From the NCBI GenBank assembly GCA_003313425.1, contig NHZP01000054.1:248001-312000 (forward strand): 64,000 bases of DNA, in the 5' to 3' direction. Below, piece by piece: positions 1 through 64,000 of the stretch. This stretch comes from Pseudopyrenochaeta lycopersici. Lineage: Eukaryota > Ascomycota > Dothideomycetes > Pleosporales > Pseudopyrenochaetaceae. Made by a program: the position numbers and the translations under genes. Below the pieces are notes generated by a model. It was not told where the DNA came from. It did no database searches and worked only from the letters and a program-made list of their open reading frames with translations. Position 1 is the stretch's first letter. Every line of letters starts with the position of its first letter.

Positions 1-2015
1 AATTCTACCGCTTTGATCCAAACTCAGATCGCCGAAATTGACAGCATGTTTTACCTCCAACAGCGTTTGTGGAGACGGTGGAGGTGAACGTGGAGGGGGA
101 GCTGAATCGAACACCGGCGGTGGAGGGGGAGGTTGACGCGACGGTGGTTGGTTGGCTCTGAGAAGCTCGGAGATGCATTCAAGCTGAAGCGCCACTCCTG
201 TAGTTGACCTGAGGAAAGGTTAGCAATGTACAGTTTCAATCAAATTTCTGGCCTACTTTGTCCATACTCTCCAGAGTAGAAGCCCTACGCAGATCAACAG
301 CAGCAGTACGCTGCTTATGGACCAAGTGGTTGTTGCTTGTTTGTAAGAAATAAGAGAAGAGAGCTGTTCCACAAGCTTTTCTCCAGCCTCTTCGTTAAGT
401 GGAGCCATCTTAAAGCTTCTTGTTGACAAACAGCATGAATGGAGGTAGATATCAAACGGAAGATACTGAGCCTTTGTACTGTGGATGCAACGTGCTTCAA
501 GGTAATTTTAGGTGTTTGCCTTCCTATCTGTATCGCCTCATTTGCCTCTTTTTGCCACCGAGGCTCGGCTTCGATTGTCCAGGGGCGGCGCGGATTGGGG
601 ATGCATCAGCGCGATTCGTCCGGGAAGGTGAAAGTTTGGCGAGTTGCATGTATCGAAGAGCCTGGGTCCAGCCGTTGCTTAGCCCGAGAGCATGGTCCAA
701 GAGTGTGCCTCTATGAAGCCACTTAGCAAACCCCTTGACGGATGCACCTTCTTGGGTGTTGTCCCGCATCCAGCCACTCGCATGGCTTAGGACCATAGAG
801 GAACTCTATTTCCATGCAGTTGAATTGTGTACGTTATTTTTATTTGATTTGTGGCGCATATAGACGAATACTAGTAACGGGTGCTTTTGGAGTTTCTCGA
901 GTGAATCTTTAAACTGTTCTTTGAACCTCATGACACAGCTGGAGGTGCATGTATGCCTGCATAAGCCATTTAGCAGTCAGATTCGTCACCGGTTTACGTC
1001 TCCGAAACTGTGTGTGTCTGCAAGACGAAGTAGGCAGGACAGCATCATCAGCGACCCTCTTTTTGGCTAAAGAGTATTCGTTAAGTTATGCTTGCATCAG
1101 CGGCGGAAGGCATGGAGACATTTGAACGCTAGCGCCTCTAACGCAGCCTCGACAGGCTATTACCACACTTCCGTTCTCTGGTCGATTGCCCTGGCACGGT
1201 TTGGGTTCCGCGTTGGAACATTCTGCGCCCGGGGTTGGTAAGGGCTGGCAGCCCCCTAGGACTCACGCTGGTTTCTTTCTCCTCGCGTGTGCTCTTGAGC
1301 CAAATTCCTGTCCGGTTGAGGGCAGAGAAAGGCGGCAAAGCGATGGATTGTATACGACAAAAGGCCAGGGATGACGAAGCAGAATGCAGGCAGGGAATAC
1401 CTGGGGAGCACTTAGCAGGCAAATGCCCTGACTGACGCATTGAGAACCCCTGCGCATCCTCGCTGGCAGCTTATTCTAAAAGGTAAATGTGGTTTGCATG
1501 ATTCAACCGCGGAAATCCTTCCGATTGTAGTAGGAGTACTGAGAGTGTAATTTTCTTCCCTTCCATCCATCGCTTCTGCGCAATGAATCATCACCAAGGT
1601 CCTCTGCCAAAAGCCCCGCCCGCTCAGGCCTACTGTTATTGCCTAAGGATAGAGGCTGCGTAAGCGCTGTAACCGTAATATCAGCGACCAGTCCATATGG
1701 AACAAACTTTCTGCAGCCTAACGCCTCACGTAAAGAAAGCCCTAGCATGCACTGTCTATCGAGGCGGGGCGAGCCAAGTCATGTCAACCGGCAAGCGCAT
1801 CGCCTGGCTTACCGGAAGTATGGGAGCTCGGACACATCAGTAGTCAGTAAAAGGCGCAGAAGCATATGGATGATATTTCCATTCTCGTCCACAGTCAGAA
1901 GCTCCTACACGGTAACTCATTACATACACCATTCCCCGTTCTCTGCTTTCTGATATTGCTTTGACCTTCACAACACGCGAGGCAGGTCTTCTCCCGCGCT
2001 TCCTCCTTTGCTTGG
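1..2015. other. No convincing gene; short open frames only
   Basis: I see no supported gene in this stretch. Open frames on both strands are under about 105 codons, overlap each other in several frames, and show no domain motif or linked splice signals. No long repeat shared with the rest of the window was noticed here. Confidence 0.5.
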
Positions 2016-2019
2016 TTGA

Positions 2020-2660
2020 CTATCTGGAAGGCGGTGACGTTGTGACTGTTACTGGGACTTTCTTGAGCCACTCTAGAATTTTATCGTCCACTGTCAAGGG
2101 TAGGTTATGATTTGAGAGCCTTTGTGATTCAACCCCTAGACCTTTGCTATCGATTTCAGTCGAAGTTCCATGTGTTGAAATTTCACGTTGTGACGGCTGT
2201 AGCACCATTATGCTTGGCGGTTGAGGTTCGTTATTGATATAAGATGGAGGTCCGCTCTCAATTTCCGTTGGGGTTTGGTTTGTCAAGCTGTCATGGCCGA
2301 GATGTCTGTCCCATTTCAGACAGCCAGGCTCGCTGAGAGTCTCGGATGGAGGTTCATTGTCGATTTCGGTCGGCGTTGGGCTGTCAGCTCCGCCCACGCT
2401 TGAGCTGTCGACCTCGGTCGAAGGTCATTCAAATTGATTGTCCTATCCGAAGTGGTGCTATCGCCTGAGCAACTGTCGTTTGCCGTTTCGGTTGTGTTTT
2501 GGAGCGCTCTGCATTGTAATTTGTCCATCGAAGTCAAATCTAGGAATTCAATATTGGATAACGTTAGCAATTCGTTGATGGTGAGGTATTTGTAGTCCTG
2601 CAGGCGTGAGCCGGGGAAGACGGCTTGTACTTGAGGAGGTAGATTGCGGTGAGTATGGGC
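2020..2660 (-). pseudogene. Degenerate coding remnant with PTEI-type repeats
   Basis: On the minus strand a frame reads well from about 2640 (PPQVQAVFPGSRLQDYKYL) to about 2430, then a one-base frame change leads into a second frame that runs to a stop at 2020. The second part repeats a short acidic motif: PSTEVDSSS, PTEIDNEPPS, PTEIESGPPS and STEIDSKG. No start codon or upstream exon could be placed. I do not recognise the family. The frame break suggests a decayed gene, although an unseen intron could also explain it. Confidence 0.3.
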
Positions 2661-3163
2661 TTATGCTCTGCATAAAATTGATGAAAAACATGTAGAAGCA
2701 TAACAAGCACAGCCCCTGTAAGCTGAAGCAGGGCTATTCAAGAATTATGCAGCCTCCCAACGCCACTTCGAGGTGAACGTAACCCCCAAGAAACGTACTT
2801 CCCCAATGTTCGTGTATTTTATTTTATTCTTGTCCATCAACCGATCAGGTCTCGACACGGGCCAGGATATTCCTACGGAACCGCTTGGCCCCTTGATGCC
2901 TAGCTATCCTTGCCAGCCCGTTGTCTCTTTATTTTGCCTTTTGAATGCTTTGCGTCTTTGCCGCGGACATGGGGAGAACTGTTTGCCTGTCGATCATTAA
3001 TTTTCTTGACTGACCGCTGCGGTAACCGCATCTCAACTCACGCATGAGTCCATGATGCTTAAGCCTTGTTGATAGCAAGAGTATTGACTCGACGCTCACA
3101 CATGAAGCCGATGATCGCAGGGTCGAATTCAACAGGAAATTCTACTTCGTCCCGGCAAGCGGT

Positions 3164-3484
3164 TCACGGTTCGCCCCATTTCATTCCTTGGCATCTTAAT
3201 TCGATCGTCAGGCCGGACTGCTTCTTCGCTAGACCCTCCTGAGTTGGTGAGTCAAAAGCCTTCCGTTTTATCGCCGCTGAAGCTAGGCCAGGATCCGAAT
3301 ATTCTTGGAGCCCTGAAAGCGTAGCGTTGGCAGAAGATGAACCATGTGTACGAGATTCTTCCGCAGTTTGATTGGAGCTGCATTTGAGAGAAGTCGATCC
3401 GCATGATATCGTTGTTCGCGATGCAGTCCCTTCCAAATCGCTCGATTCGCAATATAAGGTTGAGTCACTGGAGTTTTGGGTCAT
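3164..3484 (-). CDS. Small Ser/Thr-rich hypothetical protein
   Basis: An ATG-started frame of 106 codons, rich in Ser, Thr and Asn, with a basic patch (AIKRKAFDSPTQ) near residue 75. No domain is recognisable. It lies just upstream, and on the opposite strand, of the sequence duplicated at 25.4-26.5 kb. It could be a fragment of a larger gene or chance coding; support is only length, composition and a real ATG. Confidence 0.25.
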   Translation of the reverse strand: MTQNSSDSTLYCESSDLEGTASRTTISCGSTSLKCSSNQTAEESRTHGSSSANATLSGLQEYSDPGLASAAIKRKAFDSPTQEGLAKKQSGLTIELRCQGMKWGEP

Positions 3485-3888
3485 TATCGTTCTAGACCAC
3501 TGTGCTTGACAATCTTCTCTATGCGACTATCGTCTTTCTGTATCTAGGGCCGAAACTCGTTGTTTCTGAATGCAGGTATCTGCGTGTTTGAGGTGTTCAG
3601 CTTGTCGATGCATACCGACACAGATGGATGACATGGGAAGAACGAAGCAAAAGGCAAACGCGGATGCAGGTATGAAACAGCCCTCACCCTGTCAGTCCGA
3701 GAGTAAAGCTCAACCAGTCCCATGCTTTTCGTAGGCTCCATCTCTGCCGGAGCAGTGCTTCTGGCCGAAAAGGTTGGCGTGCTTTGCGATGTGCCGCAAC
3801 ATACGAACTAGCCATCGCTAGCGCATTTTCGTGATTGCAGGGCCGGACGGTCACAGCGCACGCTTGCATGCATTAGCGAGGTGGACAG

Positions 3889-3928
3889 CCAAGAAAATTT
3901 CAGACATGATGTCTGAAATTTTCTTGGC
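3889..3928. repeat. Near-perfect 39-bp palindrome
   Basis: CCAAGAAAATTTCAGACAT is followed almost at once by its reverse complement and would form a hairpin of about 19 base pairs. The same palindrome with one change is kept in the duplicated copy at about 26254-26292. It overlaps the possible upstream start codons of the gene that follows. Confidence 0.85.
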
Positions 3929-6192
3929 ATTTTTGGGCATCAGCAATGTGACCACTGCATCTCTTCAGCTCTCATGCTGCAATGGCGCCTTGGACTGCTA
4001 TTCCGAGATGAGCACCTGTGCACCCGATGTGGAGGAGATAGAGTGTACGATTAGTACTGGCCAAAGAATTCAGTGCAGCGCATCTCAGGATGGTTTCATT
4101 ACCATTGAGACTCCAACTGGTTCGATCGCCATTCGGTTGCGGCGAATCATCAATAAGATAAGAGTCCCTTTCAAATCTGTTGCTCAGCGACCTATCCAGA
4201 CACCGCCATCTTCTTCTGTAAGTTTTTGGTTTGCAGGAAACAGGGATCCGGAGGATGCAGAACAAGAAGACGAGGACCACGAGAGCAACGGAGAAAGAGA
4301 AAGCTTAGCAAGTTCAGCAGAGAATCATGCTGGCTTCAATGAAGGGTGTAGAGAAGAAGACCGAGAAGAACACGACCGAGAACACGACCGAGAAGACGAC
4401 CGAGAACACGACCGAGAAGACGACCGAGAAGACGACCGAGAAGACGACCGAGAAGACGACCGAGAAGACGACCCTGACATGAGCATCGATGATGATTCCA
4501 ACCAGAAAAGAACGAGGCGAAAAAAGCCGATGTCTGACGACGAATTGGCGAACTTTTGCCAAACACTCAAATCCAAAACTTTGAAACAATGGAACTCAAA
4601 GCAGCAGAAAGTAGATGAGAGCTTAGCAGGATTATATATCGATCAGTCGGCTTTCTTTGGCACTATTATTCATGCCTCTAGCCCCCAATGGTCGTACCAA
4701 ACTCTCAACAACTATGGGATCTTCCAGCAGCCATTCCATAAAGTTAACCTCGCCAGCTGGTGGAATCGATCTTTACAAAAAGTATCTGAGGTTAATACTA
4801 CCACACGTATAAAAGCAGCTATGTTAGAGGCCTTGGTGCCAGGTTTCAACAAGTTCGAGCCCAAAGCGAAGGCTAGGAAGCGAAAACAGATCGAGAGATA
4901 CGTACTTCAGGGCGATACCCTCTTGCTGATGCGCACGAAAGTCCCTGGACTGATCATCACCGTTTCTGACTCCATCACAACAACAGAGTATACACCCCAC
5001 CTTCCATTATCCTTCATCACTAACGTCACCAGCTACGAAAAATTATGGCAAAACAGGCATAGGTCACATGTGTCTGGGTTATCTTGGTTAGATGAAGAAT
5101 TGGTCCAGGTTTCTCAGTCTTACTCTGACCTAGTAGAAAAACTCTTCAATCGTATGCTGTCTTACTTTGGTAAGTTGAAGACTCATAAAGTAAACCCTGC
5201 AACTTTCACTCATCCTCCTAGTGTCCATTCAAGGGTTAACTCAGGGGTGCCGGCACTGGCAACGAAACAACCACTTGTATAGGGACTCTTGCCAGCCGCA
5301 GGCGTTCGAAACTAGCACAGTACAGAACCCAGTCGGTTCAATCCAAACTCATCCTCCGGGGTGTGTTATGCGAGTACAAGCCAACGTAAAAGCCCGTACA
5401 ATCCAACTGTTCCTCTCTACACGTCTCATCCATCCTTGATTCGCCCACAGAACACACCCTGGACCAAGAGCAGCCCATACCCAAGTGTGTTCCCGATCTG
5501 TCAGACGTGCGGATCATAGCACGATCAAATCCACCGAGTTCTGGCCTCGACGATAACCGAAGAGTGATAGAAGAGAGCGCCCATACTCGACCCCAAGGTA
5601 CTTGTCTTTTCTGGTGTGACCTTGTCCTATCACTAAATTTTCACAGATGTTACACGCTGTGATTCCGTTCCGCATAGGACTTCAAGCACCCGGGCGATTG
5701 AGGGAGGCGATGTATCTGTGCACGCCCAGAAGAGACCAAGATTAGATAGTAGTCCAGTTGGACATATAGGTGAGATGATTAGCGCTGATATGACAACAAC
5801 CTCAACAAGGGAAGGGGAGGATAGATCAAATCTAGTCAAACATGCCACTTTTGCCACCCAAGATGCGAATTCTTCAACTGAAGCCAATTTAGCACACATC
5901 ACTCTGGAAGATAACACATCATCCGGTGGCTCAGGACGTGATCTCGACGAATCAGTGGTGGACAGTAAGTCACTAGGTTCTTATTCAACTTGCAAAGAGA
6001 GGGCTCTGTGAACAGGACGTAACTGACATGGCGACAGCGACACATAACCAACGTCCGTGGCAATCTCCACCGTTTAGTCGAGCCGGTGCAGAACCCCACA
6101 GCTATCTACTGCTATCCGGGGTACTACCAGATGATGACACTTTCATCCAGGAATGGGAGCATGTATGGGGAGGTGGAAAAATCATTGTTTGA
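3906..6192 (+). CDS. Five-exon gene, unknown function, acidic repeat protein
   Basis: Exons inferred as 3906-5169, 5222-5395, 5451-5597, 5647-5964 and 6038-6192. Every intron (49-73 nt) has GT/AG ends and all joints agree in frame, giving about 685 residues from 3906 or 651 from the ATG at 4008. The N-terminal third contains SASQDGFITIET and a hydrophobic-to-acidic switch. An in-frame 12-bp minisatellite (4354-4475) encodes DRED/DREH repeats, followed by a basic NQKRTRRKKPMSDDE stretch (possible nuclear signal), a globular-looking region (ASWWNRSLQKVSEV, GDTLLLMRTKVPGL) and a disordered tail with QKRPRLDSS. The family is not recognised. The upstream ATG pair sits inside the palindrome, so the true start is uncertain. 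A truncated inverted copy lies at 25.4-26.5 kb. Confidence 0.7.
4354..4475 (+). repeat. Coding minisatellite, 12-bp units
   Basis: Tandem units of the type GACCGAGAAGAC or GACCGAGAACAC encode Asp-Arg-Glu-Asp/His repeats in frame in exon 1 of the preceding gene. The inverted copy at 25471-25650 has a different period of 15 bp at the same protein position. Confidence 0.9.
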
Positions 6193-6708
6193 TGTTAGAC
6201 ACTAGCGGAGAGAATGAGACGTCGTCCGGTATAACGTAGTGGACATCTGACAAGATTATATACAAGCCTAATTCTAACTTGATCCTCTCACGATCGCTGT
6301 CGCCTTCTTTCCAAAATTCCATTTCGTTTCCATGGATCCTTTCCGGGCTCATCCAAGGTAAGACGATATGCAGTTCCTGTGGTCCGGTTTTGATAGAGCC
6401 AGATAATTGAAGGAGTACCCTTGGCTCGGTGCGCGGGATCTGCAATTGTACGCCTTTCGCTGCGCCTTTCAGTGCGGCGTTGATTTTTGGGCCCTCAGAC
6501 ATGTTAACAGAAGCCTAAGGAACAACGTCCTTGAACGCACTATTCGGAAGATCTCTTGCCTCAATTCTTGTAATTTCTCAGCTGGTGCTTCATTTTGATA
6601 TATGATCACTTGTCCCTGCTCGATGAAAGGACGGCGATCGCCGGGAATTACAGCAGCGACGAGTTCGGTGAGACGTTCCGTCGGAGGCACAAACACGTGC
6701 AATGGCAT
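6182..6708 (-). CDS. Hypothetical gene in two overlapping frames
   Basis: Two protein-like minus-strand frames follow each other: 6708 to about 6530 (MPLHVFVPPTERLTEL, then QVIIYQNEAPAEKLQELRQE) and 6502-6182 (VLLQLSGSIKTGPQELHIVL, then a charged stretch ending with VHYVIPDDVSF). They probably belong to one spliced or frameshifted gene, but I found no intron of normal size joining them. The stop overlaps the last 11 bases of the convergent five-exon gene. A further frame at 7119-6886 (Ser/Thr-rich, ending at a GTGAGT) may be a 5' exon. Product unknown. Confidence 0.4.
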
Positions 6709-7119
6709 TGGGCAAATTTGTGGTATTTAGGTGAAGAGAGAGTTGGAAAATACTAGAGCACAGCTTCACTTTATGACAACAGGTGTAGACAGGAAAGGAC
6801 TAGTTTGATTACATCATCGCTATCATATATTAGGTTTTGCCAAGGCTATCGTGGCACCAATGCAAATGGAAAGCACCGCCCGCACTCACCCCGACCGAGG
6901 ATCTGAGGTGGATGTATCAGGGCGTGCGTTCCACCTCCGTTCGTCTTCAGATGATACAGTTGTTGTTGGAAGATGTTCAGTCAAACTGGCTGCTCCACCG
7001 AGGTTGCCTGATTCATTCGATTGACCGCAACTATTGACCGTTGTAGGGTGCCCATTTTCTCTACCTGAAGAGCTGGACGGAGTCGGAGCAGTTGTGTTAG
7101 ATTGATGGGAGCTGGGCAT

Positions 7120-8390
7120 GGTCGAATAGGCGGGGACTTGAAAGCATTAGTGGAGGAACGGCTCCAAACGGTTGGCTCAAGAGCTCGCGGACATTATTAA
7201 TCTTACCTTCCCAATCTTAGACTATGAGATAGACGGAGTTTGTGTCGAATGTGTGGAAAATGTCGAAGACGATAGACTATTTGGGGAAGAAGAGCTAGTG
7301 TCGTCAGCGGAGGAGTGAGGGTAGCATGATCAACTTGCGTTCAGTGGCCGCTCCCGGACGCTTGCAGGTGGTAGTAGATATAGTAAGAGCGCAACAGGCT
7401 ATGCGCGTGCTGGGAGGACGAAGAGAACGGCACTCGATGAAGTCTTCGACGTAGAAGGGTACTATGGGGACCAAGAGGCGCAAAGCATATCAGTAGACAC
7501 TATGCTACTGTCGAAAGGAGATGGGATGGCTGGGATCTCAAAGATGTCGATGTTGGTGCGCTATCTCTAAGCATATGATCGGATGAAAGCGTAGCTGGAG
7601 AGGCGATTTGAGGCGAGGAAAGAGCGTCGAGGAAGATGGCAATAGACAACAAATCCTGTGAAGCCGCCAAAAATGTGGAGATGTTGATGGGAACGGCTCG
7701 AGTAGTGACAACACTTGGGCTTGTCCTGCTGGCACAGTGAGGCCGCAAACGTGCTGACCAACGAAGATACGAAGTGTGACTACGACGTGTCGAGAATAGA
7801 AGAGGCGATAGCTTGAAGATTGTGAGAGAATGCGATCGATTGCAAGACTTTATAAGCCAACTCCAACGCTCCCCGCTCACGATTGATCCACCTCTATAGA
7901 TTCCTAGTATCATAGAATGGAGCTGCAGAAACGGCGGCATTCTTGTCATCGTGGGGATGCTTGCAGATGTGAAGGGGCTTGCAGATTGAAAAGCTCTCGG
8001 CGTCAGGTTGTATTGGCTGTTCCCACACTATCCCTTCCCTGACGATGCACATCAGATGTATGGCAGCATCCCAATGCCTGGTATCAGAAACTAAGAGAAT
8101 CCGTCTGCAGAAGCAGCAAGCATGTTTCATGTCGTTTCTTGGATTACATCAAAGAAAGCGGCTCGGTGGAAATTCCAGTGTGAGGCGACACAACGTACGG
8201 CCGTCGTAAGAGCCAACTAACCGCAGTCGAGTAACAGCATGTTACATCGCTCTCCACAAGTGTGAGAAGGCTTGCAGACCAAATGATCTTCAGCGGCAGC
8301 GCGGTTGCGCAATACTGCTGTGGCATTCATGCTATCCTGAAGCTGTGGGTCGCAACGGGGCTCCAGCCAGAGGCAGATTGGAGGCGCACC
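7120..8390. other. No supported gene
   Basis: Several 60-150 codon frames overlap here, mostly on the minus strand. They are compositionally odd (Ser/Leu/Arg-rich) and have no consistent exon signals. I see no repeat shared with other parts of the window until the duplicated segment that begins at 8391. Confidence 0.4.
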
Positions 8391-10101
8391 ACCTCGAGTA
8401 CGGCTGCATTAGTCACTTCGGCGGAGCCGGGTCAACTCCCCTCCAACCCCAATTATCTTCGGCCGCTTAGTAGTTCTGAGTTTCCGTTCATCATCATTCC
8501 AAAAGCAATAAGCAGTTCGGAGTTTCCTTCCGTTGAACAGCACCCGAAGGTTTTCTATCTCTATTTCTTTACATCCTGTTAAGACTTGGGCGATGTTTAT
8601 GGTAATACCACAAATTTTGTGTGAGGCGCTGTTATAGTTACTTATGTTCCTGTAAACTTGCAAAGAATTGAGAGGTACAAATTCAGAGAAGTCCGTACAC
8701 GGTTGGTTGACTTCACATTTTAAAGACTCTTTCGGGCCGTCCTCTCATACCATGATCGATGCTACCGTCTTTCGGAAGATGAATCCAAATTATTCTAAAC
8801 CAAAGATCAATGAGGAGGACGCAAATCCAATCGCATTATTTAACTTGCTCCGTCCCTCCCAGCCGCAGCCTGAATAGGTCAGACTGCTAGTGTTTAACTC
8901 AAACTCCACACTGGCTTTATCTTCTGTCATTTCTTCGCACGGAGATCTTCCTCAGGCGCTCTCGAGCTCGTCCTGAGAAATAGTCTCGTTAGCACCGTGC
9001 TTGACTGCACTAAAGCCAACACACTTACCATGTCCTCGGCCACTCGGTCGAGAAATTCTTGTTCGCTCTCCATACTTTGTAGCGCGGAGAATTTAAATGA
9101 GGATGTTAAGATCGGGACCGTATCGTTTTCCTCTCCCACATCTCCAAATCGATGATCAGGTGTCTTCTCCTCAGTGTCATAAAAGACTTCAAGTACCTCT
9201 GTATCAAGGTCGACGACATATGCAAATTCGCAATACAACCAATCGTTCGCAAAGGAAAGTGCAAGTTTAATTGGGACCTTTCTTTCGTCTTTAGCACGGC
9301 TGATTACTTCAAGTATGGCGGCGCCGGTGTCTCTGGAGAGAGAAGGGCAGAGCCTATCCATGATCTCGCTTGTCAACTTGGACATGGGTTGTGCAGCAAA
9401 TTCCATCCAGATTTTGCTCTCTAGTCCGCGTAACTCATTGATTCGTCTTTTGGCCGTAATTAGCTCTTGTTCAGACGCTTCGTAGATGTGCCTAAGTCCA
9501 TCCTTAAGGCGCTGGATGTTAATCGGCACGCGTAAGAATTTCATAAGATTTACCCCTTGGCCCTCGGGGTAGCCATCCCACTGACCGTATTGAGCGATGA
9601 CGAAGCGACCGTTGTAGAACACGCAGATAAGGTGACGAGTGCCCATGATTAACGAGTTGGGGCGTTGCGAGCAGTAGACAGAAAAGGATTGAGTAGCAGG
9701 GTTGTGCTATGGGAACGATGGGCGGAGGGATTTGGGGAAAAGGTCTTCAGGTTTGATCCTGCTGGTTCTCACGCTCCACTGCCTCTTATACCCGCTCCAA
9801 CCCCTGGCAGGAACCCTCCATCAACTCTTGCCGCCGGGGCACTGCCTCACGTAACACCCTTTCATGTATCAAAGCTTTAAGTGCCTAAGCAACACAGGTG
9901 TTGGGATCCCGTAATAGCTGTCTCATCAAGCACCTATAGCAAACAAGGGCCTCTCGTATCGCCATAAAGCATTGGCTTAGATGCATGAAGACAAGGGAGA
10001 CCCAAGCCCGTTGCTCCACTAGGAGATGCGGAACCACGGCTCTACGCCGGCCTTGTTCTTTCATCCGCTTCTCTTGCCTATGAGGGAGTCTCGCGCTTCT
10101 T
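8391..10101. repeat. Segmental duplication, copy 1 (about 1.7 kb)
   Basis: This segment is repeated in the same orientation at 52569-54253 with only scattered substitutions and a few short indels. It contains one complete gene (8952-9646, minus) and flanking sequence. Homology starts abruptly at ACCTCGAGTACGGCTGC and ends after CTCGCGCTTCTT. The copies are about 44.2 kb apart. Confidence 0.92.
8952..9646 (-). CDS. Conserved MGTRHL-type protein, copy 1
   Basis: Two exons, 9646-9029 and 8972-8952, are separated by a 56-nt intron with GTAAGT donor, GTGCTAAC branch site and CAG acceptor. Splicing changes the C-terminus to EDMDELESA and gives 212 residues. The N-terminus MGTRHLICVFYNGRF plus AQYGQWDGYPEGQG matches a signature I know from widespread uncharacterised fungal and microbial proteins; no biochemical role is established that I can cite. 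The middle is helical and charged, the C-terminal half has acidic turns. A nearly identical gene lies at 53129-53823. Confidence 0.8.
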
Positions 10102-11600
10102 GACGACAAAGTTGGCCAGAGGACCTTTTCTCGATCAGGAGACTTGCAGAGTATGCATTTATTTGAGGTTGGAGTCGACATAGTTCTAGTGGTGTCTGAT
10201 TTAGTATGCTGCATCGGAGGACGAAGCCCTTTACTCCCTCAACTATATCCTCGACAAACGCTCTCGAGTCTGCCATGTGCAGTGATGGCGCGGATGGGCA
10301 GCTTATTGCGCGAGTCTATGCGATCTTCTAGCTTTGAGGAGGTGGGCTTTCCTGCTTTGCCCTCCGGACCAAAGCGGGCCCAAGCAGTCCAGCATACTCC
10401 TGACAAGGTACGTTGCTTTAATGCCCCTATCAGCTCTGCCATGGTTTCAAGTCTTCAGGAGTGAACCAAAGCTACATAATGCGATAGGGCAGAAATTTCT
10501 GCCTTGCCACAGCGCATTACAACTACGTCTGGCGTGACATCATTCCCTTGTTGCATATTGGGACGAGGTTAGTTCAGCTGCTACACACACCTGTTCTTGG
10601 CACCTCGCAACCAGTTTCAGCTCAACTCTTACAAGTCATCCCACTCACAGCAGTAAGGAGTTCTAAGGAAGGGACTTTGGACCCAAGGGGACCAGAATCA
10701 GAACCCAGTCCCAGACTACCCCATATCTCTGTCTGCCTTTTGGAGGGTCCAATTTTCAGGCCCTGTACTATTGAAATTTGAAACTGTTAAGATCTTAACG
10801 GATCTTGGTTGATGAATAAGGTCTAATAGGTAACGGAGGTTGGGATAATCTATAGTACAAGGTAATGCTCGGCTATGGTAACTAAAGTTTGAGACGCAAT
10901 TTTAGGATTGATTTGCATGTGATTCAATGGCGACAACAGGCTGGAAAACGGGCTTGACCAAGTTAGATGCTTACAACGCCAGAGCCTCAAAGTGAGCACT
11001 CTGTCGAAGCCGCCCAGGGATAGACATTACAAATTTCAACCGATTTTACGATCCCTGATCGACTCTATGACTAGCCTGAATGATCTTCCTATCTGCTCTA
11101 TTCCCCGCCCACAAAATCAAGGAAACAAACACAGACGTCAAGTAACCTAAAGATAACGTTGGACTGGGTCGCAGTATTATAGATATAGCAAGATTTTATT
11201 ATACGGGATATTAGGTATACGTTACTATACGTATGTCCCGAGTAGTTCTAAGCCGTGGTAGGCTTTGTCGTGTTCAACTGCGCTGAGAGAATGAACGTTA
11301 GTGACTCCATCACTCGTTTTCAGCCCGTAGCATCCTGGTATCCAAGACTCGTGACAATCGCACGCTATTTTTGGACCAGTCTGCTGTCCTCTATAATGAG
11401 AGTGAGACTTGTGCTCTGAAGCGGGTCCGGGGAAAGTTTGTGCCTTTTATTTTTAACCCTTCATGTTCAGCTGTTTCTATTTTGAGGGGGGTTCAAGAGG
11501 TAGGGAAAGGGGACGAAAGGGAACGAAAGCGGTTCTACTGCTGCTGCTGCTTGATATGAGCTATGTTCCTCTGACTGCCCCTCAGACGGCTCACAAAACA
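10102..11600. other. No supported gene
   Basis: Minus-strand frames at 10442-10239, 10276-10061 and 10214-9885 read short protein-like pieces (for example MSTPTSNKCILCKSPD, with a CxxC), but they do not join convincingly. The region 10780-11370 looks non-coding. Confidence 0.35.
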
Positions 11601-11603
11601 GAC

Positions 11604-12269
11604 ATGGCGCACCAATCAACCAAGAGCCGGAACAGGCAGTTGAGAAAGAGACTGCTCGCTATTGAAAACAAACTTCACCAGTATGGTGAGTTCGGGGCGG
11701 AGGTCGCTTTGGTAATCCGCTTTCCGGGTAAGGACACAGGATACTCTTACGTGACCTCGGAAGACTTTCTGCAGCGCATCCATCACATTGTATGTAAGCA
11801 GTCTCAACTTGTCTACCTTCTCATGCTAACCGCCCTTCACCAGCGGTCGAACCCCAAGACCGCGAACAGATCAGCTGAAGATGTAAGAAGTCGATCTTCA
11901 GAGAGAGTCTCCAAGTCCACCCAGGCGAAGAGGACGGCCAGGACGGACTTGAAGGCGCCGGAACAAAGCCGTGATGAGGCTCAGCCGACTAAGAGTACTT
12001 ATTTCTTCCCCAAACCCCAACGACCATCCGTACCACAAAGTCGTGGCGGGGGGGCTTTGGATCCACCAAGGACGCATTGTCGATTTCGCAGCCTTCCAAG
12101 TCACCTGTCTCCACATGCTCTTGCCATGTGTCAGCCAGCGCTCTTCGTAAAGGGCTTGGAGTATGCACTGTTGGAGCGACGTGGGGCGAAGGGTAGCTCC
12201 AGGGGATTATCTGCTCCTGTTCTCCCATTCAGCTTTGCTCTAAGATACTGTAGGTTCCATGTACATTGA
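11604..12269 (+). CDS. Small protein with MADS/SRF-like N-terminus
   Basis: Exons 11604-11789 and 11844-12269 flank a 54-nt intron (GTATGTAAG donor, ATGCTAACC branch, CACCAG acceptor), giving 203 residues. Residues about 3-55 (RNRQLRKRLLAIENKLHQYG, then VALVI, GYSYVTSEDF) resemble the basic helix plus first strand of MADS-box DNA-binding domains: basic helix, hydrophobic VALVI strand, then a Tyr-rich strand. This is a family-level guess. The rest is basic and low complexity. Its 3' end overlaps the convergent Myb-like gene by about 40 bases. The alternative is an unrelated small basic protein. Confidence 0.45.
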   Translation: MAHQSTKSRNRQLRKRLLAIENKLHQYGEFGAEVALVIRFPGKDTGYSYVTSEDFLQRIHHIVCKQSQLVYLLMLTALHQRSNPKTANRSAEDVRSRSSERVSKSTQAKRTARTDLKAPEQSRDEAQPTKSTYFFPKPQRPSVPQSRGGGALDPPRTHCRFRSLPSHLSPHALAMCQPALFVKGLEYALLERRGAKGSSRGLSAPVLPFSFALRYCRFHVH

Positions 12270-12525
12270 CTACGTCTCGAAGTATGAGCTCCACATCCAT
12301 CTTGAGTCTAGCATTATCGACATTCTTGACTCTCCACCCAACCTGCTGCAAGTCCATGGTCCTGTGCTGAGCCATCAAGCTGGCAAACGTTCGCTGGATA
12401 CCTGAAGGCACTAGGCGGTTGTAGACAGTAGTAGTATCTTCCCAAGTACCTTTTCCGTGCTCTCTAATCGTATTCCTAATGATGAAGAGCAGTTGCTCGT
12501 CCTCGGCGGAAAAGGAAGGCTCCAT
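12229..12525 (-). CDS. Small Myb/SANT-like protein
   Basis: 98 residues from the ATG at 12525. The core FSAEDEQLLFIIRNTIREHG followed by KGTWEDTTTVYN resembles one Myb/SANT-type helix-turn-helix, with acidic first helix and spaced aromatic residues; a DNA-binding role would be inference. It is far shorter than typical Myb regulators and may be the terminal part of a larger gene. It converges on the MADS-like gene. Confidence 0.45.
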   Translation of the reverse strand: MEPSFSAEDEQLLFIIRNTIREHGKGTWEDTTTVYNRLVPSGIQRTFASLMAQHRTMDLQQVGWRVKNVDNARLKMDVELILRDVVNVHGTYSILEQS

Positions 12526-12659
12526 GCTCGATGTTGGACAGGTTTGATACGACAGGATTGCGCAAGAAAAGCCAGCAACAGTCAGCAACACAGCTTGCAG
12601 CAGAAAGCAGCGGATGGAACAAGCTCTTAGTATAAGTTGAGGCTAAGGGAGAGGTGCTG

Positions 12660-12945
12660 CCCTTGAGAAACGTTGGCGTCTCTTTGCGTACATCAATTCG
12701 GCGTGTCCGTGGTATGTCCGATCGTCCCGCGCCCAACCGTCCCGATGCTGTGTTCGCAAGCTGTTCGACGTGCCAGCGTGGTTTTTGGGTCCGTGGCCAG
12801 CACGTACTAGTCAGCCACGGGGGACGCACAAGTACTAGCGCGGCACTCGACCCCTATCAGCGTGATCGCCTCGCAGCGGGTTGGACCGCGATGGTGGGCC
12901 TAGCGGACATGGACGTTGGCAAACCCCACCCAACGTGATTACTAG
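12660..12945 (+). repeat. GC-rich dispersed repeat, copy 1
   Basis: Shares ordered blocks with 16180-16375 (same strand) and 20270-20520 (opposite strand): a GTCTC-TTGCGTACA-type block, TTCGGCGTGTCCGTG, CCAGCGTGRTTTTTGG, ACTAGCGCGGCAC, TRTCAGCGTGATCG. The copies differ by indels. No coding content is apparent; it is probably a non-autonomous element or a decayed larger repeat. Confidence 0.65.
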
Positions 12946-13325
12946 CGCGACGAAGGCATTCCTGTCAAATATCGTCCAAGATTCGAATCGCCAAAGTGAT
13001 ACTGTCGAAATCTGGTCGTGGAGATTGGTCCGTGTTCTTTAGTTTGACCTGTCAGCGTGATATATAGTACGATTGCAGCGCCCAACCCGGCTATCGTGAT
13101 CTGACAGCGCTGCACTTCAATTGACGTCGTTAACGGCTGGTGGCAAACGAGAAACTGCCTCATACAATGTCGTGTAGGGTTGAAAAAGCATCGTGCTGGG
13201 ATTACGAAGAGCTTGAATTTGAAAACATGAGGTAGCCTTATGTAGTCGTCTCCCCGATTCTAGCTGTCTACCTGTCTTTAGTCTCCCTCCCCTAGGGCAT
13301 CGCGTTATTCTTCTTCCATAGCATC

Positions 13326-13736
13326 ATGAGCAAACGCAAGCGTCAACGGGATGCCAGTACGATGCTGAAGGCTGAACAGATTACGAACGACATCACCGGT
13401 GAGAGCATTCAAATCTTGGTGGGAAGAAAGGACCATCGTTTCGAAGCCTCCAAGTGTGTACTTGAGCAAGTGCACTGGTTTCGAAAATTTGTCTCTCAAC
13501 AATGGTCTGGAGAGGTATATCGCTTGCCCGAGGACAACCCTGAACTCATGCGAGTGGTCCTAAATGTGCTTCATCATCAGCTCTCCCGACTTCCTCCAAC
13601 AATGACGGCATCGGAGCTCTTCGAGAAATATGATCTCACAGATCTCCTCGTTCCACATCTAGAGGCACGCAACTGGATCGACCAGCTCTGGCGGGCTGAC
13701 AGGCCCGTGCACTCGGACTGGTGGGTGTCTTCTTGA
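13326..13736 (+). CDS. BTB/POZ-domain protein
   Basis: 136 residues from the ATG at 13326. After a basic N-terminus (MSKRKRQRD) residues about 20-120 match the fungal BTB/POZ pattern: ESIQILVG, RFEASKCVLEQVHWFRKFV, LPEDNPELMRVVLNVLHHQ, ELFEKYDLTDLLVPHLEARN and a closing W-DQLW. BTB domains mediate protein-protein contacts, often as adaptors for cullin-3 ligases. The stop lies at the point where a truncated P450 on the other strand loses homology, so this gene probably sits at a rearrangement junction. Confidence 0.75.
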   Translation: MSKRKRQRDASTMLKAEQITNDITGESIQILVGRKDHRFEASKCVLEQVHWFRKFVSQQWSGEVYRLPEDNPELMRVVLNVLHHQLSRLPPTMTASELFEKYDLTDLLVPHLEARNWIDQLWRADRPVHSDWWVSS

Positions 13737-13737
13737 T

Positions 13738-14696
13738 TAGTCCACCATATGTGTCTATTAGATCAGAGTGAAGCTTGCGACCTCTATTGCGCATGTCGGA
13801 AGGCAGCCTTTGCAAAAGCGGAATGAAATCCACCAAATTAGAAACTGGCCCCGTGGTATTCATAAATTCACGAGACAAGCGGAGTGCGTGTGCAACCATA
13901 GGATGATGAATGCTATCGGCACGGAAACCGAAGGTGATAGTAAGCATGTTGTTAAGGGAGCAACGTCCAGCGTATATTTGCGGGTTGATGTACACCGTGC
14001 CATCTACACAGTCTTTGTGAAGAGCGTTGATCATATCCGTAGCCTCGAAGTCTAGGGTCGGAGTATATGAATCGACGGCCTTCTGGCTGAGCCAAAGCCC
14101 TGCTATACGGCGGTGCTTTATCCTGCAAAAAGGCAGTCAGTCAGTCAACTTGAGTTTGGGACAGCTACAGGAGAGAGTGGCGTACCATCGCTTGTTATAC
14201 GGCGTTGCAGTGACACCTCTGCCAGCGAACACAGTTTGGCTTTTGATGAACATTTCCTTCCTGTCCGAGAAGACCGCGCCGTGGGTAACCATCAGGTCTT
14301 TCGCGATACCGGGCTCGGACACGATGACGAAGAGCTGGTTGCCTAGGCAGACAGAGTAGATAGGACCATATTGTTTTGCCCACCGATCGAGGGTGCGCTC
14401 AGGATAGCGATTCAGAGATAGAAAGGAGCATGTAGATGGTCAGTGGATGGTTCATTTCACGAAAGGAACTGTATACCTAGAATAGGCAAACCCAAGGGCC
14501 CCTTTGGAACACTGGCCCTCTTCAGTCTGGTCCTGTTGAGCGAACTGAAGTAGTTGAGAAATGAGACAGTCGCGACCACAAGAAGCAACTCGAGTTGCAA
14601 GTTGACGAAAGTATACCCTGAATGGTCCGCGGAGGGTAAGATGCGGGGAATGATTGGAAAATACTGCCAGCTGAAAAGTTGGCTCACAGGAAACAT
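13738..14696 (-). pseudogene. Cytochrome P450, N-terminal half only
   Basis: Minus-strand exons encode a membrane anchor (LELLLVVATVSFLNYFSSLN), the proline hinge VPKGPLGLPILG, VSEPGIAKDLMVTHGAVFSD, FAGRGVTATPYNKRW, then across a clean 63-nt intron (14123-14185) HRRIAGLWLSQKAVDSY and SLNNMLTITFGFRADS through GPVSNLVDFIPLLQRLP. The SLNNMLTITFG/GPVSNLVDF pattern reminds me of CYP504-type phenylacetate hydroxylases, with low certainty. Homology stops near 13740, so the I-helix, ExxR and heme-binding Cys are missing. The first intron (near 14400-14478) has poor acceptor and phase. Non-functional as a P450. Confidence 0.75.
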
Positions 14697-15194
14697 ATCT
14701 GTGGTCAGTTATGATGTGTTCAGGGCGTGATCTTCGCAATTGGATGGGATGCTTGAGCCCATCGGCTGCACGACCATCTATATAGCTTACTTCAGAAGCT
14801 GAATGTTCTCGAGTCAGGTCGTAGTAAGGGAAATATGGTTATTGTATGAATAGTCAAAGCTGCCCGGACTAGCGATCACGCTGACGGGGATGCTAGGGCG
14901 GGCCAGAACATAGCGTTGATCTTCAAACTTTCTTCTTATCGTTTTTCCTGCTAAACCCGAGTTTTCAGAGGCCGCTCCGCTTACCGTCGTCCATCTTGAA
15001 CGAAAATGCCCAACAAGACATTTCTGGATCCGTTGCCAAACACCACCACATAATAAGATGTGGGTGGTCATTATTCATCTCGCCTGTAGGTACTGTAACA
15101 TTTAAAAGCGGCTGCTATTGGTTCTAGATATTTGGTAGCTACGGCAAAAGCTTAATAAGCTAGTACAGTTTTAACTTCTAGGGTGCCGATCGTC

Positions 15195-15202
15195 TATATA
15201 AG
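15195..15202 (+). promoter_or_regulatory. TATA box of the 54-residue gene
   Basis: TATATAAG lies about 120 bases before the ATG at 15324, in a stretch otherwise lacking open frames; the spacing would allow a 5' leader of roughly 90 bases. Confidence 0.4.
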
Positions 15203-15323
15203 TAGTCGAGAGTAAGACAGTTTAGAAGCTAGCTAGCACTTCATCTTACCATAGCCGGAGTTTTAAACTTATTCATTAATTCTCATCGACCGAACACTCT
15301 CCTTCTTTCGCGTCGCTACGGCC

Positions 15324-15488
15324 ATGTTTCGCAAGTCTGGCACGGCCTTGCCCTCCTATGAAGCTTGGATGCGGAAGAACATCCCCCTTAAACCACGCTT
15401 GCTCTCCTCTAATCTAAATCCTATCGAAGAAGCAGACGAAGAAACTTACGCTTGCAGCGTCAAAGCGCTGGCTACAGATACGTCGTAG
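15324..15488 (+). CDS. Small 54-residue hypothetical protein
   Basis: An ATG-TAG frame of 55 codons starting MFRKSGTALPSYEAWMRKN, basic at the N-terminus and acidic near residue 40 (EEADEE). It has no signal peptide. A TATA box sits upstream. No family is recognised; support is the promoter-like context, sensible composition and absence of competing frames. Confidence 0.35.
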   Translation: MFRKSGTALPSYEAWMRKNIPLKPRLLSSNLNPIEEADEETYACSVKALATDTS

Positions 15489-16007
15489 GTGGACTCGAAG
15501 CTACATATCACAATTACCACTCGTAACACGGACTAGGAACACAGGGCAGCATCTCGGTCATGTTGCCCTGGCTTCCGCTCATCTAGCCCGGGTAACGGCA
15601 AGTGCGGCAGTCAGTCCAGAAGAATTGGCTTCGGTTCGGTCGACTATCGAAAGCTCGATGTCGGTGCGCGTTTCTCAACAGGCGGTGGAAAGGAAGAGAG
15701 AAACAGACTGAGTTGAGCTCCAATGCCGATGATTGCATATCTCATATGGCCCTTCGGTACTTAGCATAGATGCAATATGTGTCGAAATGATATAGACGAA
15801 GAGGCCCCGGTGTCTGCATTATATTGCCTTCGGCTCATGCTCTGATATGATTACTGTAGCTGCTTCAACATGCACACAAAAATGATGACTTTGATCAGAT
15901 AAGCTGCAAGAAAATAATCTTAATTAGTTGTGGTTAACAGGGTGTAGATTTGGGTAAGATTATGAAACAACTGGAAGGGGTATGTAAGAGAGAGCATAAC
16001 TTGCGAT

Positions 16008-16140
16008 TTGCCGCTCTCTAGTACAGTATCAGCCAACCCGCTACTGAGCGCGAGGCAGATGTTCCCGACATGTGCACGTAAGGTCTAATGCTACCATCAC
16101 CTAGAATCGCTGCCAGCGTGAGTTTTAGTGTGCTCACTAG
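16008..16140 (-). repeat. Fragment shared with 38081-38222
   Basis: About 130 bases are nearly identical to the sequence fused to the Copia gag remnant at 38.1 kb (TTGCGATTTGCCGCTCTCTA through the CTGCCAGCGTGAG block). Both copies have the same orientation. It is a dispersed repeat piece rather than gag itself, since homology with the Copia locus ends at the gag joint. Confidence 0.75.
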
Positions 16141-16179
16141 GACGGCGGGTGTCTGCAGGAAAAGACGTTGGCCTAGATC

Positions 16180-16375
16180 AGAAGGGTCAGCGTCTCCTTG
16201 CGTACACCAGTTCGGCATGTCCGTGATGTTCGCAAGAGTTCGATGCGCTAGCGTGATTTTTGGCGAGGTACACTAGGGACGCACAATACTAGCGCGGCAC
16301 CTGACCCTGTCAGCGTCTCGCTTAATTAAGGTTTTCGCGCTACGCACTATGCACCCCACCCAGCGTGATCGACAA
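16180..16375 (+). repeat. GC-rich dispersed repeat, copy 2
   Basis: Same ordered blocks as 12660-12945 (TTGCGTACACCAGTTCGGCA, GTGATTTTTGGC, ACTAGCGCGGCACCTGACCC, CACCCAGCGTGATCG), shortened by internal deletions. Confidence 0.6.
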
Positions 16376-16632
16376 CAGTGTTTGTGAAGTCAAGCTTGAT
16401 GTTCTTCGGTTCCCCAATTCTGCTTGGCACAGCCCATGAACGCGGTTCCTCGTCGACATTCACCAAGACCTAGTCGTGAAAATCAGATCCGCTGATTAGC
16501 CGTCGGTGTTTCACCATGAACAAATGCTATAGGAGTGCTAGGACGAAATACTGAACTTCAGCTAGGAAATCATGGTAAAGAGGTTGATTAGAACTAGATG
16601 GGGCACAACAACTACCTAGAAAGGGCTCACTC

Positions 16633-17412
16633 TTACACCGCGGCCCTTAAGAGTGACTCCAGCTGATTCATCACGTCGGCCAAGGCTCGTCGGTCATTTT
16701 CTGATTGCCGTTTATATTCTTCACGCTTACTCAAGTGAATATTTCGCCTCACTCTTTCCAATCCGCAAACTCTGTCCAGCTATTGAAACGTTAGCCATAT
16801 ACAACCACACGCAGTTTGCGGTTTCTTACTTCGTTGGTGAGACAGTCTACTTGATCCGAGAGTCTCTTCGCAAGATCGTAGAGATGCGCCTCTCGATCAT
16901 TGAGTGGCGGCGAACTGTCATTGCAGCATCTTGCGAGGTCGCTTTGAATGGACTCCAAGCCGACTATGCTAAGAGGAGGCTTTAGGAGCATATAGCCCAG
17001 CTTTTCCTCAAGAAAGTCGATGAACTCGCGGAGCTTCCCCGTGTAATGGAGGAAATATGTGAAAGTGCGAGTGCCGGTTGGTAGATCAGTCAGTTCTTTG
17101 CCATAATTCGCATAAAGAGCATGCACCTCGCAAAGTTTTCTCAGTTCTGCCCTGCTGATCCCTAGTTCCGGTATATCATCTTGGCAGTTCTGGCATTTGC
17201 GCGTTAGTCAGGACCTTGTACGAGGAATTTGAGACTACCTGTTCCAAGAAGTGAGCATGATTTATGAGATTCTTGACATTTTTGTGAAGACGCGTGAAGT
17301 CCTGGCCTCGCAGCGCCTCCCCACCAGCCCTGATCTTACTATACCAAGGCTCTTCATCACTCACGGTTCGATCCAGCTCGCTCCTGCTGAGATGGGGAAT
17401 TACGGATGTCAT
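16633..17412 (-). CDS. Three-exon coiled-coil protein, unknown
   Basis: Exons 17412-17239, 17189-16830 and 16779-16633 join in frame across 49- and 50-nt introns with CTGACTAAC and GGCTAACG branch sites; 226 residues from the ATG at 17412. N-terminus MTSVIPHLSRSELDRTV; middle helical with LHYTGKLREFIDFLEEKLGY; C-terminal exon VCGLERVRRNIHLSKREEYK with heptad-like spacing. No enzyme motif or membrane segment. Intron phases all fit, so the gene is probably real. Family not recognised. Confidence 0.65.
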
Positions 17413-17865
17413 CTTGTGAAGTGCAGACAGCGCGTAGGTGACGCCTTCAAAGCACTTAAACCAAATCCAAGACAGTGATGTTCTCAGGTCTATTTTGAGA
17501 ATAGGCTTAATTTAGAATTAGCAGAGATGCAAATCAGGTACCCACATGGATAGAAGGCTGTTTAGTGCATACACTGCGCAGAACAGTGAACCATTTTCGG
17601 ATACCACAGGTTTCGACATCACGCGGACACTTCCATCATCCTCTACCCCTGTCGAGTTTGTCACACCGCGTCCCAACATATAGGGTGCCGGTGGCTAATA
17701 TTCTAGCCTCACTATATCTCTACCTCCCACGTCTTGATTCTTTTAGACTGCTACTCCCGCTATAATCTTCAGCACGAGACCAACAATGGCCGTACTGAAC
17801 TACGACAACCCCGAAGAATACTCAATGCCTCTGGAGGATTACTTTCTGTTCCCGAACAACACGTC

Positions 17866-18364
17866 ATGTATTGTCTCCACGAAAACTGGCAGTGCTTCAT
17901 GTGTTCGACGACGAACTTTGTAAACCCAACAATCCTCGATGGGGCGCCAAACGGCGGCATTTTCGCATACCCAACCGCGGGTCAGGTGCAGGCAGCATTA
18001 GCTTACGACAACGCATCCTGTGATTATCCTAACCAGTTACAGCCAGCTACCGACCACTGGTATCCTGTAGCTCAGCCTGCATTGGAAGCACAGGCAGAAA
18101 CGCAGCCATGTGACTGCGGAAAAGTACAAGATCTCGAGAAGCGAATAGAAAGTCTGGAAAAGCTCCTGGCATGTCACAAAGTAGCAGAGTAGGTTGCCCC
18201 TGACTATGAACCGCTTTTCTGGTTTCTGACAATGGAGTAGACATGTTACAAACTTCCGGGAATATGCAGAGCAGATCCAAGAGTGGTCAGCAGCGTTCAT
18301 GGAGAAAGCAGAAGCCTTAGCTGAAGAAGTAAGAGCAGCTGCCAAGACCAGCACTGGGGTCTGA
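17866..18364 (+). CDS. Two-exon Cys-containing coiled-coil protein
   Basis: Exons 17866-18188 and 18241-18364 join across a 52-nt intron; the joint reads KVAEHVTNFREYAEQIQ. About 148 residues. N-terminal part has HENWQCFMCSTTNF (a CxxC) and TQPCDCGKVQ; C-terminal part is a coiled coil (DLEKRIESLEKLL, WSAAFMEKAEALAEE). A second ATG at 17786 starts a different frame (MAVLNYDNPEEYSMPLEDY), so the true start or an upstream frame break is unresolved. Function unknown. Confidence 0.5.
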
Positions 18365-18524
18365 GCACTTTTGGCATTTTAATTAGCGTGAATATGTGCG
18401 GACTATTTCAAGGAACTGAGGGAGTTGGAACGGAAGGCGTCCGAGCTATTCCTTGCATAGCGAACGGAAGCAGCAACAGCCCTCGTGTATTTTACAGCTT
18501 TATATCCATCTCCCCGATATGTAC

Positions 18525-18939
18525 TCACAGGAGTTGGTGCCTAGTGCTTTGAAGCCTCGTCGGTCTCGGACGACTGTCTCTTCCTCTTTTGTGCATGCTT
18601 CCAATACAATCTGAATCCTGAACAGCGCGTCGTATGCCCTTTCTAGTATAATCATCGTGAGATGCCGATGCTTGCGGTAGCTTAAAATGTTTTTCTGCAA
18701 GGAGTAGTTCTCTTCCGTAAGCTCTTCGAGTGTCTCTCAACCCGGGGACCATCCAGATGGCGCCAAACTTCTTCAATCTCAATGCTGGGGTGGTGAATGC
18801 TACACTCGGCTTTCCTAAGACGATCAATGGGAGGAACATTGGCGACTTCAGAGGAGTCATTCCAGAGAACTTGGCGCAGGATGTAGACAACTGCTTAGCC
18901 AAGTGCAGGCCTGCAGTGGAGGGAGCGATGCGGAGCTGA
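18525..18939. other. Ambiguous coding on both strands
   Basis: A plus frame (18730-18939; NATLGFPKTINGRNIGDFRG) and a longer minus frame (up to 19079) overlap. The plus frame reads more like protein, but no flanking exons could be joined. Not called as a gene. Confidence 0.25.
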
Positions 18940-19329
18940 GGCAACAAGGTGGGAAGGTAGATATAGCGACATGGTTTGGTTTTATTCTTTCTGAGTTTTA
19001 GGCGCGGAGAAGAGTCTTCGCTGCACTCGATCACAAATCTCATCCTTTTGTTCACAAACCTTGTGCAGTCTACATTCACTACCTCTTCGTTCGGAACTTT
19101 TTACTGCCTGCTTTTCACGTACCCTTTTAGGCTGAACCCTGGTACGGCCAAAACCATTGAGAACAGCACGGCAGTAAATCAGCATCGGGATTTCAAAACT
19201 CATGACTAATTAATTATCAAAGTCGTATTGGCATCCTCAATGGTCTCTCATCTTCATGTTCGTCAAGGCCCCGCTGTCGTCGCACAGTTATCCTAAGGTA
19301 CATACACGGCTTTATTGGCGGCTTAGAAC

Positions 19330-19440
19330 GTGCATGAACAGATTGTGAATATGCTGCTCGGCAAGGGCGCCAACGTCAACGCGCACGGTGGATCTTACCC
19401 CAGCGCACTCCAGGCGGCTTCATTTGAAGTGTCTGCCACA
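19330..19440 (+). pseudogene. Ankyrin-repeat remnant
   Basis: The stretch HEQIVNMLLGKGANVNAHGG followed by SYPSALQAASFE is a clear single fungal ankyrin repeat of the kind found in tandem at the C-terminus of NLR-like proteins. No further repeats or NACHT domain are visible on either side. A dead fragment of a larger gene. Confidence 0.6.
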
Positions 19441-20269
19441 CCATCACTCCAGCTGTGCCGTGTTACAGATTCTCGACGGATATACGGCATCGGCGCCGAG
19501 AGAGGGCATTGTCTCCTGTGATTCCCGAATGAGATCTGCAGCTACAGTCGCTTGCATTTCCAGTTTCCGCTTTCCGTGCTCGGCTCATTTGTTCATCCCG
19601 CGCTCACCCTGGACTCGCTTAGTAGACTTTGCTAAGACTGTCCTAGCTTTTGGGAGCACAGTAGATTCATTGGCCCAGAGGTTTCTGCTGATGATCTAGA
19701 TCCTTTGGTGCTGGCGAAGCTAAAGTTATTCGGGAAAGGCTTTTCTTAAGCGAGACAGGGCTGGTGTGGGATGAATGATTTGTTGCTTGCAAAAACCGGA
19801 AACTGGAAGTGCAAGCGACTGTATAAAACAGGTGGTCCCAAGCATGGAGGAAAAGACAAGGCTGTAGCCTGGATCTGGACGTGGGTCAAAAGAGACAGAT
19901 CTGCAAAGCATTGGGGGACAGCAAGCAAGACACGTAAGAGGCACACGGTAGGTGAGGCACAGCCGGCGATTTCTCCCCTCTGGGTTACGGCGCCGACACA
20001 TTCCTGGGTCACACTAAGATGAGCATGGCATGGGCCGGCGTCAACTATCACACCCTGATGGGTTTGCCGGCAAGGCACAATAGCTGGCACATGGTGCCTG
20101 GGGGGAAAAACTACGTTGTGGGTTGTGCCAAGAAAACCACGAACAGCGAGGAACAGACTTCACCACTCTGTTGTCGATCGTGCTGGGTTGTCAAGGTTCA
20201 CCGCATGTAGGACGCATCACGTGGAAAACCTTGATGAACGACCGTGCGAACATGCCGCCCACGTCTAGC

Positions 20270-20520
20270 TAGTCAAACACGCCATCGCTGGTAAAGGCGT
20301 TGCAAGGCTGACATGCAATCACGCTGACAGGGGTGAGGTGCCACACTAGCACATGTGCGGCGCTAGTACGCGCTGGGCACTATACCAAAAATCACGCTGG
20401 ACTTCGAACGACTTCGAACGACTTGAGAACAACGGCAGACTCGGGACGTCTGAGAGCAGCACGGACACGCCGAACTGATGTGTGCAAGGAGACACCAACC
20501 CTGACACGGTGACAGTTGCC
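20270..20520 (-). repeat. GC-rich dispersed repeat, copy 3
   Basis: Reverse-complement copy of the family at 12660 and 16180, with the blocks GGTGTCTCCTTGCACAC, TTCGGCGTGTCCGTG, CAGCGTGATTTTTGG and CTGTCAGCGTGATTG in the expected order. It carries a short internal direct repeat, ACTTCGAACG, at about 20400-20420. Confidence 0.6.
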
Positions 20521-21179
20521 CACTGGGGCCAGCGAATAGCTCAAAGAATGTGTACACCACTATGTAAAGGATTCGCCTGTTCGAAGTAACAATGACCATG
20601 CCAGCATGATTGCTAGTCCGCCACAGCTGACAGGCCTTGCCCGCTGGAACGCTTAGCCTTGTGATGTCTCATTCGGTCGGTACGGAGAATCCTCGGATGG
20701 ACTGCATCACCCTTCTAGCAGCCGTTAATATCTGCTGATGTAGACCAAATTCGAAGCTAACAGTTGACTTGAGCGGAAATGTCGAAAAGATGGGTTCACT
20801 CTCCGGTGAAGTAACAGGCTAGTCATTTTATTCGCAGAGTGCGTTAGTCACACGTAAAATCAATCTGCCATTTTAGGGATAGACTTGGTTTTGATGCTGC
20901 GGGCTTCCATCAAATTGAAGCACATCCAACAGCCCCGTTGAACCCATACAGTCCTTAGCGAAACCGGCTTCCCCTCGAACGCAGGCGCGACAAAGTGTGC
21001 GCCACACCACAAGCAGGGATCGTAGTCCCCACCTAGCAGACTTGGCCTAGCGTTGACATGTCAGCATACGCGCAACGAATCGCTAATACTGAGCTTTAGC
21101 ACAACACAAACTGTCGCACTGGACGTGCTAAAATGATGAGAAGTCAAAATAATTGATAATGAGCAGAAAAGTTGTATTG

Positions 21180-21636
21180 TGTGTGTATTGTGTCTTGGTC
21201 TTATAAACCTGACCCCGCACGTCTGAGATTATATGGCAAGATTACTAATGCAGTTCTTCCTCAGGTTCCCTGAGATGATGCCTTGGCCTGCGACACACCC
21301 CCCCAGATTTCACTCTGTTTCAGACGAGATCTGAATAGCTTGGGGACTATCCTCTTCTGATGCATATCCTGGGTCAATCCGCGATGAGATATCAACCAGG
21401 CCTAATTGGCGTACAAAGTGAATATGTTTCTCTGTTGAGAGGGGTTTTGTGAAGCCATCCGAAGGCATATCCGTGGTTGGAACCCACTGGACTGCAACTT
21501 TGCCGTCTCTGTGAATCTGTCTGAGCCAGAGGTTGTGGATATCGACGTGTTTAAGTTTTGATGTCAGCTGTGGTCTCTCTTTCTGGATCAGGCCTACCGT
21601 TTGTTGATTGTCACAGAGAATGCGAGGTTGGTTCAA
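21180..21636 (-). pseudogene. Ty1/Copia 3' end: RNase H tail, PPT, start of LTR
   Basis: Minus-strand 21636-21310 encodes the end of a Copia polyprotein: ILCDNQQTVGLIQKERPQ, SKLKHVDIHNLWLRQ, VQWVPTTDMPSDGFTKPLS, a typical RNase H C-terminus. Just downstream (about 21292-21302) is a purine tract GGGGGGGT followed by TGT, as expected for a polypurine tract and LTR start. The 5' part of the element is missing: homology stops near 21637, where a different repeated segment begins. The LTR end was not placed. Confidence 0.8.
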
Positions 21637-21637
21637 G

Positions 21638-22445
21638 CCCCCTTTCAGAGGTTCCCATCAGTTCCAGGTCTTCGTGATCTTCCCCATTCATGTGAACCCT
21701 TGGATGATGCGCTGCAAGAAGATGGCGGATAGGCCTAACACGCAGTTCCAGGCTAACACAACGATCAACTGCACAGGCAGAGTTATCGGTTTTCTTAACC
21801 ACGATGTAATGCTTCACCCGCCACAACTTCCACAGGATTACGTTTTTATCGTCGTTCCTGACTCCTGGTCTTTCCAGGAAAGACCAGGTCGAAGCGCTAT
21901 GCCAATGTCACTCTCAACAGTCTCTTCAGCTAAGCAGTCCTCCTCAGACCCTCGGTCCAACTTTCTGTCCCCAGCCAAACGTAAATCTGATCAGCCCCCC
22001 GAACCAATCACTCCCGAAACCCCCTCGATGGATGGTAGGATTGCAACCATACTGCCATGTGAGATATGCTGGCAAACTACCTATTGCCTTGTTCTAATTT
22101 GCAATCCAAGCACAAACACATGACACTCCATACACAGAGGAGATGTCACCACCGCCAAAGCGCTCACGTATAGAGAGCACGAAAACGACATTTCCCGATA
22201 CAAACTCGTCATCTCCGAGTACTCTCGACGAACAACCACATCCTGACTCCCTAAAAAATCAACAACCAGCGATAATAATGAACAACAAGCATGATAACAC
22301 TTCAACACCATCAACTCCTACCCATCCCCCTACCATTAATTTCAATCGATCTACTCTCTCCGAATCTCCAATTCAATCTACGGAGGAAACGACAAGACCA
22401 CATCGAACTCGTCAGCCTACGAAGAAAGTATTAAACATTGACTAA
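21638..22445 (+). repeat. About 800-bp repeated segment, copy 1
   Basis: The reverse complement of this segment lies at about 30235-31025, diverged by many transitions. Copy 1 keeps open reading frames while copy 2 is more damaged. The left border coincides with the end of the Copia remnant. Confidence 0.8.
21704..22445 (+). CDS. Two-exon repeated gene, unknown, disordered C-terminus
   Basis: Exons 21704-22034 and 22138-22445 join in frame (joint SMDEEMSPPPKRSRIES) across a 103-nt intron, about 212 residues. N-terminal part: TGRVIGFLNHDVMLHPPQ and YVFIVVPDSWSFQERPG; then a Ser/Pro-rich linker, a basic PPPKRSRIES and a Thr/Pro-rich tail ending RQPTKKVLNID. It is repeated, inverted and decayed at 30.2-31.0 kb, so it is likely part of a mobile or duplicated unit. 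Family unknown. Confidence 0.5.
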
Positions 22446-22676
22446 ATGAGTCCAGGAAAACAACTCTGATCAAACAAATTTCTTGACAGCAGGTGATTGA
22501 AGACTAAATCCAAAATATTTAATGATTTTCATGCGTGATTCAGTCGGACAATTCTTTTCCTTGCATTTTTCATGCAAAGGACAAAGATCATTGCTCAGGG
22601 AATCATGAACACTTTGTTTACAAGATTTTTCGGGAAGAGGATCCATGACGATTGGAGTCGCTAAAATACTTGGGTA

Positions 22677-23569
22677 TTATCGGGACAGGGTCCCGCTCGA
22701 AGTCGTTCGGAGTCCGCAAAATTTGGGGTGCTCTATTTGGATGGTGTAGATGGTGCGCGTGCGAGTTTCTTGAGGGGAATGAGGTGGACCTCGTGTGTGG
22801 CGTTCTATGATGAGGTGCCACTTGGTTTGACCTAATAATGGAGATGAGAGGGGTGTGTTTGACAACGAAGGCGCTGGATGAACCAAGATATACAGAGAGT
22901 CAGGAAGGCAAACGTTGGAAGTAATGGAGGATAGAAGAGGCAACGAATGGAGTTGCAGCCTGGATCGGCGAGGGTACTCGTTGGCCAAAACATCGTCCGC
23001 TCGTTGGCGTGTCGCCCGCAAGCTTTCTGTTTCCCAAGGACCCAATAGGACCATGACGTTGCGCCACAGCAAGCTTATGCGCGCATAATTGAGGCAAGGA
23101 GGGACGAATGATTCATCGTCCTTAAGCACAGCTCCCGCATCCGCGTCTGAGCTGTGATGAGAGATAAGGCACACACATGCAAGCATCTTCGACCGGTGTG
23201 CCTCCAAGCATCCTTCAACAAGCCACTGCACCAACTTAGGCGCTACACATGCAACTACGGATGCCAACACTAGCGGGACGGGAAAGTATCCTGGCCAAAT
23301 GATTAGTGTTCTTGCAGACGACAGTAACAGTCGCTTCTGGTCAGCCAAATAAGGGGAGTATGCTTGCCGCTTGTTGCATATGAAGAATCATACCTGTTTA
23401 CGGGCCGGCTGAAGTGGCTATCCAGGAACAAGGTGTTAATTTCCAACAATTTATGAACCCGTTCAACATGGGCGAGAACCAGGCTATCCTGCCGCGGATA
23501 GCCGCAGACGAGTCCGTCATAATAAGCAAGCAGGCGACTTCCACAATCGAACGGCCGGGATGACGACAT
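22677..23569 (-). CDS. Two-exon hypothetical membrane protein
   Basis: Exons 23569-23402 and 23336-22677 join in frame across a 65-nt intron (GTAAAC donor, GGCTGACCAG acceptor), 275 residues. N-terminus MSSSRPFDCGSRLLAYYDG; a hydrophobic segment about residues 64-90 (TLIIWPGYFPVPLVLASVVA) could span the membrane; the C-terminal third is basic and low complexity and may be wrong. Family unknown. Confidence 0.45.
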
Positions 23570-24361
23570 GGGCTAGTGCCTGCACTGAGCCAATGAGTCT
23601 AGGCCACATCCACGTCATGGCCCAGATGAAGTAAGTTGACTGGTACAAGAGCATTGCTAGCAACAGCGTCCTGCCGCAGTTGTTCCTGTATCTGTGTGAG
23701 AAGCGGTGACTACAGGCTCCCGAAACCAGGGACGGCGAATACGAAGCGCCTTCTGGGGGCCCTGATGGAGGACCTGCGCGTAGCCCCGCTCATCGGCATG
23801 TGCGGGGGAATGGCCGTAATCATTTTCATACCAAACAAATTTCGCTTAATTCATATCTTAAGCAGAGGATAGGTTTACTGTGGTACAGGGCATAAGTAGT
23901 GGGCATGGTCAGAGCCTACAGGGGTGAAGGAAACTTGGCAACATCTGAAGCCGATGTCAGCCCACCAACAGCGTAGCTTAAATCTGCTAATTCATCACAA
24001 ATTTGCCCTGTGCGTTCTCCTTTATAGGTATGGAGTGAGCTTTGATGCATCAGCCACCGCTCTGACCATTACTTCTGCCCTGTATCATAGTGTACATGTC
24101 CTCCCTCCCAAAGCTGAAACATCTTTCACCCCTTGCCTTGTCGCGTCCCTCACTTCTTCACCGGTAGTTTCCTGCATATATTTTGCCTAAAACTTGCGCT
24201 ACAAGTCCCGCTAATGATGCTCAATCCATCACTTGCAGGCGTAATACGTGCAGCTCTCACCAGGCCAATAGCACAACTCTTCGCAGCTAGTACCGTGCAG
24301 CATCGGCGGGACTTTATAATCTTTCTGCCTAGTCAGGCTTGCACTGCTTAGCATACTTTGC

Positions 24362-24881
24362 ATGTGGCACGCTTTAAAAGACGGAGCTTCACCCATTACC
24401 TTCGATCATTCACTCTATCTTCCACTTAACGTCATGAATGATCAGATTCTGAAAGCTACACTTTCTGGCGTGCGAGAATGCAAGTCATTGCCACCTCGAA
24501 TTCTACTCGCCACGTTGCTCGATGATCATTACGTTATTCTTTTTATTCAACCTCAAAATCATAGTATTCTGGAGTCGATCAAAGATATTACCAAGGAAAA
24601 ATCCTACTCTGATGAGAGACACGAGGCGATGGAGCTCTCTGCCACCCCTTCGGCGTACTGGACGCTGGTCGAGAAGCAAAAGAAATGTCTCGATAGCTGC
24701 AGTGAGTTTTCCCGCACATATTACCCATCCATACTCACAGAACACAGTTGGATCACTTGGCAAGAAGGAATGTATCTTTCTTGTCAACGCGGATGCTGGG
24801 CATTCAGGGTCAGGACCTAAAGCAGAAGAGATCACGCCCCATCTCCATAATGCAGAGGTAGAGAAAAAAGCTTTTTCCTGA
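24362..24881 (+). CDS. Hypothetical protein, exon joint uncertain
   Basis: ATG frame at 24362 (MWHALKDGASPITFDHSLYL, then LLDDHYVILFIQPQN) runs to a GTGAGT at 24712; an exon from about 24748 (GSLGKKECIFLVNADAGHSG, stop at 24881) continues in frame. The implied intron is only 36 nt, short for fungi, so the joint may be wrong. Family unknown. Confidence 0.4.
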
Positions 24882-25121
24882 CGTAGTGTTGTCTTGTCAA
24901 GGGAGCTATCATGTTACCAAGTTAGATCTTCGTCACTCTGATGAATCAACGTAGACTAAGTTTTGAATTTACTCGTCCAGCCACTGTGTGTCAGGCGGTT
25001 CACGCAGAATGGCTATGTGTTTTGTCAAAGCAACTGTTATTCGCGTATCTTCCCCCCAGACAAAGTTTACGCATAAGGTCCAGCATCTCCCCAAGTCAGC
25101 CTACAAGCACTGTGAGCCTCT

Positions 25122-25212
25122 CTCTTCTTCTTCTTCTTCTTCTTCTTCTTCTTCTTCTTCTTCTTCTTCTTCTTCTTCTTCTTCTTCTTCTTCTTCTTCT
25201 TCTTCTTCTTCT
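25122..25212 (+). repeat. TTC microsatellite
   Basis: About 30 uninterrupted TTC units. The poly-Ser and poly-Leu open frames across it are artefacts of the repeat. It lies just left of the truncated inverted gene copy. Confidence 0.97.
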
Positions 25213-25470
25213 GCAGAAGAAAAATTCACCACGATATCATGAATTCAAGTAACAAAACCGAAAGCAATAATCAAGATGCCCGTGCCTGGAGTTTTGCATG
25301 TGTTACGAGCTCCAATTAGGGAATGAAATGTTCGGACTTGTGAATTCATCGCCAACATCCGATATTCGGATAGATTGGCGGTATCGTCAGACATCGGCTT
25401 TTTTCGCCTCGTTCTTTTCTGGTTGGAATCATCATCGATGCTCATGTCAGGGTCGTCTTCTCGGTCTCGG

Positions 25471-25650
25471 TCCTCTTCTTCTCGGTCCTCTTCTTCTCGG
25501 TCCTCTTCTTCTCGGTCCTCTTCTTCTCGGTCCTCTTCTTCTCGGTCCTCTTCTTCTCGGTCCTCTTCTTCTCGGTCCTCTTCTTCTCGGTCCTCTTCTT
25601 CTCGGTCCTCTTCTTCTCGGTCCTCTTCTTCTCGGTCCTCTTCTTCTCTA
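25471..25650. repeat. Minisatellite, twelve 15-bp units
   Basis: Twelve nearly perfect copies of TCCTCTTCTTCTCGG. Read on the minus strand in the parental frame they encode Glu-Glu-Glu-Asp-Arg units, replacing the 12-bp Asp-Arg-Glu-Asp units of the parental gene. Confidence 0.95.
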
Positions 25651-25718
25651 CACCCTTCATTGAAGCCAGCATGATTCTCTGCTGAACGTGCTAAGCTTTC
25701 TCTTTCTCCGTTGCTCTC

Positions 25719-25961
25719 TGTTGACAGGTCTAGAAAGTACGGTGATATCTGATCGGAGAAACCGAAATAATAGACTTTCGGTGAGACCGAGAATATCGGA
25801 TTGACCGTCGGCCAGACCGAAGAGCTGAAGTTGAGGCCGTAGATATAAAGGAGCAGGTTGCGCTCTGTAGGAGAGGTAGCGACAACTCAAAATAGAGATA
25901 TTTTTAAGTCTATTGAGAATTGCATCACATGTGCCACATTATTAGAGTACTCGTAACAATA
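25719..25961 (+). mobile_element. Solo LTR, 243 bp, TSD CTCTC
   Basis: Starts TGTTGACAGG and ends CAATA, flanked by the direct repeat CTCTC at 25714-25718 and 25962-25966. The empty site is visible in the parental gene near 4285 (reverse strand GTTGCTCTCGTGG), proving insertion. TATAAAGGAGC inside fits an LTR promoter. A second 243-bp copy is at 29159-29401. The 5-bp TSD and TGTTG start fit Ty1/Copia. Confidence 0.92.
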
Positions 25962-26719
25962 CTCTCGTGGTCCTCGTCTTGTTGTGCATCCTCCGGATCC
26001 CTGTTTCCTGCAAACCAAAACATTACAGAAGAGGATGTTGGTGTCCGAATAGGTCGCTCAGCAACAGATTTGAAAGGAACACTTCTCTTATTGATGATTC
26101 GCCGCAACCGAATGCCGATTGAACCACTTGAAGTTTCAATGGTAATGAAACCATCCTGAGATGCGCTGCACTGAATTCTTTGGCCAGTACTAACTGTACA
26201 CTCTATCTCCTCCACATCAAGTCCAAGGTCACATTGCTGATGCCAAAAAATGCCAAGAAAATTTCAGACATCATGTCTGGAATTTTCTTGGCTGTCCACC
26301 TCGCTAATGCATGCGTGCGCTTTGACCGTCCGGCCCAGCAATCACGAAAATGTGCTAGCGATGGCTAGTTCGTATGTTGCGGCACATCGTCGCAAAGCAC
26401 GCCGACCGGCTCCGGCAGAGATGGAGCCCTCGAAATGCATGGGACTGGTTGAGCTTGACCCTCAGACTGACAGGGTGAGGGCTGCTCCGTACCCACATCC
26501 GCCACGCAGGGGAAAAAACTCCTAGAGCAGTAAGGGGCACTTTTTTGGAGACTTCAAGTCCGAGCGAGATGATAATTAGGGCTGGTGTCTAAGATATATC
26601 ATGCGCGCTCCCTAACAAGGTTGAGACGTCCTCCAATTCACCATCTCGCCGTCCTTCGCCAGTTGCTTTTCTGCAGGGGAGCTTCATCACGATCTTGTTT
26701 GCCTACCCCTCGGTATATT

Positions 26720-28500
26720 GGCCCATGCTTTCACACCACCACTCCCGCCAACCCCCCCTCCTTCGCCTGCTCATACCTGCACGACGAGTGAGTCCAATGG
26801 CGACCTTACCGGATTTGAACAATGGTCACCACCACAGGGAACGCTGTATTTAAAACGCAGCATACACGTGAAGACAGTCCAGCCGTCGATCACGCGCAGT
26901 TGCAACTCATCTGTACAAGACCCCTCCTCAGCTGTCATAGACAAGAAAGGCTACTTAGCACTCGATATGTTCTACCGATTCGCGTACAACGGTGCCACGC
27001 TTGACAGTATTGGACAGAAAAGCGTCGTGAGTCGGCTTCAAGACGACGGGGTTTGGGAAGCTGTGTGCGTACTCGGGGATATCACCACTAGAGATGAGAT
27101 TGTCGCATTTATTCGAGATTACGAGTCTTTGGGGTCGAAACGACGAACCGAAATTATCGAATATCTCAAATCACGAAACGTGCACTGGGATCATACTAAA
27201 GAGAATGTAGAGGTACGTTCTGTCGTTTCTCTGTGCTCATGGACTCAGTGCAACTAGGAAACACTGGATTGGGGTTTTTCTAGGACGATGGAAGGACTGG
27301 TTGTACGTTGAGCTGGCTGTTGCGTGCGCGATGAGCCGCATTTGTACGATACAGATTATGAGCCGGAGTTTCTTTTAGCTCGAGTGATCTTTTCGCAATC
27401 TGATAATCCCCCAAGCTCGTACGCCCTGCAAAATCGATCTCGTGTGATAATTTGTTCGGTCTGCTATATAAATGGCCATAAGATTGTGTGTTGCCACCTA
27501 TCGACGAATTCCGGGGGAAAGCCCCTTTCACATCGATCTTTGCGACGCTCAAGTCCACCCAGACTCCTTAGTTCGATTAGATTTGTCTATTCATTTCTAC
27601 TCATCTCATATTCTAGAAAGCTATGCTAGTGCGCTGCGGATCCAGCCGCCAAACCCGTGCGATGGCTGATGTCTACATTGTATCATATACGTCCTCCAGT
27701 GTATCGCCTCACCGCTGTTTTGGTCCTTCACCGGAAAGCCCTGTATCTTCTGCCTTCTTTTGAGCCCCCGCCCACTCGCAGATTGATCCAAGCTTCTGCG
27801 TCTCCCTGCATGATGAGCGTATGCGGACTACCTTCGACATCTTTCGGGTCTAACCAGTACACAGAACTTCACGGCGCTAATCGTTCTCAAGAAAGAGGAC
27901 GACGAGGGTGGCCCAACGATTACTGCACGCATCAAAGATGCAACTATACCGACCTGGACCATGGAGCTCGAGGGGAGATACAGTTTGAAAACGTTCCTGC
28001 ATTTCAACAACTCCGAGGCCGCGCTGCGTACCTTCGAAGCGCTTAGCACACCCGATATTTCTCAGTCTGGTCGAACCCAAGAAACAATTAGGAGTGATTT
28101 TTCGCTTCGCGGCGTGATTGCATGGCTCTCATCATGGTTTTCATGTTCGTCCGGATGCCTACGGAGCCGCAGAAGGAGTAATTCCGGCATAGGTGCCTGC
28201 GGGTATCGACTATGCGAACATTCTTGCAACGATCACGAACACCATCTATCTAAAAATCAGACATCCTTCTTATGGCACTATACAGATCACCGAGCACAGA
28301 TGTCGCACTGCGCAGCGTGCAAACAAAGCGACCTAAGGGGAGGAGTACCTGACCAGAAGACCGCACCCGCCTCTGTGGATATCGATTCGACAAATGGGTT
28401 AACTCCACAGGAGGCTACATTACAAAGAACAAAATTGCACCGTTTCGAGAAGGAACTGGCGCGAATGGACCAGGCCCAGAAGTCAGGGACAGATAAATAA
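26720..28500 (+). other. Coding-like fragments, unresolved gene(s)
   Basis: Three plus-strand segments read like protein: about 26900-27213 (FYRFAYNGATLDSIGQKSVV, DEIVAFIRDYESLGSKRR), about 27490-27665 (SPFHIDLCDAQVHPDSL), and about 27940-28050 (ELEGRYSLKTFLHFNNSEAA), the last followed by TLQRTKLHRFEKELARMD near 28430. A GTACGT donor at 27214 suggests splicing, but I could not connect the pieces. One decayed gene or two small ones are possible. No family recognised. Confidence 0.35.
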
Positions 28501-29158
28501 GAAGTTCTCCAAGGCTTCTCATCCAGCGGAGAATATACAGGTGCGTGGTGAAGTGCACATATATCTCCGTACAAAAACTCTCACAACGGCAAAGAGCTAA
28601 CACGGCGTAGACTCTAGGTCAAGATATATATGTGTCGAGAACACATAAGCAGGCACAAAGCCGTCGAGAATGTCAATTCATCTATGAAAGGAATACTACC
28701 TGCACATGTATCCAGTGTGAATATGAGTATGCATGTGTTGGAATGTCTCCCCTAGCCTGTAGCAGGCACAATTTTTGTTGTTATACACTCTACTTAGATA
28801 GCTCTTTAATATCATTATGCTCTTTTCACAGTAAAACCAAGCCCAGAAGGACGAGGCATCCCATGTTAACTGGCACACTCCTTACGAATATCCAGACCTT
28901 GTAATTCGGCATTGCCCTACGTAGCATTTTTGTCGTGAATGCATGCTCGGTCCTCAGAAGCAAAATACATAAGCTTGCTATCATGTTCGAGCCGCCTATG
29001 CAAGAAGAACGTCACGTGTCTGCTGGTAGCCTCGTTACAACGTCTGTCAATCATGTCCGCCGCGAGCTCTTTCGGGGTATCGTAGGTGCCTGGCTTGGGA
29101 CTTGACTTTGTCGCTGGGTGGCGCTGGATGCGCGCGAACCAATTATACTGGGAATTTC

Positions 29159-29401
29159 TATTGGTATGAGTACTCTAATAATGTGGCACATGTGATGCAA
29201 TTCTCAATAGACTTAAAATTATCTCTATTTTGAGTTGTCTCGCCCTCTTCTACAGAGCGTAACCTGCTCCTTTATATCTACGGCCTTAACTTCAGCTCTT
29301 CGGTCTGGCCGACGGTGAATCCGATATTCTCGGTCTCACCGAAAGTATGGAATTTCGGTCTCTCCGATCAGATATCACCGTACTTTCTAGACCTGTCAAC
29401 A
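29159..29401 (-). mobile_element. Solo LTR, 243 bp, TSD ATTTC
   Basis: Reverse-complement copy of the LTR at 25719-25961 and of identical length, flanked by ATTTC at 29154-29158 and 29402-29406. No internal retroelement sequence adjoins it, so it arose by LTR-LTR recombination. Confidence 0.92.
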
Positions 29402-29624
29402 ATTTCGATGCGGCCGCCCGTTTCAATGGGGCCTAAAATTGGTACTGTCTCTGACACTCGATTCACTGGATAATCGAAGCCATAGTTCTCCAGATTGACT
29501 GTGGCATTGCTCAGGGCTGCCTCGTCCTCCATACGTGTACGTGGAGTTATTGTGGCTTGAAGTTGAAGTACTCCTCATATTTTGCGGCACGGTGGGTTTT
29601 GCGCGACCCAGGGGGGGACGTTAC

Positions 29625-30185
29625 TTGCTACAGGAAGCGCAAATCGCAGGGCGATTAGCTGAGAACAGCCTTGAGGAACGAAGGTAAAGGTAATTGTACC
29701 AGGTAATTGTAATTGTGTTCATTATTGACGAGCTTAGCTTGGTAGAAAGCATGGTATGTGGCGGGCACCAGTTTCAATGTTTGCGTTATACTACTATGGT
29801 ATCAGGGTTAGGTAGCGTAGGTGGGCCCCGGTGACCAGGGGCTGGTTTTAAATGGCGTGAAATGCACTAAACTCCATTCTGTCTTTCTTTACATACAAAT
29901 CTCAGACGGGAGCGGGACGCGTCAAGCAAGTGCCTTGAGGAACGAAAGGAGCTTCTAGGCCTCCCCACCCCCGAGAAACAGGAAGCGCAAATCGCAGGGC
30001 GATTAGCTGAGAACAGCCTTGAGGAACGAAGGTAAAGGTAATTGTACCAGGTAATTGTACCAGGTAATTGTACCAGGTAATTGTACCAGGTAATTGTACC
30101 AGGTAATTGTACCAGGTAATTGTAATTGTGTTCATTATTGACGAGCTTAGCTTGGTAGAAAGCATGGTATGTGGCGGACACTAGT
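29625..30185 (+). repeat. Local duplication with 13-bp minisatellite; retroelement debris
   Basis: A segment at about 29625-29770 is repeated at about 29980-30185. The 13-bp unit CCAGGTAATTGTA occurs about twice in the first and about seven times in the second (30036-30125). A plus frame just before the second copy reads KCLEERKELLGLPTPEKQEA, like a decayed element protein. A PBS-like TGGTATCAGGGTTAGG sits near 29800. Probably remains of a retroelement 5' region. Confidence 0.6.
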
Positions 30186-30234
30186 TTTAATGATCCAATC
30201 AGAGTTGTTTTCCTAGACTTATTTAGTTAATGTT

Positions 30235-31025
30235 TAATACTTTCTTCGTAGGCTAACGAGTTCGATGTGGTCTTGTTGTTTCCTCCGTAGATTAAATCGG
30301 AGAGAGTAGATCGATTGCAATTAATGGTAGGGGGATGGGTAGTACTTGATGGTGTTGAAGTGTTATCATGCTTGTTGTTCATTATTATCGCTGGTTGTTA
30401 ATTCTTTAGGGAGTCAGGATGTGGTTGTTCGTTGAGAGTACTCGGAGATGACGAGTTTGTATCGGGAAATGTCGTTTTCGTGCTCTCTATACGTGAGCGC
30501 TTTGGCGGTGGTGACATCTCCTCTGTGTATAGAGTGTTATAGTTTTGTGCTTAGATTGCAAATTAGAATAAGGCAATAGGTAGTTTGCCAGCATGTCTCA
30601 CATGGCAGTATGGTTGCAATCCTACTATCTATTAAGTGGGTTTCGGGAGTAATTGGTTCGGGGGGCTGATTAGATTTACGTTTGGCTAGGGACAGAAAGT
30701 TGGACTGAGGGTCTGAGGAGGATTGCTTAGCTGAAGAGGCTGTTAAGAGTGATATTAATATAGTACTTCGACCTGGTCTTTCCTAGAAAGACCAGGAGTT
30801 AGGAACGACGATAAAAACGTAATCCTGTAGAAGTTGTGGCGGGTGAAGCATTACATCGTAGTTAAGAAAACTGATAAGTCTACCTGTGCAGTTAATTGTT
30901 GTGTTAGCCTGGAACTGCGTGTTAAGCCTACCTGCTATCTTCTTGCAGCGCATTATCTAAGGGCTTACATGAATGGGGAAGATCACGAAGACCTGGAACT
31001 GATAGGAACCTCTGAAAGGGGGCTT
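30235..31025 (-). repeat. About 800-bp repeated segment, inverted decayed copy
   Basis: Reverse complement of 21638-22445 (order of blocks conserved from the RQPTKK tail to the GTSERG-encoding end). Many differences are transitions, several creating TpA in place of CpA, as expected after RIP or similar decay. Coding is broken. Confidence 0.8.
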
Positions 31026-31029
31026 GGCT

Positions 31030-33350
31030 GGGTTGCCTAGGTTAATAAAGGTTGAAAGCTGTACAAAGCCGCAGCATTTTTGTTGTCTGTCTGAGAGACT
31101 AAATACGGGGTCTTTACGGAGTAATGTTAGGCCTGAGCTAATTATGGGGCCTGTAAAAGCGACAATAGGCGAGATATTAGGGAAGCAGTCTGCTGTATTA
31201 AACATGCGGGGGTTAATCCTGTAAAGTAAGTAAAAGTTAGTGTATGTAAGGTTATGAAGCTGGGGGGATAAATATACGGCTGGTAATATTAATCACGGAT
31301 AATAAGAGATAGGATCGTGTAATCCTGTGCTTCATCAGGTGCGTCCGAGTCGTTGTTGGGACCAATCTCCTATGTTAATGCGTATGGGTGAACTATCCTA
31401 TAGAGGACGAAGCACTAATCGTTCTAGTCTGACGGATCGATGACTGGTTAGTTATAGATAGACAAGTTCAGGCTAAAAGGTGCTGAGCCGATATTCTCGT
31501 TATGTTCTTTAGGCTGAAGAGTCGCATATTCAGGGTTGTGCAACCAAGCTGGTGAAGGGAAGTTGACTGTTGCAATGGTCTCGAAATTGAGGCCTTTGAT
31601 TTGTTGCTCTTCAGGAGATCCAAATCTGTTAAGGGGCGGTACGCGTGCTACGAAAAAGATAGACATGTGTTAGATGAAATGCTGAAATGCGCTTTGCAGA
31701 ATTAATGATTGCGATAAATCGATTGTGTGTTGATCATGATTGTATTGATTGTTAAGTTCTGTCTCCTGCTTTCTTCTATATCTTCTCTGCTTCTGGAGGT
31801 TCCGTCGATTAGCAATAGTTATCAGTCCTACTATTTATCGCTCTTTCCTATGCAGTACTTCTGAGCTTCTCCTTATATCTAACAACTAGTGTGGCCAATG
31901 GATGGAACGGATTGTTGATCCAATCCAGGGCCACACAATCCACGAGTCTTCTGTCCAATCCAAATCCAGTCTCGCTCAGACCGCTGTGGCTGAGGCAGAA
32001 CTGATTGGACTGAATATCCCTGCGTTGTGTGGCGTTGGATTGGATCGACGATCCATGCCATCCACTGGCCACACTGCTGACAACATGTCACCACTGGCAG
32101 CCTTTAGGGCTTCGGAGGGGGCGTGTTAATGTGGTGAGGCATCTGGCGATGTAGACGTAAAGGCTATTTCTAGAGAGGATTCCTTAATAGGCTTGCGGGG
32201 ATCTTTTTTTAGAATTTTTTTTTTTTTGGGCGAACTATATATGAGATGTCAGTTCGCAAGGCTGTTATATTGCGATGAAAAGCAAGTGGGCGGGGTAACA
32301 GCTAGGAGACAGATATCGGTGGGGTAATAAGATACTATGAAACTATGCTGTACACGACAGAGGCTTCCAGCTCGTACAGGGCTCGCTTTAATGTGAATGG
32401 CGAAGTGTGGTTGAGGTGGTGGTGAGATATGTATGTAGGGTCTAGATTTAGAGTTTCATAATTTCTTTTGTAGCTTAAATGAAGTGGGGCCTCTGATGCT
32501 ATTAGTGGCACTATACTCAGCTAGCTATAGTCACGCTATTAAGATGTAAGTGGCTTAGATTCTAGATTCTAGATTCTTAGAAATTTTGTGATGAGTCTTA
32601 TTTTAGATATAGTTCTAGCGCATGCTTATGTCCTAGCGCTCAGACGATAAGCTGATTGATGCAGATGAATTAGTGCGCTAGCGGACGGGGAAGCGGAGAG
32701 GATGGTGAAGTGCTGCCTAGATGCTATAAAAGGGTAGTGAGATGCAGTTCAAATTTAGACTTTGTAATTAGGTGTGGGAAGCTGAAGGAGAACTGTACTA
32801 CTATGTTCGAGTAGTCGTACCTGTCCTAGCTAACCTATTCTGTCTGTATCGTGCGGTGCTGGGAAGATGCTTACGGGTCTGCGAGAGTGGATTAGCTGTA
32901 CTAGAAAGCGTGGAAGAGGAGACAGGGAGTATGGCGTTTTTGGAGATTGCATGGCGGTCAGAATTTGAAGGCAGGCATGGGTGAAGTTGGACTGATAGTG
33001 CGGGATGATAGTAGGATTAGTTAATATGGGAGTGTAGAAGCGAACGCAGCCAGGATAAGTGAAGTATGTGAAGTGGTATTAAGCGGAGCAACATGGGTGG
33101 AGCTATACTTCTACGATATGAGGTTTAAGTAAGAGTGAAGCAAAGTAGGAGACGGCAATAGCAATAAAAGAAAAGAATTAAGGTGAACAAGAAGATGGGT
33201 AGGCGTCAAACCAACTTTCAGACGTTTGTTGGACATTCATGGTGGCCTTTTAACCTTAGCAGTCGAGGTATCACAGTGGCGTCTTGGCCAGGGCCATGGG
33301 AGTTCGAACCTAGGCAGCGAGAGGTTGGCAGGACCGGGCAGGCTTTGCTC
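31030..33350 (+). other. Gene-free, G-over-C skewed tract
   Basis: No gene is supported. From about 32100 to 33180 the plus strand has many G and few C over about 1 kb, with frequent TAG/TAA in all frames. A MITE-like element sits at 31889-32074. Confidence 0.5.
31889..32074. mobile_element. MITE-like element, 186 bp, about 50-bp TIRs
   Basis: The left end GTGTGGCCAATGGATGGA and the reverse complement of the right end GTGTGGCCAGTGGATGGC match over about 50 bases, including GATCCAATCCA and GCCACACAA blocks. No coding capacity. No clear target-site duplication could be assigned, so the superfamily is left open. Confidence 0.65.
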
Positions 33351-33355
33351 TGCGC

Positions 33356-33895
<540 letters not shown>

Positions 33896-34854
33896 TCGTA
33901 TATGGATCGCGCATGAATCCGCGCCTAGATCAGCCCTCACGGCTAATCATGGCTCCTAAGTGTTGCTATTGGATCCCTAGACGTATACGAAAGCTGCGCA
34001 TGTGTTGCGATAGATGGAAATGATGGTGGTGGCTCTGTGTTGGGGAAGGTTCGTTATTGCTATGAAGAAGGTCTCCTCGCGGATCGGAAAGGCAAGCGAC
34101 TATGCGACTGTAATTTTTGTACAGGTGCACGTGGATGGGTTCAGGGGTTATCTTAGTATGTAGGTCAAGAGGAATTTCAGATTATTAACGCGCGTACAGA
34201 TTTTTGTATTGCTGCAAAGTCTAAGTACCTACAATTTTGTCCGTTACGGCGGTTGTTCCGTTACGAAGGGATGCACGTTAAGTTAGTTACGATCCACAGC
34301 TCATCACAAGCCTCCCCGAGTCCGGACACACGCTCTCAATCATCATTAACGAGATTGATTTGGATGATACTGATGCAGAACCACTCCAATCATACAAGAC
34401 GCAACAGTTTCCAATCCTGATTTAGTCCAATATGAAGTACCGTCATGGTTCCTTCCTATAACACAATCTCTATCCACACAAACAATTTCCAACGGGACAC
34501 AAAGTCACGCGGATAGGCTACAACCACAGCTATACCCAACTCCAATGTCCCTCGAATCGCGTCAACCAAGCACAAAAGCCTTTCCAACAACAGGGGCAGG
34601 CCACCATAAAGTAAACTCGGCTCAGTCACACCTCACTGCACGTCAGGTGCAGAAGCAGGCACGTCGACAAGCCCATGCATTACGACTTGAACGTGCCAAG
34701 CTGGGACAACAAATAGCCCACACCTTCGCATCGGCACGGTCTACGTAACGTAGAAAGATGAAAAAAGATCTCAAAAAGATTCGATTCTCATGTGGTGTGG
34801 CGTCGGAGTGGCTGCAGTTTTGAGGGGCGGGAGGCGTCAGAGGCCTTTCGTTCC

Positions 34855-35211
34855 TCAAGGCAAATGTCCCTGAACCACATCGTCTTTGAGATCTTCCTCA
34901 ATGTCTATCTGCAAATCCTCGAAAATGCCCACTGCTTGCTGCAGCTTCTCGAGAATGGTCTGTACTTCGCCGAGAAAGTACATACTCGCGCCCTCTTTCC
35001 TGTGTTGGCAGGCTAGTTCCTTCCGAAGTCTCCCGTTCTCTCGTGTTCTCTGTTCGATCATCTGGGATAAGCTGGGCGTCGGTATATGCTTAGAAGCTTG
35101 GATGCTGTCTTGTGTAGCTTCTAGTGGCACTGTTGTTCCGCGATAGTTAGCTATCTCCCGATCTACTGGCCTGAGAGCGAGAGGGTGATCGTTGGGAGAG
35201 CGGGATGACAT
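34855..35211 (-). CDS. Small coiled-coil protein (118 aa)
   Basis: From the ATG at 35211: MSSRSPNDHPLALRPVDRE, then TPSLSQMIEQRTRENGRLRK and a C-terminal heptad-like helix QTILEKLQQAVGIFEDLQID. No enzyme motif. The frame is open further upstream (MIDVSS at 35262). It lies just downstream of another coiled-coil gene on the same strand; the two may be functionally paired, which is inference only. Confidence 0.45.
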   Translation of the reverse strand: MSSRSPNDHPLALRPVDREIANYRGTTVPLEATQDSIQASKHIPTPSLSQMIEQRTRENGRLRKELACQHRKEGASMYFLGEVQTILEKLQQAVGIFEDLQIDIEEDLKDDVVQGHLP

Positions 35212-35323
35212 CTGGGTGGCTGTGGAGCAAAGGTAGAGAAATATCGAGGACACGTCTATCATCTATACTTGCATCCGGGGGCCTATCCTAGCGCACTCGG
35301 TACCCTGTACCTAAACTGGCCTC

Positions 35324-36091
35324 TTACATAGGGGTTTGTTTTTGTCTCCCGCCCTTTTCCCGCTTCCTGGCCTTTTGCCCTCGTGATTGCGCCTTCTTCT
35401 TGCATAGTAATCGTGGCAGAGAAGAGGGAATGGTCCCGTATGGGGAGGACTCAAGGTCTGGCCCGTGCTGGCTTCTCATCTCTCCCAATTTGCGCTCGGC
35501 AGCACTGATGCGGTTGGCTGCCTCCACCAGTTCGCTTGGATGGCTCTTCACCATTTCTGCCCTCTCTTGCTTGAGCTGTTTGACTCTTGCGTCTTGCTCT
35601 ACATATCGCGCGCTGGATGCTGAATGCTTCTCGCACTGGCAGCTGGGGCTCTCCTGCAGGTAGTCCTTCACCATTGTCTCGTACTCCTGAAGGAACCCAC
35701 AGCTTTGCTTCCAGTTCCGGAAAAGGCTACAGTAGCTGTTTCTTAGCTGATCAAACCTCTCAGCAGTTTCATGGTGGGCCTGTTGAAGCTCTGTGTAGGA
35801 ATTCATCAGTTTGGAATGAACCTCTTGCGTGCTCTTCAGAGTGGTATTGAGCTGGGCGGGGGAGTCCCAGCTAAAGTAGAGCATTTGACGACATAGCTCG
35901 GTGGTGCTCGACGCTTCGTCGAGCTTTGCAATGGTGGCAGAAAATTCATCGTCTGTTGGGCAAGCTGGTTGATGGGGGCTGACATCAGAAGTATGCTCCT
36001 GATTGGCTTGAATTAGTTTTGAACGCAACAATAGCGTCATACATACTGGTAGCTGCGACACCGAGTTGTCTATCTCTATTCTGGAGGCCAT
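35324..36091 (-). CDS. Two-exon coiled-coil protein (239 aa)
   Basis: Exons 36091-36047 and 35998-35324 flank a 48-nt intron (GTATGT donor, CCAATCAG acceptor). The intron is a multiple of three and open, so retention would add 16 residues. Starts MASRIEIDNSVSQLP; long helices around TELQQAHHETAERFDQLRNS and RVKQLKQERAEMVKS; a basic C-terminus KKKAQSRGQKARKREKGGRQ suggests nucleic-acid or nuclear association. Family not recognised. Confidence 0.5.
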   Translation of the reverse strand: MASRIEIDNSVSQLPVCMTLLLRSKLIQANQEHTSDVSPHQPACPTDDEFSATIAKLDEASSTTELCRQMLYFSWDSPAQLNTTLKSTQEVHSKLMNSYTELQQAHHETAERFDQLRNSYCSLFRNWKQSCGFLQEYETMVKDYLQESPSCQCEKHSASSARYVEQDARVKQLKQERAEMVKSHPSELVEAANRISAAERKLGEMRSQHGPDLESSPYGTIPSSLPRLLCKKKAQSRGQKARKREKGGRQKQTPM

Positions 36092-36599
36092 GCTCGAGTT
36101 AGTTGTGGACGGCTTCTGTGGTTCGACGAAGAAATCGAAAATACGGCGTGGCTTGCATTCTCCAGCGCAAATTGATCTCATTTTGAGCTTATCACCGAGG
36201 ATCACTCCGCTGCTGCACCATAGCAAATAGCACAGCCGCAGATACAAAGATGGATTGTTAAAATTAGACTAGTATAGGCGTCAGCGCAGCATTCGCGGCT
36301 GCGATTAGCTTCTGGTTTCAGATTCAGGCGGTTTCTAATTATGTAGCTTTAGGGTCCAATTGCAGTCATCCGCCAGCGCTTCGATCCAACTGCTCTTGCT
36401 GTGTCAAGTCGCCCAGTATCAGCCGTTCAATCACCGCGTCGAGTGCAATCTCTTCCTCAGAACATGTGCGCCGGTGCTGTAGCTCATCAGCGCTACCATT
36501 TGATTCTTCTGCCTCGGCCATGCGGGGAGGTTGCCGAAGTTGCTCGAGCAGCACTTTGTGGGCGAGCAGCCTTCGAAGACACTCTCTGTCGCGGAAGTC

Positions 36600-38081
36600 G
36601 CTTCTCTTCTTAGTTAGGAAGACCCATGATTTTCGGGTTGCCTGGTCTGTCAGGGTCCATACATATCGTTCTCCAAATAGAGTAGGTATGCTATACGGCC
36701 CCCAGAAGTCTGAGAATACTCGGCCTAACGGTTCGTCCGATTTTTCAGGTTTCTGGCGATTGACTACTCGTAACTGCTTCGCCATAATACATGGCTCGCA
36801 CTGGTCCGAGTTATGGCCGCGCGGGACCGAAATAGGTACATCAAGATCAGAGACTACACGGTGTAGCCCCCTAAGCCCTTGTACCCCTATATGGCCAAAC
36901 CTCTTGTGCCACAAGTCAATATCAGGGTCTCCTTCAGCTGCGGCTAATGTCGCTTCAGTAGCAACTGAGTCTAGGATGTACTGTGAGCCGATACGGGCAG
37001 CATGGGCTATAGTAGAGCCGTCTCGGGTCAGGACCATCGGATGCTTCTGTCCAGCTGTCGTCTGAACTGAGGTTCCCTCATCTTGCAACTGTGAAACCGA
37101 AATCAGGTTCCCAGCCAGGTCTGGAACATAGAGAACATCCGTAAGAACTAGCGTTTTCACCTGTAGGTCATCTGTAAACACTAGCACCCGTACATTGCCA
37201 ATCCCGAATCCGTAAACAAGACTGCTATTAGCCGTTTTAACTATTTTAGGCGTCTTCAGTTGAACGTATTCAGAGAAGACATCCCTAGAATAGGCCATGT
37301 GGCGTGTCGCTCCAGAATCAATCATCCAGACTGTCTGCTTGCTACTGTACTTTCCGGTTAAAGCACCCCAGCATATATCAGCTGGGACCTCTTCAGCCAG
37401 ATTTGTGGCCAAGTTCGCTTCTTCATCGTACTCTAGTTCGTATGAAGCTAGCTTTGGCTCTGACTTTGATTGCTAGCTAGTTCCTGGCGTAGGCAACCGG
37501 CCGGTAGAGGAGGTCTTCTGGCGCTTAGCATGTTCCTTTCCGTCGATAGTCTGAAGCCAGACAGAGCAGTCGAATTTTATATGTCCTTCGTCTCCACAGC
37601 ACCAGCAGGCCGGTTTTCGTTTCTGGCCAGTCTGTCCCCCTTGGTACTGACTATTTTGGTTCCGGCCAGCGCCTTTTCCGGACCGTTTTGGGCGCTTGTT
37701 TGGGCGATCGTTAGCTGCAAGAGCTTGCTCATCTGTAGCGTTCGTAGCATCCTTCATAGCACTCAACTTCAAGCGTTGCTCAGTTTCCTTTAGACTTATA
37801 ACTACTGGTTCGTAGTCTAGCGCTGATATCTTGTCTTCAAGGATCTCAATCCTAGTTGAGTACTCGGTTCCTAGCTTCCGGACGGCACGTAAGAGCGCAC
37901 TGATCTTCGATTTTTCAGTTGGAGTTTCATCAGGGTCTGTAGCGAAGATATAGGCCTGTAGGTCGCGCAGGTCATTTGTTATTGAATCAACTGTAGCACC
38001 CTGTTTCGGCTCGTAGCTGTAGAACTGACTTGTATACGTGGCTAATGAGATGTCATTTGACGGCCGGCAGTCCTGCAGAAC
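36600..38081 (-). pseudogene. Ty1/Copia gag-pol, truncated at both ends
   Basis: Minus strand: gag middle (SLATYTSQFYSYEPKQG), zinc knuckle CWCCGDEGHIKFDC (CX2CX4HX4C), a single in-frame TAG at 37473-37475, then the protease motif WMIDSGATRHM, the GAG-pre-integrase motif LWHKRFGHIGVQGL and the integrase start VFSDFWGPY. Homology ends after TKKRSDF near 36600; reverse transcriptase, RNase H and LTRs are absent. The gag N-terminus is replaced at 38081 by a repeat also present at 16.0 kb. Frames before and after the TAG are the same, so only the stop separates them. Sequence 36366-36600 continues the frame with unrelated protein. Confidence 0.88.
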
Positions 38082-38222
38082 TTGCGATTTGCCGCTCTCT
38101 AGTACAGTATCAGCCAACCCGCTACTGAGCGCGAGGCAGATGTTCCCGACATGTGCACGTAAGTTCTAATGCTACCATCACCTAGAATCGCTGCCAGCGT
38201 GAGTTTTAGCGTGCTCACTAGC
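38081..38222 (-). repeat. Dispersed repeat fused to the Copia remnant
   Basis: Nearly identical to 16008-16140. It supplies the apparent ATG (MADTVLESGKSQV) of the gag frame, which is therefore not the native gag start. Confidence 0.75.
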
Positions 38223-38607
38223 ACAACCCTTCCCTTGCCGGCGTGATGACCAGCATCAAGGCTCCCTAAGGTCGAAACCTTGCCCTCAAATATAAACAGG
38301 CAGGAGTTCAAAAATAGACCCATTTACAACCCTGTGTCCAGTAGTGGTCTTCTATGAAGATTCTTGTAACACGTGGGTTAATTAGTGAGCAGTCTCTTTC
38401 TCAAAACCTCTTCTGGCCCCCCTTCTCAACCACTTGAGTCTCTCTCAAATTAGATTCAGCGCGAGCGTTACTGGTTCTACGGAGTGTGTCAGGCGCATCC
38501 AGAAATAGTATGTGATTATTTACGAAACGTTGCTTCAGTAATAAAGGCATAATAGGGGTGGCGAGCCACGTAACGAGGTAAGCATACAATTCAACTTGAG
38601 TGTCAAA

Positions 38608-39180
38608 ATGACGGAGAAGACTTCCGACGAGTACGCTGCTCATCGAGAGCGAAAGTTTCGTGGGAAAGGGGATTGGGCCCGTCAGCCTCCTTCAGATAAG
38701 CATTTTTTTGAATTGGCCAAATCCCATCTCAAGACTATCATGAGCGATGCCGCTGACCTGTCTTTGTTACTGGAGCATAAGGTATAGTACATTAAATCGA
38801 GTGCTACATTTCAATTCCACTGATATTAGAAGTTTAACGACGTATCGGCCGCAGAGGAAGAGAGGATCCCACGAGCAAGTAAGAAAAGATCAGCTTCTAG
38901 GCATGAAGATCGGGATGCGGTGAAGCGTCAACGCTACGAGTTTGAGCTTGAATCATCATCAGAGGAAGAGAGGTTCCCACGAGCGAGTAGGAAAAGACCA
39001 GCTTCTGAGCATGAAGACCGGGATATGGTGAAGCGCCCACATCAAAGCATGTTACCGGAAATTCCCACAGAGTTTGAAGGACAGAATTTGAAGCGTAAAC
39101 GTGCCGAAATTGACGTCGAATCTCTGGGTCATGCAATGAAAAAATTAAGGAGCTATATTGAGAAAGGCTCTTCTAGCTAA
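38608..39180 (+). CDS. Two-exon charged protein with internal repeat
   Basis: Exons 38608-38781 and 38833-39180 (alternative acceptor three bases earlier), 173 residues. N-terminus MTEKTSDEYAAHRERKFRGK; the second exon holds two tandem copies of a motif EEER(I/F)PRAS(K/R)KR-ASxHEDRD followed by VKR, then QNLKRKRAEIDVESLGHAMK. The basic patches suggest a nuclear protein. Family unknown. Confidence 0.55.
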
Positions 39181-39189
39181 GCTCTCGTA

Positions 39190-39704
39190 CATCTGGTAAG
39201 TAACTTTTCCACAGTGTACAAATGTGTTAGCAACTATTTCATACCTTAAACGCTACAGCGGCAGAAGGCTGGTCTTTTTATTCGCATACAATATTGGTTC
39301 TCCACCCATAATAATAAGAATCAAGTCAGCCCAAAGATTATTGCCTGCGCCTCACATTATTGCAAGGACGCTGAACCACTGCCGGAGTCTAGAACATGGT
39401 AACGGTAGCTTGCTTAAGCTAGTGTAGTTATATATCCAGATAGGACATCCTTAAAGCTAGTCAGCCACAGCACATTATATAAGACACTTAAAAGCTAAGG
39501 TCTCACTAAACATTGCTGTAAAAAGCGCCCTCGGCTGTCTAAACGTTATGCTCAGCAGCGTTGTGCGTTCTGGACCTATTTAAACTTTCAGTAGCATCGC
39601 CGCACTCTTAAGTTCTTAGACGAGTGCTCTGTTTAGAAGGGTTCAGGCCACAACTAAGAGTGGTGCTTTCGATTTCTATGGGAGAAATGGAAAAAAGATA
39701 TGAT
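39190..39704. other. No gene seen
   Basis: Short A/T-rich intergenic stretch with CTAG/TATA-rich words, leading up to the inverted repeat that begins at 39705. Confidence 0.4.
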
Positions 39705-40389
39705 TAACATCCCCCACTACGTAGCGAGAACCACACCGTAGCGAGAAAACCAACAGGTACTTAGACTTCAACACATCAGAAACTCTTCCTATGTCTAGCT
39801 ATCTATATTTTACTAATCAGATAGTATAACTTAGCTATTCCTAGACATCTAGAACCCCTTTAATCTAAAAATTACGTTACGCATCGTCGCCTTCGCGCCT
39901 GATTCGTAGAGAGCCTTATTCTTCAGCGAAACAGCGTTCCTTCCCTATAGCACCACCATTAAGCTCTTGCTACTCTATAATACTTATAATAGTGCTATCT
40001 AAGCCTTAGAACCTTACTATAATGCTTAGGAGTTATTACTAGCCTTATGTCTGCTGTCGCACGCAAATTTATGTAGGGTCGCTACTCCAATTGGTACCGC
40101 TCCGGAACGATTACCAGTTCTGGCTAGTGCAAAACAGCCACATAATTATCACAGGTACTCCATAATTAAGTGGCTGCCAGGCCTGTGGCGGTGTGAAGTC
40201 TTGGCAAGCGGGCCGACTTTAGCCCCGCAGCCTTGCGATCCAACTCAACCTTGGCCATGCCTCCAGTCAACCAACTCACCTCTTACAGAATTCGCCACCT
40301 CACAAGGGTGTGGCCAGAGCGGTTCCGCCGTCCTCCCTGCTAGCGTGATCGAGGCGTTCGTCTGCTTCCGGCGAGGCTTAAGTGGCGAA
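39705..40389 (+). repeat. Inverted repeat flanking HET gene 1, left copy
   Basis: Outer end TAACATCCCCCACTACGTAG, inner end CTTAAGTGGCGAA. The reverse complement stands at 43175-43860. It holds no domain; the open frame near 40201 is a by-product found in each copy. It ends only 29 bases before the HET start codon, so it must contain the gene's promoter. Confidence 0.88.
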
Positions 40390-40418
40390 TCCGACGTGGT
40401 TCCGCGGCCCCGTCAGAC

Positions 40419-41699
40419 ATGAACCTCGCAGTTAACGACGCAATCCCATCGACACAGCGCTCAAAGCTCACCACCGCTCTAAGCGTTCCACCCGCTACTT
40501 TCGAATACGAACCGCTCAATCATGAAAAGGCCTCTATTCGGCTCATTCATGTCCTCCGAGATCTGTCTCTATCCGGTCATATCCAATGCACAATGAGGCA
40601 CACCGACGTTAATGACAAATATACTTGCCTTTCCTACGTATGGGGCCGCGACAGCGACAATGAGTTGATCGCGGTCGAAGGAAAGCTCTTTGAAATACGT
40701 CGGAACCTCTGGGACTTCTTAGATCAGGCCAGGATAAAATACCATTCCAGACCGCTTTGGATCGATGCTCTTTGTATCAATCAAGAAGACTTCGAAGAGC
40801 GTCATGTGCAAGTGAGCATAATGCGTCAAGTATATTCCAAAGCTGAAAATGTATTCGTTTGGCTCGGAACCTCAACGCCAGGAAGCGATTTAGCGATGGA
40901 CTACATTACCCAGCAAGCCTCCGCATTCGGGGTGTCGAAATTGTCATATGGGATACCCAGCTATTTTCAAATATGGAAGGATGACGAAGGAAAAGCTATT
41001 CTGGATATGTGCCGAAGCAGATATTGGACACGAGTCTGGATTGTCCAAGAGATCATCTACGCAAAACACATACTCGTCTTCTGCGGCTCGAAGAGCGTAT
41101 CTTGGGAAAGCTTCGGCCACGTATTAGAGAATCTGCAGTCCATCCGATTCTTAGGTTGGTTTCGACGCCATAGCTATGGAGCTGAAGTGCTCGCAAGTCC
41201 GGCGGCTGTCATCCTCCGGGAGAAAAATGAATGGGACAGGGATACAATACTCAAAAAGAGAGGCCATCCATTGGCTACTCTACTGGAATTATTTAACAGT
41301 TTGGAAAGTACCAGGCCTGTTGATAAAGTGTACGGTCTTCTAGGATTATCATCAGACAGACTCCCGATCGACTACCGTAAGCCTATTAAAGAAGTCTATA
41401 ACGACGTGATGAGACTTTGTATACCTCAGTGTTCCTCAAGAGCGAAGGGCCGATTTGTCAATTTACTTTTACGGATATTAGGACTTCCAGAGGGCGACAG
41501 TGGGCTCCTTACTGTGGAAGATTTAACGCCCAAACCCACTGTGGCAGAGAATGAACGCGTTTTGCTCGACATGATACCGTACCGTGCAGCACAACCGACC
41601 ATTGGAGAGGCCGAGGTGGAATGCACGATGGGCTGGCCCCAGCCCTGGTATTTCATCTTGAGGAACGACTATGGCGAGCACTCCCTTTGTTGTAACTAA
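40419..41699 (+). CDS. HET-domain protein (heterokaryon incompatibility), gene 1
   Basis: ATG at 40419, open for 426 residues. HET-domain blocks are clear: YTCLSYVWG (about residue 70), RPLWIDALCINQEDFEER (about 108), QVSIMRQVYSKAENVFVWLG (about 131), SRYWTRVWIVQEIIYA (about 205), then TRPVDKVYGLLGLSSDRLPI (about 304). HET proteins trigger cell death on fusion of genetically different hyphae. The C-terminus is uncertain: the stop follows a possible GTAACT donor, but no tested acceptor keeps the frame, so the protein may be longer or truncated. The gene lies between 686-bp inverted repeats. Confidence 0.9.
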   Translation: MNLAVNDAIPSTQRSKLTTALSVPPATFEYEPLNHEKASIRLIHVLRDLSLSGHIQCTMRHTDVNDKYTCLSYVWGRDSDNELIAVEGKLFEIRRNLWDFLDQARIKYHSRPLWIDALCINQEDFEERHVQVSIMRQVYSKAENVFVWLGTSTPGSDLAMDYITQQASAFGVSKLSYGIPSYFQIWKDDEGKAILDMCRSRYWTRVWIVQEIIYAKHILVFCGSKSVSWESFGHVLENLQSIRFLGWFRRHSYGAEVLASPAAVILREKNEWDRDTILKKRGHPLATLLELFNSLESTRPVDKVYGLLGLSSDRLPIDYRKPIKEVYNDVMRLCIPQCSSRAKGRFVNLLLRILGLPEGDSGLLTVEDLTPKPTVAENERVLLDMIPYRAAQPTIGEAEVECTMGWPQPWYFILRNDYGEHSLCCN

Positions 41700-43174
41700 C
41701 GCTGAAATTAGTACTCACCTCATACAGGACAATACGAATGCCATTGGGACAATCAATCACCCACAGATCCGACACTGTAAGCGCACTGACTGCCGTAGCA
41801 CGAAATGGTGCCTAATATCATTGTAGTCAGCCTCGGGGTGACTCCACGTCCTTTCAGACTCATGATACTCATGCGCTATGGAGGACCGTACGCAGTGCGC
41901 CCTCTCAGCCTCCTGATACTAATGAGCCATGGATGCCCGAACCTAGTGCGTCGATTGCACGCTCCTGATGCTGGGGCCGACATCACTAACTGACACCTGT
42001 ATAGCTGCCGAGAACGTCCATGATCTCATCCGAGGAACACCGGAAGGGTGGTACGAACCGCTGGACAGCAGTGAGTATAACCCGGCAGAACATCCTGCGA
42101 GTTGTTAACAGAAGTAGGTTACAGGATGAGAAGAGGTGCCGAGAAGTATAATTTCTTCCAAGTCGGGAAGGTATGGCGTAATGACCGCTGTCTGCTGTTA
42201 TTTTTCTTAGTCTGATTGACCGCGACGTGTAGGTTTTCGCGATGCCACACATCCAAGCTGCAAGTGAACAAATGGCAAGAAATAGCCAGGATAACATCAC
42301 AATCGTTCAGCATGGACAAACAGCATTCTCCCAGATTCGCAGCTTCATAGTTGTCAGAGTTCGGCGTACGTTTGTCCACGCCTGGTACGCTCTTCCTACT
42401 TCTTACGAGCATCAATACGCTAATTAGTGGCTAATAGTCCGATCTCGACATATTCTGGAAGGGCTACATTGGAGCCAGGCTGTATACCCATCGCTATCCA
42501 GCCAGCCGATTCCAGCATTACGATGAGTATCGCTTCGCACGTTCAATTTGGGAAGGCTTATCTAATTGAGATGAATGTCAAGGTCAAGGACATCGGCAAC
42601 GTCACTCCAGAGGACCTTGGCAAACTGACGGCTTATTCCGCTGCAGAGACCGATCGACGTTCGTGGGGGTCGTGGTAGAGCAGTTTTTCTGATAGATTGG
42701 GCTAGTTACGTGGGTATATGGTATTATGAATCAATGTATTCCCTGTTATCCATCAAATACTCCTCAATATCCCGATTAAATCCAGTCGCAACTGCGGCAT
42801 CTGTTTTGCGATCAAACAGAGTTTAACGTGGTTCACCATCTAGCGGGCCACCTCCCCACCAAAACTACACTTTCATATCAAATTACTCAATACAACGCAA
42901 AGACACTGGACTCTGTCCTGACTTCTCAACGGTGTTAGGGAATACGATCGGCATTTGGGTCGGAAATAGAAGGGTATGGATATGCAAAGTTACGCCTGAC
43001 GCATCCTAAAGCCTTGGAGATTTATTGTGATAACTTACTATCCTATTATCTCTACTCCATAGTGGGGGCTGGGGATCAGCGTATATATATAGGTTAGTTA
43101 TTTGCCACAGCGAAGCTTCGAGCATCCTCTAGATCAGGTGACAAGACGGCCACTCATAGAACTATGTTTGAAGG
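41700..43174. other. Downstream part of the HET 1 unit, no clear gene
   Basis: Contains short protein-like plus-strand pieces (AAENVHDLIRGTPEGWYEPL near 42000; MSIASHVQFGKAYLIEMNVK near 42520) that may be remnants of the HET C-terminal region. No consistent exon chain was found. Confidence 0.35.
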
Positions 43175-43860
43175 TTCGCCACTTAAGCCTCGCCGGAAGC
43201 AGACGAACGCCTCGATCACGCTAGCAGGGAGGACGGCGGAACCGCTCTGGCCACACCTTTGTGAGGTGGCGAATTCTGTAAGAGGTGAGTTGGTTGACTG
43301 GAGGCATGGCCAAGGTTGAGTTGGATCGCAAGGCTGCGGGGCTAAAGTCGGCCCGCTTACCAAGACTTCACACCGCCACAGGCCTGGCAGCCACTAAATT
43401 ACGGAGTACACTGTGATGATTATGTGGCTGTTTTGCACTAGCCAGGACTGGCAATCGTTCCGGTTAGAGGTACCAATTGGGGTGGCGACCCTGCATGAAT
43501 TTGCGTGCGACAGCAGACATAAGGCTAGTGAATACTCCTAAGCATCATAGTAAGGTTCTAAGACTTAGATAACACTATTATAAGCATTATAGAGTAGTAA
43601 GAGCTTAATGGTGGTGCTATAGGGAAGGAACGCTGTTTCGCTAAAGAATAAGGCTCTACGAATCAGACGCAAAGGCGACGATGCGTAACGTAATTTTTAG
43701 ATCAAAGGGGTTCTAGATGTCTAGGAATAGCTAAGTTATACTATCTGACTGGTAAAATATAGATAACTAGACATAGGAAGAGTTTCTGATGTATTGAAGT
43801 CTAAGTACCTGTTGGTTTTCTCGCTACGGTGTGGTTCTCGCTACGTAGTGGGGGATGTTA
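43175..43860 (-). repeat. Inverted repeat flanking HET gene 1, right copy
   Basis: Reverse complement of 39705-40389 with scattered differences. Outer end GTAGTGGGGGATGTTA. The two copies delimit a 4156-bp unit. A related copy is at 51500-52133. Confidence 0.88.
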
Positions 43861-43936
43861 TTGCTTGGCAGTCTCTCGCGTGGAGAATTTAGCGGCATTT
43901 ACAGGTCGTGATTAAAGCGTAAAATACTTTAATTTC

Positions 43937-43990
43937 GCCACCGCTAGTAGGGAGGGTGGGCGACCCGCTCCGGCTCTAGGGTTGTGCGAG
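43937..43990 (-). repeat. Fragment of the same repeat family
   Basis: TTCGCCACCGCTAGTAGGGA with GGGCGACCCGCTCCGGC matches the inner end of the copy at 51500 (CGCCACCGCTAGCGGGGATG, GGCCGACCCGCACCGGC). Only about 55 bases are kept. Confidence 0.55.
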
Positions 43991-44842
43991 GGGCGTTGAG
44001 CACTTTGAAGAATGATAATGGAGCGTGCGTGTGCGTGTTTGCCACTGAGAGCCTCCAGCCGGTGTTGCGCGCAACCATGATTTTCGAAACCCGGCTTTGC
44101 TATGCCGTAATAGGCTACTAAGCTCTCGGCAGCGAGAGCGATCATGAGCGGACCCCACCACGAAACTAATTCGGACACCACTGCCAGTAGTGGCAACAAC
44201 AACCACCACAACCTCAGATACCATTTGCTTCAGAAAATGCCAACGCTTCTCGCATTGTGCCAGAGGCGATAAATTTTTCTAGGCTTTGCACTGATATGGG
44301 CAAGTGCTGTGGGCGCCAAGAGATCCCGAGCCCATCCTCCAGCCACCAGTTTAGATCTCGCATAGATCCAAAACCGGGGTACTTTGGGCCCACCGCGGGA
44401 TTCAGAATGGGAACTAAACTGGTACGAAATTGAGGGGTCTCGCAATGGACCCGCTCCAAGGGCCCGGTTCTGGACCCACGCGAGGCCCTAAACTGAATGG
44501 TGGCTGGAGGCTATGCCCGAATTCTCTCGGCACGTACCGCGCCCGTCATATCGTATGCTACTACGCACGCTGCAAAAATCATTCATCCACATAAAAAGTT
44601 CAATGCGTTCCTGACTTGCCGAAGTATACATATGCATAATACGAAATGTTCTGTAAAGCGGCTTGTGGCGAAAGAGGTGCAGCGGTTGCTAAAGACACGC
44701 GATGGCGGGGACTATGCCAGCTGTCGAAGGTTTAGCGCGATGTTGTTGCTGAGTCAACAAACGCATGGACACTCATTCTGAACCCCACATCACTCTCCAA
44801 ACAAACTGTGCAGTCTCAAGACGACCACCCACCAGCACCGTT

Positions 44843-46345
44843 ATGGACGAGATCCACGCCTGGGTGGACTGTGTATCGTCATATTCTGAGAACGTTAGGA
44901 TATCTGAATGCATATTCTCTCCTCAACCGCGCCTAAAACGAGCGCACTGCTCCCCAAATCCCGATCGACAAGTAGGCCCGAGGCTTGACCCATCAGCGCA
45001 ATCGTCTGCGCAAAACTCTTTCGAGATGGATTCGACTACCGATGCATCTTCTGTCACCTCGCTTGACTCAAGGAGGAAGCTAAAAGCGACGAGTCCGTTG
45101 ATGAAGCGCAAAGGCTCGCAAAGTCCCGAGCGAACCCAGCGGGTTTTGCTCGAGCAAGGGAAACCCCCAATTCGTATCCGACAACCAGATAGCACAAGTC
45201 GAATAGCATCGTCGGAAGAACTTCAAGGCATACTTTCCGCAGATTTCTCCGATAACTTCATCCCGGCATACTTCAAGGTGCGTTACTGTGCCTTTCATTT
45301 GCTTCAATGCGCTGAAGGCTAATCGGTGCCTCCTCTAGGATCGCCTCCGTCAAGCGGATCCCATAGTATTTAGGAATGATATCCGCTCTCATATGTTCGA
45401 CCGGTCAGACGAAACACAATTGGATCAGGCCGAAACGGAGAGGCTGGAGTCTCTGTGGGGTCGGGTGCAACGCATTCATACAAGGGCAAAACGATGCAAC
45501 GATAACAACAAAGACGAGAATGCTTGGGTGAGAGTCGTGTGGGAGGCTCTAGAGGCAGTGGTGGAGGATGATACCACATGCCTAGAAATTAACAGCGTGT
45601 AAGTGGCATCGCCGGGTTCGGGCATTGATACAGCATGGCTAACATCCAAGCTATCTAGTCAGTCACAGAATATCCATCCCGATTTCTTGTCTATAGGTAC
45701 TTCCGGACTGACCGTATCCAAAAAGGCGGACTTCGTGCTTGCATTTTGCGGAGACAACGACGACGACGTCCGCAGAATTTACGAGAATTTTAAGTCGGAT
45801 AACAAGGGTGTCGCGCTCAGTCCGATGGCAGATGCGTACACTTCTGGGCTTGCTCTCGCATGTGCTATAGAGCTAAAAGAAGCTGGGGGAAAGGCCACAG
45901 AGGCGGAGATGCAACTTGCGGTTTACCATGCAGCTATGCTTTGGAAAATGAGGGAGCTGATCAACATGGGACGGAAAATGCCAATGGACGAGGCGGCAGT
46001 CGAAAGGCTGGTACCGTCAGTGGTCGGGTGGACTGTTATTGGGCATAAGTGGTCGTTATACATTTCGAGTTTATTGCCTGACAACAGTATTGTGCGTCAT
46101 ACCCTCCTTTCGAAACCTCTTGATTTGGACTAACAGTTTGTCGCCAGATGTGCCATGGCCCTTTCGACGGACTACATGCTAGTACTTCCACTCGTCATGG
46201 TATACTTCTCCTACTCAGTTTGTTGAAGCGCGTAGTTGTCATGGCTTCTAATATGCTATGGCCCGCAATGCGAGAAATACTTGAAGGAAGTGAGGTCAGA
46301 GGTTGGAGACACCACTTTGGGGAGACAATGGCGAATGAAACGTAA
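44843..46345 (+). CDS. PD-(D/E)XK nuclease-like protein (fungal family)
   Basis: Four exons, 44843-45277, 45339-45598, 45659-46091 and 46148-46345, join in frame across introns of 61, 60 and 56 nt with GCTAAC and GACTAAC branch sites; 441 residues. N-terminus MDEIHAWVDCV, a Ser/Arg-rich linker, then SERLWGRVQRI-type helix and NAWVRVVWEALEAV, a KKADFVLAF strand, AIELKEAGG and EMQLAVYHAAMLWKMREL, ending TSTRHGILLLLSLLKRV. The D of KADF and the E-x-K of ELK fit the PD-(D/E)XK core (Pfam PDDEXK_12 type, from memory). Such genes are frequent in fungal accessory regions; activity is unproven. The ATG at 44765 would add 26 residues. Confidence 0.85.
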
Positions 46346-46704
46346 ATCAAAAGGCCCGATTGAGCTTGGACTATTGCAGTGGTCTTGAACCCCGTGTCTT
46401 CCAGAAGTACCCGGTTCCAGAATCCTGGTGTACTTCCTTGTCTCTTAGCCTGGTGGTAGACCCACTTCGTGGATGGATCCTTAAATAACCGCAGATCGAA
46501 CACTAGATCCCGCTGTAGGCCTTGACCTGCTAACCCGGTTCAGGGACCCCTAGAAACGCGATCTGTGCATGGCTAAAAGCCGAGGTGCATATCTTGGCCG
46601 AAAATTCTTGGCACAAGCTCATCATCTATACGTGCTCATGTAACGAAGACACATCAATTACAAATCTCGTCATGTACACTTGGGAAGACGTTAGCGACAA
46701 CCCT

Positions 46705-46789
46705 ATGGCCGGTGCGGGTCGGCCATCATCCCCGCTAGCGGTGGCGAGTTGATGTATCTTTCTGTGACATTTGTCTGCTTGTAAGTACC
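46705..46789 (+). repeat. Repeat fragment, inverted relative to 51457-51545
   Basis: TGGCCGGTGCGGGTCGGCCA through GTCTGCTTGTAAGTACC is the reverse complement of 51457-51545. It lies just 3' of HET gene 2, while its partner lies 5' of that gene. Confidence 0.85.
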
Positions 46790-47034
46790 ACTAATTATGT
46801 GGCCACTGGACCCGTTTCGTGCAAGGAGGATATGCGTTGATAAATTGTCTTCCTACAACCAAGCATATGGCAAAACTGGTCGATTTGTTTCATGCAGCAG
46901 TCTTGAACATGAGCTTTATCCACAGTCTGACGCTGTTCAGGTAGACGAAACGTATACGTAGACTATGCTGAGAAATCGACGTTGAGTCCACGTATTCATC
47001 GGTCGCCCCTCCAGATTGTCTGATGCACTGTCGT

Positions 47035-50000
47035 TCACACGACTCGCACGCTGATCCTCTGTCTTACTATGTAACCACTGCGAATCAACCCAATTCCGAC
47101 CCTCCTATACTCGCCATCAACACTAGTTGGCCTGACGACTAGTATGTAGTATTCCTTAACGTCTCTGTTCTTCTTCCTTCCTACGACAACACATTGTTCT
47201 TTACAAAGTTCATCGCCGTCCTCAGTATCGTAATGTATCCAACCTCTTTTCGTTCCGCCGGAATCCAAGACCGCATACTCTTTCCCATGGTGTTCCATCG
47301 TACAATCTCTGAAACCCTCTACGTTGGCAACTAGTGCATGTTCGCGCTCCTCATCGAATCGGAGGTTATTAATCCAATCAACTTCGCCGAAAGGGATATC
47401 TATGAACTGAATGCCTCCACTATATGCCATCCATGACCACGATGGCACATGCCGATTGTTGTACGCAATCTCCTCTATCTTGTTGTCAGACACCTGCCAT
47501 AGGAGATTCCTGTGAAGGTAACGCTGAAAGATCCCGTATCTGCTTTGACACCCTATAGCGCTTGCAATACGATCCGCTAACCCAGATATTGCAATACATC
47601 TATCGGTCTTCACTGTACAGTCTCGCTTCGAGTAGTCCTCAAAGAGAAAGTGAATAAAATCAATAGTACGTCGATTGCCTGATTGGAGGAGACGGCTCGG
47701 GAAGCTTGGATCGAGCGTAAAGTACTTCTTTTCAGATCGGCTGAGGAGGAAGCATCTAGTCAGGAACATGTTGTTTCAGGTGTTATAGAGCTCTTACCAA
47801 TGCAACCTAGTCATATTTTCGCAATACACTCCGTCTCCACATTCGAAGTATGTCTGATTGGCGCTGAAGTGGACGGTCCGTCGTGCTAAAACCCTTTCTT
47901 GCATCACCCATGCTCGCGTGTTAAGCTGAGCCTTCCCCACATCATTGTCAAAATCATCCATATCGGCGCTGATATAGAACTGTTGACCTGAGGCATTTTG
48001 AACAGAGACATACTCGATGCTTACGTCCCGCTCAAGGAACCCCGCGTTGGAATCGACAGCCGAGGTTGCAGCGATTACACAGTATGCCGCCGAAAAGACG
48101 TTCTCCATTCGGCTGGATTCGCGTTTCCAGTCCTTGCCATTGTCCCCGTATTGGATTATACAAATCGAGTCGATCCAGAGGTATGGGACGCCAAGTTCTC
48201 GGGTCACTTTAACAGCGTCCTGGAAGGTCTTTGGCAGTTCAGAGAGGCTAAATCCTCTCAGCCGTCGGCCAACGTTATCCTGGGTTGTACAGAATGCCTT
48301 CTTCTCTTCGACTGAGAGGTCGCCCCAACGATGAGACAAAGCGATGTACTTTTGTCCGTTCATTTGCGAGGCACAATCGAGACGCAAAAAATCTTGACTA
48401 TCTAAATCACCGACGCGGAGGAGTCTCGTCGGCAACGCTGTGCTAGATTCACCTTGGCGATTGTTGCAATCATGGGACTTGTCACACCACCGAAGCCATG
48501 CACGAAGCAATGCAAAACGTGCGGAGTTCTCAGCTTCAGGCACAACTGGGAGGCCAATAGAGATTCGGCACCTAGGAGGAGCCGTGCTTTCTGTAGTGAA
48601 GATATGTAGTAAGTATTGTTCCTGTTTAGTGTATAAGAGGAGTCGAAGACACTCACCTGGATCCGCATAAAACCGCAGAAGGCGCGGGCCAAGAAGTCCT
48701 GCTTTTAGTGCCGCGTCTCTTCGCACAATGTGGATATTTGGGTCGTCACCATTGTGATAGCACCCAAATGCTCCGAGGAGCATTTTACAGAGCCGACAGC
48801 TTTCTGCAGCAATAAGTATATCCGGAAGACTAACTCTGCAATGAGCAGGTGTGATGAAATCCTTGAGGACATCACTACAGCAGGCGCAACACTGAACCAC
48901 CGCAGGTGGCGCGCGCAATGCCGAGTCAGCGTAGAATTGTGTTGCAAAGACATTGTCAGGAACGAGGACCCAGTCGTTGTACTATGTCCAAATCATTATC
49001 GGTCAGAGGAATCATAGGTGGGGGCAATTCGTAGGTCTACTTACACGCTACACCCCCAAATAGAACAGCATTAGTAGCCTCGCATATCGATAATCACAGG
49101 TCTACTTACGTCCTACACCACCAGACACGGCAGCATTAGCAGCAGCCTCGCATATCGAGAGTCACAGGTTTACTTACACCCTACAACAACAAACAAAACA
49201 GCATTAGCAGCAGCCTCGCATATCGAGAGTCGCAAGCCTACTTACATGCTACACCACCAAACACAGCAGCATTAGTAGTAGCCTCGCATATCGAGAGGCA
49301 CAGGTTTACTTACTCGCTACACCACCAGACACAGCAGCATTAGCAGCAGCCTCGCATATCGAGAGTCGCAAGCCTACTTACAAACTACATCACCAGCCAC
49401 AGCAGCATTAGCAGCAGCCTCGCATATCGAGAGTCGCAGGACCACTTACATTCTACAAACCAGACACAGCAGCATTAGCAGCAGCCTCGCATAGCAATGC
49501 TCGCAGGCCAACTTACCGCCTACAACAACAAACAAAACAGCATTAGCAGCCTCGCATATCAAGAGTCATAGGTCTACTTACATTCTACACCACCAGACAC
49601 AGCAGCATTAGCAGCAGCCTCGCATATCAATAATCACAGGTCTACTTACTTCCTACACCACCAGACACAGCAGCATTAGCAGCAGCCTCATATATCGAGA
49701 GTCGCAGGTCTACTTACAACCTACACGAGCAGGCACAACGGAATTAGCAGCAGCCTCATATATCGAGAGTCATAGGTATACTTACCATCTACACCAGCAG
49801 GCACAGCAGCATTAGTAGTAGCCTCGCATATCGAGAGGCACAGGTTTACTTACACCCTACACCACCAGACACAGCAGCATTAGCAGCAGCCTCGCATATC
49901 AAGAGTCACAGGTCTACTTACTTGCTACACCACCAAACACAGCAGCATTAGCAGCAGCCTCGCATATCGAGAGTCGCAAGCCTACTTACAAACTACACCA

Positions 50001-51331
50001 TCAGACACAGCAGCATTAGCAGCAGCCTCGCATATCGAGAGTCGCAAGCCTACTTACTTGCTACACCACCAAACACAGCAGCATTAGTAGTAGCCTCGCA
50101 TATCGCGAGTCACAGGTTTACTTACTTCCTACACCACCAGACACAGCAGCATTAGCAGCAGCCTCGCATATCGAGAGTCGCAAGCCTACTTACAAACTAC
50201 ACCACCAAACACAGCAGCATTAGTAGCAGCCTCGCATAGCAATGCTCGCAGGCCAACTTACCGCCTACAACAACAAACAAAACAGCATTAGCAGCAGCCT
50301 CGCATATCGAGAGTCGCAAGCCTACTTACTTGCTACACCACCAAACACAGCAGCATTAGTAGTAGCCTCGCATATCGAGAGGCACAGGTTTACTTACACC
50401 CTACACCACCAGACACAGCAGCATTAGCAGCAGCCTCGCATATCGAGAGTCGCAAGCCTACTTACAAACTACATCACCAGACACAGCAGCATTAGCAGCA
50501 GCCTCGCATATCGAGAGTCGCAAGCCTACTTACACCCTACATCACCAAACACAGCAGCATTAGTAGTAGCCTCGCATATCGAGAGTCACAGGTTTACTTA
50601 CACCCTACACCACCAGACACAGCAGCATTAGCAGCAGCCTCGCATATGAATAATCACAGGTCTACTTACACCCTACACCACCAGACACGGCAGCATTAGC
50701 AGCAGCCTCGCATATCGAGAGTCGCAAGCCTACTTACTTGCTACACCACCAAACACAGCAGCATTAGTAGTAGCCTCGCATATCGAGAGGTACAGGTTTA
50801 CTTACTTCCTATACCACCAAACACAGCAGCATTAGCAGCAGCCTCGCATATCGAGAGTCGCAAGCCTACTTACTTGCTACACCACCAAACACAGCAGCAT
50901 TAGTAGTAGCCTCGCATATCGAGAGGCACAGGTTTACTTACACCCTACACCACCAGACACAGCAGCATTAGCAGCAGCCTCGCATATCGAGAGTCGCAAG
51001 CCTACTTACACCCTACATCACCAAACACAGCAGCATTAGTAGTAGCCTCGCATATCGAGAGTCACAGGTTTACTTACACCCTACAACACCAGGCACATCA
51101 GCGTTAGCACTAGCCTCGCATGGCAAGAGGCTCAGGTGTATATACTTCCTGCAGCCAAATATATTAGTATACTGTTAATTATTCCCGTCCAGAACACTTG
51201 CCTTCTGTTCTTTCTGTCACCTATAGTCAAATCTTCTGCCAAGGGCTGTGGCTTACTGTAAACGACCAATTATCCTCTCCTTCTTTACTCACTGAACGGA
51301 ATAGAAACTTAGCCACGCAAGGAAATGACAT
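47035..51331 (-). CDS. HET-domain gene 2 with 32 three-nucleotide exons
   Basis: Proposed exons: 51331-51257 (ATG, 25 codons, MSFPCVAKFLFRSVSKEGED...), then 32 exons of 3 nt from 51148-51146 to 49047-49045, then 48981-48657, 48590-47798 and 47740-47035. All phases agree: the first exon ends in phase 0, every micro-exon is one sense codon, and 48981 enters the HET frame in phase 0 (YNDWVLVPDNVFATQFYADS). Later introns of 66 and 57 nt also fit. Predicted length 664 residues. HET blocks: YIALSHRWGDLS, LPKTFQDAVKVTRELGVPYL, LWIDSICIIQ, MENVFSAAYCVIAATSA, TRAWVMQERVLARRTVHFS, and PSWSWMAYSGG near the C-terminus. A CCACC cluster precedes it. The HET part is certain; the micro-exon part is inference from splice signals. 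Confidence 0.8.
48591..48656 (-). other. In-frame intron inside HET gene 2
   Basis: GTGAGTG donor, ACTTACTAC branch-like site, CTACAG acceptor, 66 nt with no stop, so retention would add 22 residues without breaking the frame. Confidence 0.65.
49020..51125 (-). repeat. Tandem intron/micro-exon array, about 31 units of 68 bp
   Basis: Most units are 68 bp; a few are up to three bases shorter or one longer. On the minus strand each unit reads GTAAGTAR, a CTCTCGATATGCGAG hairpin-like block, CTGCTAATG, then GTGGTGTAG, then three variable bases before the next GTAAGT. Triplets seen (coding strand): GGT 9, CAA 5, TTT 4, GAA 4, GCG 2, AAT 2, and single CGT, CGA, GAC, CAT, GTT, ATG. None is a stop. 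The 65-nt remainder is nearly constant. Units often alternate between two subtypes, giving a 136-bp higher-order repeat. Confidence 0.95.
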
Positions 51332-51456
51332 CCTGTGAACGGTCGTGTAAGTTAGGGTTTATAATATGATGGAAGGTTGCCTCTTATGCTGTGTTTGCGA
51401 ATGCGGGGTAGCTCAACCAACTTCTGCCTAAGTGACTTGGTCCAACAATTAGTTAG

Positions 51457-52133
51457 CGGTACTTACAAGCAGACAAATGTCACAGAAAGATACATCAACT
51501 CGCCACCGCTAGCGGGGATGATGGCCGACCCGCACCGGCCACACCCTTGTGAGGTGGCGAATTCTGTAAGAGGTGAGTTGGTTGACTGGAGGCATGGCCA
51601 AGGTTGAGTTGGATCGCAAGGCTGCGGGGCTAAGGTCGGCCCGCTTGCCAAGACTTCACACCGCCACAGGCCTGGCAGCCACTGAGATGATTATGTGGCT
51701 GTTTTGTACTAGCCAGAACTGGTAATCGTTCCGGTTAGAGGTACCAATTGGGGTGGCGACCCTACATGAATTTGCGTGCGACAGCAGACATAAGGCTAGT
51801 GATAACTCCTAAGCATCGTAGTAAGGTTCTAAGACTTAGATAGCACTATTATAAGCATTATAGAGTAGTAAGAGCTTAATGGTGGTGCTATAGGGAAGGA
51901 ACGCTGTTTCGCTGAAGAATAAGGCTCTCTACGAATCAGGCGCGAAGGCGACGATGCGTAACGTAATTTTTAGATTGAAGGGGTTCTAGATGTCTAGGAA
52001 TAGCTAGGTTATACTATCTGATTGGTAAAATATAGATAGCTAGACATAGGAAGAGTTTCTGATGTGTTGAAGTCTAAGTACCTGTTGGTTTTCTCGCTAC
52101 GGTGTGGTTCTCGCTACGTAGTGGGGGATGTTA
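51457..52133 (-). repeat. Repeat-family copy 5' of HET gene 2
   Basis: 51500-52133 matches the right-hand inverted repeat of HET gene 1 (ending GTAGTGGGGGATGTTA); 51457-51545 matches 46705-46789 in inverse orientation. It lies about 130 bases upstream of the proposed HET 2 start codon. Confidence 0.85.
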
Positions 52134-52149
52134 CTCCAGTTGGTACTAG

Positions 52150-52567
52150 CAGGAGGCCTGCGCAGATGGTGTAGGGGGCTATATGGCTTGATGAACGAGG
52201 GCGGGCAAGGAGGAGCAGGCTAGTCATAATGGAGCGCGATCCTAATGCTCCACAAGGTGGCTACTCCACTGAAAGTTACATTCAAGCCTTAACAGAGGGT
52301 CTCCTGCCTAGCCACCAGCGTTCACAGCTCTTTATGCAGGATAAAACGCGCATCCATACATCAAGAAGGGCAAGGAGCTGGCTAGCTGAGCAGGGTATCA
52401 ACACTATCATCTGGCCACCTTACTCACCAGATCTCAACCCAATTGAGCACCTCTGGTGGCACCTTAAGAAGCGCATGCATCGCTTCTATCCTCAATATAA
52501 CAACTATAGCGTAGCTGAACAAGAGTGGGATGGTTTCTGTAAGGCCTTGAAGAGGTGCTGGCGCAGT
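52150..52567 (+). pseudogene. Tc1/mariner-type transposase, C-terminal part
   Basis: Reads GAIWLDERGRARRSRLVIME, GYSTESYIQALTEGLLP, QLFMQDKTRIHTSRRARSWL, INTIIWPPYSPDLNPIEHLW and HLKKRMHRFYPQ: the second catalytic Asp (MQD) and the third acidic residue (NPIE) of the DDE domain. Upstream, MV-stop-GAIW shows TGG changed to TAG. The N-terminal DNA-binding domain and first Asp are absent. The frame runs on to 52648 only by fusing into the duplicated segment at 52569. Confidence 0.88.
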
Positions 52568-52568
52568 A

Positions 52569-54253
52569 ACCTCGAGTACGGCTGCATTAGTCACTTCGGC
52601 GGAGCCGGGTCAACTCCCCTCCAACCCCAATTATCTTCGGCCGCTTAGTAGTTCTGAGTTTCCGTTCATCATCATTCCAAAAGCAATAAGCAGTTCGGAG
52701 TTTCCTTCCGTTGAACAGCACCCGAAGGTTTTCTATCTCTATTTCTTTACATCCTGTTAAGACTTGGGCGATGTTTATGGTAATACCACAAATTTTGTGT
52801 GAGGCGCTGTTATAGTTACTTATGTTCCTGTAAATTTGCAAAGAATTGAGAGGTACAAATTCAGAGAAGTCCGTACACGGTTGGTTGACTTCAATTTTAA
52901 AGACTCTTTCGGGCCGTCCTCTCATACCATGATCGATGCTACCGTCTTTCAGAAGATGAATCCAAATTATTCTAAACCAAAGATCAATGAGGAGGACGCA
53001 AATCCAATCGCATTATTTAACTTGCTCCGTCCCTCCCAGCCGCAGCCTGAATAGGTCAGACTGCTAGTGTTTAACTCAAACTCCACACTGGCTTTATCTT
53101 CTGTCGTTTCTTCGCACGGAGATCTTCCTCAGGCGCTCTCGAGCTCGTCCTGAGAAATAGTCTCGTTAGCACCGTGCTTGACTGCACTAAAGCCAACACA
53201 CTTACCATGTCCTCGGCCACTCGGTCGATAAATTCTTGTTCGCTCTCCATACTTTGTAGCGCGGAGAATTTAAATGAGGATGTTAAGATCGGGACCGTAT
53301 CGTTTTCCTCTCCCACATCTCCAAATCGATGATCAGGTGTCTTCTCCTCAGTGTCATAAAAGACTTCAAGTACCTCTGTATCAAGGTCGACGACATATGC
53401 AAATTCGCAATACAACCAATCGTTCGCAAAGGAAAGTGCAAGTTTAATTGGGACCTTTCTTTCGTCTTTAGCACGGCTGATTACTTCAAGTATGGCGGCG
53501 CCGGTGTCTCTGGAGAGAGAAGGGCAGAGCCTATCCATGATCTCGCTTGTCAACTTGGACATGGGTTGTGCAGCAAATTCCATCCAGATTTTGCTCTCTA
53601 GTCCGCGTAGCTCATTGATTCGACTTTTGGCCGTAATTAGCTCTTGTTCGGACGCTTCGTAGATGTGCCTAAGTCCATCCTTAAGGCGCTGGATGTTAAT
53701 CGGCACGCGTAAGAATTTCATAAGATTTACCCCTTGGCCCTCAGGGTAGCCATCCCACTGACCGTATTGGGCGATGACGAAGCGACCGTTGTAGAACACG
53801 CAGATAAGGTGACGAGTGCCCATGATTAACGAGTTCAGGCGTTGTGAGCAGTAGACAGAAAAGGATTGAGTAGCAGGGTTGTGTTATGGGAACGATGGGT
53901 GGAGGGATTTGGGGAAAAGGTCTTCAGGTTTGATCCTGCTGGCTCTCACGCTCCACTGCCTCTTATACCCGCTCCAACCCCTGGCAGGAACCCTCCATCA
54001 ACTCTTGCCGCCGGGGCATTTCCTGTATCAAAGCTTTAAGTGCCTAAGCCACACGGGTGTTGGAATCCCGTATTAGCTGTCTCATCAAGCACCTATAGCA
54101 AACAAGGGCCTCTCGTATCGCCATAAAGCATTGGCTTAGATGCATGAGAGACCCAAGCCCGTTGCTCCACTAGGAGATGCGGAACCACGGCTCTACGCCG
54201 GCCTTGTTCTTTTCACCCGCTTCTCTTACCTATGAGGGAGTCTCGCGCTTCTT
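52569..54253. repeat. Segmental duplication, copy 2
   Basis: Direct copy of 8391-10101. It differs by scattered substitutions, a loss of about 18 bases near 54020 and a short loss near 54150. Its left edge is fused to the transposase remnant. Confidence 0.92.
53129..53823 (-). CDS. Conserved MGTRHL-type protein, copy 2
   Basis: Exons 53823-53206 and 53149-53129 with the same 56-nt intron as copy 1; 212 residues. The two products differ at few positions seen by eye, for example KSRINEL against KRRINEL and EFIDRVAEDM against EFLDRVAEDM. Start, splice sites and stop are intact, so both copies could be expressed. Function unknown. Confidence 0.8.
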
Positions 54254-54254
54254 A

Positions 54255-55545
54255 AGCTAAATGAGTCCTTACCCATGCTGTTGAGCAAGTCCGCTGCTGG
54301 ATCGGGGCCCGGATCCGTTATGCCTCTTGGGCTTAAGCGCCGCTTCCAGGCATAGCGTTAAGTTCGGGCACAGACTAGAGTCGATGCTATTCCTGCCTCC
54401 TGGCATCTATAATGTCCTGACGCCACTAGTAATTGAGCGGATTAGGCAATAGGATCTACTGCTCCAGAAAGAGCAGAGACAGCGTCGCGGTGGACATCCT
54501 TATTTAGGCCTTTTCAAGAATGTCAAGATGGGCGATGAAGGCAGTGGTCATGTGACCTTGTCTACATGACTAATTAGCGTCATTACTTAGTCTCAAGCTC
54601 AGCTTAATTAATGAGATAACTCTTACACCCCCAAAGTTTTGACAAATGTATCACCGCACAAAGTCAGAAACTGTCGTATGAGCATCCATGCCCAGACGTC
54701 TTGCCGTTCTAGATCGACGCAACCAAGGGAGCATACTGGACTCGAGGCCCGGACTGCATCGGTCACGCAGCACCGTTCAACCTGCTATGTCTTCAGGGCA
54801 AGGCCATGTGCTCGCATGGTCGCCCAAGGAAGCACATGACCTGATTTTCACTGTGCTGCTGCAGCCAATTGCCTACCACCACCGCACGAATGCGCCTGCT
54901 TCAAACTCGTCCACGTCGAGGTCCCCAACTCCTTCCGGTGGGACAACTGACCGCTCAACGATGAATAGTCTTGCGTCATCCTTCGAAAGGCGTTAGACGA
55001 GGGACATTTGCAGAATGGAACCCACAATTGCGTGACAGCTCGTCTTGCCCACGCTCCTGCAACAGACATGGGCACAGTCCTGAACAAGGGCACGAGTTCA
55101 GATGCATCGAGTGCGTTGAAGCTACGATCATCCCACCCCAACGATTTGCGCCAGTACGGCGCTTCACCTACCCCAGCTACCCAGCTGTGTCATCGTACAA
55201 GGCAGACTTCGGCCCTTTAACCATATCAAGCCACTGTGAATGCTGCTACTCCCTCCATGGTGACAGCTTTCCAATCAACATGAGCGGCCATGGCCGCTGA
55301 GCAGGTATTGTGTGACTTGATGTGTCACGACATGCATATTACCACCCTTTGCATGCCCTAGCGGGGTCGCAGGATCCTGGCACTAGAATACCAACAAGGC
55401 TCGTCCGGTGATGATCGAGCTGTGCCATCTATGCGTTACAAGAGGGGAGGTGTCGATTGGTGGAGGCATCGTTGAGGACGGCTGAGGATGGCGTGGCGGG
55501 GCGCCTTTGGAGCGTCCTCCCCTGCACTCCGAAGCCTAGGATGAA
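54255..55545. other. No supported gene
   Basis: Overlapping frames of 60-110 codons on both strands without domain or splice consistency. Confidence 0.4.
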
Positions 55546-55546
55546 G

Positions 55547-55552
55547 TATAAA
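55547..55552 (+). promoter_or_regulatory. TATA box of the following gene
   Basis: TATAAA 38 bases before the ATG at 55590, implying a very short leader. Confidence 0.45.
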
Positions 55553-55589
55553 GGCATGCGTGAGCCCGCTATGGTCTGCTCATCACATC

Positions 55590-57487
55590 ATGGCCTCCTC
55601 TCCTCTCCTTTCCTCCTGGAGTTCGGACGCAATTGAGCAGTTGTTCGACTCTGTTCCAGATCTCGAACACGATGACTTTCTTTGTGGCTATCTCTGGACT
55701 TCAGACATGGTGAACAGAGAAACAGGGGAAACAGGGGAAACAGTAAGTGAACCCTTCTCTCCCGTCTTGATGTCAACGAGCTTATCCGGATGAGCAGGAA
55801 CAAGATCTTTTCTGCATTGATCCCGATATTTACATGAGCTTGATTCTGCAAACAGAAGAGATGGGTGCATCTCACCTCGTCTATGCTGTTGCGCCGAGCC
55901 AGGTATTGGCGGAACAACCAGCCAATGATGAAATCGCTACTGGATCGGATTTCGATCAACGTGACCCTCGCGTCACAAGCCAAGAAGTGCCCTCGAACAC
56001 ACGGGTCGGAGAAGAGAATGCTCTTGGACACAAGGTCGGCCAAGAGTGGAGCACTGGGACGAGCCACGAGCCTGCTACGGAAATGCCGGACGTGGGTGTC
56101 GTCGAGACTCCGGTAGCATTGGGCGAAGGCGAGAATGCCACCGTTGAGGACATCTCTCTCGTCACGAGTCGCAAAGCCTCTCTGAGCCCACCATTTGAGG
56201 CGCTGCGCGCATCATCACCACCAGCAGACGCCGAGATATGCCCCGAGGAGTTATACGAGAGACAGGCAGGCGGCATAGAAGAACGCATCAGTCTGGATCA
56301 TACCCAAGTCCCCTGCCCCGTTGGAACCCAAATGGAACTAGCGACCATGACGGCTGAGGATGTAACCGGAGTACAGGCGTTTCAAGACAAGGAATGCTTC
56401 TGCGAGCAAGCACGTCCAGACCGCCTATCAGCAGTGCCAGAGCGCGGATCGGCCCATAGTGATGACGCTGGGATTCATAGCCCTTCCAACCAGAGTGCCA
56501 TGAAAGGCGACTTGTTGAGGCAGAACGACACTGTTCCACAAGGACTGCTTGTTAGCACGATCGAGCAGGAAGAGCTTGGAACTAAGACGGCAACTGTTGA
56601 AAGAACGAATCAAGGGCGCGGAATTGCTACCAGCAGCATTGGTCCGTCAGATCGAGGAAGCGCCAAGGTACGGATGCAAGAAGATCGAGAGGGGCTCGGA
56701 ACGTCTGAGGACAAGACTGGTGACGGTCCTGCACGATCTAGAAGCATGCAGGTAGAGGCTGAAGGAAACAAGGGTGAACGTGCAGAGACTCCAAAAAATG
56801 CTCCGTGGGGCTCCAAAAGTATGACTCCAAGCGCACTGCGAGATATCCGCTGACCATACAGGCAACCCAATATTGCTCGATGACGAGGAAGAATTACAAG
56901 TCCAGTCCTCTCACGAACCAATCAATCCAGACACCAACGTTGACGACAGTGACGGGAGCAGAGGAGCTGCAGGTGGTTCCCCTCGTAGATCAGAACGACA
57001 AAAGCGCAAGAGGAATTGCAACGACATGCAACTATGGGGCGGTGTTGACTTTCAGAATCAAAAATTCGAAGAGCTTCAAGACGCATGGGCCGTAATACAG
57101 AAAATGTACTTCTACGAGATCGAAGCTCTTGTAGCGAAGCTGGGAAGCCATAGCAACCATCTCAAAAATTTGGTTGCGGACTTCCACACGGAATTTTACC
57201 GTCTTTATGAGCAGTGGAAAACGAGCAATTCGATTGATCCAGCGAGCGTGTTGGAGCCTATCGGCTGTTGGAAGAAGCTAAAGAGAGAGCTGACGACAAG
57301 GAAGGTCCCGAAAGATGGCAACGAAAAGAGCAAAATGCTCCAATTCGAGCAGACTTTAGATTTGCTTGCGGCTAAAGCGTCATTATGCGACATCATTGAA
57401 GAGTGCCTCGGCCCCATAGACAGGAAGGATGACAACAAGGACGAGGATTACACGGGACGACGTCCCAGCAAGACTCAGCGCCGGTAG
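55590..57487 (+). CDS. Three-exon disordered nuclear-type protein, unknown
   Basis: Exons 55590-55742, 55798-56818 and 56862-57487 join in frame across introns of 55 and 43 nt, 599 residues. Residues 1-60 are Ser-rich then acidic (SVPDLEHDDFLCGYLW); about 75-390 is a Glu/Ser/Pro-rich disordered region; a basic cluster RRSERQKRKRN (possible nuclear signal) precedes a helical C-terminal domain (FQNQKFEELQDAWAVIQKMY, DFHTEFYRLYEQWKTSN, KMLQFEQTLDLLAAKASL). A TATA box stands upstream. No family recognised. Confidence 0.65.
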
Positions 57488-58134
57488 AAATATCGTCAAT
57501 AGGCGTTCGTGTCGGACTTAGTATGTTCGTGTTCCATCCAGAGATTACAGCTATATTAGTGGCTAAAGATCACGAATCGATGTACAATACTATTTTTCCG
57601 CGGCAAATCCGCAACTCAATAGCGGAGAACGCTCCTAAAGAGTATATGCGTACCATCATTTCAACTAAGTCTCGGTCGCGGACGCATCGTACTCAGGGCG
57701 CTTTCTGCACATATGTGTTGATTAGAAATACAACATAATGGAAGCGTTGCTTGAGGTTCCTTTTGCTTCGCGACAACAGAACTTCCGATCGTAGATATAT
57801 AGCATTTAAGATGTGCGTCCTGGGGGACTAGCTCTACTCCGCCATAGTCTATTCTTAAAATGAGGACGCGGCTGTCTTAACAATGCAACTCTCACCGTGA
57901 CAGCTAGCAACAAAGGAGATCAGGAACATAACCGGCTCCCTTGAGCGGTATAAATTATTATTAATTGCATTGCTAGCAACAGGCAAACCGAGAAACGAAT
58001 GGGCAGTCAGAGTCTTGGGCATGGTAGACTAATATTGGCGAACAAAAGGGTAGGCCTTCCTGCTGCTGTAGCTAATAACTAAGAATCATTGTACAGAAAC
58101 ATGACGCTGAAGAGCTGCATTCTCAGAACGAAAG
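57488..58134. other. No supported gene
   Basis: One plus frame (57523-57738, MFVFHPEITAILVAKDHESM) reads like protein but has no context. Otherwise no gene. Confidence 0.35.
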
Positions 58135-58623
58135 CTATGAAACATGCGAGAGAATGAGAACAGCACACAGAGTAATGAGTATATGGTATACCATGGACAA
58201 TATCAGCTCAGCGATCACAGCGACTGCTCGACATACAGCCAACAAAAAGAGTATCGACCAAGCAATCGTGAGCCAGACATGGACGTTGCTTCGAGAATGG
58301 CAGAGGTATTCCGCGTCAAAAGGTTCGCTGGTGACTATTAGTATGAAAGAAGAAAAGGGCAAAGGCACTCACTTGTGGTCGGACCCAACGAGTGTACTGC
58401 CATCGTAGCGCTCGGCCTGATATTCGTTACTGTCTTGAAACTCATCTCGGAAGCCTACTGGACTTCGGCAAAAGGGGAGCCCAAAAGGCCCTGTCGCAGA
58501 TAAGTTGTAATTTGAGGTATCAATGGCAGTATGCGGTCGGACACTGAAAACATGTCGCGGAGAGCAGTCAAGTCGAAGACGCAAAGCCTCGCTCCCTTCT
58601 TCAGCTTGGTCCATACCGTCCAT
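58135..58623 (-). CDS. Small membrane protein
   Basis: Exons 58623-58373 and 58327-58135 join in frame (joint GSDHNEPFDAEY) across a 45-nt intron with an ATACTAATAG branch site; 147 residues from MDGMDQAEEG. The C-terminal exon is hydrophobic: VWLTIAWSILFLLAVCRAVA, then ELILSMVYHILITLCAVLIL, two probable transmembrane helices. A possible upstream intron (GTAAGCG to CACGTAG) just before the ATG and a TATATAAG further up suggest a spliced 5' leader. Function unknown. Confidence 0.55.
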
Positions 58624-59084
58624 GTCTACGTGGTCAGCACTGACGCTTGATCTCCTGTGGGTGCGCTTACCGTGAAGTTGCTGTATTGCTGATAATCGCA
58701 GGTGGCTTATCAATGTCAATGAGAGACAGAGTAGGAAGAAAAGTGAGGGTTTTCTTAGCTTATATAGCCAGATTCCAGATCACGCCGTAAGCGAAACCCC
58801 TGAAGAAACGCTTTCCTAGAAGCCAAGCCTCAATATAACGCAGATACGAGGCGGACACCGGTCTAGTGCATGAACAGGTGGCAGTCGTGGTGCCAGCGTC
58901 GTTTGTGGTATCGTCTTCTTCGAGGCGATGTCAATCTGCTCGCTGCGGACGTCCAGGCAACGAGGGCATGCTCCTGCTGAAAGGGTTGGCCGACTCCCTA
59001 CACTGTACCCCCTGTTTTGTGTCAGACATGGCCCTGTGCACATGTGGTAGCGTGGGTCCGAAGGTCCGATCTGCGAGGCGTCTC

Positions 59085-59121
59085 GCCACACGGTGTGTCT
59101 CGCTACGCAGTGGGTGACATT
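59085..59121 (-). repeat. Short match to the HET-flanking repeat end
   Basis: CTCGCCACACGGTGTGTCTC with GCTACGCAGTGGGTGACATTA resembles the outer end of the inverted-repeat family (CTCGCTACGGTGTGG, GCTACGTAGTGGGGGATGTTA). Diverged. Confidence 0.4.
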
Positions 59122-59676
59122 AAGTTAGGAATTCGATTGCTTTGCATGAGGAACACAACGGGAGTTTGAAGTTGAAAGAATAAGCTTTAATGGTACTTAC
59201 CAGTCCAACACTGTGCACTTCCATAGCTGGTTGTGAAAAATGGGCGACCATTGGAATATCAGACTCAAGCTATAACTTAATGAACGAATCCCGACATTAT
59301 CTGGCTTTGTCAGATGCGAATCAATTTATTTCCCTACTGCTATATACGCTCTTCGCTTCCTACCCTCTATTTATCTGGGCGCGCAAGAGATACGTCATAG
59401 ATGAGTACGGAACTGTGATGACATACAGTCTCATCAGACCGTGGTGAAGGTGCAGAAACAGGCCCATTTATGGTGATTTTCCTTGCTGTGTGGTACCCCC
59501 TAACGTCCATCCCTGCGTGCCGGAAATCCCTGTGTGCCGGAACCCCTCCGCTACTTTTGTCAAACATCACAGTGACTGAAACAGCAATATGTGACAGGGG
59601 CCGTGGACGTATATATAAGAGTGAGGTACCACGCCTGTAGGAACAATAACAATGAACACAATCACTTGCTTCAACA

Positions 59677-59692
59677 GGTTATGAGCCCGGGA
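59677..59692 (+). promoter_or_regulatory. Primer-binding site, initiator tRNA-Met half
   Basis: GGTTATGAGCCCGG directly follows the LTR end. It is complementary to the anticodon stem-loop of initiator tRNA-Met (CAU anticodon), as in Drosophila copia, where a cleaved tRNA half primes minus-strand synthesis. Confidence 0.75.
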
Positions 59693-59994
59693 TCGCACGC
59701 GACAAATTTGAAACTATATCTACAGCTAAGCTTCCGCAGCAAGTGATATACTTATTAGCAAGGATACTGACACATATAACCTAAGCTAGTACACCAATGA
59801 GAGCTCAAAACGGAGCGGATAACCCACTTTCCGCTCACAATCACAAACATCACAAATGTGATATCACAGTGCCAACTCCTAGGACGCGTAAGCCAAAGGC
59901 GCACAAAGACAAAAAGAACTGAACCAGCCCTACAACACGCGTAGCAGGTCGGCTACATTAAGACGATGCGTGTAAAAGATGAAGATAGAAAAGG

Positions 59995-60777
59995 ATGTCA
60001 ACTCCGACGACTAGATCAGGGACTGACCGTCTCGATTTATCACTTCTATCCCCAAAGATACTGACACAAAAGAAACAGCGACAGAAAATTCATCGCTGGA
60101 CAAAAGAGGAGTTGAACACTATATCTTATGTTCGGCTGCACCGAAAGTGGACTTGGAGTCAAATTCAAAGGACGCTTTTCTCGTCAATGTCAGTTGGCTC
60201 AGTCAAAGTCGCGTTCCTCCGCCTACAGCCAGATGAGCGCATACGCCGTGCTTCAATTGTGAGCTCCCGCAACAAGACTATTGAGCACTTCGGATTAGGG
60301 AACGAGACAAATCAGGCCCTTTGTCATACTGCTGGTCCTACTCAGCCTAAGCTCAGCGCTATACCAAACGCCCTGCCTACTAGAGCTAGGCATAAATATA
60401 GCATTAGTAACAATACTGCTCGCTATAACCTCCGACCAAATAGACCTCCAGAATTCAAAGAGAACCAATCACGATACTTGGTCGACAGCCAGCGATTTCC
60501 CCACTTCTCTAGGTCCTGTAGAAAATATTCTAAACTGCGCAACACACACGACAAGGATTACTTGCCTCCATCGCATTCTCCTACGCCAGATTCGTCTGAT
60601 CGTAGCCTCTCCATCACCTCCAGTACGCCAAGTGACGCATCAAGCCTAGACCTTTTCGGTTTAGAGGTGCGCTCCGTCAACTCATCGAGTCACGCCTCTC
60701 CTGTCACCTCAAGCCCACTCAGCAACAGATCAACCTTGGAATTCTTCAGTGCGGATGAAGATCCAACCCCAAGATGA
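59995..60777 (+). CDS. Copia upstream ORF with Myb/SANT-like helix motif
   Basis: 260 residues from ATG (59998 in the run ATGTCAACTCC begins at 59997 by count; frame ends TGA at 60775-60777). Residues about 30-80, HRWTKEELNTISYVRLHRKW then TWSQIQRTLFSSMSVGSVKV, resemble one Myb/SANT-type helix-turn-helix with Trp spacing. The rest is Ser/Thr/Pro-rich with a basic RARHKYSISNNTARYNLRPN stretch. The stop overlaps the gag-pol start as ATGA. Canonical Copia elements lack such an ORF. Role unknown; DNA or RNA binding is a guess. Confidence 0.65.
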   Translation: MSTPTTRSGTDRLDLSLLSPKILTQKKQRQKIHRWTKEELNTISYVRLHRKWTWSQIQRTLFSSMSVGSVKVAFLRLQPDERIRRASIVSSRNKTIEHFGLGNETNQALCHTAGPTQPKLSAIPNALPTRARHKYSISNNTARYNLRPNRPPEFKENQSRYLVDSQRFPHFSRSCRKYSKLRNTHDKDYLPPSHSPTPDSSDRSLSITSSTPSDASSLDLFGLEVRSVNSSSHASPVTSSPLSNRSTLEFFSADEDPTPR

Positions 60778-63700
60778 CTGATATTGCAAAATTTGAGCAA
60801 TTTGGCCTTAACACATTTTATAATGCCATCCCAATACTCGATAATGCTAATGACTGGTTCAAATGGAACCAGAAGGTCAATGAATTCATTAAAATATCTA
60901 CTGTTGCTGAAGACGGGGCGTCCCCGCCAGCAGAGGAAGGGGATGCACAACAATGGGAACGTCGCCAAAGGTTCTACTCAGCAATGATTACGGCAAAACT
61001 AACGCACAATGCTGCGCAGCGTATCAATGCTTTTAAAATTCATCGAGTATATCCACTCCTCAATGCAGTCAAGGACAACTTCAAACCAGAAGGCTCTGGG
61101 ACTTATGTCAACCTTCAACGACGATATATGTCTCTCACGCGAGAAAAGTGCGGGAGCGCCCAGGCGCTTGGAGCCGAGATCAGAGGGATTCACGCTGAGA
61201 AACTTTTACTCGATCCTGACTGTGTCACCTCAGAGATTGAGCGAACATTTTTCTTCTTGCATGCGCTGGGTGCCGAGTATGAAGGCTTTCGCGATTATAT
61301 CTTTAGACAAATGGATCTTGTCAACGATAGAGATTCAGATGGGAATATAGTTAAAGCGGCACCGACCTTCGATTACATTGAAAATAAAGCAATCGAGGAA
61401 GAGCATAGAAAAGGGCAGCTAAGAGAACGATCGAGCGTGGGGCAAACACTTCCTATCCTCGCGTTGATCCGAGGACCTGGTCAGAAGAATCTCATACCAT
61501 CTTCGGATGGAACCACATGCCGAATCGAGATTGATAATGTACCCTATTGCTCCTTCTGCCGAAAGCCCTACCACGTCGAAACCGAGTGCTTTAGGAAAAA
61601 TCCAAGACTAAAAGGCCAAGGGAAAGACGAAATGGGACACAAGGCAAGGGCACAGGGCTCGCAAGCCAGTGGACACAAGCCGCCAAAGAGACCGTACTCT
61701 AGCAACGACGAGGACGACGATGCAGGTGGCCCAAAAGACCCGAAGAAGCCTACCTTCATGGTAATGAAGGTTTCCGGAGAAGACGTCAATGCAGCATTTG
61801 AAAAGGACATTGAAAACAACTGCACCACTGTCAGCCATACCCTCGCGATGATGGCCACTAAGATGCTCCCAATTCGCGACGCTTGGATCGTCGACAGCGG
61901 CTGTGCTCAGCATGTGTGCAACAACGCCTCGAAGTTTGTCCAAATAGGCACATATCATGGGCCTGCACTCAGGAGCGTTGATGCATCCACATCTCCCTCA
62001 GGAGTAGGAACGATCAATATTCTATGCAATTCACACGGCAGAAGAAGATGGCTTATTCTTGATAACGTCCTCTTTGTCCCATCTGCGCATGCAAACCTTA
62101 TATCCGTGCCGCAGCTGCTCGAGCGCGGAGCTAAGGTCGAATTCTCTAGCAAGGGCGCCAGTATACGCAATAAGTCAAGTAAGAGGAGCTCATATACTGC
62201 AAGCAAATACCATGGCGTTTATGCGCTCGACCTATGGACAAATCTTTCTTTTCCAGCCTACCATGTCAGCCCACAATTGACGCTTTGGCACAACCGACTG
62301 GCTCATCTGAGCGATTCAAACCTACGGCGGCTCAAAAAGCAAGCCTATGGCATTCGAGATGTAGAGCCACGAGAACCATGCAAGCCATGCCTTCAGGGGC
62401 GAATGATCGAAAAGCCACACAACTGCTCAGGTCGGAAGGGGGAATTTCCAATGGAACTCCTCCATATGGACGTCGCAGGCCCATTTGATGAGGGTCTCGA
62501 TGGCAGTCGCTACTGGCTTACCATCGTTGACGACTCGACTGGCTGGATCGAAGTCATCCCTATACCACGACGGCAGGGATTTGTCATTGAATCGTTGCGC
62601 TTCTTTCTTGACCACAATGAGCGCCCTGAACGGAAGTGTAGACGGATACGACTTGATCGAATCCCTGAACAAGTGGGAGAAGAAATGAAATTCATCCTAT
62701 ATTCCCGGGCGATTCAGCCTGAGGTTACAGGTGTAGATCAGCACCAACAGAATGGCGTGGCTGAAAGAGCCCATAAGACAATATATGATCGAGTTGGACC
62801 TACACTAGCACACGCAAAGCTTCCATCGAAGTTCTGGCCAGAGATAGCTCGAACGGCTGCATATCTCTCGAACCGATCGCCCTCGTCAAAGCTTCAGATG
62901 ACACCATACCAGGCATGGTACGGCGAAAAGCCTGATTTATCACGACTAAGGGTGATCGGGTCGAGGGGGGAATACCTGGTCCCACCAAAGCAGAGGAAGA
63001 AGCTTACTGAGCCGCGAACAAGACCATGCATATTATTAGGCTATGAGGGGAACACCAATTACCGCATCCTACTAGAAGATGGAAGGATCGTTGGAACCCC
63101 AAATGCCGAATTCCAAGAAGCCCTTATGACTTCCTCCACACAGACGAGACTAGATGTGGGAGCCAAACAAGATGGCTTACCTGAGGCAACGGCTGCTGCC
63201 CCAGGGGGGAGTGTGACGGTGGGGCTATTAAACCAACCGTCGGTAAGTATACGGCAAGCATCCGTGCCAGCCTCTGGACGTCATGCGTCCGTGGCAGCAC
63301 CGGAACAGGCCATGTCTGAAACGAGCGCCGGGGACTCGCAAATACTACCTCGGGCGAGCACCAAGGACTCGCAAGTACTACCTTGGGCGGGCGACGGGGA
63401 CTCGCAAATACTACCTCGCGCGAGTGACGATGACTCGCAAACACTACCTCGACCGAGTGACGATGACTCGGGAGAAGGAGCGCCGTCCCAATCGAGTGAC
63501 GATGACTCGCAGCCAGTTGCTGAACAGGGAGACAGGACCTTGTCGCCTTCTAGGAGTGACGATACCTTTGGCTCATTTTCAGATGTTTCCGAAGGAGACG
63601 ATTCACTACCTAATGGCGGCCAGCAACGGGACGACGCTCGACACGATCAAGCTTGGGGAGAACGGCAACGATATCCGGGACACCACCTTGATCGCACAGT

Positions 63701-64000
63701 TCATGAGGTGAGGCAACAAGCCTTAGAATATCACCCTGAACTCAGAATCAGGGCCCCGCAGGCCACATCAGATACATCCGAATACAGCATGGAAGAGCTT
63801 GCACTGATGGATGTACCTGAAGGCAACGTACTCCCAACGTTCTTAACAGTAGCTGCGGAAGAAACAGAGCCCTTTGAACCAAAAACTCTTCATCAAGCGA
63901 AGAATGACACGAGCTGGCCTGAATGGGAGAGGTCTATGCTTGAAGAGGTCAACTCGCTCAAACAGAACAAAACGTGGGAGCTCGTCGACCATCCTAGAGA
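60774..64000 (+). CDS. Copia gag-pol polyprotein (partial, 3' end outside)
   Basis: Open from the ATG at 60774 to the window end (over 1070 codons). Order: gag (DWFKWNQKVNEFIK), zinc knuckle CSFCRKPYHVETEC, protease WIVDSGCAQHV, GAG-pre-integrase LTLWHNRLAHLSDSNLRRLK, integrase with HMDVAGPF, IRLDR and QQNGVAERAHK (D, D, E), then a linker with in-frame repeats, and the start of reverse transcriptase (WERSMLEEVNSLKQNKTWEL). No stop or frameshift seen. The next window should contain the RT catalytic motif, RNase H and 3' LTR. Confidence 0.92.
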   Translation, partial: MTDIAKFEQFGLNTFYNAIPILDNANDWFKWNQKVNEFIKISTVAEDGASPPAEEGDAQQWERRQRFYSAMITAKLTHNAAQRINAFKIHRVYPLLNAVKDNFKPEGSGTYVNLQRRYMSLTREKCGSAQALGAEIRGIHAEKLLLDPDCVTSEIERTFFFLHALGAEYEGFRDYIFRQMDLVNDRDSDGNIVKAAPTFDYIENKAIEEEHRKGQLRERSSVGQTLPILALIRGPGQKNLIPSSDGTTCRIEIDNVPYCSFCRKPYHVETECFRKNPRLKGQGKDEMGHKARAQGSQASGHKPPKRPYSSNDEDDDAGGPKDPKKPTFMVMKVSGEDVNAAFEKDIENNCTTVSHTLAMMATKMLPIRDAWIVDSGCAQHVCNNASKFVQIGTYHGPALRSVDASTSPSGVGTINILCNSHGRRRWLILDNVLFVPSAHANLISVPQLLERGAKVEFSSKGASIRNKSSKRSSYTASKYHGVYALDLWTNLSFPAYHVSPQLTLWHNRLAHLSDSNLRRLKKQAYGIRDVEPREPCKPCLQGRMIEKPHNCSGRKGEFPMELLHMDVAGPFDEGLDGSRYWLTIVDDSTGWIEVIPIPRRQGFVIESLRFFLDHNERPERKCRRIRLDRIPEQVGEEMKFILYSRAIQPEVTGVDQHQQNGVAERAHKTIYDRVGPTLAHAKLPSKFWPEIARTAAYLSNRSPSSKLQMTPYQAWYGEKPDLSRLRVIGSRGEYLVPPKQRKKLTEPRTRPCILLGYEGNTNYRILLEDGRIVGTPNAEFQEALMTSSTQTRLDVGAKQDGLPEATAAAPGGSVTVGLLNQPSVSIRQASVPASGRHASVAAPEQAMSETSAGDSQILPRASTKDSQVLPWAGDGDSQILPRASDDDSQTLPRPSDDDSGEGAPSQSSDDDSQPVAEQGDRTLSPSRSDDTFGSFSDVSEGDDSLPNGGQQRDDARHDQAWGERQRYPGHHLDRTVHEVRQQALEYHPELRIRAPQATSDTSEYSMEELALMDVPEGNVLPTFLTVAAEETEPFEPKTLHQAKNDTSWPEWERSMLEEVNSLKQNKTWELVDHPR
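63325..63535 (+). repeat. In-frame about 33-bp tandem repeats in Copia pol
   Basis: Repeats encode GDSQILPRAS-, SDDDSQTLPRP-type units between integrase and reverse transcriptase, five to six copies with one or two partial ones. The frame is maintained, giving an acidic Ser/Gln-rich flexible linker. Confidence 0.8.

Follow-up and report, generated by a model that had tools for sequence, protein, structure and literature searches.

Among described systems, those closest to the gene reported here include the HNWD genes het-d, het-e and het-r of Podospora anserina, which, in the excerpts of PMC2873952 used here, encode STAND proteins with a WD-repeat domain; their tandem repeats rearrange, and recognition specificity is under the control of the repeat domain. 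Very short exons are described, in an excerpt of PMC10526429, for the micro-exon genes (MEGs) of Schistosoma, with exons of 3-81 bp and introns of up to 5 kbp. Trichoderma virens Xlr2 has one 20-nt microexon that serves as a switch and was missed by gene prediction, and the excerpted text calls functional microexons previously undescribed for filamentous fungi (PMC11121469). Multiplied, sequence-similar spliceosomal introns occur in Hypoxylaceae, where excerpted accounts describe stwintrons and their consecutive splicing (PMC9024468, PMC12403724).

Like the HNWD genes as excerpted (PMC2873952), the locus described here has tandem DNA repeats in a putative incompatibility gene, with rearrangement in paralogues, but the HNWD repeat is a whole WD unit, whereas here each repeat is predicted to give one residue, the rest being intron, and stands before a HET domain. 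Unlike HNWD proteins and fungal NLRs with internally conserved repeats, our model yields no Pfam match, at E up to 1, to NACHT or NB-ARC or to WD40-, TPR- and ANK-type repeats. It shares with the Schistosoma MEGs, as far as the excerpt describes them, many short symmetric exons, here predicted to be 3 nt long and in phase 0, yet its introns are about 50-90 nt, near-identical and arranged in tandem before the HET domain. Xlr2 is likewise a case of a fungal micro-exon, though a single exon rather than a tandem series in the excerpted description (PMC11121469), and whereas stwintrons are nested in the accounts excerpted, the introns of the array are complete, tandem and one codon apart (PMC9024468, PMC12403724). 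Open-licence PMC papers yielded no fungal one-codon-exon array, in agreement with the sequence-only reading, which knew of no fungal system built this way.

Results

The sequence studied is a 64,000-nt window of Pseudopyrenochaeta lycopersici (assembly GCA_003313425.1, contig NHZP01000054.1, positions 248,001-312,000 of the forward strand), in which a tandem array stands before the HET exons of a predicted gene (Table 1). Direct reading, parsing and Tandem Repeats Finder (49029-51121, period 68, 30.9 copies, 84% matches) bear out the initial claim that each 68-bp unit is an intron plus exactly three bases. The introns between triplets are 65 nt long, apart from a pair of 62 nt and a single intron of 64 nt, and donor, branch site and TAG acceptor are found in each unit, the donor being GTAAGT after 31 triplets and GTATAT after the first. 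All 32 triplets parsed from the minus strand are sense codons, as had been noticed, with the predicted peptide EGGGQEQGGGFGQAFEQFQGMVENANFRHGDR. Conservation is indeed higher in the introns than in the exons, with a mean identity of 0.83 in intron columns outside the splice signals and of 0.30-0.41 in the three triplet columns. In the window the strict triple-unit pattern has 29 matches, against none in 100 dinucleotide shuffles; this control and the genome scans with altered spacers or the pattern read backwards (below) rule out chance or mis-parsing as the source of the array.

From the sequence, the number of one-codon exons in the window is likely 33 rather than 32, because an AAG upstream of the array, followed by a GC-AG donor, sits where paralogues such as L009 carry one more single-codon exon at the head of the array; in L009 it is AAT, flanked by introns of 52 and 53 nt. 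The corresponding introns of the window are 51256-51205 (52 nt) and 51201-51149 (53 nt, GC-AG, donor GCAAGT). Exon 1 ends and the HET exon begins in phase 0, as first read, and with all triplets sense the whole chain is therefore open. The tail WSFT of exon 1 is common to the window gene and its paralogues, whose first exons start MENKWSFT (L010, L012, L016), MEKKWSFT (L013) or MEEEWSFT (L018). The predicted spliced model has 664 aa and is a protein with the fungal cell-incompatibility domain HET by its match to Pfam PF06985 at residues 247-397 (E 1.4e-28; 100.5 bits against a cut-off of 22.5); Pfam at E up to 1 returns HET alone, with no NACHT, NB-ARC, WD40, TPR or ANK.

Table 1. Predicted features of the locus, in coordinates of the 64,000-nt window
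Feature	Position	Strand	Basis
Left terminal-inverted-repeat arm, inner part only recognised	46697..46797	+	repeat search
Last exon, stop TGA 47037-47035	47035..47740	-	gene model
Ordinary predicted intron, 57 nt	47741..47797	-	gene model
Second body exon, contains Pfam HET domain (about 48348-47896)	47798..48590	-	gene model and Pfam
Ordinary predicted intron, 66 nt	48591..48656	-	gene model; matching residues absent in homologues P0006 and P0007
First body exon of HET gene, starts YNDW in phase 0	48657..48981	-	gene model
Last array intron, 63 nt, GTAAGT...ATAG, enters HET exon	48982..49044	-	sequence
Array, 32 predicted one-codon exons and 31 near-identical introns	49045..51148	-	direct reading, parsing
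First array triplet, GAA	51148-51146	-	parsed sequence
Last array triplet, CGT	49047-49045	-	parsed sequence
Likely extra one-codon exon, AAG (K)	51202..51204	-	52+3+53 layout as in paralogue L009
Predicted exon 1, 75 nt, MSFPCVAKFLFRSVSKEGEDNWSFT, ends in phase 0	51257..51331	-	gene model
Right terminal-inverted-repeat arm	51450..52133	-	repeat search

The layout seen in the window is that of a family, with 16 further places in the genome. Across 62.7 Mb, the strict triple-unit pattern gives 234 matches with 3-nt spacers and none with 2- or 4-nt spacers or when read backwards; the viral contigs scanned gave no match. The 17 fetched loci give an equal total (151 + 83 = 234), and in 16 of them a HET match adjoins the array. 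Lone matches in a DNA search were confined to C42 and C115:20660. Three unit families, of 68, 70 and 71 bp, have no cross-matches in DNA searches, and all three keep the 3-nt exon. When exon length was left free (1-40 nt), the chain finder placed 3-nt exons throughout the window array (32/32), L009 (66/66) and L013 (36/36, with introns of 50-90 nt). With their ends fixed at exon 1 and at the downstream exon, chains could be closed in 8 of 15 loci. All 195 exons in the closed chains of L009, L017, L022, L024 and L026 are 3 nt long, and L026 has 69 predicted introns for 68 residues; exons of other length (1/33 in the window, 1/10 in L011, 4/68 in L027) were put down to splice-site competition or to GC donors and left out of the triplet counts. 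Introner-type insertion is ruled out as the main cause, because the repeats are tandem and triplets travel with their neighbouring units.

The array could be a non-coding minisatellite in one long intron (51256-48982), excised in one piece or circumvented through a start further downstream, with the triplets as meaningless spacers. Phase 0 on either side means that full skipping would keep the frame, and in the annotation of homologues P0011 and P0155 an exon-1-like start leads directly into the HET exon, as would be expected if the array is missing or passed over. Yet 388 triplets from 13 arrays contain no stop where position-specific base frequencies predict 18.7, and the absence has P 0.0017 when only the 129 distinct array-by-codon types are counted. 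The presence of the strict pattern with 3-nt spacers and its absence with 2 or 4, the 3-nt rule common to all three unit lengths and the splice signals in nearly every unit likewise speak against a single long intron. So does the substitution spectrum, in which triplet changes are transversion-rich and intron changes transition-rich: the transition fraction is 0.63-0.90 in introns and 0.19-0.65 in triplets, and lower in the triplets of all eight arrays. We consider a single long intron unlikely.

Across arrays, identity is 0.23-0.76 in triplet columns and on average 0.61-0.93 in other intron columns, the lowest value, 0.61, being that of L013. The near-perfect identity of the GT, AG and branch-A columns is partly built in because the chain finder demands GT, AG and a branch-site A. 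An interior-only intron profile, which omits donor and AG and is a freer test though built from the same units that it scores, gave 336 matches in eight arrays; a GT stood no more than 2 nt from the predicted donor position in 330 of them and a GC in 3, and an AG no more than 3 nt from its expected site in 335. Codon networks contain 13 synonymous steps among 100 single-base steps where 23.3 are expected (P 0.008), a modest test that treats steps as independent; nor are triplets independent of each other where they were copied along with their units.

A coding array might still be read selectively, with alternative splicing picking subsets of codons to give many in-frame tag variants from one gene within a cell; the array would then serve splicing diversity and would not be an evolving tag. 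Every unit is 3 nt in phase 0, so any subset stays in frame, and adjacent, near-identical donors and acceptors offer many choices. However, the donor is GTAAGT in 362 of the 431 introns scored, and such mostly strong donors would favour constitutive use; optional triplets seem to us improbable.

The introns themselves might be the product, the array hosting small intron-encoded RNAs in tandem, with its triplets reduced to minimal exons, on the pattern of the SNORD115/116 host gene. The introns are the conserved part, and tandem-intron RNA hosts exist according to an excerpt of PMC11608373. Rfam at E 0.5 found no match over 48900-52200, and four two-unit stretches fold not significantly better than shuffles (z 0.50, -1.49, 2.22, 0.96), so that neither a known nor a structured RNA came to light in these tests. 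The lack of mutual DNA matches between 68-, 70- and 71-bp units and of stops in the triplets also tells against an RNA host, which we regard as very improbable indeed.

Taking the triplets as codons, significant amphipathic periodicity appears in none of eight predicted array peptides, and a helical or coiled-coil tag is thereby ruled out. The L009 peptide alone has slightly more opposite charges at i,i+3/4 (P 0.037, uncorrected; L026, P 0.16).

Homologues in other species may bear traces of the arrays. P0121 of Phaeosphaeriaceae sp. PMI808 starts with MENKWSFT, the exon 1 of L010, L012 and L016, and continues as translated intron units (EAAANASVLGGV...); P0040, P0046 and P0132 display portions of this signature. 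Used as a query, the stretch of P0121 translated from introns matched only itself among candidates within its length range. In P0007 and P0083, two apparently spliced sequences on short contigs, residues rich in R/D/E/Y stand immediately before the HET start, which is suggestive of spliced and translated micro-exons, although their genes may have ordinary exons. The tag position looks disordered in the predicted structure of P0083, a homologue rather than an array peptide, because segments 1-5, 7-49 and 58-63 fall below pLDDT 50; the remainder is mostly well predicted (mean 82.9).

Paralogues document change by whole units. L016 keeps 8 of the 31 codons of L012, in frame and with junctions inside introns; the two flanks are 98.3% and 98.8% identical, and the intron before its CCT codon has no differences from introns before GAT in L012. 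Judged by sequence, L016 is a recent duplicate with an in-frame loss of 23 codons; its array may instead have been collapsed in the assembly. Rearrangement of the repeat in whole, frame-preserving units, a trait of HNWD genes and fungal NLRs with internally conserved repeats, is seen here in a comparison between paralogues of the window array. The closest pair, L010 and L012, shows no sign of fast codon change: 8 differences among 1934 intron bases stand beside a single one among 93 triplet bases, and that one is synonymous.

Terminal inverted repeats, as a Tc1/mariner-type element would have, surround the gene in the window and are present in C51 and C13. In the window, the inner 101 nt of the right arm (51450-51550) show 94% pairing with the left arm, and a part of this arm that reaches to about 52133 is a 90% match to the terminal repeat of C13. 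The repeats measure 1164 bp at 99.9% in C51 and 627 bp at 97% in C13; TA, the sequence that Tc1/mariner-type elements duplicate at their target, adjoins both tips in these two, C51 lying within a tandem repeat, and the left tip in the window is unrecognised. At least five one-codon-exon genes lie between terminal inverted repeats, and these are related to the repeats around HET-WD40 and HET/TPR genes. In C34, related repeats enclose a gene with HET, an NPHP3_N match, which we take to be NACHT-type, and WD40 repeats. In the window as in L009, L011 and L017, a conserved GGCCGGWGCGGGTYGGCC block precedes the end of exon 1 by 272-414 nt; inverted pairs in the genome scan rule it out as a promoter element, and it therefore belongs to the terminal repeat.

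Discussion

The sequence-only reading had taken the array for a hypervariable peptide-encoding cassette before an allorecognition-type domain. A codon-encoding cassette before the HET domain is well supported by sequence comparison, because stops are absent from the triplets, exact 3-nt spacing recurs in three intron families, and the triplets are the least conserved part and have a substitution spectrum of their own. Hypervariability is supported between paralogues, which differ and include one recent loss of codons, but not for L010 and L012 with their single triplet difference. The label of allorecognition type would derive from the HET domain and the company of the inverted-repeat family.

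We propose a model, which we think probable, where a minisatellite is spliced to one codon per repeat and provides a variable tag in a mobile, likely non-self-recognition gene. Each 68-bp unit would likely be spliced away except for one codon, all units being spliced in the main transcript, and in the predicted mRNA exon 1 would be followed by 32 or 33 single codons and then by the HET exon, all in one frame. Crossover or slippage anywhere in the introns could then add, drop or exchange whole residues, and would never shift the frame because units share nearly the same intron and exactly three phase-0 exon bases. Variation of the tag, residue by residue, through intron recombination is likely given this layout and its recurrence at 16 other places. 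In non-self recognition, such a tag, 3 to 68 residues long and likely disordered, may set or tune the specificity of a HET cell-death protein; the surrounding terminal-inverted-repeat element may spread the gene.

It is tempting to extend this to the whole mobile family, tentatively and with a slight lean against, as one in which a spliced minisatellite is a protein-diversifying machine, and in which related elements carry HET genes tagged with WD40, TPR or micro-exons as exchangeable parts of a non-self-recognition repertoire. Recombination would draw on the long homology of the introns, with exons shrunk to one codon, and a recognition tag of up to 68 residues could be edited residue by residue, free of frameshift risk.

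If our model is true, 69 introns for 68 residues would be a limit case, with spliceosomes working on serial 3-nt exons, and a tandem repeat could diversify a protein by one residue per unit. It would explain the misannotation of such genes, seen as translated introns in P0121 and others. It would also mean that terminal-inverted-repeat elements carry what is likely a further class of variable genes for non-self recognition.

A predicted chain of one-codon exons ahead of a HET gene

The sequence-only reading had placed an array of one-codon exons before a gene for HET, the fungal cell-incompatibility domain (Pfam PF06985), and every checkable detail of that observation was borne out. The spliced model is stop-free over 664 residues and matches the Pfam HET profile (E 1.4e-28); its array triplets are EGGGQEQGGGFGQAFEQFQGMVENANFRHGDR. 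The paralogous gene L009, on contig C51, has an additional leading triplet, AAT, with a 52-nt intron on one side and a 53-nt intron on the other. Its counterpart in the window is AAG (51204-51202), followed by a GCAAGT (GC-AG) donor, so the window gene likely has 33 one-codon exons. L011 and L027 also carry GCAAGT donors within or ahead of their arrays, as the window does at 51201, which argues that some donor changes, at least, are splice-competent. Elsewhere in the window, TCT is repeated 30 times without interruption (25123-25212), and nearby 12.3 perfect copies of a 15-bp unit (TCTCGGTCCTCTTCT) stand in tandem at 25465-25648.

The window gene and loci enclosed by inverted copies of the terminal motif or arm
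Feature	Location	Strand	Basis or content
Predicted HET gene with array	51331-47035	minus	sequence parse and spliced model
Exon 1	51331-51257	minus	25 codons, phase 0
Array, 32 triplets between 62-65 nt introns	after exon 1	minus	splice-signal parse
Last array intron, 63 nt	between array and HET body	minus	parse
HET gene body, two ordinary introns	stop TGA 47037-47035	minus	parse
Window gene arms	46697-46797 and 51450-51550		94% identical
Contig C34	between inverted motif/arm pair		HET E 5e-16, NPHP3_N E 3.3e-37, six WD40 stretches
Contig C25	between inverted motif/arm pair		HET ORF adjoining TPR-repeat ORF
Contigs C47, C1	between inverted motif/arm pair		HET-only genes
Contig C37	between inverted motif/arm pair		DUF7104 repeat gene, no HET match

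The array family in the genome

Paralogous loci were obtained by DNA and protein searches of the same 62.7-Mb genome and read with a chain finder for donor, branch and acceptor that left exon length free between 1 and 40 nt. All exons were 3 nt in the window (32/32), L009 (66/66) and L013 (36/36); at several other loci the free chain also entered the flanks, with other exon lengths there, and those were excluded from triplet counts. Chains anchored on exon 1 closed in 8 of 15 loci. Every exon was 3 nt in L009 (66 exons), L017 (26), L022 (9), L024 (26) and L026 (68), as were 32 of 33 in the window, 9 of 10 in L011 and 64 of 68 in L027. Arrays range from 3 codons (L018, K-E-C, read by eye) to 68 (L026). 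Units are 70 bp in L024 and L026 and 71 bp in L027, and the three kinds of unit found no mutual matches in DNA searches.

A strict pattern (donor-intron-TAG-NNN-donor-intron-TAG-NNN-donor), which arrays with other donors or acceptors would escape, matched 151 + 83 times genome-wide. Read backwards, or with spacers of 2 or 4 nt, it matched nowhere in the genome. The fetched loci hold the same 151 + 83, spread over 17 loci, so the genome total is accounted for; within the reach of this pattern, arrays are confined to these genes. By protein search a HET match lies beside the array in 16 of the 17, L014 being the exception. L015 (C68:174000-181000) is a decayed copy with 24 in-frame stops in its HET match and GTAAAT as first array donor, and its decay is possibly RIP-like.

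Triplets behave like codons

Among 388 triplets from 13 arrays (near-duplicates L012, L016 and L021 excluded) there is no stop, against 18.7 expected from position-specific base frequencies; counting only the 129 distinct array-by-codon types, P = 0.0017. The encoded residues are mostly R, E, L, D, G, Y and F, and S and C together occur once, against 16.4 expected. Between aligned units, identity is 0.23-0.76 in triplet columns and averages 0.61-0.93 in intron columns outside splice signals. No such intron column falls below the triplet mean in six of eight arrays; 5.9% do in L010 and 2% in L017. Identity at GT, AG and the branch A is 0.92-1.00, signals that the chain finder requires. A less constrained test searched with a profile built from the interior of the intron, leaving out donor and AG. 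Of its 336 matches in eight arrays, 330 had GT no more than 2 nt from the expected donor position, 3 had GC and 3 had neither, and 335 had AG at a distance of 3 nt or less; exceptions were confined to L017, L024 and L027, loci of differing intron length. Intron length was non-modal in 91 of 382 introns from 12 arrays, leading non-repeat introns counted in.

Transitions make up 63-90% of minor alleles in introns and 19-65% in triplets, lower in triplets in all eight arrays, so the triplets are not simply drifting under the mutational spectrum of the introns. Of 100 one-base steps in codon networks from 12 arrays, 13 were synonymous against 23.3 expected (P = 0.008), and 23 fell at third positions (P = 0.016). 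Across 115 unit pairs of L009 with 0-3 differences per 130 flanking intron bases, triplets differed on average at 1.37 of 3 bases. Judged by these patterns, the triplets behave like codons.

How arrays change

L010, L012 and L016 are recent duplicates. The youngest pair, L010 and L012, shows 8 differences in 1934 intron bases and one in 93 triplet bases (CTG/CTC), a comparison that gives no sign of accelerated point change. L016 retains 8 of 31 codons, with its two flanks 98.3% and 98.8% identical to those of L012. Its CCT is preceded by an intron with no differences from L012 introns before GAT, and a later GAT by one with a single difference from the L012 intron before GGT. Two or more deletions whose junctions fall within introns probably removed 23 codons and left the frame intact. 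L016 is the best direct view of the proposed mechanism, with assembly collapse a possible alternative.

Homologues in other species

The named best protein matches are from Pleosporales and other ascomycetes. P0121 (Phaeosphaeriaceae sp. PMI808) begins with MENKWSFT, exon 1 of L010, L012 and L016, and continues into translated intron units; partial signatures occur in P0040 (strain PMI808), P0046 (Macroventuria) and P0132 (Decorospora). It follows that annotation misreads the array, which likely exists outside this genome, its signature being found, whole or in part, in these 4 of 198 proteins. The contigs behind P0007 and P0083 measure at most 2106 and 2183 nt, and neither protein includes body-intron residues; for these reasons both look like transcripts. 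Directly ahead of the HET start, P0007 has VQDRDRVVRYEER and P0083 a 43-residue stretch, both closer in composition to array triplets than to background (P = 0.0008 and 0.0002). The structure prediction for the P0083 stretch is of low confidence, as if it were disordered. In P0011 and P0155 an exon-1-like start is fused straight to HET.

A likely mobile carrier

The genome contains 38 copies of the motif GGCCGG(A/T)GCGGGT(C/T)GGCC, and inverted pairs of it flank genes. The right arm of the window gene extends to about 52133, matching the C13 terminal repeat at 90%. Arms of 1164 bp (99.9% identical) enclose the L009 gene and arms of 627 bp (97%) the L027 gene on C13, both elements having TA at each of their two tips. 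Both inner arms were found at five array genes (window, L009, L011, L022, L027) and a single arm at seven loci (L013, L014, L015, L017, L018, L020, L021); the fetched stretches of L010, L012, L016, L019, L024 and L026 contain none. Different inverted repeats flank the genes of L015 (1002 bp, 94%) and L024 (72 bp, 93%). The NPHP3_N domain of the C34 gene is one we take to be NACHT-type. Among five further single-motif loci, that on C1 turned out to be an inverted pair, the C6 locus contains ORFs of phosphorylase and ankyrin type, and the C5 locus a HET-gene fragment; no such gene was recognised on C23 or C32. With motif-sharing terminal repeats around HET, HET-WD40, HET/TPR and DUF7104-repeat genes, it is as if a mobile family were ferrying likely recognition genes.

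On the minus strand of L038 (C5:1718300-1722800), a 3' HET-gene fragment, by eye almost identical to that of L009, shares its stretch with a terminal-repeat arm 97% identical to the C51 arm, a combination that suggests recent copying. A terminal-repeat tip with TTCTCGCTACG repeats occurs in two same-orientation copies in the window (43818-43862 and 52091-52133), and the former could mark the right-hand terminus of a different element. Immediately outside the right arm, a 139-aa ORF (52229-52648) contains a SPDLNPIEHLWW stretch, presumably typical of Tc1-like DDE transposases.

Implications

According to one study, the HNWD genes of Podospora act in allorecognition, and their repeats control specificity and rearrange (PMC2873952). 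The genes that accompany the array here favour a recognition role, without proving one. Splicing of the 3-nt exons in series, like translation and function, is a prediction; we propose that the array is most likely a spliced minisatellite, encoding one residue per unit, before a likely mobile HET gene.
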